Under the pieces are notes generated by a model. It had not been told where the DNA came from. It made no database searches and was given only the letters and a program-made list of their open reading frames with translations. DNA of 64,000 nucleotides from an uncultured Alphaproteobacteria bacterium (lineage in GTDB: Bacteria; Pseudomonadota; Alphaproteobacteria; RF32; CAG-239): contig CALXTQ010000008.1 in assembly GCA_944391485.1 (NCBI GenBank), positions 1-64,000 of the forward strand, given 5' to 3'. Below, one piece after another: positions 1 through 64,000 of this stretch (position 1 is its first letter; the number at the start of each line of letters is the position of its first letter). Both the position numbers and the translations under genes were made by a program.

Positions 1-391
1 CGGAACAGTGGTCCGAACTGAGATAATTGGGGTAAGAACAGTTAGCGGCAGTATAGTTGTAGGCTTTATTGCAGCATTTGTCATAATAAGTGGCGTCATA
101 TCCGCAATAAGCGCCCGGCTGTTCGTCCGGTTCGCAGCTTCCGGATTTTGTAAAGCCCGCTTCCTTGCATAGATTGTCGGAAGTAGAGTAGTCGCCGTCA
201 TCGGAGCAGTCTCCGCCGGCAAAACAGACGGAAGCGATTTGGAAAGAGTTGTCGAGAGGAGCAGGCTTCGGTTCAGTAGGTGTGTATGTGCGTGATAGAA
301 CCGAATGTGAAGGATTATCAGCCTTAAGAGTGCCGATGCCCGTAAAAAAGGCACAGCACAAAAGGGCGGTAAATTTAAGACAATTTATCAT
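1..391 (-). CDS. Secreted cysteine-rich protein, 3' part beyond the window
   Basis: A reading frame opens with ATG at 391 (minus), preceded by a good GAGGTG ribosome site, and stays open to the window edge (130 codons seen). The first ~20 residues form a signal peptide (MINCLKFTALLCCAFFTG, then a GTLKA-D-like cleavage site). The mature part has a Pro-rich linker (TEPKPAPLDN), then at least 11 Cys in ~75 residues, with an acidic, Tyr/Asn-rich pattern such as GAYCGYDATYYDKCCNKAY. Even Cys spacing with aromatics suggests a disulfide-stabilised surface or secreted protein, perhaps a repeated module, but the rest is not visible. I do not recognise a named family. It has its own promoter and a palindrome upstream (see 513-557), so it is probably regulated on its own. 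Confidence 0.7.
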   Translation of the reverse strand, partial: MINCLKFTALLCCAFFTGIGTLKADNPSHSVLSRTYTPTEPKPAPLDNSFQIASVCFAGGDCSDDGDYSTSDNLCKEAGFTKSGSCEPDEQPGAYCGYDATYYDKCCNKAYNYTAANCSYPNYLSSDHCS

Positions 392-512
392 AATAACACC
401 TCACATCAGTTATGAAACCAAAGCCTGCATGAGGTGGCAATAAAAGCGCCGCAGAAAAAACGCAGCCCAACAAAACCGGAAGACAACACACATCTGCCAA
501 TTTATTTATCAC

Positions 513-539
513 TCACCTATCAATTGTCATTATAGGTGA
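513..539. promoter_or_regulatory. Inverted repeat overlapping a -10 box (candidate operator)
   Basis: TCACCTAT at 513-520 and ATAGGTGA at 532-539 are perfect 8-base inverted arms separated by 11 bases. The right arm overlaps the -10 box at 528-533 of the minus promoter, the usual place for a repressor site. Arms this long and a non-T-rich flank argue against a terminator. The regulator is unknown. Confidence 0.45.
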
Positions 540-557
540 ATTGCGTAAAAAAGTCAA
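528..557 (-). promoter_or_regulatory. Sigma-70 promoter for the Cys-rich secreted protein
   Basis: On the minus strand a -35 TTGACT (557-552), an 18-base spacer and a perfect -10 TATAAT (533-528) lie upstream of the ATG at 391, predicting a leader of about 130 bases. Apart from the promoter and palindrome, the stretch 392-730 shows nothing I can call a gene. Confidence 0.6.
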
Positions 558-730
558 TAATAAATAGGGGCGCCCTTTTTTTCGGATATAAAAAGCCTCC
601 GGGCAGAAGGATTTTTCAGATTTGTATATGGCAATGTTTGTATTCGGGAACAGGAATTGTTTCAAAACAACTGCAAAAGTCTAAAAAGAAACGGCTAAAA
701 GTCCAAAATCGCGCGGCGTGCTACAGTGCT

Positions 731-764
731 ACAAATAAAAAAGCCTGCGTAACCGCAGGCTTTT
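731..764 (-). terminator. Rho-independent terminator after tRNA-Phe
   Basis: GCCTGCG (743-749) pairs with CGCAGGC (754-760) around a 4-base loop. On the minus strand the stem is followed by a T-rich run (complement of 731-742), three bases after the tRNA CCA end. Confidence 0.85.
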
Positions 765-766
765 AA

Positions 767-842
<76 letters not shown>

Positions 843-869
843 AATTATTTTCTCAAACTAACGAAAAGC

Positions 870-898
870 TTTATAATTCATATTTTTTAGCTTGTCCA
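870..898 (-). promoter_or_regulatory. tRNA-Phe promoter
   Basis: Minus strand: -35 TGGACA (898-893, five of six consensus bases), a 17-base spacer and -10 TATAAA (875-870), about 30 bases before the tRNA 5' end. Confidence 0.55.
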
Positions 899-960
899 GT
901 ATAATTTTCAGTTATTTTAATTTTTTTTGTTTTCGGGGGTTGTTTTTTGAAAAGTTAAGC

Positions 961-989
961 TTGGCAAAATAAAAATACTGCACTATATT
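961..989 (+). promoter_or_regulatory. Sigma-70 promoter for the orphan gene at 1043
   Basis: TTGGCA at 961-966, a spacer of exactly 17 bases and TATATT at 984-989 predict a start near 996, some 47 bases before the ATG at 1043. Confidence 0.55.
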
Positions 990-1042
990 TTAGGTATAAA
1001 TTTATCATTTTGTTGAATTATGTTTCACTTAAATATCATATT

Positions 1043-1426
1043 ATGAGTCAGATTTTTTCATCAACGTTTTTGCTTTGCAAAGCCGAGCCGGAAGTTAAGG
1101 AATATACTTACAAATGGGTCGGAAAGGTAGATTTATGGCATGGGAAGCATTTGTATAACCCTGTCAATATTCTGGTGTTTAACTGTCAGAAAACAGACGG
1201 TATCAGAGAAATTATGCGGAAAGAACTGCTTGAACTGGTAACTGCGGATTCAAGCCGCGTCAATACAAAGAAGAAAAACTTTATCGAAGCAGTTTTGACG
1301 CAGCTGGACGAGAAGGAATATGTCCGTCCCGTTCCGGGGGAGTTGTTGAGAATGATGTCTTATGAGCTGAAGCACAGGATTGCCGAAGACGAGTGTTTGT
1401 ATATCTCGAATATCGAGCCCTTGTGA
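1043..1426 (+). CDS. Hypothetical protein, 127 aa
   Basis: A small soluble protein with no signal peptide or membrane span that I do not recognise. I start it at the ATG at 1043 (MSQIFSST); the frame extends upstream to a TTG at 1010, but neither start has a strong ribosome site. The N-terminal half is rich in aromatic and strand-like segments (EYTYKWVGKVDLW, NILVFNC). The C-terminal half is helical and charged (KKKNFIEAVLTQLDEKEY, ELLRMMSYELKHRI). It stands alone between its own promoter and terminator, which supports a real gene. It could be an accessory or regulatory protein; the sequence gives no function. Confidence 0.6.
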   Translation: MSQIFSSTFLLCKAEPEVKEYTYKWVGKVDLWHGKHLYNPVNILVFNCQKTDGIREIMRKELLELVTADSSRVNTKKKNFIEAVLTQLDEKEYVRPVPGELLRMMSYELKHRIAEDECLYISNIEPL

Positions 1427-1434
1427 AAGCTGTT

Positions 1435-1470
1435 AAAAAGAACCTTTTTCAAAAAGGTTCTTTTTTGTTT
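1435..1470 (+). terminator. Terminator of the orphan gene
   Basis: GAACCTTTTT (1440-1449) and AAAAAGGTTC (1451-1460) form a perfect stem followed by six T, nine bases after the stop codon of the gene ending at 1426. Confidence 0.85.
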
Positions 1471-1492
1471 TTGTTATTTTCCGTTTTTTCTT

Positions 1493-1524
1493 AAAAAAAT
1501 CCCTTCAGAATTCTGAAGGGATTT
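1493..1524 (-). terminator. Terminator of the plsY-dprA-topA operon
   Basis: ATCCCTTCAGAA/TTCTGAAGGGAT (1499-1522) is a perfect inverted repeat. Read on the minus strand it is followed by a T run (complement of 1493-1499), 17 bases after the topA stop. Confidence 0.85.
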
Positions 1525-1540
1525 GCGGTTCGGAAAAAGA

Positions 1541-3994
1541 TTATTTTCTGGCATTGATAATTTTGAGGGCATCATCCAGAGTCAGCTCCTTGTCCCGCAT
1601 GTCTTTGGGAATGGCGTAATTGGTCCGGCCGCATTTTAGATAGGGGCCGTAACGGCCGTTCAGAAGCGTGATGTCGTTTTTGTCCTTGGGATTTTTGCCG
1701 AGAACCGTTCCCGTTGGTTTTTCCGCGACGTTTTTCAAGATCTCTTCGGCGCGTTCCAGCGTTATGTTGAAAATGTTGTCATTGCCGGTCAGGGATTTTG
1801 ATTTGCCGCCCTGTTTCAGATATTGTCCGAATTTGCCGATGTTTACTTCAATGCCGTTGCCGAGTTGTCTGGGTAAACTCAACAGGGTAGAGGCCTGTTC
1901 TAAAGTAATTTCTTCAGGTTTAATGAATTTCGGCAGAGAACTGCGTTTGGGCTTTTCAGTGGTGGCCGTCGCGTCTTCTCCCAGCTGGACATAAAAACCG
2001 TAAGGGCCTTTTTTCAGGTAGATGTTGAGGCCGTTCATTTCTCCGAGCAGCTTGTCTTCCGGATTGGCCGGTTTAGGTGTGTCGTTCTGCTCTTCTTCCT
2101 TGACGTCAGTCAGCGGTTTGGTGTATTTGCATTCGGGATAATTGGAACAGCCGAGAAAAGCGCCGAATTTGCCGAGCTTAACGCTTAATTTTCCTTTGCC
2201 GCATTCCGGGCAGACGCGCGGATCCGAACCGTCTTCGCGGGGCGGAAAGAGATGATAGGAAAGAACTTCATCTATTTTATCAATGACTTCGCTTATCTGC
2301 AGCGGTTTAACGGCGTCGATGTTTTTGATGAATTTTACCCAGAAGCCGCCCAGAAGCTTTTTCCATTCCATTTCGCCGGCAGAGACATCGTCGAGATATT
2401 CTTCCAGCTGCGCCGTAAAGTCGTATTCGACATATTTTTTAAAGAAATTTTCCAGAAAAACAGTAACGATGCGGCCGCGGTCTTCGGGGATAAACCGGAG
2501 CTTTTCAACACGGACGTATTTTCGCTCCTGCAAAACCGCAATGATCGAAGCATAAGTCGACGGGCGGCCGATGCCAAGTTCTTCCAGCTTTTTGACCAGA
2601 CTGGCCTCGGTAAAACGCGGCGGCGGCGTGGTGAAATGCTGTTCGGGGCGGATGTCGCCTTTGTCGACGTTTTCGCCGTTTTCGACATTCGGCAGAATAC
2701 GGTTTTCGTCATCATCGTCGGAATCGTCCTTGCTTTCCTGATACAATTTAAGAAAGCCGTCAAAATCAATAACCTGACCGTTGGCGCGGAGAATGATTTT
2801 GCCGTCGGCGGATTCCGAATCTATTACAACCTTGTCGAGAATTGCCGGATTCATCTGGCAGGCTACCGTTCTTTTCCAAATAAGTTCATAAAGTTTGTGG
2901 CCGTCGGAATCAAGCTTGCCTTCCAGTTTTTTGGGGGTGTCGGAAACATGCGCGGGGCGAATGGCTTCGTGCGCTTCCTGCGCGTTTTTCGACTTGGTTT
3001 TGTATTCTTTGGGTGTTTTGGGCAGATAAGCTTCGCCGAAATATTTCAAAATGGCATCGCGGCAGGCGGAAATTGCTTCCTGAGACAGGTTGACTGCGTC
3101 GGTACGCATATATGTGATGATACCGTCTTCATACAGTTTTTGAGCCACCTGCATGGTTTTCTTCGCGCTGAACCTTAACTTTCTGGCAGCTTCCTGCTGC
3201 AGTGTGGAGGTGGTAAACGGCGGTGCCGGGTAGCGGTTGGCCTTTTTGCGCTCAACGCTGGCAATATGAAAATCCTGAGCTTCAATTTTGGCTTTGGCAT
3301 CCAGAGCAAGAACCTCGGTGTTGAGGTCAAATTTTTCCAGCTTCTTTCCATCAAGGGTTATCAGTCTGGATTTTATGAGAGCCTGGGTTTTGGTTAGTAA
3401 GTCGACGTCGATTGTCCAGTATTCTTCGGGTTTGAATTTTTCAATTTCGTTTTCGCGTTCGCAGATCAGGCGCAGAGCAACAGACTGGACGCGTCCCGCG
3501 GATTTTGATCCAGGAAGCTTGCGCCACAGCACCGGCGAAAGCGTGAAACCGACCAGATAATCCAATGCCCGGCGAGCCATGTAAGCCGACACGAGATTGT
3601 TGTCAATCTGGCGGGGATTTTTGATGGCTTCGGTAACCGCCGATTTGGTAATTTCGTGGAAAACAACGCGCTCGATTTTTTTGTCTTTTATTTTTTTGCG
3701 AGCCGTCAGTTCTTCAAGAATATGCCAGGCGATGGCTTCTCCTTCTCTATCCGGGTCGGACGCGAGGACAATTGTGTCGCAGTCTTTCAGCGCTGCGATA
3801 ATATCGTTGAGGCGTTTCTTGCCGCCGGGGCTCAGTTCCCAGGTCATGGCAAAACCGTCGTCCGGATTGACGGAACCGTCTTTGCTTGGCAGATCACGGA
3901 TGTGGCCGAAGCTCGCTAAAACCTTGTAGTCGGGACCGAGGTATTTGTTAATGGTTTTGGCTTTGGCCGGAGATTCAACGATAACTAATTTCAT
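1541..3994 (-). CDS. topA: DNA topoisomerase I
   Basis: A type IA topoisomerase that relaxes negative supercoils through a transient 5'-phosphotyrosine link. The 817 aa begin with the Toprim domain (MKLVIVESPAKAKTI, with DPDREGEAIAW at about 80-90). The active-site Tyr295 sits in GIITYMRTDA, and the GRPSTYA motif follows at about 476. A C4 zinc finger lies at 595-622 (Cys 595, 598, 616, 622), followed by glycine-rich zinc-less repeats to the end (KFGQYLKQGG, GRYGPYLKCG). An acidic DDSDDDDE stretch near 423-430 is a surface insertion. It is the last gene of plsY-dprA-topA, 13 bases after dprA, and dprA-topA adjacency is common in Alphaproteobacteria. Confidence 0.97.
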   Translation of the reverse strand: MKLVIVESPAKAKTINKYLGPDYKVLASFGHIRDLPSKDGSVNPDDGFAMTWELSPGGKKRLNDIIAALKDCDTIVLASDPDREGEAIAWHILEELTARKKIKDKKIERVVFHEITKSAVTEAIKNPRQIDNNLVSAYMARRALDYLVGFTLSPVLWRKLPGSKSAGRVQSVALRLICERENEIEKFKPEEYWTIDVDLLTKTQALIKSRLITLDGKKLEKFDLNTEVLALDAKAKIEAQDFHIASVERKKANRYPAPPFTTSTLQQEAARKLRFSAKKTMQVAQKLYEDGIITYMRTDAVNLSQEAISACRDAILKYFGEAYLPKTPKEYKTKSKNAQEAHEAIRPAHVSDTPKKLEGKLDSDGHKLYELIWKRTVACQMNPAILDKVVIDSESADGKIILRANGQVIDFDGFLKLYQESKDDSDDDDENRILPNVENGENVDKGDIRPEQHFTTPPPRFTEASLVKKLEELGIGRPSTYASIIAVLQERKYVRVEKLRFIPEDRGRIVTVFLENFFKKYVEYDFTAQLEEYLDDVSAGEMEWKKLLGGFWVKFIKNIDAVKPLQISEVIDKIDEVLSYHLFPPREDGSDPRVCPECGKGKLSVKLGKFGAFLGCSNYPECKYTKPLTDVKEEEQNDTPKPANPEDKLLGEMNGLNIYLKKGPYGFYVQLGEDATATTEKPKRSSLPKFIKPEEITLEQASTLLSLPRQLGNGIEVNIGKFGQYLKQGGKSKSLTGNDNIFNITLERAEEILKNVAEKPTGTVLGKNPKDKNDITLLNGRYGPYLKCGRTNYAIPKDMRDKELTLDDALKIINARK

Positions 3995-4007
3995 ATTCTT
4001 ACTTTCA

Positions 4008-5345
4008 TTATCTCTTTATTAATGCCACTTTGTTGCCGATCTGGCGTTCTATTCTGCCCTGCATTTCCAGCTCGAGAAGTTTGAGCGAAACCTCGGCCGG
4101 CGTCAGTCCCGAAGCGCGGATTATTTCGTCTACGCAGACGCCTTCGGCGCTCAGATAATCCGTTATGTCATCAGTGGGCTGTTGTGGAATATCGGCATTA
4201 TTTTCAACTTTGTCAAGGGAATTTCTGCATAATTCTTTTTGCGTGATCCGCCGCGCGGAAGAATTTTTATGTGCTGCCGATTGTTCGGATTGTCTGCCGC
4301 CGGAAGCGAGGAATTCAATCTCTTCTTCCCGCCGTGAGAGATAGGCCGCATGTCCGTTTTGATAAAAAAGAGACTTCTGATGTTCGGCCGCAGGTTCCGG
4401 CCGGTTTGAAAAGAAAGAACATCCGTCCGTCTGCGCGGCTGTGTTTTCGGCGGGTTGCGGAGGCCGGGACAGAGAAAGAGGAATGCTGCGTCCGGCCGTC
4501 ATTTGAAGCACGTTCAGGATATCGTCGGCGCTTTCGGCCAGAACGGCACCGTCTTTTATCAGCCTGTTCGGGCCCAGAGAGCGCCCTTCCGCCGGACTGC
4601 CCGGCACGGCGAAAACGTCGCGTCCCTGTTCCAGAGCCATTTTGGCCGTGATGAGCGAACCGGAGTGAAGCGTGGCTTCCACAACCAGGGTGCCGGACGA
4701 CAAGGCCGAAACAATGCGGTTGCGGCGCGGAAAGTTGTTGGGCTGCGCTTCCGTGCCGAGCGGAAACTCCGAAACGACAGCGCCCTGCGCGCAGATCTGT
4801 TCGTATAAAAGACTGTTTTCCGCCGGGTAGGGGATATCCGCTCCCGTTCCCAGAACCGCGACGGTCGGTCCCGCGCGGTTTTGCGCGTACATGGCGCCCT
4901 TATGCGCGGATGAGTCAATGCCACGGGCCATGCCGGAGATGATGATAACGCCGCTTTCGGTCAGGTCATAAGCTATTTTTGACGCCAGTTTGCGCCCGTT
5001 GACGGAAGCATTGCGCGCTCCGACGACGGCCAGACTGAGCGGCGCGTCCAGAATGTCTGTCCTTCCCCTGACATAAATCAGCGGCGGAGCATCCGGAATG
5101 CTGCGGAGCCTGACGGGATAGTCCGAATCCGTGAAGGGAATAAGTCGGATGTTTTTTCTACGGGCCTTGTCCAGTTCCCGGGCGGCCTGGCTTCTGGAAA
5201 AGACTTTTTTATCTTCGGGCAGAGCCTCCAACGCCGCGGCAGGGCTTCCGAATTTGTCCAGAAGGCGCAAAAAGGTAACGGGCCCCACGCCGGCAGCGCC
5301 GGCTAGCTGTAGACAGTCGAGTATTTCCTTTTCGCCGGCGGGCAC
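4008..5345 (-). CDS. dprA: DNA-processing protein DprA
   Basis: DprA protects incoming single-stranded DNA and loads RecA onto it during natural transformation. The 445-aa protein has an N-terminal helix-hairpin-helix/SAM-like part (LQLAGAAGVGPVTFLRLLDKFG). A Rossmann-like DprA domain follows with GARNAS, GMARGIDSSAHKGA, GTGADIPYP, FPRRNRI and SGSLITAKMALEQGRDVFAVPG. A winged-helix C-terminus ends the protein (VCVDEIIRASGLTPAEVSLKLLELEMQGRI). Between them lies a low-complexity linker of about 100 residues (roughly 285-390), which makes it longer than the ~360-aa norm. The start is GTG at 5345, three bases after the plsY stop, so the two are translated from one message. comEC is also in this window (19560). 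Confidence 0.93.
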   Translation of the reverse strand: MPAGEKEILDCLQLAGAAGVGPVTFLRLLDKFGSPAAALEALPEDKKVFSRSQAARELDKARRKNIRLIPFTDSDYPVRLRSIPDAPPLIYVRGRTDILDAPLSLAVVGARNASVNGRKLASKIAYDLTESGVIIISGMARGIDSSAHKGAMYAQNRAGPTVAVLGTGADIPYPAENSLLYEQICAQGAVVSEFPLGTEAQPNNFPRRNRIVSALSSGTLVVEATLHSGSLITAKMALEQGRDVFAVPGSPAEGRSLGPNRLIKDGAVLAESADDILNVLQMTAGRSIPLSLSRPPQPAENTAAQTDGCSFFSNRPEPAAEHQKSLFYQNGHAAYLSRREEEIEFLASGGRQSEQSAAHKNSSARRITQKELCRNSLDKVENNADIPQQPTDDITDYLSAEGVCVDEIIRASGLTPAEVSLKLLELEMQGRIERQIGNKVALIKR

Positions 5346-5348
5346 GGG

Positions 5349-5990
5349 CTATTTCTTCTTAAAGGTGATTTTGCTTTCCTGCCTTTTAAGCAGCCGGGAA
5401 ATGTTCGCATGGTGGCGGACAATCACCAAAACGGCGATGAAGCTGTAGAACAGGGCATATACCGGCTCGGCCATAAAGAAGGAAATGACCGGAACGGAAG
5501 CAGCAGCGGTCAGCGCCGCCAGTGAGGAGTAACGAAAGGCAAAAGCCATAATCAGCCAGATGCCGAAAGCCAGCAGCGCGATCTGCCAGTTTGTTACGAG
5601 AATAAAACCAAAAGCGGAGGCAACGCCTTTGCCGCCTTTGAATTTGAGCCAGACGGGAAAATTGTGGCCGAGAATGCCCAACGTGCCGGCGATGAGCGAC
5701 GCGACGACGTTTAGTTTGGTGTAGAAACCGAAAAAGACGTAATCGTCGGCGGGAACCAGATGAAAAGCCAGCCAGGCTGCAAAGCCGGCCTTGAAAGCAT
5801 CGCAGAGAACCGTCAGAAGAGCCAGAGTTTTGTTGCCGGTGCGCAGGACGTTTGTCGCGCCGATGTTGCCCGATCCGATTTTGCGGATATCCCCGTAACC
5901 GGCCATGCGGGTTAAAACAAGTCCGAAAGGAATTGAACCCAGGACATATCCGCCGAGGGCGCAGTATAAGAAAACAGTTTGAATAGTCAT
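5349..5990 (-). CDS. plsY: Acyl-phosphate:glycerol-3-phosphate acyltransferase
   Basis: PlsY is an inner-membrane enzyme that transfers an acyl group from acyl-phosphate to glycerol-3-phosphate, the first step of phospholipid synthesis. Characteristic motifs are GSIPFG near the N-terminus, GSGNIGATNVLR, and the phosphate-binding KGGKGVAS. The protein is strongly hydrophobic with about five spans. I use ATG at 5990 (MTIQTVFLYCALGG), giving 213 aa, the usual length. The frame extends a further 22 codons upstream, but that part is not PlsY-like. It is the first gene of the minus operon with dprA and topA. Confidence 0.95.
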   Translation of the reverse strand: MTIQTVFLYCALGGYVLGSIPFGLVLTRMAGYGDIRKIGSGNIGATNVLRTGNKTLALLTVLCDAFKAGFAAWLAFHLVPADDYVFFGFYTKLNVVASLIAGTLGILGHNFPVWLKFKGGKGVASAFGFILVTNWQIALLAFGIWLIMAFAFRYSSLAALTAAASVPVISFFMAEPVYALFYSFIAVLVIVRHHANISRLLKRQESKITFKKK

Positions 5991-6170
5991 GATAAAACAG
6001 TCCGTTGAATTGTTGAGTATGAAAATATTCTTAACCTTAATGCCGCTAAGTTGCAATTAAAATTTTGCGGCGTGTGTATTGCGTTGTTTTGCGCGGAACG
6101 TCATGCAATTTTCTGCATAAAAGTATAAAAATCTTAATGACAAAGTGATTTATTCCGTTAATATGTGCGG

Positions 6171-6176
6171 TATAAT
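6171..6176 (+). promoter_or_regulatory. -10 element upstream of pyrH
   Basis: A perfect TATAAT lies 29 bases before the pyrH ATG in the divergent gap between plsY and pyrH. No convincing -35 precedes it at 17 bases, so this is only a candidate. Confidence 0.35.
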
Positions 6177-6204
6177 TTTTAACAGACCGCAAAGGGTGAG
6201 GGGT

Positions 6205-6924
6205 ATGAAGCCTATATACAAACGCATTCTGCTGAAACTTTCCGGTGAAGGGTTGATGGGCGACAAAAGCTTCGGCATGTCGGCCGAAGTGATTAACGAG
6301 CTGGCACGCCAGATCAAGGAGGTTCACGATCACGGCGTGGAAGTCTGTGTTGTCGTCGGGGGCGGAAATATTTTCCGTGGCGCCAAAGAAGCCTCGAAAG
6401 GCATGAACCGGACGGTGGCCGATCAGGTCGGAATGCTGGCTACGGTCATGAACGCGCTTTATCTGCAGAATGCCCTTGAGGAAGCCGGCGCGCAGGCACG
6501 GGTCATGTCCGGCATACAGATTCCGTCGGTCTGCGAAAACTATGTTTACCGCCGGGCCATGCGCCATCTGGAAAAAAAGAGAATCATTATTTTTGCAGGC
6601 GGCACGGGAAACCCCTATTTTACGACGGATACGGGAGCGGCTCTCCGCGCTTCTGAAATGCAGTGCGACGCTCTGCTAAAAGCCACGCAGGTGGACGGTG
6701 TTTATGACAGCGATCCGAAAAAGAATTCGGCGGCACGGAAATTTGAGGCGGTCAGTTATGATGAAGTTATCGGACGGCAGCTGAAGGTGATGGATACGAC
6801 AGCTGTTGCTTTGGCACGAGAAAACAACATTCCGATTGTAGTTTTTGCGCAAAAAGGCAAAAATTCTCTGGCTGATGTTGTTTCCGGACAGGGAAGCTTT
6901 ACCATTATCAAGAAAGATGTGTAA
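6205..6924 (+). CDS. pyrH: Uridylate kinase (UMP kinase)
   Basis: PyrH phosphorylates UMP to UDP using ATP, in the cytosol. It is a hexameric amino-acid-kinase-fold enzyme. The 239-aa protein shows KRILLKLSGEGLMG at the N-terminus, GGGNIFRG for substrate binding, DQVGMLATVMNALYLQ, and TDTGAALRASEM with DGVYDSDPKK near the C-terminal half. I start at ATG 6205 because it has a strong ribosome site (GGGTGAGGGG) and MKPIYKRILLKLSGE is the normal N-terminus; the frame opens earlier at 6145. It heads the envelope cluster. Its usual upstream partner tsf is absent here. Confidence 0.97.
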   Translation: MKPIYKRILLKLSGEGLMGDKSFGMSAEVINELARQIKEVHDHGVEVCVVVGGGNIFRGAKEASKGMNRTVADQVGMLATVMNALYLQNALEEAGAQARVMSGIQIPSVCENYVYRRAMRHLEKKRIIIFAGGTGNPYFTTDTGAALRASEMQCDALLKATQVDGVYDSDPKKNSAARKFEAVSYDEVIGRQLKVMDTTAVALARENNIPIVVFAQKGKNSLADVVSGQGSFTIIKKDV

Positions 6925-6927
6925 CAG

Positions 6928-8034
6928 ATGAAAAAAATGGGATTTGCAATTGTTCTGATTCTTGCCGCGGCAGCGCTTCTGTATTTTATCCTGCGTCCGG
7001 CCGGACGGATACCGACGGCTGCCGGAGAAAAACCCGTTGTCCGGTTCGGCGTTTCCCTGAACCTGAGCGGCGATATGCCTCGCCGCGGACAGGCTGTCCG
7101 AAAGGCAATGACGCTGGCTTTGGACGAGATCAACGCGAATCCCGAAAATATATTTGATTATGACCTGGTTTTTGAAGATGATGCCATGTCTCCGGCGCAG
7201 GCGGCGGTTAATGCCAGCAAGCTTATCAGTCATGACAGGGTTAATGTCCTTTTTACGTTTTTGCAGGGACCGGCTTACGCCGTTAACCCGATTGCCGAGG
7301 AAGCCAAAACAGTCGCTTTTCACGGATCTTACGATCCTCGTCTTTCTGCCGGAGAATATAATTTTCAGAATATGGTTTCCGCGGGGGAACTCAATATGGA
7401 AATCGGCCGTTTTGCCCAAAGAAAAGGCGTTAAAAAGGCCGTTTTGCTGTTTCAGGCCGGAGACGGCCAGCGCGAGGCCGCCGCTTTGCTGAAGGGGCAG
7501 CTTGAAAAAGCGGGCATTGAAGTCAGTGAAAGCTTTTACGGCGGTGAAAACGGCGATTTTGAAAAAACGGCAGCTGCGGTAAAGGAGATGCTGCCGGATA
7601 TGGTTGTTCTGAGCGGCGCGGGCAGAGGCCTCGAACTGGCTGCGGAAGCTCTGGCGGCGCAGGGGGTCGGCGGAGTGAAAGCGGGCATTGACATTATTAA
7701 TTTTGCCGAAAATCCGGAAGTCTTTGACGGCTTTTACAGTATCGGGGCGCGACAGGGCGATCAGGCTTTTCGTGATAAAATGGAAAACGACTTTACTTTT
7801 TATTCCGCATACTATTATGATGACATGCATATTCTGCACGGCATTTTTGAGCGTCTGGGCGCGCAAAACGGCCGCGTTGTTCCGGCTGCCGACGAAATCG
7901 CCGCCGAACTCCTGAAAGAAAAAGGATTTGACGGCGCGGCGGGAAAAGCGTCTCTGACGGAAAGCGGACAGTTTTATTCCGGCGCCGCCGTTTATAAGTT
8001 CAAAAACGGCAGGCTGACCGAAGAAAATCAATAA
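6928..8034 (+). CDS. Branched-chain-amino-acid-type solute-binding protein
   Basis: A 368-aa periplasmic-binding-protein-like protein (LivK/Leu-Ile-Val type, two Rossmann-like lobes). After an N-terminal hydrophobic segment (about 5-22) the mature part begins VVRFGVSLNLSGDMPRRGQ, followed by ALDEINANPE and DLVFEDDAMSPAQAAVNASKLI, typical of the first lobe. The second lobe begins near AVLLFQAGDGQREAAALL. There is no lipobox Cys, and the RPAGR flank suggests an uncleaved membrane anchor. No permease or ATPase gene lies nearby, so it may serve a transporter elsewhere or act as a sensor. It starts three bases after the pyrH stop, so it is in the pyrH-frr operon, an unusual place. Confidence 0.8.
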   Translation: MKKMGFAIVLILAAAALLYFILRPAGRIPTAAGEKPVVRFGVSLNLSGDMPRRGQAVRKAMTLALDEINANPENIFDYDLVFEDDAMSPAQAAVNASKLISHDRVNVLFTFLQGPAYAVNPIAEEAKTVAFHGSYDPRLSAGEYNFQNMVSAGELNMEIGRFAQRKGVKKAVLLFQAGDGQREAAALLKGQLEKAGIEVSESFYGGENGDFEKTAAAVKEMLPDMVVLSGAGRGLELAAEALAAQGVGGVKAGIDIINFAENPEVFDGFYSIGARQGDQAFRDKMENDFTFYSAYYYDDMHILHGIFERLGAQNGRVVPAADEIAAELLKEKGFDGAAGKASLTESGQFYSGAAVYKFKNGRLTEENQ

Positions 8035-8052
8035 CAAACAAAGAGGTATATT

Positions 8053-8616
8053 ATGGCAGATTTTACAGATATAAAAAATGACACAAAGGGAAGAATGGAA
8101 AAAAGCCTGGAATCTCTCCGCGCCGATTTCGGCGGGTTGAGGGCCGGCCGCGCTCATGCAAGCCTGCTGGACGGCATTATGGTCGAGGCTTACGGTTCTA
8201 TGACGCCGCTGTCTCAGGTCGGAACGATTTCTGTTCCGGACGCCAGAACACTGTCCGTCAGCGTCTGGGATCGGGGACTGGCCAAGAGTGTCGAGAAAGC
8301 GCTGCGCGAATCCGATTTGGGGCTTAATCCCGCCTCGGATGGTCAGCTTATTCGTATTCCGATACCGCCGTTGTCCGAAGAGCGCCGCAAAGAGCTGGTT
8401 AAAATTGCCGGAAAATACGCGGAGCAGAGCAAAGTCGCCGTTCGCAATATCCGTCGCGACGCTCTTGACGAAGTAAAGAAACTCAAGAAAGATAATTCCA
8501 TTTCTGAAGATGAAGAAAAAAGATTTGAAAACGAAGTCCAGAAAATGACGGACGAGTCAATCAAGAAAATTGACGAAGCTCTGTCAAACAAGGAAAAGGA
8601 TATTCTGCAGGTTTAA
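8053..8616 (+). CDS. frr: Ribosome-recycling factor
   Basis: RRF splits post-termination ribosomes with EF-G. The 187-aa protein has the normal length. It shows the three-helix-bundle signature (MEKSLESLRADFGGLRAGRAHASLLDGI), the domain II beta region (PLSQVGTISVPDARTLSVSVWD), and the C-terminal helix SEERRKELVKIAGKYAEQ with NIRRDA. The ATG is preceded by AAAGAGGTAT. It is placed between the solute-binding protein and uppS in the plus-strand run. Confidence 0.97.
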   Translation: MADFTDIKNDTKGRMEKSLESLRADFGGLRAGRAHASLLDGIMVEAYGSMTPLSQVGTISVPDARTLSVSVWDRGLAKSVEKALRESDLGLNPASDGQLIRIPIPPLSEERRKELVKIAGKYAEQSKVAVRNIRRDALDEVKKLKKDNSISEDEEKRFENEVQKMTDESIKKIDEALSNKEKDILQV

Positions 8617-8701
8617 GGCGCGGACCGCGCCGTCTTTTCCGTTTGGTTTGTCAAACGGGGACGTTTCTTGGAAAGAGCGGGACTATAAGGATAATAAGGT
8701 T

Positions 8702-9412
8702 TTGAGTAAGGAAGAAAATAAATTGCAGCATTTGGCCGTCATTATGGACGGCAACGGGCGCTGGGCTCAGAAACGCGGCTTGCCGCGGTCCATGGGACAC
8801 AGAAAAGGTGCCGAAGTCGTTAAAGAGATAACTCGCGCCGCCGCCGAACTGGGAATCAGGTATCTGACGCTTTACGCGTTTTCGACCGAAAACTGGAAAC
8901 GCAGCAAGGATGAGGTGGATACCCTGATGGGACTTCTGCGCGAATATCTGAAAAGCGATCTGAAGGAGATTCAGGAGAAAAACGTGCGTATCCGCTTTAT
9001 CGGCGAAAGAGACATGCTTGCCGGCGATATTGTCGAGAAAATGGCGCAGATTGAGGCTGATACGGCGAATAATACGGATATGACGCTGTGCATTGCGCTC
9101 AGTTACGGTTCCCGTCAGGAGATTGTCAGCGCCGTCAGAAAAACGGCCGCGCTGGTTAAAAGCGGTGATATCTCAATTAATGATATTGATGTTGAGTTGT
9201 TTTCTGATATGCTTTACACGCAAAACATGCCTGACCCTGATCTGGTCATCAGAACCAGCGGCGAGCGGAGAATCAGCAATTACCTGTTGTGGCAGATTGC
9301 CTATTCCGAATTTTATTTCAGCGATATTTTGTGGCCTGATTTTACGAAAGAAGCGCTGGAAAATATTATTAAGGACTTTAACCAGAGGGAGAGAAGATAT
9401 GGAAAAGCCTAA
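8702..9412 (+). CDS. uppS: Undecaprenyl diphosphate synthase
   Basis: A cis-prenyltransferase that makes the C55 carrier lipid precursor for peptidoglycan and surface polysaccharides. The signature HLAVIMDGNGRWAQKRG gives catalytic Asp16, followed by GHRKGAE. The C-terminal RTSGERRISNYLLWQ and SEFYF motifs are present. I choose the TTG at 8702 (MSKEENKLQHL), giving 236 aa. No ATG lies between it and the catalytic motif, and upstream codons look non-coding. It overlaps cdsA by 14 bases. Confidence 0.94.
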   Translation: MSKEENKLQHLAVIMDGNGRWAQKRGLPRSMGHRKGAEVVKEITRAAAELGIRYLTLYAFSTENWKRSKDEVDTLMGLLREYLKSDLKEIQEKNVRIRFIGERDMLAGDIVEKMAQIEADTANNTDMTLCIALSYGSRQEIVSAVRKTAALVKSGDISINDIDVELFSDMLYTQNMPDPDLVIRTSGERRISNYLLWQIAYSEFYFSDILWPDFTKEALENIIKDFNQRERRYGKA

Positions 9413-10187
9413 ACACAGTTCGATATTCAAGCGCGTTATAACCGCGCTGGTTCTTGCTCCCCTCACGATTGTCGTCATTTATTTCGGTGCTCCGTATCTG
9501 AATATTATGGCTTTGGTTTTCGGCGCCATGCTGGCTTGGGAATGGGCCCATATGGTTCCGAACGGCAATACGCCGGTTTATGCCGTTGCCTATACCGTTT
9601 CTCTGGCGGCGTCGGTTCTGATGAACTGTCCGTTTGCCATCGGCGCCGTTATTGTCGGCGCCACGTTGTTTGTCTGGAAAAAAGCCGCGGCCGAATCGCG
9701 CCGTAATCTGCTGACACTCGGGGTTCCGTATATTTCCGTGGGCATCGGTTCTCTGGTCTGGCTGTATAATGCGGTCGGCTTCGAAACAATGCTGTGGTTT
9801 TTGCTGATGGTCTGGTTTGTTGATATCGGCGGCTATGTTGTCGGCGTTAACCTCAAAGGGCCGAAGCTTGCTCCGAAAATCAGCCCGAACAAAACATGGT
9901 CTGGTCTGATCGGGGGCGTGCTCTTTTCCGTTCTGGCCAGCGTTGTTTTCTCTCTTATTTTCAGCAGTCATGTCAATTGGGGATTTTATGCTCTCCTCGG
10001 AGCGGTTATCGCCGTTATTGCGCAGATCGGCGATCTGGTGGAATCGTATATTAAGAGAAGTCTGGGACTGAAAGATTCCAGCAATCTGATTCCGGGGCAC
10101 GGCGGGGTTTTTGACCGCGTTGACGGGCTTATTTTCTCCGCGCCGCTGGTGGTTCTGTGGTTTAAATTCGGTTTGTTGTTGTTTTAG
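9399..10187 (+). CDS. cdsA: Phosphatidate cytidylyltransferase
   Basis: CdsA makes CDP-diacylglycerol from CTP and phosphatidate at the inner membrane. The 262-aa protein is largely transmembrane helices. It carries the family signature in its last third: KISPNKTWSGLIGG, IAQIGDLVESYIKRS, then KDSSNLIPGHGGVFDRVDG. The ATG at 9399 has a GGGAGAG ribosome site and lies inside the uppS 3' end. An in-frame extension back to 9093 merely shadows uppS. In many Alphaproteobacteria dxr follows; here rseP follows directly. Confidence 0.96.
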   Translation: MEKPKHSSIFKRVITALVLAPLTIVVIYFGAPYLNIMALVFGAMLAWEWAHMVPNGNTPVYAVAYTVSLAASVLMNCPFAIGAVIVGATLFVWKKAAAESRRNLLTLGVPYISVGIGSLVWLYNAVGFETMLWFLLMVWFVDIGGYVVGVNLKGPKLAPKISPNKTWSGLIGGVLFSVLASVVFSLIFSSHVNWGFYALLGAVIAVIAQIGDLVESYIKRSLGLKDSSNLIPGHGGVFDRVDGLIFSAPLVVLWFKFGLLLF

Positions 10188-10198
10188 GGTTGGTTAAT

Positions 10199-11332
10199 AT
10201 GGAATGGCTGATTAACGTGGTTTATTATGTCGTCCCCTTCATTGTTCTGCTGGGGATTTTGGTGTTTGTGCATGAGCTGGGGCATTTTGCCGTGGCCAGA
10301 ATGTGCGGCGTTAAAGTCGAGGTCTTTTCCATCGGTTTCGGAAAAGAGCTGTACGGCTGGACGGATAAACACGGCACTAACTGGAAGCTTTCGGCAATTC
10401 CGCTGGGTGGCTACTGTCAGTTTTTGGGAGATGCCGACGCTTCATCCTCAACACAGGACGTCGAAGCCGTCAAACTGAGTGATGAGGATAAGAAATTTGC
10501 CTTTCCATACCAGAATCCTTTTAAAAAACTTGCGATAGTTCTGGCTGGGCCCGGTGCCAATTATCTTTTTGCCATTTTAGTTTTTGCCTCGATTTTTTTC
10601 TTTTTGGGAAAAATAAATTTTCCGCCGGTTGTGGGCGAGGTTTTTGAGAACAGCGCTGCCGCAAAAGCCGGGATTGTTCCGAATGACCGTATTTTAACGA
10701 TTAACGGTCATGAAATCGAGAATTTTGACGATATCCGCAGGGAAGTCGATCTGGTTACGGACGGAGAGGTAACGGTCGAGATTCTGCGCGATGGAGAAAA
10801 GCTGGCGTTGAAATTTCCGCTTGTCGAGCTTGAGGTGGCCGAACATGACGGCACAATGAGCAAGCGTCCGATGCTCGGCGTCAAATCGGTCAATGTCATC
10901 GAGGTCGAGAAAGTCGAGCTTTCGTTATGGCAGGCTTTTGCCGAAGCGGGAGCGGAAGCTTGGAATATTACGGAAGCCACGCTGCGCGGTGTCGGTCAGA
11001 TGATTACGGGAAAACGCAGCGGCGAGGAAATCGGCGGCATTATCCGCATTGCCGAGATGTCCGGAGATATTTCCAAGCAAAACGGTTTTCTTGATTTTGT
11101 CGTATTTATGGCGCTGCTGTCCATCAACCTCGGTCTTATCAATCTGTTTCCGATACCGGTTTTGGATGGCGGCCATGTTATTATTTATCTGATTGAAATC
11201 GTTACCGGAAAAGAACTGAGCCCGGGCGTCCGGGAAGGACTGTTTAAGTTTGGTTTTACGCTGATCATCGCATTGATGGTCTTTGCGACATGGAATGACT
11301 TTGTTCGTTTGTTTCACAGATGGTTTGCATAA
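10199..11332 (+). CDS. rseP: Site-2 intramembrane zinc protease RseP
   Basis: RseP cuts membrane-embedded anti-sigma factors and leftover signal peptides. The zinc motif HELGH is at residues 25-29 in the first membrane helix. A PDZ domain lies about 120-200 (GEVFENSAAAKAGIVPNDRILTI). The second metal motif is NLFPIPVLDGGH near the C-terminus. The chosen ATG at 10199 is preceded by AGGGTTGG; a TTG at 10190 is also in frame. Length is 377 aa. Substrates cannot be inferred, though an ECF sigma cassette with a single-span candidate anti-sigma protein lies at 53.1 kb in this window. Confidence 0.95.
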   Translation: MEWLINVVYYVVPFIVLLGILVFVHELGHFAVARMCGVKVEVFSIGFGKELYGWTDKHGTNWKLSAIPLGGYCQFLGDADASSSTQDVEAVKLSDEDKKFAFPYQNPFKKLAIVLAGPGANYLFAILVFASIFFFLGKINFPPVVGEVFENSAAAKAGIVPNDRILTINGHEIENFDDIRREVDLVTDGEVTVEILRDGEKLALKFPLVELEVAEHDGTMSKRPMLGVKSVNVIEVEKVELSLWQAFAEAGAEAWNITEATLRGVGQMITGKRSGEEIGGIIRIAEMSGDISKQNGFLDFVVFMALLSINLGLINLFPIPVLDGGHVIIYLIEIVTGKELSPGVREGLFKFGFTLIIALMVFATWNDFVRLFHRWFA

Positions 11333-11364
11333 AAGCGAGCCGATAATTTAAGGAATGCCTACTG

Positions 11365-13629
11365 ATGAAAAAAATATTGTTAGGGACTTTTTTATTTGGA
11401 CTGCTGCTTAGTTTTGAAGCAAACGCTTCTCAGGTGTATATCCGCGCCATTGACGTCAAGGGGCTGCAGCGCGTCGAGCCCGAGACGGTTGACTCCTATC
11501 TGAATATTCAGAAGGGACAGAACGTTGATCAGGATACGCTTGACGAAGCCCTGAAACAGCTTTATTCGACCGGTTTGTTCAACGACGTGGTTTTTGATGT
11601 CAGTCCGGACGGCCTGCTGACAATAAAAGTTGTCGAAAACCCGATCGTTAACAAAAGGGTTTTTGACGGCAATAAAAAGCTTGATGACAGTTTGCTGGAA
11701 ACGGAAGTGCAGCTGACCGCCGGTTCGATTTACAACCGCGCAAAGGTTCAGGAAGACGTTCAGCGCATTCTGGAAGTTTATAAGCGTTCGGGACGATATG
11801 CCGCCGTTGTCGAACCGAAAATCATTCAGCGTGACCAGAACCGGGTTGATTTGATTTATGAAATCAACGAAGGACCGTCGGCTGTTATCACCAAAGTCAA
11901 TTTTATCGGCAACAGACATTACAGCGACGATGATCTTCAGGGCGAGATTATGAGCAAGGAGAGCCGGTGGTACCGTATTTTTTCGTCGGCGGAAAATTAT
12001 GATCCCGAAAAGACCAATTACGATAAGGAGTTGCTGCGACGGTTTTATCTGAAGCGCGGTTATGCCGATTTCCGGGTTGTATCCGCCGTTGCCGAACTCA
12101 GTCCGGACAAAAAGTCTTTTGTGATGACTTTTGTTCTGGACGAAGGCAAAAGATACAAGGTTAACGATATTACCATAACTTCGGAAATTGCCGATGTCGA
12201 TGTTAAGCCGCTGTATGAGGAAGTGCTTTTGAAAAGAGGCGAGTGGTATAATGCCGAGCTTCTGGAAAAGTCGGTCTATGCCATTACGGACGAACTCGGC
12301 AAAAAAGGTTTTGCCTTTGTCGATGTTGTTCCCGATCTGAACAAGGATACCGAGACAGGCAAGCTGGATATTACCTTTAATATTAAAGAAGGTGACCGTA
12401 TTTTCGTCGACCGCATTAATATTACCGGAAATACCAGAACCCATGACGAGGTTATCCGCCGCGAGTTCCGAATCGATGAAGGAGACGCTTTTAACCCCGC
12501 AAAAATCCGGGCTTCGCGCAAAAATGTGGAGAATCTTGACTATTTCAGCAAGGTTGATATTCAGACCGTGCCGACTGATGACGAAAACAAAGCCGACATC
12601 AATGTCAATGTTGAAGAAAAATCGACGGGATACTTCAATGTCGGTGTCGGTTATTCTACTGTTAACGGCGCGTTGGTCAGGGCTGGTGTTACCGAAAACA
12701 ACTTCCAAGGCAAAGGTCAGCAGCTCGGGTTGGATATTGGCGTTTCTCAGAGAACATCCGAATATAACGTCAGCTTTACCGAACCGTATTTTATGGGCCG
12801 TCGGCTGAGTGCGGGTGTCGATCTGTTCCGTACCGAGCAGGATTATCAGGACGAAGGATCGTATGATAACGAAACAACGGGTGGACGTATCCGTCTCGGC
12901 TGGAACTATACAGATGATCTGGCGCAGTATGCCCGCTATACGCTGCGTCAGGACAAAATCAGCAACGTTGACCGCGATGCCTCGGTTTATATTAAGAACG
13001 AGCAGGGCGAATCGACTGGTTCCGTTATCGGCCAGACGCTGGTTTATGACAAACGCGACAGCGCCATCAACCCCAAAGAAGGCTATTACCTTTCTTTCGG
13101 CAACGATGTGGCCGGTCTGGGCGGAGATGAAAAATATCTGCGCTTTGACGGTAAAGTCTATACCTATTATACTCTGGCGGATTATTATACCTTTAAGCTG
13201 TTTGTCAATGCCGGCTATATTGAAGGATACGGCGGCGAGGGTGTTCGCTTGTCCCAGAGATACTATCTGGGCGGTTCGACCCTGAGAGGTTTTGATGTTG
13301 CCGGTATCGGTGCCCGCGACAAGTATACAAAAGATGCGCTGGGCGGCAACTGGATGATTTACTCCGGCGCCGAAGTCGCGTTCCCGATCGGGCTCGACGA
13401 ACTGGGTATCAAAGGAAGAACCTTTGTCGATATGGGTATGCTGGGCAAACCTGACGATATTGACCGCAGAATCGTAGAATATTCGTCCAGTCCGCGTGTT
13501 GCCGCCGGTTTTGGCTTTACATGGCAGTCGCCGATGGGACAGATTGATATTGATCTGGCTTTCCCGATTGTTAAGGAAGATTATGACGAAACGGAGGTGT
13601 TCCGTCTGAACTTCGGTACGCGACTGTAA
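11365..13629 (+). CDS. bamA: Outer-membrane assembly factor BamA
   Basis: BamA inserts beta-barrel proteins into the outer membrane. The 754-aa protein starts with a signal peptide (MKKILLGTFLFGLLLSF, cleavage after EANA). Five POTRA domains follow across about 20-420, and the C-terminal half is a 16-strand barrel. The Omp85 VRGF-type motif is present as GGSTLRGFDV. The last residues are FRLNFGTRL, so the terminal residue is Leu rather than the usual Phe or Trp. It sits 32 bases after rseP with ribosome site AAGGAA, and is followed by a palindrome/terminator. Confidence 0.96.
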   Translation: MKKILLGTFLFGLLLSFEANASQVYIRAIDVKGLQRVEPETVDSYLNIQKGQNVDQDTLDEALKQLYSTGLFNDVVFDVSPDGLLTIKVVENPIVNKRVFDGNKKLDDSLLETEVQLTAGSIYNRAKVQEDVQRILEVYKRSGRYAAVVEPKIIQRDQNRVDLIYEINEGPSAVITKVNFIGNRHYSDDDLQGEIMSKESRWYRIFSSAENYDPEKTNYDKELLRRFYLKRGYADFRVVSAVAELSPDKKSFVMTFVLDEGKRYKVNDITITSEIADVDVKPLYEEVLLKRGEWYNAELLEKSVYAITDELGKKGFAFVDVVPDLNKDTETGKLDITFNIKEGDRIFVDRINITGNTRTHDEVIRREFRIDEGDAFNPAKIRASRKNVENLDYFSKVDIQTVPTDDENKADINVNVEEKSTGYFNVGVGYSTVNGALVRAGVTENNFQGKGQQLGLDIGVSQRTSEYNVSFTEPYFMGRRLSAGVDLFRTEQDYQDEGSYDNETTGGRIRLGWNYTDDLAQYARYTLRQDKISNVDRDASVYIKNEQGESTGSVIGQTLVYDKRDSAINPKEGYYLSFGNDVAGLGGDEKYLRFDGKVYTYYTLADYYTFKLFVNAGYIEGYGGEGVRLSQRYYLGGSTLRGFDVAGIGARDKYTKDALGGNWMIYSGAEVAFPIGLDELGIKGRTFVDMGMLGKPDDIDRRIVEYSSSPRVAAGFGFTWQSPMGQIDIDLAFPIVKEDYDETEVFRLNFGTRL

Positions 13630-13665
13630 TAGCCGTCGGCGGAAAAGCGGACGTAATTTGGGTTT

Positions 13666-13714
13666 GGAACCGGCAGAATATTCTGCCGGTTCCCCAGAAA
13701 GAGTTCTGTTTTTT
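13666..13714 (+). terminator. Palindrome and T-tailed hairpin after bamA
   Basis: 13666-13693 is a perfect 28-base palindrome (14-base arms, GGAACCGGCAGAAT and its complement). It is followed by a second small hairpin CAGAA-AGAG-TTCTG (13695-13708) and six T. Together they look like a bamA terminator or attenuator before lpxD. Confidence 0.5.
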
Positions 13715-13756
13715 GGCAAAAGCAGTTTAAGATAAGTTAGATGAAGGAGCAAAAAC

Positions 13757-14788
13757 ATGGTTGACACGACCTTTTATAAAAATAACGGGCCATTTACCCT
13801 GCAGCAGGTTGCCGAGATCTGCGAAGCGGAACTGAAAGATTCTTCAAAGGCCAATATGACGGTTTCCGATATTGCAACCATGGAAAAAGCCGGGGAAAAC
13901 GAAATTTGTTTTTTCTATGACAAAAAGGCTAAGGAAGCGGCCGGAAAAATCGGGGCGACTGCCTGTCTGACAACGCCGGAACTGGCCGCGTTTGTTCCGG
14001 AGAGCGTTGTTGTTCTGGTTTGTGCGAATCCCAAACTGGCTTTTCTGAAGCTGAATTGCCGCTTTTACGGCGAATACGATCCGAAACCTGACGTAGCTCC
14101 AAGCGCCAGAATTCATCCGTCGGCCATTATCGGACAGAATTGTTATATCGGCGAGCATGTCGTTATCGGCGAAAATGTCAAAATCGGCGAAAACTGCGTT
14201 ATTGAGGCAGGAGCCGTTATTCACCGCGGCTGCCAGATCGGCAGCAACTGCCGCATCGGTGCGTCGGCGACGATTGCCTACTGCATTATGGGTAATGACT
14301 GCTATATTTACAGCGGCGCGCGCATTGGGCTGGATGGCTTCGGGTTTATGATGGTTGCCGGTCAGCATAAGCGTATTCCGCAGGTCGGCCGCGTTATTAT
14401 CGGCAATGACGTCGAAGTCGGCGCCAACAGCTGTATTGACAGAGGCGCTTTGGACGATACGGTTATCGGCGACGGCTGCCGGATTGACAATCTGGTTCAG
14501 GTTGCGCATAATGACAAGCTGGGTCGGGGTTGCGTTCTGGTGGCTATGACCGGAATTGCCGGCAGCTGCACATTCGGGGATTATGTCGTTTGCGGCGGGC
14601 AGACCGGTTTTGCCGATCATCTGCATATTGGGTCCGGCGCCCAGATCGGCGCGCAGTCGGGACTGATGCGCGACGTGGAACCAGGAACAATCGTTATGGG
14701 AACGCCGGCCGTGCCGATAAAGGATTTTATGCGCCAGGTCGCTTATCTGCAGAAAGCTGCAAACGGCGACAGGGCATCAAAAAAGTAA
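13757..14788 (+). CDS. lpxD: UDP-3-O-acylglucosamine N-acyltransferase
   Basis: LpxD adds the second 3-hydroxyacyl chain in lipid A synthesis (step 3). The 343-aa protein has the N-terminal uridine-binding domain ([26 protein letters not shown]). A long left-handed beta-helix of hexapeptide repeats follows ([21 protein letters not shown]), then catalytic His in QVAHNDKLG. The C-terminal acyl-carrier-protein-binding helix is [12 protein letters not shown]. The ATG has a strong AAGGAG site. In many relatives skp/ompH lies between bamA and lpxD, but it is missing here. Confidence 0.97.
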
Positions 14789-14822
14789 TTTGTACCGCTA
14801 ATGAATAAAAGAGAGGAGTATA

Positions 14823-15272
14823 ATGTCTGAGACTAAAGTTTATCATATTGAAGAAATTATGAAAATGCTGCCGCACCGCTATCCGTTTCTGCTGGTAGAC
14901 CGTCTGGAAGTCGAAGTTCCGGGAGAAAAGGGCGTCGGTATTAAAAACGTAACGATGAACGAAGAGTTTTTTCAGGGTCATTTCCCGGGAAATCCGGTAA
15001 TGCCGGGTGTTCTGCAGATTGAGGCTATGGCTCAGACGGCCGGGGCGATTGTCGCCTGTTCCAAAGACGATTATGCCGACCATCGATCCAGCGTTTTGTT
15101 TATGTCGATTGACGGCGTGAAATTCCGTAAGCCCGTCAAACCAGGCGACCAGCTGCGGATGCATGTGGAAAAGGTCCGCGCGCGCCGCAATGTCTATGTT
15201 TTTAAAGGCGAGAGCAAGGTCGACGGACAGGTTGTTTCGGAAGCCGAATTTACGGCCATGATCATGGAGTAG
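14823..15272 (+). CDS. fabZ: 3-Hydroxyacyl-ACP dehydratase
   Basis: FabZ dehydrates 3-hydroxyacyl-ACP in fatty-acid elongation and competes with LpxA/LpxD for the same substrate pool. The 149-aa hotdog-fold protein has LPHRYPFLLVDR and the catalytic segment GHFPGNPVMPGVLQIEAMAQ, which supplies the His and Glu. The ATG follows GAGAGGAG. It sits 34 bases after lpxD. Confidence 0.97.
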   Translation: MSETKVYHIEEIMKMLPHRYPFLLVDRLEVEVPGEKGVGIKNVTMNEEFFQGHFPGNPVMPGVLQIEAMAQTAGAIVACSKDDYADHRSSVLFMSIDGVKFRKPVKPGDQLRMHVEKVRARRNVYVFKGESKVDGQVVSEAEFTAMIME

Positions 15273-15416
15273 GGCTTTGTGTTCCCGCGGCATTGGGAAC
15301 CACGGAAGCGGAAGATTGCCGGAAAGTCATGTTTGCGGCGGATTTTCGGAGTTTCCGTCAGCAGCAGGAAGCGGGAGATATCGGAATTATCCGGCTGCTG
15401 TATGAATGGGAAAGAG

Positions 15417-15449
15417 TGTCCGGATAATCCGGACATTCTTTCTTTTTTT
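15417..15449 (+). terminator. Terminator after fabZ
   Basis: TGTCCGGAT (15417-15425) and ATCCGGACA (15427-15435) pair, followed by a 14-base T-rich tract. The 307-base gap 15273-15579 otherwise holds only this terminator and the lpxA promoter; a 73-codon frame across it looks non-coding. Confidence 0.75.
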
Positions 15450-15511
15450 ACCCACATGGTCTTTTATGGAGATATCCGCTTTAACTGTAATAAAATGTAA
15501 AGTAATTTGTG

Positions 15512-15540
15512 TTTACATTGTTTCTGAAAACGGATAGTTT
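15512..15540 (+). promoter_or_regulatory. Candidate promoter for lpxA
   Basis: TTTACA (15512-15517), a 17-base spacer and TAGTTT (15535-15540) lie about 40 bases before the lpxA ATG, after the fabZ terminator. The gap and terminator suggest lpxA-lpxI-lpxB has its own start. Confidence 0.4.
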
Positions 15541-15579
15541 AGTTTTATCGTTGAAAACCATTTAGATAAGGAAAATTTT

Positions 15580-16377
15580 ATGACCAATATACATCCTTCC
15601 GCCGTTGTCGAAGATGGCGCCCAAATTGCGGCTTCCGCAAAAATCGGACCTTTATGCTATGTCAGCTCCAGGGCTAAAATCGGAGAAAATGTGCAGTTAC
15701 TTGCACATGTAACGATTTTGGGTGATACGACGATCGGAGAGGGAACAATCGTTTTTCCGGGAGCCGTTTTGGGCGCCGGACCTCAGGATCACGGAAATGA
15801 GTTTAAGGAAGAGGCCAAACTTATTATCGGCAAGCGCAATATTATCCGCGAGAATGTAACAATGCATGCCGGCACGCCGAAAGAACACTTTACGACGACG
15901 GTCGGCGACGACGGCATGTTTATGGTCAATTCTCATATTGCGCATGACTGCGTGGTCGGCAATAATGTTATTATGACCAACAATGCCGTCATCGGCGGGC
16001 ATGTCCGTATCGGCGACGGGGCTATCCTGGGCGGAAACTGCGCCGTTCACCAGTTTGTCCGTATCGGCCGCAAAGCTATGATCGGCGGTATGACGGGCGT
16101 TGACCGCGATGTTATTCCTTTCGGTATTGTTACCAACGAACGCGGCAAATTGCGCGGGCTGAACGTTATCGGACTGAAGCGCAGCGGTTTTGAGGAAAAA
16201 GTCGTCAAGTCTATCAGTCATGCGTATATGTATCTTTTCAAAGGCAAAGAAGACAATTTTGAGACCCGTCTGGAAAAAGCCAAGGAAAAATACAAGGACA
16301 ATGATATGGTTATGGAACAGATCCGCTTTATTGAAGAGGCTTTGCAGGGACGCCGCAAAATTATGGTTTCCGACTAA
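15580..16377 (+). CDS. lpxA: UDP-N-acetylglucosamine O-acyltransferase
   Basis: LpxA carries out the first committed lipid A step, moving a 3-hydroxyacyl chain from ACP to UDP-GlcNAc. The 265-aa protein is a left-handed beta-helix (IHPSAVVEDGAQI, hexapeptides throughout), with catalytic His in NSHIAHDCVVGNN. The QFVRIGRKAMIGGMTGVDRDV segment and C-terminal helices (EDNFETRLEKAKEKY) are typical. The ATG has GATAAGGA upstream. Confidence 0.97.
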   Translation: MTNIHPSAVVEDGAQIAASAKIGPLCYVSSRAKIGENVQLLAHVTILGDTTIGEGTIVFPGAVLGAGPQDHGNEFKEEAKLIIGKRNIIRENVTMHAGTPKEHFTTTVGDDGMFMVNSHIAHDCVVGNNVIMTNNAVIGGHVRIGDGAILGGNCAVHQFVRIGRKAMIGGMTGVDRDVIPFGIVTNERGKLRGLNVIGLKRSGFEEKVVKSISHAYMYLFKGKEDNFETRLEKAKEKYKDNDMVMEQIRFIEEALQGRRKIMVSD

Positions 16378-16525
16378 AGAGGGATATTGTTTGTTCGGGG
16401 CGGGTTTTACGGACTTGAAAAAATTTGCTTTCTTGGAAGGCTGTGAATTTTGAGGCCGCGGCAACCGCCCTGAACGACTCTCTGACGCTGTCTGTTTATA
16501 TTTTAACCGCAACTCAGGATATAAA

Positions 16526-17368
16526 ATGACTTCCGATTTTAAAAAACTTGGCATAATCGCCGGCGGCGGGTATATTCCGAAAATGCTGATTGAGCATTGC
16601 AAAGAGCAGAACCGCCCGTATTTTGTTCTGGCGATTGAAGGTAACGCCGATCCCGCTCTTATAGATGCCGGCGTTCCGCATCAGTGGATCAGAATTGGTC
16701 AGGCAGGGACCGGCTTTAAACGCCTTCATGAAGAAAAGGCGGAAGAAGTCATTATGATCGGGACGATAAAACGTCCGGGCTTTTTTGATCTGGTTCCGGA
16801 TTTGAGAACGACGGCTTTTTTTGCCAAAGTGGGTACGAAAGCATTGGGGGATGACGGAATTTTGAGGGCCCTGGTTAAGGAAATTGAGAGCGAAGGGCTG
16901 ATCGTGAAGGGAGTTCACGAAGTTATGCGCGATTTGCTGGTTAAACCCGGAGTTTTGGGAAAGGTTAAGCCGGACAAACAGGCGATGGCTGATATAAAAA
17001 GAGGCGTTGAGGTTGCCCTGGCGCTCGGGAGACTGGATGTCGGACAGGCCGTCGTCGTTCAGCAGGGGCTGGTTCTGGCTGTCGAAGGAATTGAGGGAAC
17101 GGACGAACTCCTTAAACGCAGCAAAAACTATAAGCGCAAGGGAACGGGAGGCGTTTTGGTCAAATTGAGAAAACCGCAGCAGGATATGAGAATCGATTTG
17201 CCGACCATCGGGCTGCAGACTGTGGAAAATGCTCATAAATGCGGGTTGCAGGGAATAGCCGTCCATGCTGGGAACGGGCTGATTGTCGATGAAAAAGAAG
17301 TTATCCGGGCGGCGGATAAGGCAGGCATGTTTGTTATAGGAGTTGATCCCGGTGAGTTTGTCGGATAA
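16526..17368 (+). CDS. lpxI: UDP-2,3-diacylglucosamine hydrolase LpxI
   Basis: LpxI releases lipid X and UMP from UDP-2,3-diacylglucosamine. It replaces LpxH in Alphaproteobacteria and is unrelated to it in sequence. The 280-aa protein starts KKLGIIAGGGYIPKMLIEHC and shows MIGTIKRPGFFDLVPD, GDDGILRALVKEIE, DVGQAVVVQQGLVLAVEGIEGTD and the C-terminal DLPTIGLQTVENA. These are the hallmarks of the former DUF1009 family. A 148-base gap separates it from lpxA, and it overlaps lpxB. Confidence 0.95.
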   Translation: MTSDFKKLGIIAGGGYIPKMLIEHCKEQNRPYFVLAIEGNADPALIDAGVPHQWIRIGQAGTGFKRLHEEKAEEVIMIGTIKRPGFFDLVPDLRTTAFFAKVGTKALGDDGILRALVKEIESEGLIVKGVHEVMRDLLVKPGVLGKVKPDKQAMADIKRGVEVALALGRLDVGQAVVVQQGLVLAVEGIEGTDELLKRSKNYKRKGTGGVLVKLRKPQQDMRIDLPTIGLQTVENAHKCGLQGIAVHAGNGLIVDEKEVIRAADKAGMFVIGVDPGEFVG

Positions 17369-18530
17369 AAAACTGAAAATATATCTGGTTGCCGGAGAAC
17401 CATCCGGCGATGCTCTCGGCGCAAGGCTGATGCGCGCGCTGAAAAAGAAAACCGGCAATCAGGCGGAGTTTTACGGCTTGGGCGGCGATATGATGGAAAG
17501 CGAGGGGCTGACGCCGCTGTTTGATATTTCGGATCTGGCGATTATGGGACTGGCGGAAATTCTGCCCAGTATCCCGAAAGTTTTGCGGAGAATCCGGGAA
17601 ACGGTCGAAGATATTGTCAGAGTCCGGCCGGATATTGTTGTTACGATTGATAGCTGGAGTTTTGCGTCAAGGGTTCAGAAGGCTCTGCGTAAGAAAAAAC
17701 TTGGAATTTCGCAGGTGCATTATGTGGCGCCGCAGGTCTGGGCCTGGAAGAAGAAGAGAGCGCGGACGATGTATAAATATGTCGACCATCTGCTGACGCT
17801 TTTGCCGCAGGAACCGAAATATTTTACGCCTTACCGGCTGCCGACGACTTTTGTGGGGCATCCGGTTATTGAAAGCAATGTGGTAAAAGGGGACGCCGAA
17901 GCATTTCGGAAAAAATTCGATATTCCGGAAGAAAAGAGGATTATTTCCGTTTTGCCGGGATCCCGCCATAACGAAGTTGCAAAACTGCTGCCGGTGTTTT
18001 TGGAAGCGGCCGCGCAGCTCCGGGCCAAAGATGAAAATTTCTTTTTTGTTATTCCGACGGTTAAGACTGTTGCCAAACGCGTCAAAAAGACGGTTGAAGA
18101 ATCGGGACTGCCCGTTCTGGTCGTTGAAACAGAGCAGGATCGCCATAACGCTTATGTCGCGTCGGAAGCGGCGATTGCGGCCTCGGGAACCGTGGCATTG
18201 GAACTGGCGATTGCCAATGTGCCGCATATTATCGCGTATAAGGTGTCTCCTCTGACGGCGCTGCTGGTTCGGCATTTTCTGCATATTCAGTTTGTCAATC
18301 TTTCCAATATTCTGCTGGGGCGGGAGGTGGTGCCCGAGTTGCTTCAGGAGCGCTGTATCGCCGCCAATATCAGAAGCTATGTCGACAATATTCTGGCGCA
18401 TGGCGACTGGTATGAAAAACAAATGGCCGGTTTTGCCAAAGTCAGAAAAATTCTGGGCATGGGTGAGCAGACTCCCAGCGAAAACGCTGCGGATGTTCTG
18501 CTGAAGCTTATTGCTGACAGGCGGCAATAA
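17352..18530 (+). CDS. lpxB: Lipid A disaccharide synthase
   Basis: LpxB is a peripheral-membrane GT-B glycosyltransferase (family GT19) that joins lipid X to UDP-diacylglucosamine. The N-terminus KIYLVAGEPSGDALGARLM, then YGLGGDMMESEGL, HYVAPQVWAWKKKR, TFVGHPVIE, LPGSRHNEVAKLLP and ASGTVALELAIANVPHI, are all standard. I choose GTG at 17352, nine bases after AGGAG, giving 392 aa and a 17-base overlap with lpxI; a TTG at 17343 is possible. Confidence 0.96.
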   Translation: MSLSDKKLKIYLVAGEPSGDALGARLMRALKKKTGNQAEFYGLGGDMMESEGLTPLFDISDLAIMGLAEILPSIPKVLRRIRETVEDIVRVRPDIVVTIDSWSFASRVQKALRKKKLGISQVHYVAPQVWAWKKKRARTMYKYVDHLLTLLPQEPKYFTPYRLPTTFVGHPVIESNVVKGDAEAFRKKFDIPEEKRIISVLPGSRHNEVAKLLPVFLEAAAQLRAKDENFFFVIPTVKTVAKRVKKTVEESGLPVLVVETEQDRHNAYVASEAAIAASGTVALELAIANVPHIIAYKVSPLTALLVRHFLHIQFVNLSNILLGREVVPELLQERCIAANIRSYVDNILAHGDWYEKQMAGFAKVRKILGMGEQTPSENAADVLLKLIADRRQ

Positions 18531-18633
18531 TCAGTTTGACAATTGGACAAAATTTTAATATTCTTAGTCCGCTTATCTAAGAATATGTTTATTTGTATAA
18601 TAACCGCCGGTTTCCGGCATAAAATTTATAATT

Positions 18634-19029
18634 ATGGAAAATTTAAAACGAGTCCGGCTGTGGTTTCTGCGCCTGTGCGGCAGCATCATAACCGGAGAAA
18701 AGATTATTTTTCGCCTGAATGCTTTAATCAAGAAGAAAACAGGCAAGGATGTCAGCGTTATGCTCAGGGATGTGGCTGTCTGTTATGTCAGAGAGAAAAA
18801 GAGTATGGATATTGCTTTTTCCCTGTATTACGGAGACTGCTATTATCTGGTTTTTATTGACCGCGAGGATATGGCTGTTGAAAGAACCGAGGCAGAAGAC
18901 CGTCTTACGCATTTTGCTTATATTCCCGAACTTGCGGAGTGTACGGAATTTAATCTGTATGTAGAAAAGACATCGTTGGTTATCAAATGTCAGAACGGCC
19001 GTCTGAAGGCTTGGAAAAAGAGATATTAA
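18634..19029 (+). CDS. Hypothetical protein, tandem pair member 1
   Basis: A 131-aa protein I do not recognise. It opens basic (MENLKRVRLWFLRLCGS), continues with a Lys-rich helix (NALIKKKTGK), then strand-rich segments including DIAFSLYYGDCYYLVFIDRED. It shares size, basic N-terminus and the central S-L-Y-Y-x-D-x-Y/F-Y-x-V core with the next gene, so the two look like a diverged duplication. No signal peptide is evident, and the Lys/Arg-rich N-terminus could bind membrane or nucleic acid. The gap to the next gene is 18 bases, so they are probably co-transcribed. Confidence 0.6.
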   Translation: MENLKRVRLWFLRLCGSIITGEKIIFRLNALIKKKTGKDVSVMLRDVAVCYVREKKSMDIAFSLYYGDCYYLVFIDREDMAVERTEAEDRLTHFAYIPELAECTEFNLYVEKTSLVIKCQNGRLKAWKKRY

Positions 19030-19047
19030 CCCGTTAAAACGCATGTT

Positions 19048-19464
19048 ATGAAATGGATTTTGTTTCCTGACCTGTTCAGCTTTTTCCGTCGCAGGAAAAG
19101 AACGGTAAAGTTTCATACCGTTGTCAGCGGCGAAGAATTTATCCGCAGCCTACAGAAGATTATTAAAAAGTACAACAGGGGCTGTCCGAAAATTTGTGAA
19201 AAATCTCTCGTTGTTTCTGTTTTGCGGGAAGACGGGACAGAGTATCCGGTTGTTTCCTTATATTATGACGATTTTTACTGGATCGTCGATTTTAAAGGGC
19301 AGGCGGAAAGAGTTTCGCGCCGCTGGAAAGACAACTATACTGTTTTGCAGTGTCCGCTGACTGATTTTTATCCCGGAGACGTGCTCTGTTACAAAGACGG
19401 GGGCGTAAAATATGAAAAAAAGGCGGAAGGATTTTCGCTGTCGCTGGTAAAAATCGGCGAATAA
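19048..19464 (+). CDS. Hypothetical protein, tandem pair member 2
   Basis: A 138-aa protein, apparently a paralogue of the one just upstream. It has a basic N-terminus (FFRRRKRTVKF), an EEFIRSLQKIIKKYNRG helix and then YPVVSLYYDDFYWIVDF, aligning with SLYYGDCYYLVF of its neighbour. Its C-terminal part (GDVLCYKDGGVKYEKKAEGF) looks strand-like. No known family is evident and function is unknown. It is closed by a strong terminator at 19467-19506. Confidence 0.6.
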   Translation: MKWILFPDLFSFFRRRKRTVKFHTVVSGEEFIRSLQKIIKKYNRGCPKICEKSLVVSVLREDGTEYPVVSLYYDDFYWIVDFKGQAERVSRRWKDNYTVLQCPLTDFYPGDVLCYKDGGVKYEKKAEGFSLSLVKIGE

Positions 19465-19466
19465 TT

Positions 19467-19506
19467 AAAAAGTTGTCAGGCTGTTAAAGTTTGACAACTT
19501 TTTTTT
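19467..19506 (+). terminator. Terminator after the tandem pair
   Basis: AAGTTGTCA (19470-19478) pairs with TGACAACTT (19492-19500), followed by a run of T to 19506. Confidence 0.85.
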
Positions 19507-19559
19507 GCATTCTTGCCGGCTTGGCATTACAGTGAAAAAAACAAAATTACAGGAGCGGT

Positions 19560-21611
19560 ATGTCAGATTGGGCGGAATATATTAAAGAGCGGTTTTATGG
19601 TCAGAGGGACAGATGGTTTATGTGGATTCCCGTTTTGTTCGGGACGGGGACAGGTCTGTATTTTCTTCTGCCCGAAGAACCTTCCAGATGGCTGACGCTT
19701 CTTGTTATTGAGATGTTACTCGCGGCGGTTTATATCAACCGGTTTCATCCTGAAAGACTGTTGTGTCTTGCCACGCTGGCAATTATAGCGGCCGGTTTTG
19801 CAAATATTCAGCTGAGAACAATTTATCTGAATAAAAACGAGATTATTCCATATGACCGCAAACTTTATCTGACTGGTCGCGTTGCTGATTTGGGCACAAA
19901 TTACCGGGGAAATCCCCGTTTTGTTTTGGAAGACATGTCGGATTTTGACGATCAAAAAATTCCCGGACGCTATCGCGTCAGTTTGACATCCAAAAACAAT
20001 AGTCTTAAAAACGGCGACTGCATTGAACTGGTCGCGACGGTTATGCCGCCGATGAAAGCGAATCTTCCGGGTGGGTTCGAGCAGGACAGAAGAGTTTATT
20101 ACGAAGGAATCAACGCCACGGGATATGCCGCAAGCCGGGCTCTGCCCGCGGAATGCAAAACAGAAGCTCCGCTGATGGCAAAAGCCGGCGAAAAAATTTC
20201 GGTGCTGCGGCAGAGCATCGTAAAGAGAATTGAAAAAATTCTGCCCCGGGACGAAGCCGGGATTGTCGCGGCTATTGTTGCCGGAGAACGAGGTTTGATC
20301 AGCCGTAAAATAACCGAAAATTACAGAGATTCCGGTTTGGCGCATTTTCTGTCCATTTCCGGACTGCATATGAGTATGATCGCCGGTCTGATGTTTTTTC
20401 TGGTGCGTCTGACAATGGCGCTTATTCCGCCGCTGGCCCTGCGGTATGATTCCAAAAAAGCGGCGGCGGTGTTTGCCATTTTGATGAGTTTTGTTTATCT
20501 GCTGATTTCGGGTGCCGAAATTCCCAGCCAGAGAGCTTTTATTATGACGTTTATCGTGCTGCTCGGCGTTTTGTTCGACCGGCAGGCCATTTCTATCCGC
20601 ATGATTTCCTGGGCGGCGTTGATTGTTTTGGTGATCTCTCCCGAAGCCATTATCAGCCCGAGTTTTCAAATGTCTTTCGCGGCCGTGGTTGTTCTGATAG
20701 CCTTTTATGAGCGTTTTGCAGGAACATTGCATCGTTTTTTGAACGGCAGCGGACAGCGTCAGCCGTCTCTGCCGCTTAAGATAATTAAAATAATTTTCGC
20801 GTATGTTGCCGGTATTCTGATTTCGGATCTGGTGGCCAGCCTGGCGACTCTGCCGTATTCAGTTTATCATTTTAACCGGATTGCCGTGTATACAACGCTC
20901 GGAAATCTGCTTGCCGGTCCGGTAATCGGTCTGGTCATTATGCCTTTTGTTCTTTTATCGCTGCTGCTGATGCCGCTGCATCTGGATGTCTGGAGCTTGA
21001 AAATCGTCGGATACGGCATCGGGATCGTGAATGATATTACCGCATTTACCGCCGGATTGCCGGGAGCCGGATATCAGGTTTTGTCGCTGCCGCTGTGGGG
21101 ACTGGTTTTGATAACGCTGGGCGGACTTTGGCTGTGTATCTGGACCGGCCGGTGGCGTCTCTGGGGCTGGCTTGGTATTTTGGTCGGTATTCTCAGTCTT
21201 TTGACCGTGCGGGTTCCTGATGTTATGGCGGATAAGTACGGCGAAGTGTTCGCGGTAAAGGATAATCGGGGCGAGCTGGTTATACTGCCGTCGCGCGGGA
21301 ACAGCTTTGTCAAGAAAATCTGGCTTGAAAAGGCTGCCGATAAAAAGCTTGACGCGAAAGAACAGCGGAAACTGAAGAGAATCTACGACGGCAGGGAGAC
21401 GGACAAAGAATGGCTTGATCTGGCATGCGACGAGAGATATTGTGTGTATAAGGGAGTTTTGTTCATAAATAAATTCGGCGGCATAGAAATTGACGGAAAG
21501 GATTTTGATTTGTACGGGGCAGAAGGCGCAGTCTTTTTTGTCCGCAATAATAAAGTCGAAGTCCGGACTGTCCGGGATTATATCGGACGGCGGCCGTGGA
21601 ATAGTTTTTGA
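19560..21611 (+). CDS. comEC: ComEC/Rec2-family DNA-uptake channel
   Basis: ComEC forms the inner-membrane channel for single-stranded DNA in natural transformation. The 683-aa protein has two N-terminal spans followed by a DUF4131-type OB domain (LYLTGRVADLGTNYRGNPRFVLED). The Competence domain contains the diagnostic HFLSISGLHMSMIAG, with ISGAEIPSQRAFIMTF and SPSFQMSFAAVVVLIAFYERF, and about 10 spans in all. The C-terminal ~150 residues are soluble. They lack the HxHxDH metal motif of the fused MBL nuclease found in many longer ComEC proteins. The ATG follows AGGAG. With dprA in the window, the machinery for competence is at least partly encoded. Confidence 0.92.
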   Translation: MSDWAEYIKERFYGQRDRWFMWIPVLFGTGTGLYFLLPEEPSRWLTLLVIEMLLAAVYINRFHPERLLCLATLAIIAAGFANIQLRTIYLNKNEIIPYDRKLYLTGRVADLGTNYRGNPRFVLEDMSDFDDQKIPGRYRVSLTSKNNSLKNGDCIELVATVMPPMKANLPGGFEQDRRVYYEGINATGYAASRALPAECKTEAPLMAKAGEKISVLRQSIVKRIEKILPRDEAGIVAAIVAGERGLISRKITENYRDSGLAHFLSISGLHMSMIAGLMFFLVRLTMALIPPLALRYDSKKAAAVFAILMSFVYLLISGAEIPSQRAFIMTFIVLLGVLFDRQAISIRMISWAALIVLVISPEAIISPSFQMSFAAVVVLIAFYERFAGTLHRFLNGSGQRQPSLPLKIIKIIFAYVAGILISDLVASLATLPYSVYHFNRIAVYTTLGNLLAGPVIGLVIMPFVLLSLLLMPLHLDVWSLKIVGYGIGIVNDITAFTAGLPGAGYQVLSLPLWGLVLITLGGLWLCIWTGRWRLWGWLGILVGILSLLTVRVPDVMADKYGEVFAVKDNRGELVILPSRGNSFVKKIWLEKAADKKLDAKEQRKLKRIYDGRETDKEWLDLACDERYCVYKGVLFINKFGGIEIDGKDFDLYGAEGAVFFVRNNKVEVRTVRDYIGRRPWNSF

Positions 21612-21663
21612 CAAAATAAACAAAATAAGTTAAAATAATTCTGTGCAACTTTGGAGATTAATG

Positions 21664-22071
21664 ATGTCGGAAGAAATTGTTTTGCCTTTTTCATCGGTTT
21701 GCAGCCGGAATATGGAAGCCTTATCCGGTTTTATGAAAAATGTTTTTGAGCGTATTGATGAAGCCGGAGACCGGCTGATGAAGGTCTTTAGGGCAGTCAG
21801 CGTCGTGGATGAGAACGGCCGCGAAGACGCCGATGTCAATAAAAATGAGATTATCAATCTGGCTAAAAGCGAAACTTATATGGAACTTGCCTACCGCAAC
21901 AGCGAAATCAGCGAAGAGGAGTTTCGCCGCGTGTTTTATGATAAAATGAAGCGGGTGCTGGCGAACCTGGCCATGATTGATGATATTCCGCTGTATAAGG
22001 TTTTGACGGAAAACGAGCGGCAGATTGTGGACGCTGTCTTTGATAAACTTTTGAAACTGGCGGAGGCGTAA
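21664..22071 (+). CDS. Hypothetical helical protein, 135 aa
   Basis: A 135-aa acidic, almost wholly helical protein that I do not recognise (CSRNMEALSGFMKNVFERIDEAG, EEFRRVFYDKMKRVLANLAMID). A short Asp/Asn-rich stretch, DENGREDADVNKNE, resembles but does not fit an EF-hand. The start is the second of two adjacent ATG codons; ATG 21664 is seven bases after GGAG. It abuts the next gene with no spacer, so the pair is translationally coupled. Confidence 0.6.
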   Translation: MSEEIVLPFSSVCSRNMEALSGFMKNVFERIDEAGDRLMKVFRAVSVVDENGREDADVNKNEIINLAKSETYMELAYRNSEISEEEFRRVFYDKMKRVLANLAMIDDIPLYKVLTENERQIVDAVFDKLLKLAEA

Positions 22072-22899
22072 ATGCAGATTAAGATTTCACGAAAGAAGTT
22101 TGAGGAAAGCGTCAGAAAAAATATGCTGAAAGGCGCTTGCCTGATCGGTATGCTGAGTCCGTTTATGAAGGAAGTTCAGGCACAGGATTTCAGCGAGAAT
22201 TTTGATAAAGTTTCTTTTGTTCAGTCTCCGACAAAAGTCAGTTTTTCTCAGAGAAAAAGTTTTTCCTTTAATGAGGCGAAAAGCGGCGGTTTATCAGAAT
22301 ACACGACGTCTACATTTCTCAGTAAGATTGCGGTCGGCGAGGGGCAGTATGTTGTGCTGGGATCGGTATTAGGATATGAAAACGGAAAGGCTGACAAGTT
22401 ATTCAGTTTGACGGAATTTCGGGATGAAAATCTGAATAAGGGATTTTCTTTGGAAAAGGCCGATGAGGAGATCAAAAAACATTATATCCGCGGTGAGAAA
22501 ACCGCGCGGGGCGTCAAACTGATTGAACCGGAAAACATGCATGAAATCCGCTGCGCGGCATATGCAAAAGTTTTGATGGATAACGGATATTCGCGGGAAC
22601 AGGCTGCGGAGATCGGCGACAAAATAGCCAAAGAGTTTATGAGAGAAGGTCGGGAGGATACCGCTTATGTTCTGGGCGCGGCTTCCCGTTACCGGGAAAG
22701 CGGGACGTCTTTTGAGTTAAGCGGCAGAAATGAGGCGAGAGAGGTTGTTGAAAATAATGAAAAATATTTGAAAAAGGTTTTGGAGAAACTTAATCCGCAG
22801 GCTGACAAAAAAGAAAATTTGCAAATTTTAGAAAAAGAAATGCCGGGGCTTTCGCCTTTGTTGCCGGAGGCGGCCCAAAAAATGGCTTTCCGGGAGTAA
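22072..22899 (+). CDS. Hypothetical, possibly exported protein, 275 aa
   Basis: A 275-aa protein starting immediately after the previous stop. A basic N-region (MQIKISRKKFEESVRKN), a short hydrophobic stretch (GACLIGMLSPFM) and VQA-Q look like a weak signal peptide. The rest is charged, with Ser/Lys/Phe-rich strands early (KVSFSQRKSFSFNEAK) and helices later (SREQAAEIGDKIAKEFMRE). I do not recognise a family. If exported, it may act in the periplasm; the coupled upstream protein has no export signal. Confidence 0.6.
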   Translation: MQIKISRKKFEESVRKNMLKGACLIGMLSPFMKEVQAQDFSENFDKVSFVQSPTKVSFSQRKSFSFNEAKSGGLSEYTTSTFLSKIAVGEGQYVVLGSVLGYENGKADKLFSLTEFRDENLNKGFSLEKADEEIKKHYIRGEKTARGVKLIEPENMHEIRCAAYAKVLMDNGYSREQAAEIGDKIAKEFMREGREDTAYVLGAASRYRESGTSFELSGRNEAREVVENNEKYLKKVLEKLNPQADKKENLQILEKEMPGLSPLLPEAAQKMAFRE

Positions 22900-22913
22900 T
22901 GCGGGACGGAGCG

Positions 22914-22947
22914 AAAGAAGGGACTTTTACAAAAGTCCCTTTTCTTC
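22914..22947. terminator. Bidirectional terminator between convergent genes
   Basis: GGGACTTTT (22920-22928) and AAAAGTCCC (22931-22939) form a stem with T-rich sequence on both sides. It overlaps the last codons of the minus gene ending at 22927 and serves both directions. Confidence 0.75.
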
Positions 22948-24828
22948 AATATATCTGAGATTTTCCAAGTATATTTCGGAGGCCTCCCAGCATTTGGCGG
23001 CATCCCAGCCGAGATGACTATTGACGCCGGGCAGAAATTCCGGTTTTCCTTCCAAGTTGCTGACAGCCTGATACGCCTCGGGTTTTCTCCATGGCAGCGA
23101 CGGGGTGCCGTTGGCTTTCAGCGGAATGCTTCCGTCTGTCCGGAGGCCGGTAATGTTTCCGTAGCTGCGTTTGATAAATTCTTCTTCGCCGTTCAGACAT
23201 TCTTTCAGAAGCTGTTGTTCCGGGGATGACAGGCAGCCTTGTTTCCGGTGGCGGTGCAGCAGTTTTTGCACCAGTTTTCCGTAAGCTACGGCAGCGTAGG
23301 ACAGCGGCAGTCCCCACTGGGCTGATGTCGCGTCGCAGAAACCGCGGTTACGTTCCTTGAAAATCTGCAGTGATGAAGTGTCGGCGTTGTTTTCCTCAAG
23401 AAATTTGATGCGTTTTTTCTTGTCCAGATACAGACCGCCATCAGCATTGTCCAGCAGGATGTCGCTGTTGAGATTGAGATAACTGTCGCAGGAACGGATG
23501 TGCTCTTTGTTTAGCGTAATGTCAAAACTATTGTAGCGCAGTGCTCCGAATTCTTTTACCAGATGTTTTTGAAAGTGTTTTAGAATTTGCAGATGTCTGC
23601 CGATATCTTGCGTCTGGCTGCCGTTTGAACTCAGGTCCAATCCCGAGGCGGACAACATGACAGAAGAAGAATCCACGCGCGCCGTGTGGCCGCGGAATTC
23701 GTCAAGATAATGTTTTCTGATAAAGGACAGGCTTTTTCTGTTGAATTTGTCAAGCAGTTCCGGGGCGGCAAACAAAAGCGGAATGTTTATTTTTTGCGAC
23801 AGTTTCTTTTCTGTCTTTATGAAATTTTTATAATAAAAAGGGTGGTTTTTAACTTCTGCCAATAGCTGCAGAACTTTGTCAAAAGCACAGACGACGCTTG
23901 CGGAATCCCAGTTGGAGCCTTTGGCAAACGGAATTTCCTCCCAGGGGCCGCAGGTTTGCGGGTTTATTCCCAAAGCGTAGAGGTAGTGGGTAAAATAAAC
24001 GATGTTTTTGATAAAAACGCTGTCTTCCCTGTCAGAACGAGCAGGGCGGGAAGGTAAGATTTTACGGTAAGCGTCGGCCAGAACATTCAGATATTCGGCG
24101 TGGGATTCTATCCTTTGTTTTATCTCCCAGTCTTTGTCGCGCACAAGTGTTCCGCTTTTGGCATTCAGCCAGAAAACATGAGCTATCCCTTTGTTTTGTT
24201 TGAACGTTTTCGGCGAGGCGATGACGGTTTCGAAAGCGCGCAGTTCCAGCGGGGACAAGTAAGATCTGGCAACGTTTTTCAGCCCCGGCCACAACTGGTT
24301 GGAATAGCGTTTTTCTATCAGCGGCATCATCCCCGCGTGGTCGCGCGGCCATTTTCTGGTCATATGGCGGCTGCCGGCGCATAGGGTTACGCAGGGAACT
24401 CCGAACTCAAACTGCAAATCGAACACGCCCTTGTCAGCGGCAAGGTCAAACAGTTTTTGAAAGGTTGCGCTGTCAAGCTTTCGCTGCAAAAAGCCGGCTA
24501 TTTCAGGGTTATTGACTTTGAACGAAACTTTTTCGCCGTCGCTGCGGGTATGGCACAGCGTGGTGGTCTGCGTCGGGTAACGGGAAGCTTCCCGGACGGC
24601 GGAAAGCGTTTTGACAATGCTTTTTCTGATTTCAGGTCTGTTTAGAAGGCGGATGTCGGGACGGCTGGTTTCAGCTTTGATCAGGCCGGACGGATAATTT
24701 TTGCTGCCGAAATGTTTGTCAAAAAGCCGGATAAGATTGCCGTCCTGTTTCATCGTGAGCGGGCGTTCGGAAGAAAAGACCCCGATAATTTTCAACAGCA
24801 GTTCTTCTTTTTTGTCGGGGCCTGTCAT
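22927..24828 (-). CDS. GH15-like (glucoamylase/phosphorylase-kinase type) protein
   Basis: A 633-aa cytosolic protein with no signal peptide. I place it tentatively with the (alpha/alpha)6-barrel family that includes GH15 glucoamylases and the phosphorylase-kinase regulatory subunits. RKWPRDHAGMM (R162, D163) matches the substrate-binding Arg-Asp of GH15 enzymes. GPWEEIPFAKGSNWDSASV (E297-E298) matches the general-acid WEE loop, and SAQWGLPLSYAAVAYGK near 525-541 resembles the C-terminal barrel helix. The second catalytic Glu could not be placed with confidence, so it may bind glycans or regulate rather than hydrolyse. It follows prfC by 10 bases on the minus strand. Confidence 0.5.
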   Translation of the reverse strand: MTGPDKKEELLLKIIGVFSSERPLTMKQDGNLIRLFDKHFGSKNYPSGLIKAETSRPDIRLLNRPEIRKSIVKTLSAVREASRYPTQTTTLCHTRSDGEKVSFKVNNPEIAGFLQRKLDSATFQKLFDLAADKGVFDLQFEFGVPCVTLCAGSRHMTRKWPRDHAGMMPLIEKRYSNQLWPGLKNVARSYLSPLELRAFETVIASPKTFKQNKGIAHVFWLNAKSGTLVRDKDWEIKQRIESHAEYLNVLADAYRKILPSRPARSDREDSVFIKNIVYFTHYLYALGINPQTCGPWEEIPFAKGSNWDSASVVCAFDKVLQLLAEVKNHPFYYKNFIKTEKKLSQKINIPLLFAAPELLDKFNRKSLSFIRKHYLDEFRGHTARVDSSSVMLSASGLDLSSNGSQTQDIGRHLQILKHFQKHLVKEFGALRYNSFDITLNKEHIRSCDSYLNLNSDILLDNADGGLYLDKKKRIKFLEENNADTSSLQIFKERNRGFCDATSAQWGLPLSYAAVAYGKLVQKLLHRHRKQGCLSSPEQQLLKECLNGEEEFIKRSYGNITGLRTDGSIPLKANGTPSLPWRKPEAYQAVSNLEGKPEFLPGVNSHLGWDAAKCWEASEIYLENLRYIEEKGLL

Positions 24829-24838
24829 TCTTGTTCTC

Positions 24839-26425
24839 CTAAAAAACCTGTTCGCGCGTTTTGCTCAGAACTATTTTGGGAAAGTCTTCATTGACTTTTC
24901 CCAGATGCCAGGCGTTGCGGGCCAGAAAAACGGTTTCGCCGTCGTGGTCGGCGGCAATATTGGCCTGGTTGGCGTCCATAAACTTTTTCAGTTCCGTTTT
25001 GTCATCGCAGCTTACCCAGCGCGCCGTAAAATACTGGGTCGGTTCGAAAATAACCGGAATATTGAATTCGGTTCGGATGCGGTCGGCCATTACTTCAAAC
25101 TGCAGCGCTCCGACCACGCCGACAATCCATTCGGCGCCGATAACCGGCTTGAATACACTGGCGCCGCCTTCTTCCGCTATTTGCTGCAGAGCGTTGCCGA
25201 GATGCTTTGATTTCAGCGGGTCAAGAGCGCGGACGCTTTTTAAAAGTTCCGGCGCAAAACTCGGAATGCCCGTGAAATGCAGTTTTTCTCCTTCGGTCAG
25301 CGTGTCGCCGATACGAAGCTGCCCATGGTTGGGAATGCCGATAATGTCTCCGGGATAGGCGTCTTCCGCCAGTTCTCTTTCCTGAGCCAGAAACATAACC
25401 GGGGTCGGGACTTTGATGCCTTTGCCGGTGCGAACCTGATTCAGGGTCATGCCGCGTTTGAAATGTCCGGAGCAGACGCGCATGAACGCGATGCGGTCCC
25501 GGTGTTTGGGATCCATATTGGCCTGAATTTTGAAAACAAAGCCCGTTACCTTGTTTTCCGCCGGATTTACGGAACGTTCGACAGCCGGATGTTCTCGCGG
25601 CGTCGGCGCCAGATCGTGCAGGCCTTCCAAAACTTCCTTAACGCCGAAGTTATTGATGGCGCTGCCGAAAAATACCGGCGTAAGGGCTCCGGCCAGATAA
25701 AGCTCCTTATCAAAAGACGGGCAGAGTTCGCGAACCATAGCAACATCTTCGCGCAGTTTTTGGACGGCGTGCGCCGGCAGCAACCTGTCCAGTTTTTCGT
25801 CATCCAGTCCGCGGCAGGTTTCGATTGTTGCGTTGATTTGGGATTTGTCGCCGGTTTTGTTCATCAGGATCAGCTGGTCGTTGATCAGATCGTAGCAGCC
25901 GAGAAAATCTTTGCCCATGCCGATCGGCCAACTTGCCGGCGTAACGTCAAGCGCCAGCGTTTTCTCAATGTCATCGAGAAGGCTGAAAGGATCCAGTCCT
26001 TCCCGGTCCAGTTTGTTGATGAAGGTTAAGATCGGCACATTGCGCAGACGGCAGACCTCGAACAGTTTTTTTGTCTGGCTCTCGATACCTTTGGCCGAAT
26101 CCAGAACCATGACGGCGGAATCGACTGCCGTGAGCACGCGGTAAGTGTCTTCGGAAAAGTCTTCGTGTCCCGGCGTGTCGAGCAGGTTGAACGTGATGTC
26201 CCTGTATTCGAAATTCATGACCGAAGAAGCGACGGAGATACCGCGTTCCTGCTCAACTTTCATCCAGTCGGAACGGGCATGGCGGTTTTCTCCGCGGGCT
26301 TTGACGGCGCCGGCCTGCTGGATGGCACCTCCGAAAAGTAGAAGTTTTTCGGTCAGCGTCGTTTTACCGGCGTCAGGATGTGAAATGATCGCAAAGGTTT
26401 TGCGCAAATTAACTGTGTCAGCCAT
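24839..26425 (-). CDS. prfC: Peptide chain release factor 3
   Basis: RF3 is a GTPase that helps recycle RF1/RF2 and acts on stalled or error-carrying ribosomes. The 528-aa protein has the G1 loop ISHPDAGKTTLTEKLL, switch regions with SDWMKVEQERGISV and LLDTPGHEDFSEDTYR, and the G4 motif FINKLDREG. The C-terminal domains are LQFEVMADRIRTEFN and YFTARWVSC. All are typical of RF3 and distinguish it from EF-G. It sits between the lipoprotein (17-base gap) and the GH15-like gene (10-base gap), likely in one transcript. Confidence 0.96.
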   Translation of the reverse strand: MADTVNLRKTFAIISHPDAGKTTLTEKLLLFGGAIQQAGAVKARGENRHARSDWMKVEQERGISVASSVMNFEYRDITFNLLDTPGHEDFSEDTYRVLTAVDSAVMVLDSAKGIESQTKKLFEVCRLRNVPILTFINKLDREGLDPFSLLDDIEKTLALDVTPASWPIGMGKDFLGCYDLINDQLILMNKTGDKSQINATIETCRGLDDEKLDRLLPAHAVQKLREDVAMVRELCPSFDKELYLAGALTPVFFGSAINNFGVKEVLEGLHDLAPTPREHPAVERSVNPAENKVTGFVFKIQANMDPKHRDRIAFMRVCSGHFKRGMTLNQVRTGKGIKVPTPVMFLAQERELAEDAYPGDIIGIPNHGQLRIGDTLTEGEKLHFTGIPSFAPELLKSVRALDPLKSKHLGNALQQIAEEGGASVFKPVIGAEWIVGVVGALQFEVMADRIRTEFNIPVIFEPTQYFTARWVSCDDKTELKKFMDANQANIAADHDGETVFLARNAWHLGKVNEDFPKIVLSKTREQVF

Positions 26426-26442
26426 TGTTGTGTTTTTCTGTC

Positions 26443-27717
26443 TTATTTATTGTTGTCTATGTTTTCAAAAGGGCTTGAAACGTCCGGAAGCAGGAGCTGG
26501 GGCTGCAGCGGTTCGGCAGAAGCGGCGGGCGCTGCCGTCTGCGGCTGAGCTGGCGTCTCAATAATAATTTTGGTTTCGGATTTTATGTCGGCCGGCTTGG
26601 GTTCCGCGGGAACTGCCGCGGCGCGCTGCTGCGGTTTGACCGGCGCGCGGGACGAAGCCTGCGCGATGCCGAGGTATTTTTCTATCGCCTTTTGCTCTTT
26701 TTCTTTTTCTTTGGAGGTAATCAGGCCAAGATCGTGAATTACCTCAAGCTTGCGGATGTCTTTGGCTGCGTCCAGAATATTTTTTGACGGAGCTTTGGGT
26801 TTCAGTCTCTGGCGCGGATGCGGCGGCAGAACAGCCTCGATAATCAGGTTCCTTTCCGCGGAAAACTCCCTGGGCGTAATGGCTCTGGCCTCAACGGCCT
26901 CTTTCAGCGCGTTAATCCTTTCCAAAATCAGGTCGGGAGAAGGAACCGGCGCTCCGATGCCGTAAGCGGGCGGCGTGCTGGTCAGCGGCAGAAGACCGCC
27001 GATGTTGGCCATGCGTCCGTTGAGAAACTCGTCTTTGGTAATCATGTCGTTTTCGGCAAGTTCCTTTAAAATCAGAAAACGGGAAATGGCGTTCTTTTCT
27101 TCGTCCGAAAACAGAACTTCAACCGCTTTGACATCTGCTTCCGAAACGGCTCTGTTATCGGCGGCGCGGGTCTGTTCGCGGATGAACAGCGCTTCCTCCA
27201 GAGCCGATTTTCCCTGTCGGGCCGCCGCTTCGCCGCTGATGTTGAACATTTTCATGCCGTTTTTGTCTTCGATAATCATTTCGCTTTGGTTCATGTTAAT
27301 CAGGCGAAGGCGCTGCTTTGCGATTTCGGACATTTTCTGCGGCTGGCCGCTGCGGCTGCCCAGAATTGTCGTTTCGTCGCCGCCGATAAGCATCAAGTCT
27401 TCGTAATACTGGCGCGCGCGGTTCGGACGTCCGAGCTGTTCATAAACCAGCGCGCCGACCATCAGAGCTTGCGGATGGCGGGGATTGTTGGTCAGGGCGT
27501 TGATGACGTGTTCCTCGGCTTCTTTGAAATTTCCTTGAGAATAAGCAACGGTTGCCAATGTGGCTTCTTTATTGCCCCGGCCGTAATAGTTTTTGTTTTC
27601 TTTCCAGCTGTGGCTGGGTTCGCCGTCGGCCTCTTTTTCAAACAGGGCGCAGGAGCTGAGCAGTCCGGCCGCCAGGCCGGCAATGCAGAAGCTGTTTATG
27701 ATCTTTCTTGAAAACAC
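26443..27717 (-). CDS. TPR-like lipoprotein
   Basis: A 424-aa protein. I choose GTG at 27717, seven bases after AAGGAG, over the upstream TTG. The N-terminus VFSRKIINSFCIAGLAAGLLSSC gives a lipoprotein signal with lipobox LSSC, so the mature protein would be anchored at Cys. A tetratricopeptide-like helical region follows (EATLATVAYSQGNFKEAEEHVINALTNNPRHPQAL, LVYEQLGRPNRARQYYEDLM). The last 60-70 residues are Pro/Ala-rich (QPQTAAPAASAEP) and probably extended. It may be an envelope scaffold protein. No specific family is recognised. Confidence 0.7.
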   Translation of the reverse strand: MFSRKIINSFCIAGLAAGLLSSCALFEKEADGEPSHSWKENKNYYGRGNKEATLATVAYSQGNFKEAEEHVINALTNNPRHPQALMVGALVYEQLGRPNRARQYYEDLMLIGGDETTILGSRSGQPQKMSEIAKQRLRLINMNQSEMIIEDKNGMKMFNISGEAAARQGKSALEEALFIREQTRAADNRAVSEADVKAVEVLFSDEEKNAISRFLILKELAENDMITKDEFLNGRMANIGGLLPLTSTPPAYGIGAPVPSPDLILERINALKEAVEARAITPREFSAERNLIIEAVLPPHPRQRLKPKAPSKNILDAAKDIRKLEVIHDLGLITSKEKEKEQKAIEKYLGIAQASSRAPVKPQQRAAAVPAEPKPADIKSETKIIIETPAQPQTAAPAASAEPLQPQLLLPDVSSPFENIDNNK

Positions 27718-27816
27718 AAGATTACTCCTTAAAATTGGCAAAAACTCTTATTTGCTCCCCATATTATAAAATATTAACTTACATTACAATAATTTTGTTT
27801 GCTTTGTTAATTTTGC

Positions 27817-27844
27817 TTGATTTAAAATTTTTTTTAGCTAGTAT
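27817..27844 (+). promoter_or_regulatory. tRNA-Leu promoter
   Basis: TTGATT (27817-27822), a 16-base spacer and TAGTAT (27839-27844) lie about 30 bases before tRNA-Leu. The element resembles the one upstream of tRNA-Val (TTGCTTGATT followed by a T-rich spacer). Confidence 0.5.
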
Positions 27845-27874
27845 GCAAGCAAAATGAACTAATTTGCTGAAATT

Positions 27875-27959
27875 GCGGGCGTGGTGGAATTGGTAGACAC
27901 GCCAGACTTAGGATCTGGTGACGCAAGTTGTGAGAGTTCGAGTCTCTCCGCCCGCACCA
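27875..27959 (+). tRNA. tRNA-Leu (UAG)
   Basis: An 85-base type II tRNA with encoded CCA. Acceptor GCGGGCG pairs with CGCCCGC, the anticodon loop CTTAGGA contains TAG, there is a long variable arm, and the T-loop is GTTCGAGTC. It lies 59 bases upstream of tig, an arrangement often seen in Alphaproteobacteria. Confidence 0.97.
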
Positions 27960-28018
27960 TCGGTCTGTAATCTGGATTATGCGCCGGCGGTTAACCCTAA
28001 ATTTTAAGAGAAAAATTC

Positions 28019-29449
28019 ATGAATGTAACCGAATTAAAATCTGAAGGCTTAAAAAAAGAATTTAAAGTCGTTATTCCTTTCAAAGATTTTGATAAAAAAG
28101 TCGATGAAAAGATCAATGTTATTGCCAAAACCACTAAGCTTCCCGGTTTCCGTCCGGGAAAAGCTCCCAAGGAAATGCTGAAGCAGAAATACCGCGCTTC
28201 GGTAATGGGTGAGGTTCTGGATGAGACGGTCAGAAACGCCGCGGATGAGGTTATCCGCAGCAAAAAGCTCCGTCCGGCAATGATGCCCGACATTAAAATT
28301 ACGGCGTTTTCCGACGGCAAGGACGTTGAATTCGAGATCAGTTTGGAAAATCTGCCCGAAATTAAAACCGGCGATTTTTCCAAAATCGAACTGGAAAAAC
28401 TGATGGCCGAGGTTCCGGCGGAAGAAGTCAGCAAAGCTTTGGAATATCTGGCCAAGGCCCGCAAAGAAACCGTTAAGGTTGAAGATGACAGAGCCGCGGC
28501 AAAGGGCGACACGACCGTTATTGATTTTGTCGGTTCCGTTGATGGTGTCGAATTTCAGGGCGGAAAGGGCAGCAATTATCCTCTGGAACTGGGATCTGGT
28601 TCTTTCATTCCGGGTTTTGAAGACCAGCTGATCGGTAAAAAGGCCGGTGATAAGATTGATGTCAAGGTTAAGTTCCCCGAGAACTATCATGCAAAAGATC
28701 TGGCCGGAAAAGACGCCGTGTTTGCCGTTGAAGTTAAAGAACTGCGTAGCTCCAAACCGGTCGAGATCAATGATGATTTTGCCAAATCTCTCGGCGAAGA
28801 AAGCCTGGATAAACTCAAGTCGGTTATTGCAGAACGGATTAAGGGAGACTATGAAACGGCTTCCCGTATGAAACTGAAGCGCGCCCTGCTTGACAATCTG
28901 GACAAGGCTTATAATTTTGAGGTGCCGCAGGGACTGGTCGATGCCGAATACAAAAGCATCGAAGCTCAGTATCAGCAAGCTAAAAAGTATAATCAGCTGG
29001 ATGAAAGCGAAAAAGCCAAGTCAGAAAAAGATCTGCTGGCCGAGTATAAGGATATTGCCCTGCGCCGCGTTAAGCTGGGACTGCTGCTGTCCGAGATCGG
29101 CAAGGAAGCTAAAATCGAGATTACGCCTGATGACATCAATAAGGCCATTATGAACGAGGCTAAAAAATATCCGGGACAGGAAAAGGCTGTTTTTGATTAT
29201 TATCTGAAAAACAAACAGGCGGTTGAGTCCCTGAAAGCTCCGGTTTTTGAGGAGAAAATTGTAGATCATATTCTCAGCAAGGCCAAAGTAAACGAAAAGA
29301 CGGTTTCTATTGAAGAACTGTATAATTTTGACGAAGATAAAAAGCAGGCTAAAAAGACCGCCGCCAAAAAAGAAACAAAGGCTGCGGATAAAAAAGGAGC
29401 TGGCGATAAAAAGGAAACCGCCAAAAAGGCATCTAAAAAAACAGCTTAA
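28019..29449 (+). CDS. tig: Trigger factor
   Basis: A ribosome-associated chaperone with prolyl isomerase activity. The 476-aa protein has the N-terminal ribosome-binding domain with signature PGFRPGKAPKEMLKQKY. The FKBP-like domain holds DTTVIDFVGSVDGVEFQGG and FIPGFEDQLIGKKAGD, followed by the C-terminal helical arms. The last ~45 residues are very Lys/Ala-rich (KKTAAKKETKAADKKGA), a low-complexity tail that makes the protein longer than the ~430-aa E. coli protein. The gene is closed by a terminator, so it is separated from clpP, its usual neighbour. Confidence 0.96.
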   Translation: MNVTELKSEGLKKEFKVVIPFKDFDKKVDEKINVIAKTTKLPGFRPGKAPKEMLKQKYRASVMGEVLDETVRNAADEVIRSKKLRPAMMPDIKITAFSDGKDVEFEISLENLPEIKTGDFSKIELEKLMAEVPAEEVSKALEYLAKARKETVKVEDDRAAAKGDTTVIDFVGSVDGVEFQGGKGSNYPLELGSGSFIPGFEDQLIGKKAGDKIDVKVKFPENYHAKDLAGKDAVFAVEVKELRSSKPVEINDDFAKSLGEESLDKLKSVIAERIKGDYETASRMKLKRALLDNLDKAYNFEVPQGLVDAEYKSIEAQYQQAKKYNQLDESEKAKSEKDLLAEYKDIALRRVKLGLLLSEIGKEAKIEITPDDINKAIMNEAKKYPGQEKAVFDYYLKNKQAVESLKAPVFEEKIVDHILSKAKVNEKTVSIEELYNFDEDKKQAKKTAAKKETKAADKKGAGDKKETAKKASKKTA

Positions 29450-29468
29450 TTTTGTTGTTTGTTTTATG

Positions 29469-29500
29469 AACGGGGTACGGTTTTCGTATCCCGTTTTTTT
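29469..29500 (+). terminator. tig terminator
   Basis: ACGGGGTAC (29470-29478) pairs with GTATCCCGT (29486-29494) using one G-T pair, followed by T7. Confidence 0.85.
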
Positions 29501-29604
29501 GTGAATGAAGCGGAGATTTTGGATGTCCGGAGCCGGTGGCGGGGAGATGCGCCGGCTTTTTCAGGACAATCTGCCGGCCGAATGGAAGCGGTGAGGAAAT
29601 ATGC

Positions 29605-29629
29605 ACCGGTTGATCATAAAGCAACCGGT
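29605..29629. repeat. Inverted repeat in the tig-gtrA gap
   Basis: ACCGGTTG (29605-29612) and CAACCGGT (29622-29629) are perfect 8-base arms around a 9-base loop, with no T run on either side. The gap (29501-29734) is otherwise GC-rich and holds no gene I can support. Confidence 0.4.
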
Positions 29630-29734
29630 TTCGGAAAAGGAAAAGTCTGATTGTTGCGCAAATGCCCGGCCGTTTCGGATACAGAAAACAACCGGACGGA
29701 AAGTTTTATAAAAAGTTTCGGAAAGGCGGAGACG

Positions 29735-30151
29735 TTAGCCGGTTTTTTTGAATGTTATATATTTGTGGACAAGAAATGTAATAATTGTTGAGAGCACCAC
29801 ATAAAGCGCCTGAGCCAGAAGAATGTTCAAGTTTAGGCAGTCCGCGGTCAGAAACAAAAAGGCATAGTTTAGCAAAAGCAGGGTCAGGTAGACGGCCCAG
29901 GCTTTTGAATATTCTGCGGACAGCCTGCCGTTTGATCGGAAAACATAATAGCGCATGGTAAAAATCGAAATGTTTACGGTCAGAAAATACAGGATAATCA
30001 GACTCAGCTGATAAGGTATTTTGATTATGTCGACGAACCAGACAAACAGCAGGTACGAAACCAGCGTGTTGAAACCGCCGACGAGCAGGAATCTGAGCTT
30101 TTGCGGTATTTTGAACCACAGGTTTTCGATATGACGGTATAAGCTGATCAT
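29735..30151 (-). CDS. GtrA-family membrane protein
   Basis: A 138-aa membrane protein with four spans, belonging to the GtrA-like family. These proteins are thought to move undecaprenyl-linked sugars across the inner membrane. The family pattern is clear in KLRFLLVGGFNTLVSYLLFV, then VNISIFTMRYYVFRS and the C-terminal VVLSTIITFLVHKYITFK. It overlaps the start of the 556-aa membrane protein by four bases, so the two are translationally coupled. The lipid-linked sugar could be supplied by the GT2 enzyme at 33588. Confidence 0.88.
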   Translation of the reverse strand: MISLYRHIENLWFKIPQKLRFLLVGGFNTLVSYLLFVWFVDIIKIPYQLSLIILYFLTVNISIFTMRYYVFRSNGRLSAEYSKAWAVYLTLLLLNYAFLFLTADCLNLNILLAQALYVVLSTIITFLVHKYITFKKTG

Positions 30152-31818
30152 TTGATTTTGTATATCCGGAACAGTTTGTTTTCAAATACCAGTTCATGCG
30201 GCAGAATGGAGAGATGGACATGATCAATGTCGGCCCGGCCTTTTTTTATGATATAATAATCGCCGGAAACGGGTTTGCTCTCGCCTTTGATCTTGGCAAG
30301 AGCTCCTTCCATCTGCTTATAAATCCACAGAGTCAGCCGGTTGCTTTTATTGTCTTCGGAAATGGTCGGAAATTTGAAAGTGATGTCAGCCCCGGGAAAA
30401 TAGTACATTAACGCCGAACCCCAGTTTTCGCGCACCCAGTCGGAATCTTCCGTCAACGGAGAAAACATGATGCTGAGGCTTTTTCCGTTCCGGATGTCCC
30501 GGGCAAAAAATTCTGCGGCTTCCCTGTAACTGCGGCCGTTTTCGTGTTTATAAACGGCGGCGTTGAGAAATACGGACACCCCCAGAACACAGCAGGCCAG
30601 TAGAACAGGTATTGTTTTGCCGCTGGTGTTACGGGCCAGATATATGAGGCTGAAGACGTCTGTCAGGACAATATAATAACTCTTGTAAGCAACATGTTCG
30701 AGTTCGGGAGCGAGCCGCAGGAAAAAAACGATATGAACCAGAACACAGGTTCCGGCAAACAGCAGTCCTTCGTTGAACAGAGCGCCGTTAAAACTTTCTT
30801 TTCTGATGATTTTTCCCGCAACTGTCAGCCAGGCCAGAACCGTCAGGATGATTTCGACCTTGTAGAGACTGAAAAGATATGAAAAAGAACGGACGCGGGG
30901 CAGACTGTAAATGTTTTCATCCAGCTCAACCACAACGAAAAGGTAAAAAACAGCGAAAGCCAGACAGCAGAAAAACAGCATGCTTTCCAGAGGCAGAGAG
31001 CGGGCAAGGCGGATCGGCCGGAAGATATTGGAAAAATTTATTTTTTCCTGAAAAATATCCTGCAGAACGGCAAAAGCCAGCAGACCGCCGTAGAAAATAA
31101 CAGCTGTTTCTTTGGTAAAAACGGCCAGCAGGGTAAAAACAGAAAACCACCAGAGGCTGCCGTAGCGGCCGGTACGGGAAAATTTTCTGACAAAGATCAG
31201 CGACGTCAGAATGAAAATCAGGATATTCTGTTCCGCAAAAATGATGTTGTTGAGCCAGAAAACGGCGGGAATCATCATTATCAGGGATATTGCGAGCAAT
31301 CTCCTCGCCGGAGCCAGAAAGTCCAGAAAACGGTATAACAGCCAGACGATAAGGATTTGCTTTGCAATGATAAAGAGGTTGATAATGTTGAAGTTATGGC
31401 TGACAGCGTAGATGAAGTTCAGATCAAAGAAAGACACCGGGCAGAGACGCGTGATGTTGTAATAGGCGTTCAGTCCCCGGTGAAAGGTAAAAATCGTGTT
31501 GACGCTCATAAGGTCGTAATTGTTGAACAGGGTGTCGTCCAGAGAATATATAACGCCGGCATAGGCGGAAATGACGGCGGCCAGAAAAGCCAGAGCCGCC
31601 TTGTCAGTTCTGTTCCGCCAGTCAAAAGCCGCGGCGGCTTCGGGCAACAGGTTCGGACAGCGAACCGGATTCCGCCAGCGGATGAGAGAATAAAACAGAT
31701 ATAAAAGAACCAGTGTTGCCGCCGCATATATGTACCAGGGCCGGTCAAAAAAATAAAATTTGAAATTGCGTAAAATCGTGGAGATTATGTTATCTTGAAA
31801 TAACGGTTCGCTAATCAT
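30148..31818 (-). CDS. Polytopic membrane protein, probable lipid-dependent glycosyltransferase
   Basis: A 556-aa protein with roughly ten membrane spans and a soluble C-terminal ~130-residue domain. It looks like a GtrC- or PMT-type transferase that uses polyprenyl-linked sugars, but no catalytic motif is certain. The first loop after span two contains SLDDTLFNNYDLMS, with acidic residues where such enzymes have their catalytic Asp. It starts 8 bases inside the upstream GT2 gene and overlaps gtrA, so it belongs to the same operon. This fits the GtrA-GtrB-GtrC theme, but the role remains an inference. Confidence 0.6.
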   Translation of the reverse strand: MISEPLFQDNIISTILRNFKFYFFDRPWYIYAAATLVLLYLFYSLIRWRNPVRCPNLLPEAAAAFDWRNRTDKAALAFLAAVISAYAGVIYSLDDTLFNNYDLMSVNTIFTFHRGLNAYYNITRLCPVSFFDLNFIYAVSHNFNIINLFIIAKQILIVWLLYRFLDFLAPARRLLAISLIMMIPAVFWLNNIIFAEQNILIFILTSLIFVRKFSRTGRYGSLWWFSVFTLLAVFTKETAVIFYGGLLAFAVLQDIFQEKINFSNIFRPIRLARSLPLESMLFFCCLAFAVFYLFVVVELDENIYSLPRVRSFSYLFSLYKVEIILTVLAWLTVAGKIIRKESFNGALFNEGLLFAGTCVLVHIVFFLRLAPELEHVAYKSYYIVLTDVFSLIYLARNTSGKTIPVLLACCVLGVSVFLNAAVYKHENGRSYREAAEFFARDIRNGKSLSIMFSPLTEDSDWVRENWGSALMYYFPGADITFKFPTISEDNKSNRLTLWIYKQMEGALAKIKGESKPVSGDYYIIKKGRADIDHVHLSILPHELVFENKLFRIYKIK

Positions 31819-32644
31819 GTTTGTTCCTCAAAAAGAATTTCAATCTTAACTTTTGCAGCATGACCAGTATATAAGGATAGAAAAATGACTTTTTTTCCAA
31901 AAGTTTCAAAACGTCTTTTTTTACCTTTCTGTCGGCAAAACGCATGGATCGTTTGTTTTTCAGAGAAAAGTTTCCGCCGTGATAATGGTAAAGAAATAAG
32001 ACTTCAGAGAGGTTGGCGAGCTTCCAGCCGGCAGCTAAAATCTGTCGGCAGAGGTCAAAATCTTCAGCCGGAGTATAGCTGGGGTTGTAGCGGATATTAT
32101 CGCGGACGAGAGCCTGACGGCGCAGCATCGAAGATGAATGCATTACCGGGTTGCCGCGCAGCATGTCGTTGATGTCCGGATGTTCCGGCTGACACCATAT
32201 CCAGCCGAGATTGATAAAACGCTGTTTCAGCCTGCCGAAAAAACCGGGAGAAGGTGGAAATTTGCAAAACAGTTTTCCCCAGCTGCCGAGCATAGCAACT
32301 TCAGGATTTTTATCCATAAATTCGACTTGTTTCCGCAGGCGGTCGGGTAGGGACAGATCGTCATTGTCCATGATAGCCAGATATTCTCCCGAGGCTAAGT
32401 CCATGAGGCGGTTCCGGCTTCCCGAAATGCCGAGATTTTTTTTATTAGAAAAATATTTGAGGCGGGGATCGGTAAATTTTTTGATGATTTCCTCGGAGTT
32501 GTCGGTTGAGGCATCATTGAGGAGGAGCAGCTCGAAATCTTCGAATGTCTGCGACAAAATGCTCCTTATCGCGTCTTCCAGAAAAGGAGCGCTGTTATAG
32601 ACCGGAATAAGTACTGATACTTTAGGGCAATTACTTGTACACAT
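31811..32644 (-). CDS. Family 2 glycosyltransferase
   Basis: A 277-aa GT-A-type inverting transferase. The N-terminus KVSVLIPVYNSAPFLEDAIRS is the classic GT2 start, followed by LLLNDASTDNSEEII, then NLGISGSRNRLMDLASGEYLAIMDNDDLS with DND as the metal-binding DXD-like motif. The Cys-rich start (MCTSNCPK) is just ahead. I choose ATG 32644; a TTG at 32653 has a similar context. It has no membrane span, unlike the GtrB-type protein at 33588, and is the first gene of the minus operon. Confidence 0.9.
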   Translation of the reverse strand: MCTSNCPKVSVLIPVYNSAPFLEDAIRSILSQTFEDFELLLLNDASTDNSEEIIKKFTDPRLKYFSNKKNLGISGSRNRLMDLASGEYLAIMDNDDLSLPDRLRKQVEFMDKNPEVAMLGSWGKLFCKFPPSPGFFGRLKQRFINLGWIWCQPEHPDINDMLRGNPVMHSSSMLRRQALVRDNIRYNPSYTPAEDFDLCRQILAAGWKLANLSEVLFLYHYHGGNFSLKNKRSMRFADRKVKKDVLKLLEKKSFFYPYILVMLQKLRLKFFLRNKHD

Positions 32645-32737
32645 GACTTTCAAAATTTTTGTACATTTTATATTTAATATAATACGATGAAAAATATTGT
32701 TGTGTCTACAAAAATAACGGGATTGTGAAAGTTGAGT

Positions 32738-33586
32738 ATGTTTTTTAAATCAGGTAATTCTGGAACTGAATCTTTGTCGTATTCTGGAGAACGTTTTATT
32801 CCAACGGATAAAGCATCTATTATGGCGTTAGAACATTATCACAGATATTATTTTGCCAGACAGTTTTGCGAGGGAAAGAAAGTTTTGGATTTTGCCTGCG
32901 GAGAAGGATACGGTTGTGAAATTTTGAGGCAGAGTGCGGCGGAGGTTTACGGTTGTGATATTTCGCAAGAGGCGGTAACTTATGCTCTGCAGAAATACCC
33001 GACTGTTAATTTTCGTGTCGGATCTTTGGCGGAAGATCTTTTTGCGGAAAATTCTTTTGATGTTATTACATGTTTTGAAACGATAGAACATGTTGAGGCG
33101 GAAATTCAGGATGCGGCTCTTAAAAATTTTGCGAAATATCTTAAACCGGAAGGTATCTTGTTTGTTTCGACTCCTAATTTAGAATCTCCTTTATGGGTAC
33201 CAAATTCGTTTCATAAAAAAGAATTTACCGAAAGGGAATTCTATCAGTTTCTGAATAAATATTTTTCGTATGTTCGTATTATCGGACAGGATGTATCCTG
33301 TGTTAGTTATATGGAAGATTTGTCCCGTGCATCGTATCTTCAGATACCGGAACTGTCGCAAACACATGCTCCCCGTTACTTGATTGCCCTTTGTTCTCAG
33401 ACGCCTCTTTCAAAGGTTGTACCGACATTTTCAGTTGACATTACCGGTTCATCTTTTGTACAGTTAGCTCATGTCAAACGCGTTGTAGTTAATTTGGCGC
33501 CATGGTTTAATAAAATAATAAAAGTATTATCTTTTTTAATGCCAACGAAAAGGTTGAAGTCCAAAATATCAAGGTACAGGTTTTAA
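32738..33586 (+). CDS. SAM-dependent methyltransferase
   Basis: A 282-aa class I methyltransferase. Motif I VLDFACGEGYGCEIL binds SAM, then YGCDISQEAV (acidic end of strand 2), DVITCFETIEHVE and a KYLKPEGILFVSTPN motif. These are standard for the UbiE/GlcNAc-like methyltransferase fold. Substrate is unknown; placement in a glycosylation locus suggests sugar or lipid-linked glycan methylation. Its codon use is visibly more A+T-rich than flanking genes (for example runs of tct, gtt, tat), a sign of recent acquisition. It diverges from the minus GT2 operon. Start ATG 32738 has a weak ribosome site. Confidence 0.85.
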   Translation: MFFKSGNSGTESLSYSGERFIPTDKASIMALEHYHRYYFARQFCEGKKVLDFACGEGYGCEILRQSAAEVYGCDISQEAVTYALQKYPTVNFRVGSLAEDLFAENSFDVITCFETIEHVEAEIQDAALKNFAKYLKPEGILFVSTPNLESPLWVPNSFHKKEFTEREFYQFLNKYFSYVRIIGQDVSCVSYMEDLSRASYLQIPELSQTHAPRYLIALCSQTPLSKVVPTFSVDITGSSFVQLAHVKRVVVNLAPWFNKIIKVLSFLMPTKRLKSKISRYRF

Positions 33587-33587
33587 T

Positions 33588-34535
33588 ATGCTTCCAAAAC
33601 TTGCCATAATCATGCCCTGTTACAATGAAGAGGAAGTCTTTCCGCAGACTGTTAAGGTCATCGGGGCGCTGCTGGATGATTTGATTGCGGCGAAAAAAGT
33701 CAGTCCGAAAAGCAGGATCTGCTTTGTGAATGACGGCAGTAAAGACAGAACATGGGAGCTGATTAAAAAAGCGGCGCGGAAAAACAAGAGAATTGCGGGG
33801 ATCAGCCTGTCGCGCAACTTCGGGCACCAGAAAGCGATCATTGCCGGAATGTATGACAGCGACGCCGATCTTTATGTAACGATTGACGCCGATTTGCAGG
33901 ACGACTGCAGCGCTATTCGCGAGATGCTAGAAAAAGCGGGCGAGGGCTGCGAGATTGTTTACGGCGTGCGCGACAGCCGCGATACGGATACCTGGTTCAA
34001 AAAATATTCGGCGCTGGCTTTTTATAAACTGATGCGGCTTCTCGGCGTAAACATCGTGTATAATCATGCCGATTTCCGCATGATGACGCGGCGGGCCGTG
34101 GATACGCTGAAGCAGTTTCCCGAGCGCAACCTGTTTCTGCGGGCGATGATGCCTCTGGTGGGGTTTAAGTCGGACAAGGTTTATTATGACCGCAAAGCGC
34201 GTCCGGCCGGCGAAACAAAATATCCGCTGATGAAAATGCTCGGTTTTGCCTGGAGCGGTATTTCGAGCTTTTCAATCGTGCCGCTGCGGCTGGTAACGTT
34301 TATGGGATTTTTTATCTGTTTTCTGAGCCTGTGTTTTCTCGGCTTTGTCATTTACCGCTGGTCGGTGCGGGGAACGATTGTCGGCTGGGCCTCACTGGTA
34401 ACCATTATTACGATTTTTTCCGGCGTGCAGCTGGTGTCGCTGGGAATTATCGGCGAATATCTTGCCAAAATTTTCGTGGAAGTCAAACGCCGTCCGCTGT
34501 ATATCGTCGATGAGAAGACCGGATTTGACGACTAA
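33588..34535 (+). CDS. GtrB/ArnC-like polyprenyl-phosphate glycosyltransferase
   Basis: A 315-aa GT2 enzyme with two C-terminal spans. It opens KLAIIMPCYNEEEVFPQTVKVI, has FVNDGSKDRTWELI, ISLSRNFGHQKAIIAGM and the metal motif TIDADLQDD, then two membrane segments (FMGFFICFLSLCFLGFVIY; ASLVTIITIFSGVQLVSLGIIGEYLAK). This is the layout of dolichyl/bactoprenyl-phosphate hexose synthases such as GtrB and ArnC. It likely makes the lipid-linked sugar that the GtrA and 556-aa proteins would use. Its ATG lies one base after the methyltransferase stop. Confidence 0.92.
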   Translation: MLPKLAIIMPCYNEEEVFPQTVKVIGALLDDLIAAKKVSPKSRICFVNDGSKDRTWELIKKAARKNKRIAGISLSRNFGHQKAIIAGMYDSDADLYVTIDADLQDDCSAIREMLEKAGEGCEIVYGVRDSRDTDTWFKKYSALAFYKLMRLLGVNIVYNHADFRMMTRRAVDTLKQFPERNLFLRAMMPLVGFKSDKVYYDRKARPAGETKYPLMKMLGFAWSGISSFSIVPLRLVTFMGFFICFLSLCFLGFVIYRWSVRGTIVGWASLVTIITIFSGVQLVSLGIIGEYLAKIFVEVKRRPLYIVDEKTGFDD

Positions 34536-34558
34536 AGGACGCAGTTATTAATAATTTA

Positions 34559-34587
34559 TTGATTATCTTGTTATATCTTTATATAAA
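34559..34587 (+). promoter_or_regulatory. Candidate clpP promoter
   Basis: TTGATT (34559-34564), a 17-base spacer and TATAAA (34582-34587) lie 33 bases before the clpP ATG. No sigma-32-type box was found. Confidence 0.5.
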
Positions 34588-34620
34588 AGATGAATATGTG
34601 TAATTGATAAGGAAGTTAAA

Positions 34621-35250
34621 ATGGCTGAGAGAAGTCCTTTGGAAATTTACGGCAGCACGCTGGTTCCCATGGTTATTGAGCAGACCTCAAAAGGCGAACG
34701 CTCTTTTGATATTTTTTCCAGACTGCTGAAAGAAAGAATTATTTTTCTGACCGGGGAGGTAAATGACGAAGTTTCCGCGCTGGTCTGCGCGCAGCTTCTG
34801 TTCTTGGAATCGGAAAATCCTAAAAAAGATATTTTCCTGTATATTAATTCGCCGGGCGGGGTTATTACCTCGGGAATGGCCATGTATGACACAATGCAGT
34901 ACATCAGTTGCGATGTGGCGACCATGTGCATCGGCCAGGCCTGCTCAATGGGGTCTTTCCTGCTGGCCGGCGGCGCAAAGGGAAAAAGATATTCTCTGCC
35001 GAATTCGCAGATTATGATTCACCAGCCGTCGGGCGGGGCAAAAGGCCAGGCGGCCGATATTGAAATTCAGGCCAAACTGATTTTGGATATGCGCAAACGC
35101 CTGAATGCCATCTATGCCGCCAATACCGGACAAAAGCTCTCGGTTATTGAAAAGGCCATGGACCGCGATAATTTTATGACGCCGGAAGAGGCTTTAAAAT
35201 TCGGTCTAATTGACCAGATTATTACCAATCGCGACGATGTTGTTAAATAG
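34621..35250 (+). CDS. clpP: ATP-dependent Clp protease proteolytic subunit
   Basis: ClpP forms a double-ring serine peptidase chamber fed by ClpX or ClpA. The 209-aa protein has catalytic Ser109 in [11 protein letters not shown], His134 in [18 protein letters not shown] and Asp183 in [10 protein letters not shown]. The N-terminus [23 protein letters not shown] carries the docking loop. Ribosome site AAGGAAG precedes the ATG. It is eight bases upstream of clpX, so they form an operon. Confidence 0.97.
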
Positions 35251-35258
35251 AGGTTGAT

Positions 35259-36521
35259 ATGAGCGATAATAATGAAAATAACGGCGAGATTTTATACTGC
35301 TCTTTCTGTGGCAAAAGTCAGGCTGAAGTAAAAAAATTGGTTGCCGGACGCGGTGTCTATATCTGTGACGAATGTATCGAAGTATGCATTAATATTGTTG
35401 CCGATGAGATGAACGAACTGGCGAAAAACGAAGGCGGAAATACGGCCGAACATCTGCCGACGCCGTCCAAAATCAAAGAATTTCTGGATCAGTATGTTAT
35501 CGGACAGGAACAGGCGAAAAAAGTACTTTCCGTCGCGGTTTACAATCATTATAAAAGACTGAATTGCCAGAAAACCCAAAAAGATATTGAAGTGTCCAAA
35601 TCCAACGTGATTTTAATCGGTTCGACGGGATCGGGCAAGACGCTGCTGGCTCAGACGCTGGCTAAAATTCTTGATGTGCCGTTTGCCATTGCCGACGCGA
35701 CGACACTGACGGAAGCGGGCTATGTTGGCGAAGATGTCGAAAACATTATTCTGAAATTGGTGCAGGCTGCAAATTACGATATTGAGAAAGCGCAGCGCGG
35801 CATAGTCTATATTGACGAAATTGATAAGATTACCCGTAAAACCGACGGACCGTCGATTACGCGCGATGTTTCCGGCGAGGGCGTTCAGCAGGCTTTGCTG
35901 AAAATTATTGAAGGAACGATTGCCAATGTTCCGCCGCAAGGCGGGCGCAAACATCCGCAGCAGGAATTTCTGCATGTCGATACGACCAATATCCTCTTTA
36001 TCTGCGGCGGTGCTTTTGCCGGTCTGGAAAAAATTGTCAGCCGCCGCGGCAAGGATACGTCTATTGGTTTCGGAGCCAAGGTTGCCAGCAAGGAAGAACG
36101 CGGCATCGGCGAAATCATTAAGGATGTGCAGCCTGAGGATTTGCTGAAATACGGCCTTATTCCGGAATTTGTCGGGCGTCTGCCGGTTATTGCCACTTTG
36201 GGTGATCTGGATGAAGATGCGCTGGTCAAGGTTCTGACCGAGCCGAAGAATGCGCTGGTCCGTCAGTATGCCACTTTGTTTGATATGGAAGGGGTTAAGC
36301 TGACCATTACCGAAGAAGCGCTGCGGGCAATCGCCAAGAAGGCCATTGAGCGTAAAACTGGAGCACGTGGTTTGAGAGCCATTATGGAAGATAATCTGCT
36401 GGAACTGATGTATGATATTCCGGATAAGAAAAATATTGCGGAAATCATCATTAACGAAGACGTGATTAACGATCATAAAGAACCGCAGTACGTCTATAAA
36501 AAAGAACAGAAAGCTTCCTGA
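35259..36521 (+). CDS. clpX: ATP-dependent Clp protease ATPase subunit
   Basis: ClpX unfolds tagged substrates and passes them to ClpP. The 420-aa protein starts with a C4 zinc-binding domain (CSFCGKSQ...CDEC). The AAA+ module has Walker [13 protein letters not shown], Walker [11 protein letters not shown] and pore loop GYVGED. The ClpP-binding loop lies within SIGFGAKV, and [24 protein letters not shown] closes the small domain. All are intact. Confidence 0.98.
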
Positions 36522-36545
36522 ATACGGAAATTTTGTTAAATTGAA

Positions 36546-36577
36546 AACAAGCCCTTCTTGCGGAGGGCTTGTTTTTT
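36546..36577 (+). terminator. clpPX terminator
   Basis: AACAAGCCC (36546-36554) pairs with GGGCTTGTT (36565-36573), with T6 overlapping the 3' arm and tail, 24 bases after clpX. The next 240 bases hold no gene I can support. Confidence 0.85.
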
Positions 36578-36821
36578 GCATGCTTTGCAGAAAATTTTGG
36601 CTTTCCCGGGGCTGAATGCCCGGGTGTTTTTAGACGCCGCTCCATGCCGATAAACAAGGTCAGCGTCTGGGTGAAGGGGATATCTGTTACATCCTTTCGG
36701 AAAGGGATGAGTTCTGCCGGCAAACAAGGTTAAGCCGGCAGTTTGGGAAATATCCGTTATGACGAATGGGGCAGCCAGTTAGGTCCGCTGCGGAAAGTGC
36801 CATTGATTTATTCAGGAAATT

Positions 36822-37220
36822 CTATGCGATATCTTCCAAAAAAGGCGGTTTGTAGTTCGGGCCTTTCAAGAATTTTCCGTCTTCGCGTTTCAGGACTTTG
36901 CCGTTGACCAGTTTAGACATGTTGCTTTCGTGCGTGCGTCTGAAAACTTCCTGCATGGGAATACCGAAGCTTACGACCATTCCGCTCAGAACATACTGCA
37001 GGTCGGACAGTTCTTTCATCATTCTGGCGCGGGTATTTTTTTCCGTTGTGCCGGTTTTTTCCAGTTCATCGATCAGAGTATTGATTTCCGCGTCCAGCTC
37101 GTCCATTTCCTCTCGCAGAAGCTTTTGGCGGAGTTTGAGAAGACTGACGCTGTACGGCTCGTTGACGGCCAGTTCCATGGCTTTGTGGCATTCCAAAACC
37201 CGGCTTTCGTATTCTTCCAT
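36822..37220 (-). CDS. MazG-like nucleotide pyrophosphohydrolase
   Basis: A 132-aa all-alpha NTP-PPase-fold protein. LREEMDELDAEINTLIDE supplies the EExxE metal motif and MMKELSDLQYVLSGMVVSF the later ExxD motif. EVFRRTHESNMSKLVNGKVLKREDGKFLKGPNYKPP is a conserved C-terminal segment. Such enzymes clear non-canonical or excess nucleotides. The substrate here is not clear. It is monocistronic and faces the outer-membrane protein at 37358. Confidence 0.8.
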   Translation of the reverse strand: MEEYESRVLECHKAMELAVNEPYSVSLLKLRQKLLREEMDELDAEINTLIDELEKTGTTEKNTRARMMKELSDLQYVLSGMVVSFGIPMQEVFRRTHESNMSKLVNGKVLKREDGKFLKGPNYKPPFLEDIA

Positions 37221-37303
37221 GAAATATTTCCTTTCCGTAAAAGTTTTTTGTTATTTTATGTTAAGCAAAGTATTTTGAGAAGACGGGGGACGCTCCTGTG
37301 CAT

Positions 37304-37340
37304 AAAAAAACACCGCATTCCGGTGAGGAAATGCGGTGTT
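37304..37340 (-). terminator. Terminator of the barrel-protein gene
   Basis: AACACCGCATT (37309-37319) and AATGCGGTGTT (37330-37340) form a perfect stem. On the minus strand a T run follows (complement of 37304-37310). Confidence 0.85.
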
Positions 37341-37357
37341 GAACGATTTTGCGGGGA

Positions 37358-37912
37358 TTAGAAATTGTATCTGACACCGGCAGAAAATTCGTTCAGGTCG
37401 TTTAAGAAGCTGTGCTGCAGATATACATGGCGATACATGCCGCGGACAGACCAGTTCTCGTCGATGTTGTACTGAGCGCCGACATTCAGACGATAACCCA
37501 GAGCTTCTTCTTTGTCAGAACCTTCGCCCTGAAGTCTGTATTTCATTTCATACTGACCGAGACCGACACCGGCGATCAGTTCGACCTGTTTGTCGCAGCC
37601 TAACGGCAGATAACCCAAAGCGTCAACACCATATGCCTGAATGCGGCTGGAGAATTTGTCGCCTTCGGGATCCGTGTTCTTCTCGTTCAGAGATCTCTGA
37701 TAAAAAGCTTCCAGTCCGAAGTTTTCGTGCAGTTTGGCACCCGCAATCAGGGATAAGTTGTTGTAATCGTCTTCCAGAGCGGTATTGGCATCATGATCCA
37801 TACCAAAAGAAGAGTAGTTATAGTCCAAACCTACATAGGGTTTAACTTCAGCGTTAGCAGCGTTAGCGGCAAATAAGCAGGCAACGCCAGCAAGTAATAA
37901 TGTTTTCTTCAT
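37358..37912 (-). CDS. Outer-membrane beta-barrel protein
   Basis: A 184-aa porin-like protein: signal peptide MKKTLLLAGVACLFAANAANA, then alternating amphipathic strands (VKPYVGLDYNYSSFG, NLSLIAGAKLHENFGLEAFYQ, ALGYRLNVGAQY, WSVRGMYRHVYLQ). It ends SAGVRYNF with terminal Phe, the BamA recognition signal. Size suggests an eight-strand barrel of the OmpA/OmpW-like group, with no peptidoglycan-binding domain. The ATG follows AAGGAC. It probably depends on BamA (11365). Function is unknown. Confidence 0.9.
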   Translation of the reverse strand: MKKTLLLAGVACLFAANAANAEVKPYVGLDYNYSSFGMDHDANTALEDDYNNLSLIAGAKLHENFGLEAFYQRSLNEKNTDPEGDKFSSRIQAYGVDALGYLPLGCDKQVELIAGVGLGQYEMKYRLQGEGSDKEEALGYRLNVGAQYNIDENWSVRGMYRHVYLQHSFLNDLNEFSAGVRYNF

Positions 37913-38163
37913 GTAGTCAACGTCCTTTTAGTTAGTTAGAGAATACTAAACACAGCATCTGTGAAAGTCGTATTTCCTTATCAGACATAACCAAAGTTAT
38001 AACTGATATGTTACAACCATAGTATAAGTTTTTGGTTTTTGCAAGCTTCTTCTGATAAATTTGCGGGTTGCAGGTATAATAAAATTTTCCGCGTTTACCT
38101 TTAAGGCTTTTGCAAAGCGATTATATATGACGGGAGAATAATAACTGTTTTGAGGAGAGCTCT

Positions 38164-39090
38164 ATGAAATATGTAAAGTTAAACGATGAGGTTCGGGTTC
38201 CCGTCATTGGGCTGGGAACATGGAAGGCGAATCCGGGAGAAGTGTATCAGGCAATCCGCTGGGCTATCAAACTCGGCTATCAGCATATTGACTGCGCTCC
38301 GATTTACGGCAATGAAAAAGAAATCGGCCAGGCTCTGCATGACGCGATGAGCGAGGGGGATATCCGGCGCGAGGATTTGTTTGTTGTCTCCAAGTTGTGG
38401 AACGATTCACATGCGGAAGAGGATGTTCTTCCCGCTTTGCAGCAGACATTAAATGATCTGCAGCTGGATTATCTGGATCTGTATCTGGTACATTGGCCGG
38501 TCGCGCAAAGAAAGGGGACGGTCCTTCCGGAAGTGGCGGAGGATATGATTTCGCTCAGGGAACTTCCGCTTGAGATAACCTGGGCCGGTATGGAACAGGC
38601 GCAGAAAAAAGGATTGGCAAAATCTATCGGCGTTTCGAATTTTGGTCAGAAAAATCTGCAGAATCTGATTGAAAAGGCCGAGATTGTGCCGGCAATGAAC
38701 CAGATTGAGAATCATCCGCTACTGCAGCAAAATGACCTTATTGATTTCTGCCATAAGAATATGATCGCCGTTACCGCTTATTCGCCGCTGGGTTCCGGTA
38801 TGCATGACGGCGACAGAAATCTGATTGAAAATCCGGTTCTAAAGGAAATAGCCGACCGGTTGAACGCCACAACGGCGCAGGTGATGCTGGCCTGGCAGAT
38901 TGCCCGGGGCGTTGTCTCCATTCCCAAATCTATCCATATGGAAAGGATAAAAGAAAATTTTGCGGCTCAGAATTTTGAGCTGGATGACGAGGATATGAAG
39001 AAAATTGCCTCCCTTGACGAAGGTTACCGCTTTGTAGACGGCAGCGCTTTTGCCAAAGGGGATTACAGCACCGGCAGTATTTTTGCGTAG
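38164..39090 (+). CDS. Aldo/keto reductase
   Basis: A 308-aa NADPH-dependent (beta/alpha)8 oxidoreductase. The catalytic tetrad is visible: Asp in DCAPIYGNEKEIG, Tyr of PIYGNE, Lys of VSKLWN and His of YLVHWP. The C-terminal cofactor segment IPKSIHMERIKENF has the usual phosphate-binding Lys-Ser. It resembles plant/animal aldose-reductase types rather than the short ones. The ATG is preceded by GAGGAG, and a terminator follows at 39184. Confidence 0.93.
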   Translation: MKYVKLNDEVRVPVIGLGTWKANPGEVYQAIRWAIKLGYQHIDCAPIYGNEKEIGQALHDAMSEGDIRREDLFVVSKLWNDSHAEEDVLPALQQTLNDLQLDYLDLYLVHWPVAQRKGTVLPEVAEDMISLRELPLEITWAGMEQAQKKGLAKSIGVSNFGQKNLQNLIEKAEIVPAMNQIENHPLLQQNDLIDFCHKNMIAVTAYSPLGSGMHDGDRNLIENPVLKEIADRLNATTAQVMLAWQIARGVVSIPKSIHMERIKENFAAQNFELDDEDMKKIASLDEGYRFVDGSAFAKGDYSTGSIFA

Positions 39091-39183
39091 CGCGGCCCGT
39101 AAAGCGCTGTTGACCGCCGTTTTGTTAAACGTCTTTCCGCTGAATTACGGAGCGGCCGCCCGATATGGAAATAATGCGGTTGA

Positions 39184-39207
39184 GGGAGCTGAAAGGCTCC
39201 CTTTTTT
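39184..39207 (+). terminator. Aldo/keto reductase terminator
   Basis: GGGAGC (39184-39189) pairs with GCTCCC (39196-39201), followed by T6. The rest of the 340-base gap before the MBL gene (39208-39430) shows no clear gene. Confidence 0.75.
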
Positions 39208-39430
39208 GTAACCTGAAAACCGCGAGCCAGACGCGTGATTCGAAGCTTAACGAGAGAGCCTTTCTGGTTATTGACGGGGAAATATGAGTTTTGGCCTTTT
39301 CAGAAATGGAAGTTTTGCCGGGAATCAGGCGCCGCGGGTTGTGAAATATGAGACCGAGCTTGTTATCGGGACGGGATTTGATCTTTTATTTATGAGAAAA
39401 ATGTGTATACTTGCGGCAGGAGGAACAAAA

Positions 39431-40195
39431 ATGAAAGCTATTGTACTGGGATCAGGTTCCGCTTATGCAACGCCGCAGGCCGGAGGATACTGGGGGGCGG
39501 CAGCTGCCGGAAACCCTAAAAACCGCAGAACCAGAGCGTCTTTTCTGTATTCGGACGGCGGCTTTAATCTGCTGATTGACGCAGGTCCGGATATTGCATG
39601 GCAGCTGACCGATAATGCCGTTGCCCGCGTTGACGCCGTTTTCTTTACGCATGCGCATGCAGACCATATCAACGGTATTCCTGATCTGCAAAGACTGGCT
39701 TTTAACCAGAAAGCGCCGATTTCCGTATTTTGCGCTCCGGAAACGCTGGACGGGATCCGGAATTCTTTCGGTTTTATGTTTTCTTCGCGACATAATGAAC
39801 GGGGAAGCGATCTGTTGCGCTGGCATACGGCGGAGAAAAGTTTCGAAATCTGCGGCAGAAAGTTTGAAATCTTTCCTCTGCCGCATAAACATATGAATTC
39901 TTATGCCCTGAAAACAGGAAGTTTTTTATACGCGACGGATTTTGACGCCCTGCCTGAGGACAAAGCGCCGTTTTTTGAGAAGCTGGACTGTTTGGTTATG
40001 GAGACCAACAATGGTTTTAATTTCGACGCGAAAGGCAACGGCCACAATGATTTCAGGGACGCTTTCCGGATTAAGGAGCGCTTTGGGCCGAAAAGAATGA
40101 TTTTAACGCATCTCGGCATTGATATTGATTATGAAACGGACATGCGTAAAATGCCCGACGGCATTGAACTGGCTTATGACGGAATGAATTTGTAA
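39431..40195 (+). CDS. MBL-fold metal-dependent hydrolase (PhnP/PqqB-like)
   Basis: A 254-aa metallo-beta-lactamase fold protein of the PhnP/RNase Z-like group. MKAIVLGSGSAYATPQAGGYWG is the usual N-terminus, and NRRTRASFLYSDGGFNLLIDAGPD precedes the zinc motif THAHADHINGI (HxHxDH). Later ligand candidates are the His of LPHKHMNSYAL and MILTHLGIDIDYET. Such proteins act on cyclic phosphates or lipoyl/cofactor derivatives. The ATG at 39431 follows AGGAGG; an in-frame extension to 39284 looks unlike the family and is rejected. Confidence 0.88.
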   Translation: MKAIVLGSGSAYATPQAGGYWGAAAAGNPKNRRTRASFLYSDGGFNLLIDAGPDIAWQLTDNAVARVDAVFFTHAHADHINGIPDLQRLAFNQKAPISVFCAPETLDGIRNSFGFMFSSRHNERGSDLLRWHTAEKSFEICGRKFEIFPLPHKHMNSYALKTGSFLYATDFDALPEDKAPFFEKLDCLVMETNNGFNFDAKGNGHNDFRDAFRIKERFGPKRMILTHLGIDIDYETDMRKMPDGIELAYDGMNL

Positions 40196-40361
40196 GGCTG
40201 CGGCAATCGCGCGAAAAAAAGGTTTTTTCCGGAAGCGCCGGGATCAAAAGAATTTGCAGCATTATGACTTTTACCGGTTTGGCTGGTGGCATAACTGTTT
40301 TTTCGCCGGTCTGTGGCGGTGCATTTGCGTCAACCTTCTGGCTGGACGGTTTATAAAGATT

Positions 40362-41318
40362 TCAGCGGATTTTTTCCAAAATGAAATCAGTCAGTTTTTC
40401 GGCGTCTTTCCATCTGACCTCAACTTCCAGAACGCGGAAATGCGGCCGCAGCGGCAGAGGAATTTTAACAAAGTCTTTGGCAGTCGTGTATATATCGGCA
40501 TTAAGCCGGTCGGCCGTGTTTATAATTTTAGCCAGCTCTTTTGCGCCATAGCGGTGGTGATCCGGAAAGTCAAGGGTTTTCAGCAAGGTGAAACCCAGCT
40601 CTCTCAAGGACGCATAGAATTTTTCCGGTCGGCCGATGCCGGCAAAGGCGATAATTTCTTTTTTGCCGGATTGGGGAGGAATCGGCGCCAGTCTGCCGTG
40701 AAAAACCGGCATTTCGGGAAACAGCGCCCGCAAATTATGTTTATCTTCACCGAGAATGATGACGGCCTGCGCCCGTTTCAATCCGTCGTCAAGCTTTTCG
40801 CGGAGCGGGCCGGCCGGAATACAGAGGCCGTTGCCGATGCCGGCGGCGCCGTCAAAGACCAGAAAAGAAAGGTCTTTGCGCAGCCCCGGATTTTGAAAAC
40901 CGTCGTCCATGATTATCAGCTCCGCGCCGGATTGGAGCGCTTTCTGCGCCGCGGCAACCCGGTCCGGATTGATGACAACCGGCGCCTGACGGGCCAGAAT
41001 GAGCGGTTCGTCGCCGGTTTCCGCCGCAGAGTGCTTTTGAATATCGACCAGAATATTTTTCAGTTTTCCGCCGTATCCCCGGGAGACAAAAAACGGATTT
41101 AAGCCCCGGGTCTGCAACAGTCCGGCAATAGATACAGCCGTCGGTGTTTTTCCGGTGCCGCCGGCCGTGATGTTGCCGACACAGATGACCGGACGGCCGA
41201 TTTTCCGGGGACGGCCGCGTTTTATCCGGATTGCCGTGGCCAGGGCATAGAGGCAACCGAGGGGAGCAAGAAGACTGCTTAAAAGGTTTTTGCCGGACCA
41301 GAAGGCAGGTGTTTTCAT
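40362..41318 (-). CDS. lpxK: Tetraacyldisaccharide 4'-kinase
   Basis: LpxK phosphorylates the 4' position of the lipid A disaccharide at the inner membrane, giving lipid IVA. The 318-aa protein has an N-terminal membrane segment (LLSSLLAPLGCLYALATAI). The P-loop is GNITAGGTGKTPTAVSIAG, then RGYGGKLKN, GDEPLILA, IIMDDGFQNPGL and IPAGPLREKL. Its ATG shares one base with the waaA stop, so it is the last gene of a coupled operon. LpxK is the step after LpxB (17352). Confidence 0.96.
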   Translation of the reverse strand: MKTPAFWSGKNLLSSLLAPLGCLYALATAIRIKRGRPRKIGRPVICVGNITAGGTGKTPTAVSIAGLLQTRGLNPFFVSRGYGGKLKNILVDIQKHSAAETGDEPLILARQAPVVINPDRVAAAQKALQSGAELIIMDDGFQNPGLRKDLSFLVFDGAAGIGNGLCIPAGPLREKLDDGLKRAQAVIILGEDKHNLRALFPEMPVFHGRLAPIPPQSGKKEIIAFAGIGRPEKFYASLRELGFTLLKTLDFPDHHRYGAKELAKIINTADRLNADIYTTAKDFVKIPLPLRPHFRVLEVEVRWKDAEKLTDFILEKIR

Positions 41319-42577
41319 TAAATGTATCCTTTGACTTTTTCCACGATGCCGTCAAGAACCTTTGCTTCGCCGTGCGCCCAGTTGTACGCCAGAGATTGTT
41401 TGGCTTCCAGCAGGTCTTTATGAGTCAGAAGCTGGTTGACGGTTTCTTCCAGTTCAAGAACGTCGTTGACCTGAATGACGGCATCGGCTTTTTTGGCGCG
41501 GTTCATGGCATCGGTAAAGTTGAACATGTGCGGACCGACAATGACGGCGTCGCGGGCGCGCGAAGGCTCCATAAAGTTCTGTCCGCCATGCGGAATCAGC
41601 GATCCGCCGATGAAAACAAGCGGCGCAATGTCATACCAGATGCCGATTTCGCCGATGGTGTCGGCAATATAAACATCCGTTTCAGGGGTAATGGGTTCGT
41701 TTTGAGAACGCAGTGCCGTTTTCAGACCGAGATTCTGCAGGTCGTCCCGGATTTCGGGGCCGCGCTGCGGATGTCTCGGTATGACAAGCGTCAGCAGGCC
41801 GGGGACTTTTTCTATCGTCCTTTTCAGAAATTTGCCGATTTTGACTTCTTCGTCCTTATGTGTTGAGCTGACAGCCCAAACCGGACGCGAACCGATTTGC
41901 TCCAGCATCTCTTTTTTCTTTTCTTCGTCGATCGGCTGCGGCAGTCCGGCATATTTGAGATTGCCGAGACACATGGAATCTTTGGCGCCCAGAACGCGCA
42001 GGCGGTAGGCGTCTTCTTCCGACTGTCCCAGACAAAAGCTGAAGCAGTCCAGAAGTTCTTTGCTGATGTAGTCAAACTGCTGCCAGCGTTTGAAAGATTT
42101 GTTGGAAATTCTTCCGTTTACCAGAATCAGCGGGATGTTTTTTCTTTTAATGCCGGAAAGCATGGCGGGCCAAAGGTCCGATTCAAACCACAAGACCAGA
42201 TCAGGTTTCCAGTGTCTGATGAAACGGGTGGTGAAAACCGGGTTGTCGAGCGGAATATACTGGTGAAAAGCTCTTTCGGGAAGTCTTTTGCCCATGAGTT
42301 CGGCAGAGGTAATTGTGCCGGTGGTAACCATAATGTTTATATCCGGATATATGGCCAGAAGCTTGTGGATCAGCGGCAGCATCGACAGAGATTCTCCGAC
42401 CGAGGCGCCGTGAAACCAGATGAGCTTTCCTTCCGGACGCTTCAGCGTCGGGCGGCCGACGCGTTCGTTGAAACGTTTGAGGTCTTCCTTGCCGTTTTCC
42501 TTGCGCTTTTTGATGTAGCGGCTGATTACCAGAGGATACAGAATGCGAATGAGAATATTGTATATGCGGATGAACAT
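41318..42577 (-). CDS. waaA: 3-Deoxy-D-manno-octulosonic acid transferase
   Basis: WaaA adds Kdo to lipid IVA. The 419-aa protein has an N-terminal membrane anchor (FIRIYNILIRILYPLVISRYIKK) and a two-lobe GT-B fold (family GT30). GKLIWFHGASVGESLSMLPLI has the catalytic Glu. Other motifs are TTGTITSAELMGK, WFESDLWPAML, INGR-like LVNGRISNKS and GGSLIPHGGQNFMEPS. It is coupled to both flanking genes. A single Kdo or two cannot be told from sequence. Confidence 0.96.
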   Translation of the reverse strand: MFIRIYNILIRILYPLVISRYIKKRKENGKEDLKRFNERVGRPTLKRPEGKLIWFHGASVGESLSMLPLIHKLLAIYPDINIMVTTGTITSAELMGKRLPERAFHQYIPLDNPVFTTRFIRHWKPDLVLWFESDLWPAMLSGIKRKNIPLILVNGRISNKSFKRWQQFDYISKELLDCFSFCLGQSEEDAYRLRVLGAKDSMCLGNLKYAGLPQPIDEEKKKEMLEQIGSRPVWAVSSTHKDEEVKIGKFLKRTIEKVPGLLTLVIPRHPQRGPEIRDDLQNLGLKTALRSQNEPITPETDVYIADTIGEIGIWYDIAPLVFIGGSLIPHGGQNFMEPSRARDAVIVGPHMFNFTDAMNRAKKADAVIQVNDVLELEETVNQLLTHKDLLEAKQSLAYNWAHGEAKVLDGIVEKVKGYI

Positions 42578-43344
42578 CAGTGTTTGTTTCCTTGTTGCGA
42601 ATTAATATAGCGTTTGGCTTTGGCCGTCGTTCCTGGAATGATCGGGGCGATCCCCATTTTGTCGTCGACTTCCCGCAGCTGCCTGTTCATGCTGTTTTCG
42701 ATTTTTTGTCTCAGGTTTTCGAGTTCCTGCTCGTCGGCGCTTTCGGGAATGAAAAAGGGGCCGATGACTTCGCAGATACCCCGGGAAAAAGGAACGGGAA
42801 CCATCATCTGATCCCAGCTTTTGCGGATGATTTTTGATCCTTTGATGCTGTATGTAATGCAGAAGATGGGTTTGCCGGATTTGCGGGCAAAATAGAGCGG
42901 GCTTTTGCTGAGTCTCAGGTTTGGTCCTTTCGGCCCGTCAGGAATAACGCAGATTGAAATATCGTTCTCCAGAGATTCCATCAGATCTCTGGCCGAACCG
43001 ACCGCATTGGTCGAACTGGAACCGCCGATTGTGCCAAGACCGTATTTTTCGAGAAAACCGGCAATAAGGCGGCCGTCCTGATGCAGAGAAACCAGAGCGT
43101 TGAGAGGATCTTCACCGTTCCAGAAAAAAGGATACATCATCGCGCGGCCGTGCCAGCCGATGAGAATGACGCTTTTATGTTTTTTCCAGGCCCGGTAAAA
43201 TTCGTCGACGCCTTTAATCTGCCATTTTGTGGTTTTGCCGACGAAGCGGGAATAATAATACATTGCCCCGCTGAGCAGGCGCATGACGGGTTTGGATCTC
43301 GCTATGCGCTTGATGAGTTTTTTTATCAGTTTTTTCAGTTTCAT
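42577..43344 (-). CDS. DUF374 lysophospholipid-acyltransferase family (LpxJ-like)
   Basis: A 255-aa protein of the DUF374 branch of the lysophospholipid acyltransferase superfamily. The N-terminus is basic (KKLIKKLIKRIARS), followed by the catalytic-type motif GWHGRAMMYPFFW, an HxxxD-like region with His. SLHQDGRLIAGFLEKYG, GGSSSTNAVG and IPDGPKGPNLRLS (PDGPKGP phosphate loop) are also diagnostic. LpxJ, a late lipid A acyltransferase first defined in Campylobacterota, belongs to this family. I see no LpxL/LpxM in the window, so this could be the secondary acyltransferase. GTG at 43347 is an alternative start. Confidence 0.82.
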   Translation of the reverse strand: MKLKKLIKKLIKRIARSKPVMRLLSGAMYYYSRFVGKTTKWQIKGVDEFYRAWKKHKSVILIGWHGRAMMYPFFWNGEDPLNALVSLHQDGRLIAGFLEKYGLGTIGGSSSTNAVGSARDLMESLENDISICVIPDGPKGPNLRLSKSPLYFARKSGKPIFCITYSIKGSKIIRKSWDQMMVPVPFSRGICEVIGPFFIPESADEQELENLRQKIENSMNRQLREVDDKMGIAPIIPGTTAKAKRYINSQQGNKH

Positions 43345-43354
43345 CACTATTTTC

Positions 43355-43609
43355 TTATCTGTGGGATTTCTTTACCGTGTCCGTAATCGCGATGCCGATC
43401 GTTTCGTTGTCTGTAATGACGACCTCTCCGTGGCCGATCAGAATATTATTGGCGTAGATGTCAACATAGTCGTTGACATCGCGGTCCAGCTCCACAACGG
43501 CGCCGCGACCGAGTTTGAGCAGCTGGTTGACGCGTAGGTCGGCCGTGCCGAGCGTAACGGAAATGTCTACGGTGATTTCTCCGTTTGAATCATTTTTTTT
43601 GAAAGCCAT
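43355..43609 (-). CDS. FliN-like SpoA-domain protein
   Basis: An 84-aa protein that is almost entirely one SpoA (FliMN_C) domain: ISVTLGTADLRVNQLLKLGRGAVVELD, then NDYVDIYANNILIGHGEVVITDNETIGIAITDTV, which is the FliN core. Full FliN is longer (~100-140 aa) with an N-terminal extension; here only a short acidic lead (MAFKKNDSNGEI) exists. No other flagellar or type III secretion gene is in the window. It opens the waaA/lpxK operon, ending 10 bases before the next start. It may be a true motor-switch protein stranded by rearrangement. Confidence 0.78.
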   Translation of the reverse strand: MAFKKNDSNGEITVDISVTLGTADLRVNQLLKLGRGAVVELDRDVNDYVDIYANNILIGHGEVVITDNETIGIAITDTVKKSHR

Positions 43610-43831
43610 AAAAAAGCATCCCCAAATTTGAAAAACAATACTTAAAACTTATGATATAAGATTTATTTACAACTGAAAAATCATTTTATCAACTTATTAC
43701 ATATATTTATAAAGAAAATAATTCGAGAGCTTTCCGCACGGGGAATCCTTCTGCGGCAAAAGGCGTCTGTGGATTAAACGGTTTAGAGATTGCCCTAAAA
43801 TTATAATTATGCCAAAAAAGCAGAAGACCTA

Positions 43832-43860
43832 TTGTAGTTCGGTTAAACTTTTCCTATATA
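43832..43860 (+). promoter_or_regulatory. lon promoter
   Basis: TTGTAG (43832-43837), a 17-base spacer and TATATA (43855-43860) lie 29 bases before the lon ATG. The rest of the 279-base gap to the FliN-like gene is AT-rich with no other gene. Confidence 0.5.
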
Positions 43861-43888
43861 GTTAAGAGATAATTTTTTATTAGGGACA

Positions 43889-46261
43889 ATGAATAAAATG
43901 GTAAGCAGTAAAGAGAAATATCCGGTTCTTCCGTTGCGCGACATCGTTGTTTATCCGAAGATGATCGTGCCTCTGTTTGTCGGACGCGAAAAATCGATTA
44001 AAGCTCTTCAGGAAGTTGTCGACAACGACAAAAATATCATTTTGGCAACGCAGAAAAACGCTTCCGTTGAGGATCCGACGCCTGATGACATTTACCATAC
44101 CGGAACAATGGGAACAATCCTGCAGCTGCTTAAACTGCCCGACGGAACCGTCAAGGTTCTGATTGAGGGACTGGAAAGAGTCCGGATTGACAAGTTTCTT
44201 AAAAACGATGACTTTTTGGAAGTTCAGGCAACGGTGCTGCCTGACGAACAGCAGAACGATGCCGAGCTGGAGGCTTTGTCGCGGGCGGTTTTGTCCCAGT
44301 TTGAGGAATATGTCAAACTGTCGAAGAAAACGCCCCCAGAGGTTCTGGTATCAGTCGGGCAAATTGAGGATTACAGCAAACTCGCCGATACGATTGCCTC
44401 GCATCTTTCCCTGAAGATTGCGGACAAGCAGGCGCTGCTCGAAGGGCATTCCCTTAAGGACCGTTTTGAAAAAATTCTGGGGTTTATGGACGCGGAAATA
44501 ACGCTGATGGAAGTGGAAAACAAAATCAAAACCCGCGTGAAAAAACAAATGGAAAAAAGCCAGAAGGAATATTATCTGAACGAGCAGATGAAAGCCATCC
44601 AGAAGGAGCTGGGCGACGGCGACGAGGATGCCGAGATTTCCGAATATATGAAAAAGATCGAAAAAACCAAACTTTCCAGGGAAGCCAAAGATAAAGCTCT
44701 GGCCGAAGTCAAAAAACTGAGGAATATGAGTTCGATGTCCTCGGAGGCTACGGTTGTGCGCAATTATCTGGACTGGCTGCTTGATATTCCCTGGAAAAAG
44801 CGCTCAAGAGTCAACAAGGATCTGGGCAAGGCGATGGAAATTCTGGAAAAAGACCATTACGGTCTGGAAAAAGTCAAGGAAAGGATTGTCGAATATCTGG
44901 CAGTTCAGGCTCGCGCCGACAAGGTCAGGGGACCGATCCTCTGTCTGGTCGGACCTCCGGGCGTGGGCAAAACCTCGCTGGGAAAATCCATTGCCAGAGC
45001 GACGGGGCGTTCTTTTGTCCGCGCTTCGCTGGGCGGCATGCGCGATGAGGCGGAAATCCGCGGACACCGCCGCACCTATATCGGGTCCATGCCGGGAAAA
45101 ATTATTAAAGGAATGAAAAAAGCCGGTACCTCCAATCCGCTGTTTCTGCTGGATGAAATAGACAAGCTGGGCAGCGACTGGCGCGGCGATCCGAGTTCGG
45201 CGCTGCTTGAAGTGCTGGATCCGGAGCAGAACTGCGCTTTTAACGACCATTATCTTGAAGTCGACTATGATTTGTCCGACGTTATGTTCGTAACAACGGC
45301 AAATTCGCTGGATATGCCGCGGCCGCTGCTTGACAGAATGGAAATCATCCGGTTGTCCGGCTATACGGAAGACGAGAAAATCCAGATTGCCAAAAGGCAT
45401 CTTCTGCCCAAGATTTTCAGCGAAAACGCGGTTAAGGAAAATGAGCTTGAGATTACGGACGAAGCCGTGCGGGATATTATCAGGTATTATACCCGAGAAG
45501 CCGGCGTGCGTAATCTGGAGCGGGAACTTTCCAAAATCGCCCGCAAGGCCGTGAAGGAGATTCTGCTGACCAAGGGCAAAGACAAAAAGCTTAAAGTCGA
45601 CGCCAAAAATCTGGATAAATATCTCGGAGTTATTAAATACCGTTACGGAGAGGCCGAGGATCAGGATCATGTCGGCGTAACTACCGGGCTTGCCTGGACG
45701 GAAGTCGGCGGGGATATTCTGTTTATTGAGGCGGTGGATATGCCCGGAAAGGGAAAAATCACCCAGACGGGAAAACTTGGCGATGTTATGAAGGAATCCA
45801 TAGAAACGGCCTATTCTGTCGTTCGTTCGCATTCCCGCGATCTGGGAATCGATCCGGAAGTGTTTGACAAGACGGATATTCATATCCATGTTCCGGAGGG
45901 GGCAACGCCGAAAGACGGTCCGTCCGCGGGTATCGCGATGTACACGACTCTGGTTTCCGTGCTTACCAAAATTCCGGTTCGCAAGGACGTGGCCATGACC
46001 GGAGAAATTACTCTTCAGGGCCGGGTGCTGCCGATCGGCGGTTTGAAGGAAAAGCTGCTGTCGGCTTTGCGCGGCGGCATTAAGACCGTTATCATTCCGA
46101 AAGAAAACGAAAAAGATCTGGCCGAAATTCCGGACAATGTGAAAACCGGCCTGAAAATTATTCCGGTTTCGGAAGTGAGCGAGGTTTTGAAAATTGCGCT
46201 AAAAGGCAAAATAAAACCGCAGGCGAAATCAGCTGACGGGGAAAAAAGCAGGGTATCTTGA
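43889..46261 (+). CDS. lon: ATP-dependent protease La (Lon)
   Basis: Lon degrades damaged and regulatory proteins. The 790-aa protein has the N-terminal substrate-binding domain ([22 protein letters not shown]) and a coiled-coil linker ([25 protein letters not shown]). The AAA+ module contains Walker [16 protein letters not shown] and Walker [13 protein letters not shown]. The peptidase domain has the catalytic Ser of [13 protein letters not shown] and Lys of [15 protein letters not shown]. Length matches the family. It is monocistronic, directly followed by its terminator and then hup. Confidence 0.98.
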
Positions 46262-46290
46262 TTTCCATGCGGCGGCATAACGCGTTATGA

Positions 46291-46322
46291 GGTCTGAACA
46301 AATTTGTTCAGACCTTTTTTTT
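46291..46322 (+). terminator. lon terminator
   Basis: GGTCTGAACAAA (46291-46302) and TTTGTTCAGACC (46303-46314) are perfect arms followed by T8. Confidence 0.9.
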
Positions 46323-46481
46323 GCCGCGGCTTTCGGCGACTCTTTTGCAGAATCGCGGTTTAGATTCCGCTTAAGCAGTTGTATTTTGCGAGTTTTGGAG
46401 ATTTTTAACCGTAAAATGCGGAAATTTATGTGTATAAATGCCGAAAAAAGGCTTTTTTTTGTTTGTAAGCGTTGATTCCGT

Positions 46482-46510
46482 TTGACTTAACGAAATTTTG
46501 GCGGTTAAAT
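46482..46510 (+). promoter_or_regulatory. hup promoter
   Basis: TTGACT (46482-46487), a spacer of exactly 17 bases and TTAAAT (46505-46510). A second TATAAT at 46551-46556 lies close to the start codon, and an inverted repeat (46520-46537) lies between them. Confidence 0.5.
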
Positions 46511-46573
46511 TTTCTTGTGATGACGAAATGTTGTCATTTGGTTTATAACTTATAATTAGAGGGAGTCCTCACA

Positions 46574-46846
46574 GTGAATAAAAATGAACTTATTTCTAGC
46601 GTTGCTAGTGAAACAGGCTTAACAAAAACTGATTCTGCTAAGGCTGTTGATGCATTTGTAGCTTCTGTAACCAAAGCTCTGAAATCTGGTGACGAAGTTC
46701 GCCTGGTTGGTTTCGGTACTTTTGCTGTTTCTAAACGTTCTGCTACGACCGGCCGCAATCCGCGCACCGGCGCTACCATCAAAATTCCTGCTCGCAAACA
46801 GGCTAAGTTCAAAGCAGGTAAAGCTCTTCAGGACGCTGTAAACTAA
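46574..46846 (+). CDS. hup: HU family DNA-binding protein
   Basis: A 90-aa nucleoid protein that bends DNA. MNKNELISSVASETGLTKTDSAKAVDAFVASV forms the dimer helices and VRLVGFGTFAVSKRSATTGRNPRTGATIKIPARKQAKF is the beta-arm with the conserved RNPxTG tip. The start is GTG with GGGAG nine bases upstream. It stands behind lon as in many Proteobacteria, and two terminators follow. Codon choice is more biased (many GCT, GTT, AAA) than in the neighbours, in line with high expression. Confidence 0.97.
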   Translation: MNKNELISSVASETGLTKTDSAKAVDAFVASVTKALKSGDEVRLVGFGTFAVSKRSATTGRNPRTGATIKIPARKQAKFKAGKALQDAVN

Positions 46847-46857
46847 TTATAATGTGT

Positions 46858-46890
46858 AAGGACTAAGCAAGGTTTAGTCCTTATTGTTTT
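46858..46890 (+). terminator. hup terminator 1
   Basis: AAGGACTAA (46858-46866) and TTAGTCCTT (46874-46882) are followed by a T-rich tail. Confidence 0.75.
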
Positions 46891-46918
46891 ACAAGTAGTT
46901 GTAAATTTATTAGTTTGT

Positions 46919-46951
46919 AAAAAAGGTCTCCGTTTTGGGAGACCTTTTTTA
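46919..46951 (+). terminator. hup terminator 2
   Basis: AGGTCTCC (46924-46931), a 6-base loop and GGAGACCT (46938-46945) followed by T5-6. It backs up terminator 1. Confidence 0.75.
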
Positions 46952-47172
46952 TTGCATGTCTGACAAAAATCTCTGGTTTATCCGGGGCAGAAGATTCAGC
47001 TGCCGTGAGATACGGTTTGTTCCGCATCGAAGAGCATGGGCAGTTAGTTAAGCTTTGCCACTGCGTAATTTTTTTACCGGATTATTTATGGCCTTGCGGA
47101 AAAACGCCGTCTGAACGGCAAGGTGCCGGGACGGCGCCGCCGCTAAGTCGGTAAATGTAGTTAAATCGTTAA

Positions 47173-47289
47173 GATTGCTGTGGGGTGCCGGCGGTTTTGT
47201 TCGCGGGTGTCTATGACAGACAGTTCTTTCACGGGGATGCCGGAGAGAATGAAAAGAACTTTGCTGTCGGTGCAGAATATATGCTGTGA
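47173..47289 (+). pseudogene. Possible fragment of an outer-membrane barrel protein
   Basis: A short open stretch ending at a TGA (47287-47289) encodes VYDRQFFHGDAGENEKNFAVGAEYML. Its last ten residues alternate like the final strand of a barrel (compare the C-terminus of the gene at 37358). It opens only from a TAA at 47170, has no start or ribosome site and no upstream strands. It may be a relic or coincidence. The rest of 46952-47420 shows no other gene. Confidence 0.2.
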
Positions 47290-47424
47290 GCGAGTAAATA
47301 AAATCTGACTGACGGCAGGGCATTTCGTGAGGGCGAAGAAAAAACGTGCTGCTTTAGTTTTGACGGATACAACGCGGAAAAAATTCGGGAAAATGTGAAA
47401 AATTAAAAAATTTTATTTTTTTGC

Positions 47425-47453
47425 TTGATTAATTTTTTTTATGAGTATATAAA
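47425..47453 (+). promoter_or_regulatory. tRNA-Val promoter
   Basis: TTGATT (47425-47430), a 17-base T-rich spacer and TATAAA (47448-47453), about 18 bases before the tRNA 5' end. Confidence 0.5.
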
Positions 47454-47471
47454 CACATTCGTGAACGCGAT

Positions 47472-47547
47472 GGGCGCTTAGCTCAGCTGGAAGAGCATCT
47501 CGTTTACACCGAGAGGGTCGGGAGTTCGAACCTCTCAGCGCCCACCA
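47472..47547 (+). tRNA. tRNA-Val (UAC)
   Basis: A 76-base cloverleaf with CCA. The acceptor GGGCGCT pairs with AGCGCCC, the D-arm is AGCTCAGCTGGAAGAGC, the anticodon loop TTTACAC contains TAC, and the T-loop GTTCGAA is present. A terminator follows at once. Confidence 0.97.
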
Positions 47548-47550
47548 ATT

Positions 47551-47579
47551 AAAAAGCCCGCCTGCATGGCGGGTTTTTT
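47551..47579 (+). terminator. tRNA-Val terminator
   Basis: CCCGCC (47557-47562) pairs with GGCGGG (47568-47573) around a 5-base loop, followed by T6. Confidence 0.85.
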
Positions 47580-47616
47580 GAATCAACAGAAATTTTCTGA
47601 CTGTTCCGGATACGGA

Positions 47617-47653
47617 AAATAAAATCCCGGATGAAATATCCGGGATTTTATTT
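47617..47653 (-). terminator. Terminator of the DUF2934 gene
   Basis: AAAATCCCGGAT (47621-47632) and ATCCGGGATTTT (47638-47649) pair perfectly; a T-rich tail follows on the minus strand. Confidence 0.75.
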
Positions 47654-47666
47654 TGAAAAGCGCTTG

Positions 47667-48005
47667 TTAAAGGCTGATTTTCTTCAAAGGAATTTTGTTG
47701 CTGGAAATCAGGGATTTCTGAGTGGAAGAGGCCAGCTTTAGGGCCATGAGCTTACTGGCGTCACTGACCGGGCTGATCTTTTGTTTTTTGACGGCGGCGA
47801 TGCGGTTAAGCGTATTGATGTCCACGGCGTTTATTTTGCTGGCATAGGCTGTGCAGGCGGCCGTGCGCTGGTTTTTCTTTTCCGAAGCGGAAAGCTGTTC
47901 AATTGCGGCAGCCCAGTCCTGAGCATGCGTATTCGCAGGACAGCCGTTGTTTTTCCAGATGTAGTAAGCGGCTTCGGCTATGGCCTGATCATTTAATTTG
48001 CTCAT
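47667..48005 (-). CDS. DUF2934-domain protein
   Basis: A 112-aa protein whose N-terminal half matches DUF2934 (AIAEAAYYIWKNNGCPANTHAQDWAAAIEQL), a short domain common in plant- and animal-associated Proteobacteria with unknown function. The rest is basic and Ser/Ala-rich. I start at ATG 48005, eight bases after GGAG; an upstream ATG in frame (48023) lacks one. It is monocistronic. Confidence 0.75.
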   Translation of the reverse strand: MSKLNDQAIAEAAYYIWKNNGCPANTHAQDWAAAIEQLSASEKKNQRTAACTAYASKINAVDINTLNRIAAVKKQKISPVSDASKLMALKLASSTQKSLISSNKIPLKKISL

Positions 48006-48142
48006 TGCGTTTCTCCAGTACAAAAAATTACTTTATAAGATTAAAGCTAATTTATTAAAATAAAATTATCAAGTTCTTTCTTGGGCAGAGCATATTGTTT
48101 TTTATATAAATATGTTTTAGCCTTAGTTGAAAGGAGAATAAA

Positions 48143-48610
48143 ATGGACATAAAAATAAGAAAGTTTGAGGCGGGGGATATGAGGCAGGTTTTATGTCTGT
48201 GTCGTGAGGTTCGTGAATATCATCGTCAAATTCTGGACGGCTATTTTCTGCCTCAGGATGATTGTCTTGAAGAAACTCTTTTCCGAAAAGCGCTGGAAAA
48301 CGGTAATTTTATGTGTTTTGTTGCAGCGGCTGACGGCGATGTCTGCGGTTACCTTCTGGCCGAGCACAGAAATGCTCCCTGGCTGGAAAAGCCGGAAATC
48401 GGCTATATTCATAATTTCGGGGTTGCGGAAATGCATCAGGGCAGAGGAACGGGAAAGATGCTGATGGACGCTTTTTATCAGGAATGTAAGCGTCTGGGAA
48501 TCCAGGAAATAAAGTTTGGTGTCTTCAATAAGAATAAAAAGGCCTGTCGTTTTTATGAGACTTACGGGTTTGTGCCTCAGGAACAGAAAATGAGTCTTTT
48601 TGTGAAATAA
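48143..48610 (+). CDS. GNAT-family acetyltransferase
   Basis: A 155-aa GCN5-related N-acetyltransferase. The acetyl-CoA loop is VAEMHQGRGTGKMLMDAFYQECKRLG (Q/RxxGxG/A type), followed by a typical FNKNKKACRFYETYGFVPQEQKM tail. The acceptor is unknown. The ATG follows AAGGAG. Its terminator is shared with the convergent minus gene at 48650. Confidence 0.9.
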   Translation: MDIKIRKFEAGDMRQVLCLCREVREYHRQILDGYFLPQDDCLEETLFRKALENGNFMCFVAAADGDVCGYLLAEHRNAPWLEKPEIGYIHNFGVAEMHQGRGTGKMLMDAFYQECKRLGIQEIKFGVFNKNKKACRFYETYGFVPQEQKMSLFVK

Positions 48611-48648
48611 AAAACAGAGCCTGTTCTGCCGCAGACTCTGTTTAAACT
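48608..48648 (-). terminator. Terminator between convergent genes
   Basis: AAACAGAG (48612-48619) pairs with CTCTGTTT (48636-48643). On the minus strand a T6 tail follows for the gene ending at 48650. It also ends the acetyltransferase transcript weakly. Confidence 0.65.
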
Positions 48649-48649
48649 G

Positions 48650-48961
48650 TCAGTTCCGGGCGTCTCTTTCTCTGAGATGCCTGTCTTCCGGAGCATCAAC
48701 GTCCAGAATGACGCCGGAAAGGTCGGCTTCTTCTATTTTGGTGTTTTCTCTGTCGTCATCAATGCCGCATTCGCGTTTCAGCCAGTCGCAGTTCCAGCGG
48801 AAACTTCCTCTCAGCAGAATGGCCAGAGTGCAGAAAGAGATCAGCGCCATGATGTAATACATGGCCGCGTAAACCTGCTCGCCGACGGTAATGGCCATTT
48901 TGTTCAGCATAACGCCGATCAGAAAAGTGAGAGCGGCAATTATTCCCAGAAAAATTTTCAT
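48650..48961 (-). CDS. Small membrane protein, 103 aa
   Basis: A 103-aa protein with two spans in its first 50 residues (KIFLGIIAALTFLIGVML; YIMALISFCTLAILLRG) and a charged cytosolic or periplasmic tail (KRECGIDDDRENTKIEEADL). The ATG follows a very strong AAGGAGG. I do not recognise a family. No partner gene is adjacent. Confidence 0.6.
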   Translation of the reverse strand: MKIFLGIIAALTFLIGVMLNKMAITVGEQVYAAMYYIMALISFCTLAILLRGSFRWNCDWLKRECGIDDDRENTKIEEADLSGVILDVDAPEDRHLRERDARN

Positions 48962-49158
48962 CGTTTTCCTCCTTGGTTTATTCTATGGTGGAGATAACCC
49001 TTTTTGCGTGATTATCAAGCAGGCAGCTGGAAAAATATGTGCCGCTTCGCATGATAAATCGTATAGGTGCGGCCGGTCTAAAATCGCGGCTTGACAAAGC
49101 AGAACTCCTGCAATAGCCTGTGAGCAGATTTATTCTCATTGAACGGACGGAAATCAAT

Positions 49159-51426
49159 ATGAAAAAAGAACTGCTTGCGCCTGCCGGAGATTTGGAGGCA
49201 GGTTATGCCGCGCTCTATTACGGTGCTGACGCCGTTTATCTCGGTTTGCAGCATTTTTCGGCGCGGGCGACGGCGGCCAATTTTACGCCGGAGGCTCTGA
49301 ACGAATTTACGGCTTACGCGCATTCTCTCGGGCGAAAAGTTTTTGTGGCCGTTAATACATTGGTTCAGGAAGACGAACTTGACGGCCTGCTGAAAACACT
49401 GGACATCTGTTCAAAATATAAGGTTGACGCCATTATTATCCAGGATCTCGGTGTGGCGGAAATTGTGCGGAAATTGTATCCCGAACTGGAAATGCATGCC
49501 AGCACCCAGATGGCAGTGCATAATAAAGAGGGAGCGCTGGCGCTGAAAAAATTCGGTTTCAGCAGAGTGGTGCTTGCCCGGGAACTGACTTTGCCGGAGA
49601 TAGAAGAAATCGCGGCAATTCCCGATTTGGAAACGGAAGCCTTTATCCATGGCGCTCTCTGCTATTCATATAGCGGAATCTGTCTGTTTTCGTCTCTGGA
49701 AAGCGGCAAAAGCGCGAACCGCGGCAAATGCCTTTATCCGTGCCGGGCGGTTTTTGGAGGAGAAGACGGAGAAAAACATTATTTTTCCATGAAGGATATG
49801 GCGCTGCAGAAGGATGTTTTGAAAATGCCCGTAACATCCCTGAAAATCGAGGGCCGCAAAAAAACGGCGCTTTATGTGGCGGCCGTAACCGATTATTACC
49901 GGCGTATCCTTGACGGAAAAGGGGAAGACAGTAAAAGAGAGGAAAATATTAAACAGATATTTTCCCGTCCGTGGACCAGATTTCATTTCAACGGTAAAAA
50001 CAAAGAGGTTATCGACCGGGATTTTGTGGGACATAGGGGGCTTTGGGCCGGCAGAACGGAGCAGGCGGACAAACGCCGCATCGTTGTCAGGCCCCGTTAT
50101 AAAATAGCGCGGCATGACGGGATCCAGATAGATGTTCCGGGCGAGGAAAAGCCTTTCGGTTTTTCGGTGCAGGAACTGCGGGTAAACGGGAAAAGGGTTT
50201 TTGAATGCAATCCGGGCAATACGGCCGAGATTTTTCTGCCGCCGAAGGCTCCTTCTCTGCGCAGGGGAATGGACGTTTATCTGGCGTCGTCCAGCGAGGT
50301 GAAGGGGGCTTATCCATACAGCCGGCCCAAGCCCGGAGAATTTAAATGCCGGCAGAATATTAGTGTTTCGGTAGAGGTGACAGCCGGAGAAATCTGCGCG
50401 TCCGGCGGCGGTGAGAGGGTTTGTCTGAACGGGGTTTTTGAACCGGCAAAAGATGTGTCGAAAATGGAAGAAACCGTGAAAAAAGTGTTTGATAAAACAG
50501 GAGACACTGATTTTAATCTGGAAAAGCTGACATTTGAAAATCCGGATGGGGTTTTTGTGCCGGTATCCGTTTTGAACGAGCTGCGGCGTGGGCTTTACGG
50601 AAAAATCCGCCCGGAAGAGAAAAAGGGAGTTTTGCAGCGAAATCCGGCTGTGGTAAAAAGCGGAGAGCCCCGGTGGTGCATTAAGACGGATCGTCCGGAA
50701 AATCTGGCGGAAATTGATCTTGCCGAGGCTGCGGAAATTGTGTTTCTTCTGGCGCCGGACACATCTTTGGATGTTGTGCGTAAATTTCCCAAAAATAAGC
50801 TGCGTCTTGCTTTGCCTACGGTCTGTCGGCATCCGCAGAGATTCCGTCCGCTGGTTGACAAACTGCTGGAGGAAGGATACCGGAAATGGGAAATAGGAAA
50901 TTACTGGGGATGCGGATTTTTACCTGAGACAGGGATTGATTTGAGTTTTGACGCTCCTTTGTATATGTTTAACGGCGAGGCTGTGCGCGCGGCGGCGTCT
51001 TTGGGGGCCGGACGCGTTACGCTGCCTGTCGAAGGGACAGAAAATCATTTGAAAGAAATATGTTCCGCTGCGGTTTTGCCGGTTACGATGATTGTGTATC
51101 AGGATGTTCCTTTGTTTACGAGCGCGGACTGTATTCGTACCAATCCATGTTCAAAATGTCAGCGGGGAGAAAAGTGGCTGACCCTGACCAGAAACGGCGT
51201 TCGCTATGAGGCATTGTCTAGAGACTGCCAGATTATGCTGTTTGACAGACGTCCTCTGTGTCTGGCGGTTGAGGCCGGGAATATTCCCGCCGATTATTAC
51301 CGGGTTGATTTCTGCTATCGCCGTTATCCGGCCGGAGAGGCAAAGCGCATATGGGACAGCGTCCGCCGTTTTGAAGATGTTTCCGGCATTAATAAAGGAA
51401 ACATAGACCGCCCGGCGTTGTTATAA
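49159..51426 (+). CDS. Peptidase family U32 protein with DUF3656
   Basis: A 755-aa protein of the U32 family, radical-free iron-sulfur enzymes such as RlhA (23S rRNA C2501 hydroxylation), TrhP and UbiU/UbiV. The N-terminus KKELLAPAGDLEAGYAALYYGADAVYLG is the canonical start. A Cys set in ALCYSYSGICLFSSL followed by GKCLYPCR would hold the 4Fe-4S cluster. A DUF3656-like middle region follows, then a third part (GNYWGCGFLPET, SADCIRTNPCSKC) resembling another U32 half. It is closest to RlhA by layout but about 100 aa longer. ATG 49159 is chosen over 49120. Confidence 0.82.
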   Translation: MKKELLAPAGDLEAGYAALYYGADAVYLGLQHFSARATAANFTPEALNEFTAYAHSLGRKVFVAVNTLVQEDELDGLLKTLDICSKYKVDAIIIQDLGVAEIVRKLYPELEMHASTQMAVHNKEGALALKKFGFSRVVLARELTLPEIEEIAAIPDLETEAFIHGALCYSYSGICLFSSLESGKSANRGKCLYPCRAVFGGEDGEKHYFSMKDMALQKDVLKMPVTSLKIEGRKKTALYVAAVTDYYRRILDGKGEDSKREENIKQIFSRPWTRFHFNGKNKEVIDRDFVGHRGLWAGRTEQADKRRIVVRPRYKIARHDGIQIDVPGEEKPFGFSVQELRVNGKRVFECNPGNTAEIFLPPKAPSLRRGMDVYLASSSEVKGAYPYSRPKPGEFKCRQNISVSVEVTAGEICASGGGERVCLNGVFEPAKDVSKMEETVKKVFDKTGDTDFNLEKLTFENPDGVFVPVSVLNELRRGLYGKIRPEEKKGVLQRNPAVVKSGEPRWCIKTDRPENLAEIDLAEAAEIVFLLAPDTSLDVVRKFPKNKLRLALPTVCRHPQRFRPLVDKLLEEGYRKWEIGNYWGCGFLPETGIDLSFDAPLYMFNGEAVRAAASLGAGRVTLPVEGTENHLKEICSAAVLPVTMIVYQDVPLFTSADCIRTNPCSKCQRGEKWLTLTRNGVRYEALSRDCQIMLFDRRPLCLAVEAGNIPADYYRVDFCYRRYPAGEAKRIWDSVRRFEDVSGINKGNIDRPALL

Positions 51427-51477
51427 CGTTTGGCTGTTTCCGCTTTTTGTTTTGAGAAAGAGGGCGGTTCGGCGGCA

Positions 51478-52896
51478 TTATTCCGCGGGAGTAAAGCCGG
51501 TATTTTCCGTCAGACGGTGCGTTTCTTTTGCGTTGCTGTTTGACAGGGCCATATGCTTTTTCAGATATCTGTGATCCATTTTGCGGATGGTTTCGATATA
51601 ACCGCCGATAACGACCAGTGCGGCGCCGACCCAGGCGATCGGACTGGCCCAGCAGATGCCGAGATAGCCGATTTTAGACGCCAGATATATGGCGGCGAAA
51701 GAACGCATGGCAAGTTCGATGATTCCGGCAATCAGCGGGATGACGGAATGGCCCATTCCCTGAAGAGTGTTGCGGAAGATAAAGATCATGCCGAGGAAAA
51801 AGTAGAACATTGTGCTGATGTTGAGGTACATGCGTCCTGTTTCAATGATATGGGGATTGCCGTCCTCAATGAAAACCTGAATCATGTTTTCTCCGACAAA
51901 ACGGACCAGCAGGGCGATGAAAATGCTGAAACCCGAAGACATCAGAAAACTGACGCGGACACCCTGACGAATGCGTTTTACCATGCCGGCCCCGAAATTT
52001 TGGGCGGTGTAGGTTGCCATGGCGATGCCCAAAGCCACAAGCGGCTGTGTGGCCAGCTGTTCAATCCGCAGCGCCGAGGTAAAGGCGGCGATTGTGTCAG
52101 GACCGAAGGAGTTGCAGACGCTCTGCATAATCATCAGCCCGACGGACAGAACGGAAAATTGCAGGGCCATCGGAAAAGCAATGTTAAGATGCTGTTTCAT
52201 GAACGGCCAGCTGAATTTCCAGTCTTTGCGGGTCAGGCGCAGAATCGGAAATTTTTTGGCAATGTATAAAAGGCATGCCGCGACGGAAATGCTGACGGCG
52301 ATAACCGTTCCCAAAGCGGAACCAATGATGCCGAGTTTCAGAATATAAATCAGAAAGAGGTTAAGAAAAATATTGAGGACGGAAGAGAAAATCAGGAAAT
52401 AAAGCGGGGTTTTGCTGTCTCCGAGAGCGCGAATAATGAAAGAAAGAAGATTGTAGGCCACAATCATAAAGAAACCGGCAGCCAGAACGACCATAAAACG
52501 GTATGAGTCAGCCATGATTTCCGCCGGCACGTTCATCAGGCGCAGCAGCTGCGGCAGAAAAACAATCAGAATAAAGCTGGAAATCAGACTCAGTCCCATA
52601 CCGGCCATGATGCTGTGCGTTACGGAACGCCGGACGCCGTCTTTGTCTTTGGCGCCGAAGCGCTGGGCGGTAATGACCGTCAGTCCGCCGGTAAAACCGA
52701 GCGTGATAAGAAGCATGACAAAATAAATTGGCGCGGATGAACCGACAGCCGCCAGAGCTTCAACACCGATGAGGCGTCCGACGATGATGATGTCGGAAAT
52801 CTGGTAAAGCTGTTGGAATATATTGCCGATCAGAAGCGGCAGTGCGAATCTGACAATCAACTGCGCGGGAGATCCCCGGGTTAAATCCTGAATCAT
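51478..52896 (-). CDS. MATE-family efflux transporter
   Basis: A 472-aa multidrug and toxin extrusion transporter with 12 spans. DLTRGSPAQLIVRFALPLLIGNIFQQLYQISDIIIVGRLIGVEALAAVG is the typical first repeat. APIYFVMLLITLGFTGGLTVITAQRFGAKDKDGVRRSV follows, and the mirror repeat includes QPLVALGIAMATYTAQNFGAG. It exports drugs or metabolites using Na+ or H+. Substrate cannot be told. It is monocistronic, and the ~235 bases before the next gene carry the ECF cassette promoter. Confidence 0.93.
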   Translation of the reverse strand: MIQDLTRGSPAQLIVRFALPLLIGNIFQQLYQISDIIIVGRLIGVEALAAVGSSAPIYFVMLLITLGFTGGLTVITAQRFGAKDKDGVRRSVTHSIMAGMGLSLISSFILIVFLPQLLRLMNVPAEIMADSYRFMVVLAAGFFMIVAYNLLSFIIRALGDSKTPLYFLIFSSVLNIFLNLFLIYILKLGIIGSALGTVIAVSISVAACLLYIAKKFPILRLTRKDWKFSWPFMKQHLNIAFPMALQFSVLSVGLMIMQSVCNSFGPDTIAAFTSALRIEQLATQPLVALGIAMATYTAQNFGAGMVKRIRQGVRVSFLMSSGFSIFIALLVRFVGENMIQVFIEDGNPHIIETGRMYLNISTMFYFFLGMIFIFRNTLQGMGHSVIPLIAGIIELAMRSFAAIYLASKIGYLGICWASPIAWVGAALVVIGGYIETIRKMDHRYLKKHMALSNSNAKETHRLTENTGFTPAE

Positions 52897-53081
52897 TTTT
52901 GTTTTTCCGATTTTGTTGCCAACGGTTGTTAAGTAATATCAAATAAGAAAAAAGTCAAAAAACATTATATTTTTTTATATTAAAAAAAGGTGAAAATACG
53001 TCCTTTTTTCGCGAGACAGCCAGAATTTAGCAAAAAATAAATTATTTGCCCGTAGCCTGTAAACAGGAAAATAAAAAAAAC

Positions 53082-53107
53082 TGAACTTTTTGCGGTGTTC
53101 TGTCGTT
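53082..53107 (+). promoter_or_regulatory. ECF-type promoter of the sigma cassette
   Basis: TGAAC (53082-53086) and CGTT (53104-53107) with a 17-base gap fit the GGAAC-N16/17-CGTT pattern of alphaproteobacterial ECF sigma promoters (first base differs). They lie 25 bases before the ATG at 53132, suggesting the sigma factor activates its own operon. Confidence 0.5.
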
Positions 53108-53131
53108 TCATATTTTGTAAGGAGGCAGAAA

Positions 53132-53392
53132 ATGGATGATATTTCTAACCTGATAAAAGAGGCAAGGCCGCTGTATTTTGCCCGCAAAAAACGCAATAAC
53201 CGGATTAAGACGGCTTTGTGTTCGCTGGTAATAATTGTGATGGTCGGGATGTTTTATCCGAGAAACAATGATTATATTTATGATTATAATTATTATTTGT
53301 TCGGAACGGATTTTTCCTGGAACGAAACAACGTCGATTATTGAAGAGATGGGCTTGCCGACGGATGACTACGGCTTGTTGATGGTAGGATAA
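53132..53392 (+). CDS. Small single-span membrane protein, probable anti-sigma factor
   Basis: An 86-aa protein with a basic cytosolic N-terminus of about 25 residues (MDDISNLIKEARPLYFARKK). One membrane span follows (TALCSLVIIVMVGMFY), then a ~45-residue outside tail rich in Asn/Tyr (NNDYIYDYNYYLFGTDF) ending EEMGLPTDDYGLLMVG. It has no zinc motif of classical anti-sigma domains. Position directly upstream of and overlapping the ECF gene by one base suggests an anti-sigma of the CnrY type. The start ATG follows AAGGAGG; the frame opens earlier at 53090. Confidence 0.6.
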   Translation: MDDISNLIKEARPLYFARKKRNNRIKTALCSLVIIVMVGMFYPRNNDYIYDYNYYLFGTDFSWNETTSIIEEMGLPTDDYGLLMVG

Positions 53393-53892
53393 TGAAAGAA
53401 ATTATAGAAGCCAACAGAAGCCGGATTAAAGCGATTATAAAAAAACTGACCGGTTCGTATAATGAAGATATTGAACAGGAAGTTTATATTAAAACGTGGA
53501 AGAATCTGGATAATTATCAGGAAAAAGGCCGCTTCAGCCAATGGATAAGCGCGTTGACAGCCAATGTCTGCCGGGATTATTTCAAGTCCAGGCAGTATAA
53601 AATGGAGGCGCGGCAGGTCGGAGGCGAAGCGCTGGAACAACTCAGAGTCGGAGGCCGGCAGGAAGAAGTGATCGACGCCAGACAAAGGCAGAAGATTATT
53701 TTGAAAGCGGTCGACGAACTGCCCCGTAAGCTGCGGCAGGTTGTCGTCTGGTACGAATTCGAGGAAATGAGCTATGACGAAATCGCCGGGAAAACAGGGG
53801 TGCCTGTCGGCACGGTTAAATCAAGACTGTTTAATGCCCGTAAAATATTGAGTGAAAAATTAAATTTTTTAAAGGAGAACAGACATGAATAA
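53392..53892 (+). CDS. ECF-family RNA polymerase sigma factor
   Basis: A 166-aa extracytoplasmic-function sigma factor. Region 2 is NEDIEQEVYIKTWKNLDNYQEKGRFSQWISALTANVCRDYFKS, binding the -10. Region 4 is LPRKLRQVVVWYEFEEMSYDEIAGKTGVPVGTVKSRLFNARKIL, the helix-turn-helix for the -35. No regions 1 or 3 exist. It is translationally coupled to the small membrane protein upstream and to the periplasmic gene downstream (8-base overlap). The trio is probably one signalling unit. Confidence 0.95.
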   Translation: MKEIIEANRSRIKAIIKKLTGSYNEDIEQEVYIKTWKNLDNYQEKGRFSQWISALTANVCRDYFKSRQYKMEARQVGGEALEQLRVGGRQEEVIDARQRQKIILKAVDELPRKLRQVVVWYEFEEMSYDEIAGKTGVPVGTVKSRLFNARKILSEKLNFLKENRHE

Positions 53893-54406
53893 AAAATTGC
53901 TGACTTTACTCTGCGCCGGCGGAATTATTGCCGGAAGCACGGTTTTTGCCCAGGAGAACGATATGCCTCCTCCGCCGCCTCCGGGACATGAACTGGATCA
54001 TCCTCTGCGTCATACGGGCCCTGATGAAAAAGGTCCGGGATTTGATCATGAATTTCATAAAAAAATGGCCGATAAATTTGCCGCGGATCTGGGGTTGACG
54101 GAGGAGCAGAAAAAAGAAGCCGACAAAATCCGCGAATCCGGCCGCGAGAAAATGAAACCCCTTATGGATGAAATGAAAATGCTGCGCGGCAAAATGGACC
54201 AGCTGAGAGAAGAAAACATGAAGGAGTTTGAAAACATTCTGACGCCCGAACAGAAAACAAAGCTCGAGCAGATGAAGAAAGACCGCAAAGATGCTTTTGA
54301 GAAAAGAAAAGCCGATCGGAAAATGAGAAGAAAACATATGCGTCCCGGCCATGTCCGCCCTGAACATCACGAGCGTCCGGCCGAACATATGCCGGAGCAT
54401 GAATAG
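53885..54406 (+). CDS. Periplasmic LTxxQ (Spy/CnrX-like) protein, His/Met-rich
   Basis: A 173-aa exported protein: signal MNKKLLTLLCAGGIIAGSTVFA, then a Pro/His segment (PPPPPPGHELDHPLRH). A helical body carries two LTxxQ motifs (LTEEQKKEADKIRESG and LTPEQKTKLEQMKK), the mark of the Spy/CpxP and metal-sensor family. It ends in a His/Met/Arg-rich tail (HMRPGHVRPEHHERPAEH). That tail suggests metal binding. Given its neighbours it may sense metal or misfolded protein and free the sigma factor, or be its target chaperone. ATG 53885 follows AAAGGAG. Confidence 0.85.
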   Translation: MNKKLLTLLCAGGIIAGSTVFAQENDMPPPPPPGHELDHPLRHTGPDEKGPGFDHEFHKKMADKFAADLGLTEEQKKEADKIRESGREKMKPLMDEMKMLRGKMDQLREENMKEFENILTPEQKTKLEQMKKDRKDAFEKRKADRKMRRKHMRPGHVRPEHHERPAEHMPEHE

Positions 54407-54420
54407 AATGCTTCCGCCGA

Positions 54421-54449
54421 TTAAGCCCCGTTGCCGGGGCTTAATTTTT
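54421..54449 (+). terminator. Terminator of the ECF cassette
   Basis: AAGCCCCG (54423-54430), a 4-base loop and CGGGGCTT (54435-54442), followed by AATTTTT. Confidence 0.8.
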
Positions 54450-54519
54450 GGGAATTTAAACTTATATTAAAAATTGGAGGATAACTTTTTTAAAAAGAAT
54501 CTTCTAGAAAGGGAAAAAA

Positions 54520-55677
54520 ATGGCAAAACGTTTTATTCTTAATGAAACAAGTTATCACGGTCATGGCGCTGTCAACGAGATTGTCAGCGAAGTCAGATCG
54601 CGCGGGTTTAAAAAAGCGTTGATCGTAACCGATGCGGATCTGGTCAGATTTAATGTCGTCAAAAAGGTTACGGATATTTTGGACAAGGGCGGTTTTGCCT
54701 ATGAGATTTATGATCAAGTCAAGGCCAATCCGAGTGTGGAAGTTGTTAAAAAGGGCGTAGAAGCTTTTAAAAAGGCGGGAGCCGACTATATGATCGCCAT
54801 CGGCGGCGGTTCTCCGCAGGATACGGCTAAAGGGATCGGCATTATCATTAACAATCCTGAATTTGCCGATGTTGTTTCTCTGGAAGGCGTGGCGCCAACC
54901 AAGCATAAAAGTGTTCCGGTCATTGCTGTTGCGACGACTGCGGGCACGGCTGCGGAAACGACGATCAACTATGTGATTACGGATGAAAGCAAACGCCGTA
55001 AGTTTGTCTGCGTTGATCCGCATGATATTCCGGTTGTGGCTATCGTTGATCCGGATATGATGTCTTCAATGCCCAAAGGCTTGACGGCGGCAACGGGTAT
55101 GGACGCGCTGACACACGCCATTGAGGGCTATACAACCCTTGGCGCCTGGGAATTGGCCGATACGCTGAATTTGAAAGCCATTGAGCTTATTTCTCGCTCT
55201 TTGCGCAAAGCGGTCGAAAATGATCCGCAGGGACGCGAGGATATGGCGCTTGGACAGTATGTTACGGGCATGGCGTTTTCAAATGTCGGGTTGGGCGTTG
55301 TTCATGGCATGGCACATCCCCTCAGCGCTTTTTATGATACGCCGCACGGTGTGGCCAATGCAGTTCTGCTGCCGTATGTCATGGAATTTAACGCTCCTTA
55401 TACGGGCGAAAAGTTTCGGGAAATAGCCCGCGCGATGGGCGTAAAAAATGTTGATGCCCTGTCGCAGGACGAATACCGCAGGGCTGCGATAGACGCCGTC
55501 AGAAAATTGTCGAAAGATGTCGGCATTCCGCAAACGCTGAAAGAGATCGGCGTGAGAGAAGAAGACCTGGATGCTCTTGCCGACGCGGCAATGGCTGATG
55601 TGTGCACCGGTGGCAACCCGCGGCCGTGCAGCAAAGAGCTGGTTCTGGAAGTTTATAAAAAAGCTTTTGGCGGTTAA
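54520..55677 (+). CDS. Iron-containing alcohol dehydrogenase
   Basis: A 385-aa group III alcohol dehydrogenase. NAD binding is in IAIGGGSPQDTAKGIGI, and VATTAGTAAETTINYVITDE precedes the metal site (MDALTHAIEGYTTLGA; VHGMAHPLSAFYDTPHGVANAVLLP, giving the His ligands). It is closest in layout to FucO/AdhB/DhaT-type enzymes that reduce or oxidise short alcohols or diols. The ATG follows AAAGGG. It is separate from the ECF cassette by a terminator. Confidence 0.93.
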   Translation: MAKRFILNETSYHGHGAVNEIVSEVRSRGFKKALIVTDADLVRFNVVKKVTDILDKGGFAYEIYDQVKANPSVEVVKKGVEAFKKAGADYMIAIGGGSPQDTAKGIGIIINNPEFADVVSLEGVAPTKHKSVPVIAVATTAGTAAETTINYVITDESKRRKFVCVDPHDIPVVAIVDPDMMSSMPKGLTAATGMDALTHAIEGYTTLGAWELADTLNLKAIELISRSLRKAVENDPQGREDMALGQYVTGMAFSNVGLGVVHGMAHPLSAFYDTPHGVANAVLLPYVMEFNAPYTGEKFREIARAMGVKNVDALSQDEYRRAAIDAVRKLSKDVGIPQTLKEIGVREEDLDALADAAMADVCTGGNPRPCSKELVLEVYKKAFGG

Positions 55678-55690
55678 CCTGATTATTTCG

Positions 55691-55719
55691 GCACCCTGTC
55701 TCTGGCAGGGTGCTTTTTT
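55691..55719 (+). terminator. Alcohol dehydrogenase terminator
   Basis: GCACCCTG (55691-55698) pairs with CAGGGTGC (55706-55713), followed by T6. It ends 11 bases before the next gene. Confidence 0.85.
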
Positions 55720-55729
55720 GAGGCGTACA

Positions 55730-56209
55730 ATGGCAGAGGTACATTTGATTGTCGGGTATATGGGGTTCGGTAAAACGACGCTAGCCAAGAAACTGGCGGA
55801 GCAACTGCCGGCCGTCCGGCTGACGCATGATGATTTTATGCGGTCGTTGTTCGGATGGAATCTGCCCGAAGAGCAGTTTCGCCTGTATCAGGAAAAAGTC
55901 AGCGATCTGATTTGGAAAGTCGCCGCGGAAATTATCCGGTGCGGCGGCAACGTGGTCTTGGATTATGGTTTTTGGACAAGAAAACAGCGACGGGAAGCTT
56001 TTGAGCGGGCAAGAAAACTGACTTCTGACGTGGTTTTTGATAATGTCAGCTGCGATTTTGACACGGCTAAAGCCAGAGTTCTGAAAAGAACGGCCGAAGA
56101 TGACGAGGCTCTGTATATTGACGAAAACTGTTTTGATAAGTTTAAAACGGATTTTGAACCGTTGACGCCGGACGAGGGGTACAGAATTGTCAGTCATGAC
56201 GGCTGCTGA
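55730..56209 (+). CDS. P-loop kinase-like protein (AAA_33/zeta-type)
   Basis: A 159-aa P-loop protein. MAEVHLIVGYMGFGKTTLAKKLAEQL gives Walker A (GYMGFGKTT), RLTHDDFMRSLFG the DD motif of AAA_33 kinases and VVLDYGFWTRKQRREAF the Walker B-like strand with the following Arg pair. This pattern is seen in small-molecule kinases. No antitoxin gene is next to it, so a toxin role is unlikely. ATG 55730 is used because the frame upstream runs into the terminator and alcohol dehydrogenase. Confidence 0.75.
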   Translation: MAEVHLIVGYMGFGKTTLAKKLAEQLPAVRLTHDDFMRSLFGWNLPEEQFRLYQEKVSDLIWKVAAEIIRCGGNVVLDYGFWTRKQRREAFERARKLTSDVVFDNVSCDFDTAKARVLKRTAEDDEALYIDENCFDKFKTDFEPLTPDEGYRIVSHDGC

Positions 56210-56265
56210 CTTCTCTGCGCGGCGCGGGATGAGGATTTGCGTCTGAGGGCTTTTATTCGGCAGCG

Positions 56266-57021
56266 TTATGCCGACTCCGGATCTTGCGGGCTGTCTTCCC
56301 GGTTTTTTATGAGTTCGTCGACAAAAGCCGGCAGCGTGGTTCCCGCCGGGCCGTAGATATGACGGTCAAAATAAAAGTTGTTGGATGTCTTTTCCATATT
56401 GAATTCGTAAGTTTCGGCGCCGTTGTATTTGGCTATCTGCACAAAAGAGGCTGCGGGAAAAACGACGCCGGAAGTTCCGACGGATATGAACAAGCCGCAG
56501 TTGTCCAACAGGTGTTCAACCCTGTTCATGCACAAAAGATTTTCTCCGAAAAATACGATATTTGGTTTCATCATGCCCTGAACGCCGCAAAGCGGGCAGA
56601 CAGTCTGCGTGTCTACGTCTCCGAAAGTTTCCAGAATGTGTCCGCAATTGAGACATACGGCCTGATTGATCTGTCCGTGAATGTGATAGACGTTTTTATT
56701 GCCGGCTTTTTCGTGCAGGGTATCGACGTTTTGCGTAACCACGCTGACGGCTGCGGGATAATTTTCCTGCAGGCGCGTTATTGCCAGATGCGCCGGATTG
56801 GGCTTGGCTTTGACGAGTTCTTTTTTCAGGTCGTTGTAAAAGGCGTGAACATATTCGGGATTGCGCTGAAAGGCCTCGACCGTGGCGACGTCTTCTATGC
56901 GGCAGTTGTTCCAAAGGCCGTCGGAGCCGCGAAATGTGGCCAGACCGGACTCGGCGGAAATTCCGGCTCCGGTCAGAATAACAATATTTTTGCAGTTTTT
57001 TTGCATTTTGGGGTTCGCCAT
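56266..57021 (-). CDS. cobB: Sirtuin NAD-dependent protein deacylase (CobB-like)
   Basis: A 251-aa NAD-dependent deacylase removing acyl groups from lysines. TGAGISAESGLATFRGSDGLW, TQNVDTLHEKAG and the zinc set CLNCGH...CPLCG are diagnostic, as is YHIHGQ with the catalytic His. Class III sirtuins such as E. coli CobB use Tyr-x-x-Arg to hold acidic acyl groups; here the aligned residues are Tyr62-Asn-Asp-Leu65 (FYNDLKK), so the Arg is gone. It may favour acetyl over succinyl. I use ATG 57021; ATG 57006 is an alternative. Confidence 0.9.
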   Translation of the reverse strand: MANPKMQKNCKNIVILTGAGISAESGLATFRGSDGLWNNCRIEDVATVEAFQRNPEYVHAFYNDLKKELVKAKPNPAHLAITRLQENYPAAVSVVTQNVDTLHEKAGNKNVYHIHGQINQAVCLNCGHILETFGDVDTQTVCPLCGVQGMMKPNIVFFGENLLCMNRVEHLLDNCGLFISVGTSGVVFPAASFVQIAKYNGAETYEFNMEKTSNNFYFDRHIYGPAGTTLPAFVDELIKNREDSPQDPESA

Positions 57022-57098
57022 TAATAAATTATTTTGATTTCTGGAAATATAATTTTCTACCTGAGAAAAGCAATAACATATTTTAACAAGAAGCACAA

Positions 57099-57686
57099 AT
57101 GGTAAAAGTTGTTTTTTTGGATTGGTTCGGAACTATCTGCACCGGGCGCATTTTTTCTTCGCGGGAACTTGATGACAATTTGTTCAGAAATAACAGAAAC
57201 ATGCTGTATTCCTGGCTGCGCGGAACGGATACCTATGGGGCCGTGGCGGAAGCGATTGCCTGCGAAAGCTGTCCGAAAGACGCGGTTATTGAAGAAATCA
57301 AAGAAAATTACGGCCGGCTTGATTTTGTGAAACCGGCCGTGGCCGAGACAATCGGAAAAATCAGAAGGGGCGGCAAAAAGGTTGTGCTTGCTTCCGACAA
57401 TACTGATCTGTTCAATTACATTACGGTCAAAAAACTCGGATTGAATAAACTTTTTGATCATATTCTCAATTCGCATGTTCTGGGCGTTATGAAAGAAGAT
57501 TTTGATGAGGAAAAGGGGATGCCTTTCTTTAATGCCTTTTTGAAAGACAATGCTCTGAGACCTCAGGACTGCGTTATGTTTGACGACAATCCCGCAATTA
57601 TCGACATTTGCAGAAAATACGGGTTGAATGTTGAGCATATTACCGATGCCGAAAATGTTTGCGCGGCGTTGCAAAAATATATCTGA
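57099..57686 (+). CDS. HAD-superfamily hydrolase
   Basis: A 195-aa haloacid-dehalogenase-fold protein. Motif I is VVFLDWFGTI, with Asp8 as nucleophile and Phe10 where phosphatases usually have a second Asp. Motif II/III candidates are VVLASDNTD and the Lys of MKEDFDEEKGMPF, and motif IV is CVMFDDNPAII. The missing second Asp resembles the dehalogenase/epoxide types or a decayed phosphatase. Substrate is not known. It diverges from cobB, and its end abuts the metallophosphoesterase. Confidence 0.75.
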   Translation: MVKVVFLDWFGTICTGRIFSSRELDDNLFRNNRNMLYSWLRGTDTYGAVAEAIACESCPKDAVIEEIKENYGRLDFVKPAVAETIGKIRRGGKKVVLASDNTDLFNYITVKKLGLNKLFDHILNSHVLGVMKEDFDEEKGMPFFNAFLKDNALRPQDCVMFDDNPAIIDICRKYGLNVEHITDAENVCAALQKYI

Positions 57687-58787
57687 TCAGACAGATTTTA
57701 CCCTGATAAAGGCAATTTCGGCTTTGGTTCCCAGACGCAGAGACGGCCCCCAGGTGCCGGCTCCCGAACTGACGACCGTATGTGTGCCGCCGATTTTGCG
57801 GTAACCGTATCCGTTGGCAAATATACGCCGGACAATGAGATTGAAAGGAAATATCTGTCCGTTGTGCGTATGACCGGACAGCTGAATATCAATGCCGTTG
57901 TCCACGGCTTCATCAATATATTGGGGATTGTGATCGAGCAGAATGGTCAGAAAATCTGCCGGCGCTTTTCCTTTGAGGTCGCAGAGGGCGCAGCGGCCGC
58001 GGTTCATTTTATCGTCCCGGCCGAGAAGACTGACGCCCAGTTCGGGAATATTCAGAATTTCGTCGCGCAGAACGGTGAGACCGGCTTGCTGCAGGGCTTC
58101 GATATTTTCGCGAATCCTGCCGCCGTAGTATTCGTGGTTACCTATAACGGCGACGGGCGGAAAACGAGTTTGCAGTTTTTTTATTATGCGGGGAAAGTCT
58201 TCGCGGATAAAATGTTCTGGCGTGCTTTCGATGATATCGCCGGCAAAAACGGCAAAGTCGGGTTTCAGCTCATTGATGCGGTAGATAATTTTTTCCATGC
58301 GCCGGGCGCTCATGCCGCTTTCGTCGATATGCAGATCGGACACCATGGCGACGGAAAAATCAAGCGCCGGTTTGTCGGGAGTTATATTATAACAGGTAAC
58401 CCGCACAAAATATGAGTTGGCAAAGGCAAAAAACGTTGCGCCCGCCGCAACGGCAGTGATTGTGAAAACCGCAGTTCGGGCGCGGGAAAAGTACCAGAAC
58501 GCATATTCTTCGAAAAAGAAGAGCATGTCGTTTGCGATGAAGAGAAGCATCAGAAAAAAAGAAAAGCCCAGCAGAAGAGACAGGATGTTGTTCTGATGTC
58601 TGGTCAGCCGTATTTTGCGGCGGACGGAAGCAATCATCAGCCAGATGGCGTTGAAAGAAACGAGCATGATGATGAAAACGGCTGCTCCTGCCGCATGCGG
58701 GTAATCCTCCGCCGCGGCGGCGTAATGCCAGGCGATGTAGAGGCTGCTCCAGATCGTGAGCAGAAAGTAGGTTATAAAGATTTTCAT
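57687..58787 (-). CDS. Membrane-anchored metallophosphoesterase (YkuE-like)
   Basis: A 366-aa protein with about four N-terminal spans and a calcineurin-type phosphoesterase domain outside. Metal-binding motifs occur in order: MVSDLHIDESG (DxH), FAGDIIEST (GDxxD-like), VIGNHEYYGG (GNHE), LLDHNPQ and SGHTHNGQIFP (GHxH). YkuE and related enzymes act on phospholipids or UDP-lipids. ATG 58787 follows a good GGGATCGGGA site; the frame opens further at 58841. It is convergent with the HAD gene with no spacer. Confidence 0.85.
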   Translation of the reverse strand: MKIFITYFLLTIWSSLYIAWHYAAAAEDYPHAAGAAVFIIMLVSFNAIWLMIASVRRKIRLTRHQNNILSLLLGFSFFLMLLFIANDMLFFFEEYAFWYFSRARTAVFTITAVAAGATFFAFANSYFVRVTCYNITPDKPALDFSVAMVSDLHIDESGMSARRMEKIIYRINELKPDFAVFAGDIIESTPEHFIREDFPRIIKKLQTRFPPVAVIGNHEYYGGRIRENIEALQQAGLTVLRDEILNIPELGVSLLGRDDKMNRGRCALCDLKGKAPADFLTILLDHNPQYIDEAVDNGIDIQLSGHTHNGQIFPFNLIVRRIFANGYGYRKIGGTHTVVSSGAGTWGPSLRLGTKAEIAFIRVKSV

Positions 58788-58898
58788 TCCCGATCCCTTT
58801 TGGTTGTTTTTGTATATTAAGTCCTGATAATTTAATTTCAATATTGTATTTGTTGAAATTTGACTGTTTAATGTCCGGGAGGGTATGAAGGAGGGCAG

Positions 58899-59459
58899 AT
58901 GAAAGTTTTGATTATCGGCATGCTGGGAGCGGGAAAATCTTCGCTTGCTTTTGACCTGAGCCGTAAATATAATCTCCGCCGTCTAAATCTGGACGAAATC
59001 TGCCGTTCTCCGCAAACGGGAGAATATTTTCCGCAGGAAACGCAGATTGCGGAAACGGAGCGTTTTGCGAAAGAATACCGGAACTGGGTTATGGAGGGAT
59101 GTCAGAAATATCTTTATGAGCGCGTCAGCCCCGATCTGGTTATCAATATGAAAATTTCAAGGCTGCGCGCAGTTTGGCGCTTTACAACACGCTTTTTCAA
59201 AGCCAAAAAGCTTTTGGATCGCTATGGCCCCGGAGTTATACGGGGAAGGGAGGATGAGCCCGTGCAGCCTTATCATTACCGGAAACCGACGCTGCGCAAA
59301 ATTCTCGAATGGGACAGGGCCAACAGAGAAATAGAAAGCGAAATTGAAAGCTTTTTGCGGCAGAAAGGCATAAAAGCGGTTGAGGTAAAAAGTTTTAAAG
59401 ACTATAAAAAAGTGTATGAAATACTTGATAAGGACAAGACATGCAAAAAATCGGCATAA
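58899..59459 (+). CDS. Adenylate-kinase-like P-loop protein (FlaR/topology-modulation type)
   Basis: A 186-aa nucleotide-binding protein. KVLIIGMLGAGKSSLAFDLSRKY is Walker A (GMLGAGKSS), followed by a LID-less body with RRLNLDEICRSP. NWVMEGCQKYLYERVSPDLVINMK and AVWRFTTRFFKAKKLLDRYGPG are typical of the DNA topology modulation/FlaR group. It probably phosphorylates a small nucleotide or metabolite. It overlaps the next gene by 19 bases. Confidence 0.75.
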   Translation: MKVLIIGMLGAGKSSLAFDLSRKYNLRRLNLDEICRSPQTGEYFPQETQIAETERFAKEYRNWVMEGCQKYLYERVSPDLVINMKISRLRAVWRFTTRFFKAKKLLDRYGPGVIRGREDEPVQPYHYRKPTLRKILEWDRANREIESEIESFLRQKGIKAVEVKSFKDYKKVYEILDKDKTCKKSA

Positions 59460-60127
59460 TCGTGGCAATGACGAAAGAATTTGAGTTGTTGAAAGGAAAA
59501 CTGGAAAAGGTTTCAGTCGGCACTGTCAACGGTTCGGAAATGGCGGAAGGGTTTCTGGGCGGCAAAAAAACAGCCTTGATGCAGTGCGGCATCGGCAAAG
59601 TTTGCGCGGCTGTCGGCACAACAGAACTGATAAAGTTTTTGGGTCCGGAGTGTATCATCAATACGGGTGTTGCCGGCGGTATTTCTTCGGAAACAAAGGT
59701 TATGGACGTGGTTGCCGGCAGTCGTCTTGTTTATCATGATGTCTGGTGCGGCGAGCCAAACGCCTATGGACAGGTTCAGGGGCTGCCGGCGTTTTTCGCG
59801 TCGGAAGCCGCTCTGCTGAAAAAAGCGGCGCAGTCTGAATGCGGCGTCAGAATCCATGAGGGGCTTATCTGTAGCGGCGATCAGTTTATAACAAGCCGCG
59901 GGGATCTGGAAAACATCAGACAGAAGTTTCCCGATGCTCTTGCGGTAGATATGGAATCCGCCGCCGTTGCCCAGGTTTGCCATATTTACGGCGTTCCTTT
60001 TTTGAGCCTGCGCATTATCAGCGATACGCCGGGTGTTGAAAATCATCAGAAACAGTATTACGACTTTTGGGAACAGGCTCCGGAAAAACTGGCTGAAATC
60101 GTCGAAAAGACGGTTGGCCTTCTGTAA
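59441..60127 (+). CDS. 5'-Methylthioadenosine/S-adenosylhomocysteine nucleosidase
   Basis: A 228-aa nucleosidase of the MTAN/PNP-like family. GIIVAMTKEFELL gives the general-acid Glu region, INTGVAGGISS and the C-terminal AVDMESAAVAQVCHIYGVPFLSLRIISD the purine and ribose binding (catalytic Asp in RIISD). It clears products of SAM-dependent reactions. The sugar-binding MESA motif is intact. mtnN would be the name if the substrate is confirmed. Confidence 0.9.
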   Translation: MQKIGIIVAMTKEFELLKGKLEKVSVGTVNGSEMAEGFLGGKKTALMQCGIGKVCAAVGTTELIKFLGPECIINTGVAGGISSETKVMDVVAGSRLVYHDVWCGEPNAYGQVQGLPAFFASEAALLKKAAQSECGVRIHEGLICSGDQFITSRGDLENIRQKFPDALAVDMESAAVAQVCHIYGVPFLSLRIISDTPGVENHQKQYYDFWEQAPEKLAEIVEKTVGLL

Positions 60128-60397
60128 AAATCTGAAAAACATATCCGGAATGTCCGGCAGGTTGCTGAGATGCCGGCAGATGCGAAGTTCTGCAGGAATC
60201 CGCATAACAATGGTTTATGAAAAAATGCGGAACGGAAGTTTGTGCGGAAAGAGTGCGGAGCGTTTATAACGAGGAGCTTGAAAAAACACCGGCAAAAATG
60301 GTATTATTATTATGTAGCTGCAATCCGGAAAATATATGTTTTGTCCGTAAAACGGTTTGCAGTCCAAGATAAAGAGTAAACAAAAAGAGGTGAAATT

Positions 60398-60814
60398 ATG
60401 GAAGTTATTATCCGTCAGGCAATGCCGCAGGATTTTGAAAGATGTATTGAACTGCAGAAACAGGCGGGACTTTTGACGGCTAAAGGGGAGGTTTTTGAAC
60501 CCGAGTGGCTGGCAGAATATCTTCATGACGGTTTGTTTCTGGCAGCGGAAGCCGAGGGGCGGGTCTGCGGCTATATCCTCGGCGAAAAGATCAGGCTGCA
60601 GGGAGCGTATGTATGGCTGTTGGTTGTTGACAGTAATATCCGCCATGCCGGAATAGGAACCAGACTACTTACCGCTTTTGAAGATTTGTGCCGCAGTAAC
60701 GGCATTACCTGGGTTATCGCTTATTCCGCGCTTACGGAAAGCACTCTCGGTTTTTATAGGAAAAACGGATTTTCTTTTGGCGATGACTTCCGGGAAATTC
60801 TCAAACATCTGTAA
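60398..60814 (+). CDS. GNAT-family acetyltransferase
   Basis: A 138-aa N-acetyltransferase. The acetyl-CoA loop is VVDSNIRHAGIGTRLLTAFEDLC (RxxGxG), with LGFYRKNGFSFGDD near the C-terminus. Substrate is unknown. The ATG follows AAAAGAGGTG. The 270 bases upstream contain no gene I can support. Confidence 0.88.
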   Translation: MEVIIRQAMPQDFERCIELQKQAGLLTAKGEVFEPEWLAEYLHDGLFLAAEAEGRVCGYILGEKIRLQGAYVWLLVVDSNIRHAGIGTRLLTAFEDLCRSNGITWVIAYSALTESTLGFYRKNGFSFGDDFREILKHL

Positions 60815-60931
60815 GGTATTTCAGTAAACCGGGAAAGCTGTGGCAGCTGCGAAAAAAAAGTTTGCCGGCGCGGAGCAGCATTGGCAGGTTACGGTGCCGG
60901 GAAATCTGAGGTTTGCCGGCAGAAGTATCAT

Positions 60932-60964
60932 AAAAAAACACCCTTGTTCAAGGGTGTTTTTTAT
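60932..60964 (-). terminator. Terminator of the tRNA-Cys/tRNA-Asn operon
   Basis: AACACCCTTG (60937-60946) and CAAGGGTGTT (60949-60958) pair around a 2-base loop. A T run follows on the minus strand directly behind tRNA-Asn. Confidence 0.85.
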
Positions 60965-61039
60965 TGGCTCCGACTGCTGGGCTCGAACCAGCGACCAATC
61001 GGTTAACAGCCGATTGCTCTACCACTGAGCTAAGTCGGA
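60965..61039 (-). tRNA. tRNA-Asn (GUU)
   Basis: A 75-base cloverleaf with CCA: acceptor TCCGACT/AGTCGGA, anticodon loop CTGTTAACC with GTT, and T-loop GTTCGAGCC. It follows tRNA-Cys by 10 bases in the same transcript. Confidence 0.97.
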
Positions 61040-61049
61040 ATAAGCAACT

Positions 61050-61123
61050 TGGAGGCCGGTACCGGAATTGAACCGATATCAAAGGATTTGCAGTCCTCTG
61101 CATAACCATTCTGCCAACCGGCC
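61050..61123 (-). tRNA. tRNA-Cys (GCA)
   Basis: A 74-base cloverleaf with CCA: acceptor GGCCGGT/ACCGGCC, anticodon loop CTGCAAA with GCA, and T-loop GTTCAATTC. It is the first gene of the two-tRNA transcript. Confidence 0.96.
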
Positions 61124-61158
61124 AATCGTGAGTACCAATCTCTCACTCAGTGCTTACA

Positions 61159-61186
61159 TATATACAATGTTTTTTTCGCACGTCAA
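61159..61186 (-). promoter_or_regulatory. tRNA-Cys/tRNA-Asn promoter
   Basis: Minus strand: -35 TTGACG (61186-61181), a 16-base spacer and -10 TATATA (61164-61159), about 36 bases before tRNA-Cys. Confidence 0.6.
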
Positions 61187-61304
61187 TCATTTTTTTTAAA
61201 TATTTTCACATTTTTTTGCATAAGGCGCAAAAAATGCTTTTTTTATGCCTTATATGGTCTATCATTATGCCGTTTTGAGAATTGTTTCGGAAGGAGCGGA
61301 GAGA

Positions 61305-61736
61305 ATGAAAATAGCCATAGCCGCGGATCACGGAGGATTTGAACTGAAGTCCCGCATGATAAAATATTATGAAAAACAAGGTCTTGTTTTGACGGATTTG
61401 GGAACCTATTCGCAAGACTCGGTTGATTATCCGGATATTGCGGCGGCGATGGCAAAAAATATTCTGGACGGAGCTGCGGATCTGGGGATCCTGATCTGCG
61501 GAACAGGAATCGGCATTTCCATTGCCGCCAACCGCCATAAGGGAATCCGGGCCGCTATTCTGTACAGCGACGATGCCGCGCGCCTGGCCAGAGAGCACAA
61601 TAATGCCAATATCGCGGTGTTTGGCGGGAGAACGATGACTTTTGAAGAAGCTGTCCGGCGGTTTGATATTTTTCTGAGCGCAAAATACGAAGGCGGCCGG
61701 CATGACCGCCGGTTGTGCAAACTTGATATCGACTAG
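61305..61736 (+). CDS. rpiB: Ribose-5-phosphate isomerase B
   Basis: RpiB interconverts ribose-5-phosphate and ribulose-5-phosphate. The 143-aa protein has IAIAADHGGFELKSRM, then VDYPDIAAAMAKNIL and the catalytic-Cys motif ILICGTGIGISIAANRHKGIRAAI. The later RREHNNANI-like segment is LAREHNNANIAVFGGR. ATG 61305 follows GGAAGGAG; the frame is open from 61245 but the family starts here. rpiB-glyA is a common alphaproteobacterial pair. Confidence 0.96.
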   Translation: MKIAIAADHGGFELKSRMIKYYEKQGLVLTDLGTYSQDSVDYPDIAAAMAKNILDGAADLGILICGTGIGISIAANRHKGIRAAILYSDDAARLAREHNNANIAVFGGRTMTFEEAVRRFDIFLSAKYEGGRHDRRLCKLDID

Positions 61737-61748
61737 CGGGGCGGAATC

Positions 61749-63086
61749 ATGACTTTTACGGAAGAACTGAAAAACATGAGCGAAAAAAACGCTGAAAACG
61801 GGAGAGACGGTGATTTGGAAAACGAAAAGAAAGATTTATACGAACTGGAAAAAGAAGACAAAAGCATTTTTGAGGCAATAAATCTGGAGCTGGACCGTCA
61901 GCAGAATCAGATTGAACTGATTGCCTCGGAGAATATTGTTTCCAGAGCCGTGCTGCAGGCGCAGGGATCCATTCTGACCAACAAATATGCGGAAGGGCAT
62001 CCGCAGAAGCGTTATTATGGCGGCTGCACTTTTGTCGACATGGTGGAGGAAATTGCCATTGAACGTGCCAAAGAGTTGTTTAACGCCAAATTTGCAAATG
62101 TTCAGCCTCATTCCGGTTCTCAGGCCAATACGGCGGTTTATGTAGCGCTGCTGCAGCCGTGCGATATGATTATGGGAATGTCGCTGGATGCCGGCGGACA
62201 TCTGACGCACGGGTCAAAGGTTTCGTTTTCGGGAAAATGGCTGAAAGCCGTGCAGTATGGTGTGCGCAAAGAAGATGGCCTGATCGATTATGACGAGGCT
62301 GAGCGCCTGGCTCTTGAGAACCGGCCAAAACTGATTATTGCCGGAGGGTCGGCGTATCCGCGGCAGATAGATTTTGCCCGCTTCAGAAAAATAGCGGACC
62401 GTGTCGGCGCGTATCTGATGGTGGATATGGCTCATTTTGCGGGGCTTGTGGCTGGAGGACAGCATCCGAATCCTCTGGATTTTGCCGATGTTGTAACAAC
62501 GACGACGCATAAGACGCTGCGCGGACCGCGCGGCGGCATGATTCTGACAAATAACGAAGAAATCGCAAAAAAGATAAACTCCGCTATCTTTCCCGGAACG
62601 CAGGGCGGGCCGTTGATGCATGTGATTGCGGCCAAAGCCGTCTGTTTCGGCGAAGATCTGACGCCGCAGTTTAAGGAATATGCCGCTCAGGTGGTTAAAA
62701 ACGCCGCCGTTATGGGCGAAGTTTTGCATAAGAGAGGATTGGATCTGGTTTCGGGAGGAACGGACACGCATCTGCTTCTGGTGGATCTGCGGCCGAAAAA
62801 ACTGACCGGCGACGTGGTGGCGGAAGCTTTGGAACGCGCCAATATTACCTGTAACAAAAACGCCATTCCGTTTGACCCGATGCCGCCAAAAGTAACTTCC
62901 GGCATTCGCGTCGGAACGCCGGCGGGAACGACACGCGGCTTTAAAGAAAAAGAGTTTGAACAGATTGCCGGCTGGATCGGCGACGTGATTGACGCTCTGG
63001 CGGCGGGAAACGCGGAAAAAGTTATTGCGGACACGAAAGAGAAAGTGATGGCTCTCTGCGCATGTTTTCCAATTTATAAGGACTGA
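61749..63086 (+). CDS. glyA: Serine hydroxymethyltransferase
   Basis: GlyA converts serine and tetrahydrofolate to glycine and methylene-tetrahydrofolate, using pyridoxal phosphate. The 445-aa protein shows [39 protein letters not shown] and [18 protein letters not shown]. The PLP-Lys motif is [16 protein letters not shown]. An acidic ~35-residue N-terminal extension ([21 protein letters not shown]) precedes the usual start; ATG 61779 is a possible shorter start. It sits 12 bases after rpiB. Confidence 0.97.
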
Positions 63087-63088
63087 AA

Positions 63089-64000
63089 ATGATTAAGATA
63101 AATTCGAAGAAAATTGCCGAGATTGTCGGGTCGCCGATGGTCGTTGTCGACACGGATATCGACGAGGTGGTTACGGATAGCCGCATTGCCAAAAGGGGAG
63201 ATCTGTTCATCGCCCTGAAAGGCGACAGATTTGACGGACATGATTTTGTCAAAGACGTGATTGCCCGCGGCGTGGAACTGGTGATGGTGCAAAAACAGCT
63301 GCCGGATGTTCCTGCGGTGCGGCAGATTGTGGTTCCGGATACCCTTGAGGCGTTCGGAAAACTCGGGCGTTATAACCGCCGGCAGTTTAAGGGCAGGGTC
63401 ATCGCTCTGACCGGAAGCGCCGGGAAAACGACAACCAAGGAAGAGATCAAATATCTGCTGGCCCGTTTCGGCAATGTCTATGCCACCGGAGGAAACCACA
63501 ATAATCATATCGGCGTGCCGGAAACCCTGTGCAAAATCAACATGAGTTCCGATTACGCGGTGATTGAAATGGGGATGAGTTCCAAAGGTGAGATATCAAA
63601 GCTTGTTTCCTATACGCAGCCCGATATTGCCATTGTTACCAATGTTTATCCGATGCATATAGAATTTTTTGACAGTCTGGAAGGAATCGCCGAAGCCAAA
63701 GCCGAGATTTTCGAGGGACTTCCCGCAGACGGAAGTGGAGCCGCCATTATCAACGAAGATACCAATTTTGCAGAGATTTTGGAAAAGCGTGCTCTTGAAC
63801 GTCCTGCAAAACTGGTTAAATTCGGCAGAAACAATATTGTTTCCCGTTCGGAGAAAGACGGCGTAACGACGATTCAGGCTCTTATCGGCGGCGAAAAAGT
63901 TTCTTTTGAGCTGACTGACGGCGGCGAGCATCATGTTTATAATGCTTTGTGCGCCCTGACCGCCGCGCATGAACTTGGCATTGACGTCCGCAAGGCCGCG
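63089..64000 (+). CDS. murF: UDP-MurNAc-tripeptide:D-Ala-D-Ala ligase, 3' cut by window
   Basis: MurF adds D-Ala-D-Ala to the murein precursor in the cytosol. The 304 codons in view open with the N-terminal UDP-binding domain (VVTDSRIAKRGDLFIALKGDRFDGHDF). The central ATP domain has IALTGSAGKTTTKEEI and GGNHNNHIGVPETL, then VIEMGMSSKGEISKL and HHVYNALCALTAAHE. The C-terminal domain lies beyond the window. The ATG is two bases after the glyA stop, with ribosome site AAGGACT. Confidence 0.95.
   Translation, partial: MIKINSKKIAEIVGSPMVVVDTDIDEVVTDSRIAKRGDLFIALKGDRFDGHDFVKDVIARGVELVMVQKQLPDVPAVRQIVVPDTLEAFGKLGRYNRRQFKGRVIALTGSAGKTTTKEEIKYLLARFGNVYATGGNHNNHIGVPETLCKINMSSDYAVIEMGMSSKGEISKLVSYTQPDIAIVTNVYPMHIEFFDSLEGIAEAKAEIFEGLPADGSGAAIINEDTNFAEILEKRALERPAKLVKFGRNNIVSRSEKDGVTTIQALIGGEKVSFELTDGGEHHVYNALCALTAAHELGIDVRKAA

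Follow-up and report, generated by a model that had tools for sequence, protein, structure and literature searches.

A three-gene cassette of uncultured Alphaproteobacteria: a probable ECF switch for envelope stress with a predicted minimal anti-sigma factor

What does an 86-aa single-span membrane protein do when its gene overlaps that of an ECF sigma factor, which in turn overlaps a gene for an exported LTXXQ protein? This arrangement lies in a 64,000-nucleotide stretch of DNA (hereafter the window) from an uncultured alphaproteobacterium, whose genome (G000) amounts to 1.68 Mb in 21 contigs and is 99.7% complete; it is closely related to Azospirillum sp. CAG:239 and to further MAGs of uncultured Alphaproteobacteria. 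The three overlapping genes are as first described, with the ECF gene in the middle, an overlap of 1 base between the small gene and the ECF gene, and one of 8 bases between the ECF gene and the LTXXQ gene; the start of the cassette at 53082 corresponds to the edge of its predicted promoter (Table 1). We report that the cassette is real and conserved in its clade, and that the reading which fits it best is an ECF switch responding to envelope stress, with a minimal anti-sigma from what looks like a new family. In this reading, which we consider probable, the 86-aa protein is the membrane anti-sigma of the adjoining ECF and holds the sigma until envelope stress occurs, a stress probably sensed with the Spy-like protein; release would switch on the cassette's own operon and, in G000, likely a MacAB-type operon as well.

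Table 1. Features of the cassette and a protease gene elsewhere in the window (positions in the window)
Feature	Position	Strand	Detail
Predicted ECF promoter	53083..53110	+	-35 GAAC 53083-53086, N16, -10 TCGTTTCA 53103-53110
Shine-Dalgarno-like AGGAGG of the small gene	53120..53125	+	sequence
Small gene, 86 aa, single-span protein, predicted anti-sigma factor	53132..53392	+	ATG at 53132
Predicted sigma-binding helix: cytosolic residues 1-24 with the conserved motif IS..L..EAKPLYFARK	53132..53203	+	alignment
Transmembrane segment, residues 25-41	53204..53254	+	Kyte-Doolittle 2.28
Conserved periplasmic C-terminal tag GLPTDDYGLLMVG, residues 74-86	53351..53389	+	alignment
ECF sigma factor gene, 166 aa, regions 2 and 4 only	53392..53892	+	ATG at 53392
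Exported Spy-like LTXXQ protein gene, 173 aa	53885..54406	+	ATG at 53885
First LTXXQ motif, LTEEQ	54095-54109		
Second LTXXQ motif, LTPEQ	54239-54253		
Terminator-like inverted repeat and T run, 3' of the LTXXQ gene	54420..54450	+	by eye
RseP-type site-2 protease, usual last cutter of membrane anti-sigmas	10190-11332	+	coordinates from match position

The triad extends well beyond the host genome. The small protein and the ECF were each searched against one set of 90 genomes and gave matches in 40 and 41 of them, respectively (G000 included in both), and wherever the small protein was found (40/40) the order small gene, ECF gene, LTXXQ gene is intact and directly adjacent, so that the association is not due to chance. 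The one extra ECF genome, G049, has the LTXXQ gene as well; its ECF gene lies within the first bases of a contig, so the upstream side is absent and the small gene is missing from the data. The original prediction had proposed looking for homologues of the small protein next to ECF genes: all 40 adjoin one, and a homologue without an ECF gene, which would have spoken against the prediction, occurred in none of the 40. The host's family accounts for 38 of the 40 triad genomes, and the remaining two (G071, G088) each represent a further family of the class; a set of GTDB contigs has the same arrangement at 17 of 17 loci, most of which come from these very genomes. Family members in which neither gene was matched are those of genera g3 and g5, two of genus g4 (G009, G040), and G004, G046 and G020, the last being only 59% complete.

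A Candidatus Scatocola protein is 71% identical to the small protein, and in a set of 5.8 billion proteins the family forms 935 clusters at E 0.01; among the 120 clusters listed of these 935 there is no Pfam domain, and those with a name are called hypothetical. One public record of this alphaproteobacterial cassette (P0041, P0212) is labelled as a Lactobacillaceae bacterium and is probably a mislabelled MAG. The cassette was not recognized in published descriptions among the open PMC papers searched.

The middle protein belongs to the ECF family, having regions 2 and 4 only, with both profiles over the Pfam cut-off (Sigma70_r2, 43.4 bits; r4_2, 62.1 bits), and it matches TIGR02937 at 86.7 bits (cut-off 42.9). 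Its best PDB match is E. coli RpoE (structure 1or7). Four G000 proteins score over the cut-off of the sigma70 profile, namely RpoD, two RpoH proteins and the cassette ECF; two weaker matches are response regulators. As the other three are RpoD and two RpoH, the cassette ECF is the only ECF found in this genome.

The protein encoded ahead of the ECF does have the single span claimed for it: one hydrophobic span is present in 30 of 30 aligned rows (some of them nearly identical), beginning at residue 24-27, with a net charge of +2 to +6 on its N-terminal side and of -5 to -8 on its C-terminal side. By hydropathy and charge, the protein shows the pattern of a single span with the N terminus inside. 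The commonest residue has a mean frequency of 0.83 over residues 1-24, 0.53 in the span, 0.38 over residues 42-66 and 0.79 over residues 67-86, and the positions invariant in the 30 rows include S5, E10, A11, P13, Y15, R18 and K19 at one end and G74, P76, D78, G81 and L83 at the other. The most distant members (G023, G034) keep the EAKPLY-like motif, while their tail motif decays. Changes in the small gene relative to five near relatives fall mostly at third codon positions (e.g., 18/12/36), and it thus behaves like a real protein gene.

As the original prediction held, this protein matches no named anti-sigma family; it passes the cut-off of no Pfam or NCBIfam profile at all, its sub-threshold matches being to DUF1129 (E 0.23) and to a model of pilin type (E 0.03). 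Searched against the PDB, the family found just two entries (E 1.3 and 2.8), which we take as chance, and the class I anti-sigma domain (RseA, zinc type) gave no Pfam match, with HxxxCxxC absent from the alignment by eye. Hydropathy and charge do show the traits of CnrY, a class II anti-sigma: a single span, the N terminus inside and a short cytosolic stretch of ~24 residues. We consider it quite probable that the small protein acts as an anti-sigma factor. It could conversely be a membrane recruiter or activator of the sigma, with inhibition coming from elsewhere or with the ECF controlled by transcription alone. The very short cytosolic part would suit such a role, and an AlphaFold2 model of the small protein and the ECF read as one chain reaches pLDDT 70 and pTM 0.40 with no readable interface. 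However, the known anti-sigma CnrY is also small and first in its operon, the small protein is paired with the ECF in each of the 40 genomes, and the operon encodes no other membrane protein; we find this alternative improbable. At this pTM the pair model is uninformative on binding; it places an N-terminal helix at residues 2-10, then a break at residue 11, followed by a long helix that enters the membrane. Most of the Foldseek and VIA-align matches listed for it concern the sigma portion. For residues 2-15 of the small protein, 4% of shuffles reach the observed amphipathic moment, which is only weakly unusual, compared with 16% for CnrY.

Does the sigma drive its own operon, as had been proposed? 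In 40 of 40 genomes GAAC-N16/17-CGTT stands upstream of the small gene (the scan of these loci allowed N14-17), against a background expectation of 0.004 per 90-bp window. The distance from CGTT to the start codon is 22-27 nt at 38 of these loci and 37 and 44 nt at the other two. The looser GAAC-N16/17-CGTT is present four times in the 64 kb analyzed here, while the strict GAAC-N16-TCGTTWYA occurs at two places in G000, one before the cassette and one before a MacAB-type efflux operon, with none on the reverse strand and none in the control. Allowing up to two mismatches in a longer form of the pattern adds seven sites in G000, all with two mismatches, versus three in the control. Within what promoter sequence alone can reveal, autoregulation is thereby upheld, the conservation of this element lending support to self-regulation, short of proof.

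The second strict site of G000 lies 64 nt before a gene for a MacA-type adaptor, which is followed by genes for an ABC ATPase and a MacB_PCD/FtsX permease, ~15 kb downstream of the cassette on the same contig and outside the window; at 185 bits, this MacA falls short of the equivalog cut-off (342). Following this operon, just past the window, are what by eye look like two similar membrane transporters in tandem, each of ~450 aa (L051, 5731-8527, minus strand). Upstream regions were read for 30 of 41 macA matches. The strict site precedes macA in two of the 30 (G000, G032) and GAAC-N16-TCGTT in four (G000, G032, G019, G046), of which G032, G019 and G046 are all three genomes of genus g14; in G019 and G046 the site falls behind the start of the longest open frame. 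Variants differing by one base precede macA in G044 and G045, and the macA upstream regions read in four other genomes of genus g1 have neither the strict site nor GAAC-N16-TCGTT. G046 (L100) has its GAAC-N16-TCGTT before macA without a match to the small protein or the ECF, pointing to missing assembly or to loss of the cassette.

Strict sites also precede genes for His-rich or glycine-rich exported proteins in G014, G043 and G045, and for other exported proteins in G037, G032 and G046. G014 and G043 (L057, L059) encode one more exported protein, His-rich and with a glycine-rich segment, behind a strict site of its own, ~450-470 bp before the cassette promoter, and in G032 and G046 (L062, L067) an exported protein with a glycine-rich segment is encoded behind a strict site. 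When one His-rich exported protein of G014 was searched against 48 genomes it was found in G014 alone, the carriers of the look-alikes, G043 and G045, being outside that set.

A broad regulon, by contrast, we reject. Across 50 family genomes we counted 67 sites, 28 of them at cassettes by coordinates and 39 elsewhere, versus 93 in a reversed-pattern control; with up to one mismatch, 49 genomes gave 70 sites, 30 at cassettes (G090 being counted by its sequence only) and 40 elsewhere, versus 41 in the control. Because non-cassette sites do not exceed the control, only particular sites are proposed as targets. Among 20 site-bearing stretches, chosen by eye from a larger number and including one from another family (L052), an exported or efflux gene follows the site directly in seven (L054, L055, L057, L059, L061, L062, L067), and the other 13 have it within an open frame or with no obvious gene following.

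The third protein belongs to the LTXXQ (Spy/CpxP) family, matching PF07813 at 31.8 bits (cut-off 24.3) and carrying the two motifs reported from the outset, whose residues L71, Q75, L119 and Q123 are invariant in 71 rows. Its start is signal-peptide-like by eye and leads into a Pro-rich linker. Against the PDB, the family profile finds Spy at E 5e-7, while its matches with E up to 1 contain no CnrX. Alignment with Spy leaves a middle segment of Spy without a counterpart in the cassette protein, and a structural model, confident for residues 51-150, predicts helices at 55-69, 73-117 and 121-151, with both LTXXQ motifs at the two turns and a central helix of 45 residues; a structure search with the model matched no solved fold and is uninformative on the fold. 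In three genomes of genus g4 (G023, G034, G049; L120, L121, L122) the LTXXQ protein appears by eye to start with a membrane-anchor-like segment in place of the short signal peptide, which suggests a role at the membrane.

The original prediction had left the signal as metal or envelope stress, on the model of CnrYXH, and had stressed a His/Met-rich tail on the LTXXQ protein. In a CnrYXH-type metal switch, the LTXXQ protein would bind metal through His and Met and so change the anti-sigma. The cassette has the same three roles as CnrYXH, the His/Met-rich tail is indeed present in this copy, His-rich exported proteins are encoded behind the strict sites of G014, G043 and G045, and the SigAb system is reported to respond to copper (PMC12153292). 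The tail does not hold up as a family feature, however: no His column is common to at least 10 of 21 LTXXQ rows, and the core has 0-2 His. Members of the CnrX family, for their part, have conserved His/Met metal ligands. Met 97, 104 and 112, which could suit copper, are conserved in 18, 18 and 20 of the 21 rows, leaving room for a methionine copper site and raising the metal reading slightly. Metal_resist (PF13801) gave no match to the third protein at E up to 1, and the CnrY class II anti-sigma profile (PF17524) none to the small protein, although as positive controls CnrX scores 91.2 bits and CnrY 174.9 bits; profile comparison of the LTXXQ protein with CnrX and of the small protein with CnrY likewise gave nothing. 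The linked target in G000 is, moreover, of MacAB type and not an RND metal pump. With no conserved His, similarity to Spy and not to CnrX, and no CnrY or CnrX profile match, sensing of metal in the manner of CnrX is weakened and a metal switch appears unlikely. The envelope half of the prediction is the one we prefer: the signal is rather more probably envelope stress than metal.

Homology to CnrY or CnrX is rejected for want of any Pfam, NCBIfam or profile-comparison match; the first helix of CnrY can be aligned by eye with the small protein, without gaps and at several hydrophobic positions, and profile comparison gives this no support. What does carry over is the CnrY/CnrH/CnrX-like division of roles into membrane lock, ECF and periplasmic LTXXQ protein. 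CnrYXH of Cupriavidus (pMOL28) also has a small anti-sigma gene first, an ECF and a periplasmic sensor, but differs in its order Y-X-H, in CnrY and CnrX families that are not matched here, and in that the cassette LTXXQ protein has no conserved His.

Two described systems are of a similar kind, each compared here by description and not by sequence, and the cassette would operate in much their manner. In CirY-CirZ of Phocaeicola vulgatus, a gut member of the Bacteroidales, an ECF sigma, an anti-sigma and a Spy-like chaperone are co-transcribed, and besides its own operon the sigma drives few genes (PMC13114119). The cassette resembles it as a self-driven (here, by promoter sequence) ECF/anti-sigma/Spy operon of a gut bacterium, whereas the order sigma, anti-sigma, spy and the Bacteroidales host set CirY-CirZ apart. 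In SigAb-AabA-AabB of Acinetobacter, like CnrYXH a looser analogue, AabA (107 aa, single span, TM 42-64) and its cytosolic part lower sigma activity, as does AabB alone, and the system has three direct targets (PMC12153292). That anti-sigma activity has been tested for such an analogue speaks for our reading. The system shares with the cassette an overlapping three-gene operon, a small single-span anti-sigma and a periplasmic partner, and differs in having the sigma first, a longer AabA cytosolic part and a copper response. Known anti-sigmas, CnrY among those described, contact both sigma2 and sigma4 (PMC7406223, PMC4598750); the cytosolic end of the small protein is about half the length of AabA's, which makes contacts with both hard to imagine.

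Two further comparisons concern the parts of the cassette. With Spy/CpxP (PF07813) the third protein shares the two LTXXQ motifs and the profile match to Spy, but it has no Spy middle segment, has a single 45-residue central helix, and is linked to an ECF instead of a two-component system. RpoE-RseA-RseB is likewise built from a membrane lock and a periplasmic helper, and RpoE is the best PDB match of the ECF; unlike it, the cassette has no RseA domain match, and its 86-aa protein compares with 217 aa for RseA (PMC12153292). The gene order had been called new, and lock-sigma-sensor does differ from CnrY-X-H, but ECF/anti-sigma/Spy operons are already known from the CirY-CirZ report (PMC13114119), so the cassette's kind is not new. 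What seems new is the anti-sigma family, with its very short cytosolic end and conserved C-terminal tag, and the order lock-sigma-Spy.

In the mechanism we propose, the ~24-residue cytosolic end would bind the ECF and keep the sigma at the membrane, and the LTXXQ protein would dock on the conserved periplasmic tail until unfolded proteins or membrane-active agents draw it off. CpxP with CpxA provides a model for a periplasmic helper that is drawn off, and RseB acts on RseA. With the LTXXQ proteins ranging from near neutral to basic, matching charges between them and the acidic tail would support this docking weakly at best. The uncovered tail would then be cut by an HtrA-type protease and RseP, and the freed sigma would drive its own operon and, in G000, likely the MacAB-type operon too. 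Since the anti-sigma and the sensor are made together with the sigma, such a loop would be self-limiting. Both proteases are encoded in G000, RseP at 287 bits (cut-off 147.6) and HtrA, in one full copy, at 468 bits (cut-off 416), making the proteolytic route available; both profiles also match in all 14 control genomes, and the presence of the two proteases is accordingly weak support. We see release of the sigma by proteolysis as evenly balanced against other routes.

The LTXXQ protein might also be output only, a stress chaperone, with the periplasmic tail sensing alone, for example as the ligand of a PDZ protease. In favour of this, conservation of the tail reaches nearly to the end of the protein, HtrA and RseP are encoded in G000, and Spy is an output in E. 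coli (PMC13114119). Against it, the LTXXQ gene is co-encoded in 41 of 41 operons read, and the version in three genus-g4 genomes looks by eye to be anchored in the membrane; we judge an output-only role possible but somewhat unlikely, preferring an LTXXQ protein that takes part in sensing.

A bolder formulation, which we offer tentatively, is that the small protein represents a new and the smallest class of membrane anti-sigma, in which a ~24-residue helix (IS..L..EAKPLYFARK) would lock the ECF and a near-invariant tag (GLPxDEYGLLMVG) would serve as a ligand covered by a stripped-down Spy and read by a protease, a two-ended peptide switch governing the sole ECF of a small gut genome. If true, the cassette would show how little protein suffices to lock a sigma factor, and would provide a small, tractable system in which the 13-residue periplasmic tag can be tested as a ligand with peptides. 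It would also put a name to the one ECF circuit detected in a genome from this little-studied group of uncultured Alphaproteobacteria, whose promoter sequence makes it possible to seek targets in metatranscriptomes.
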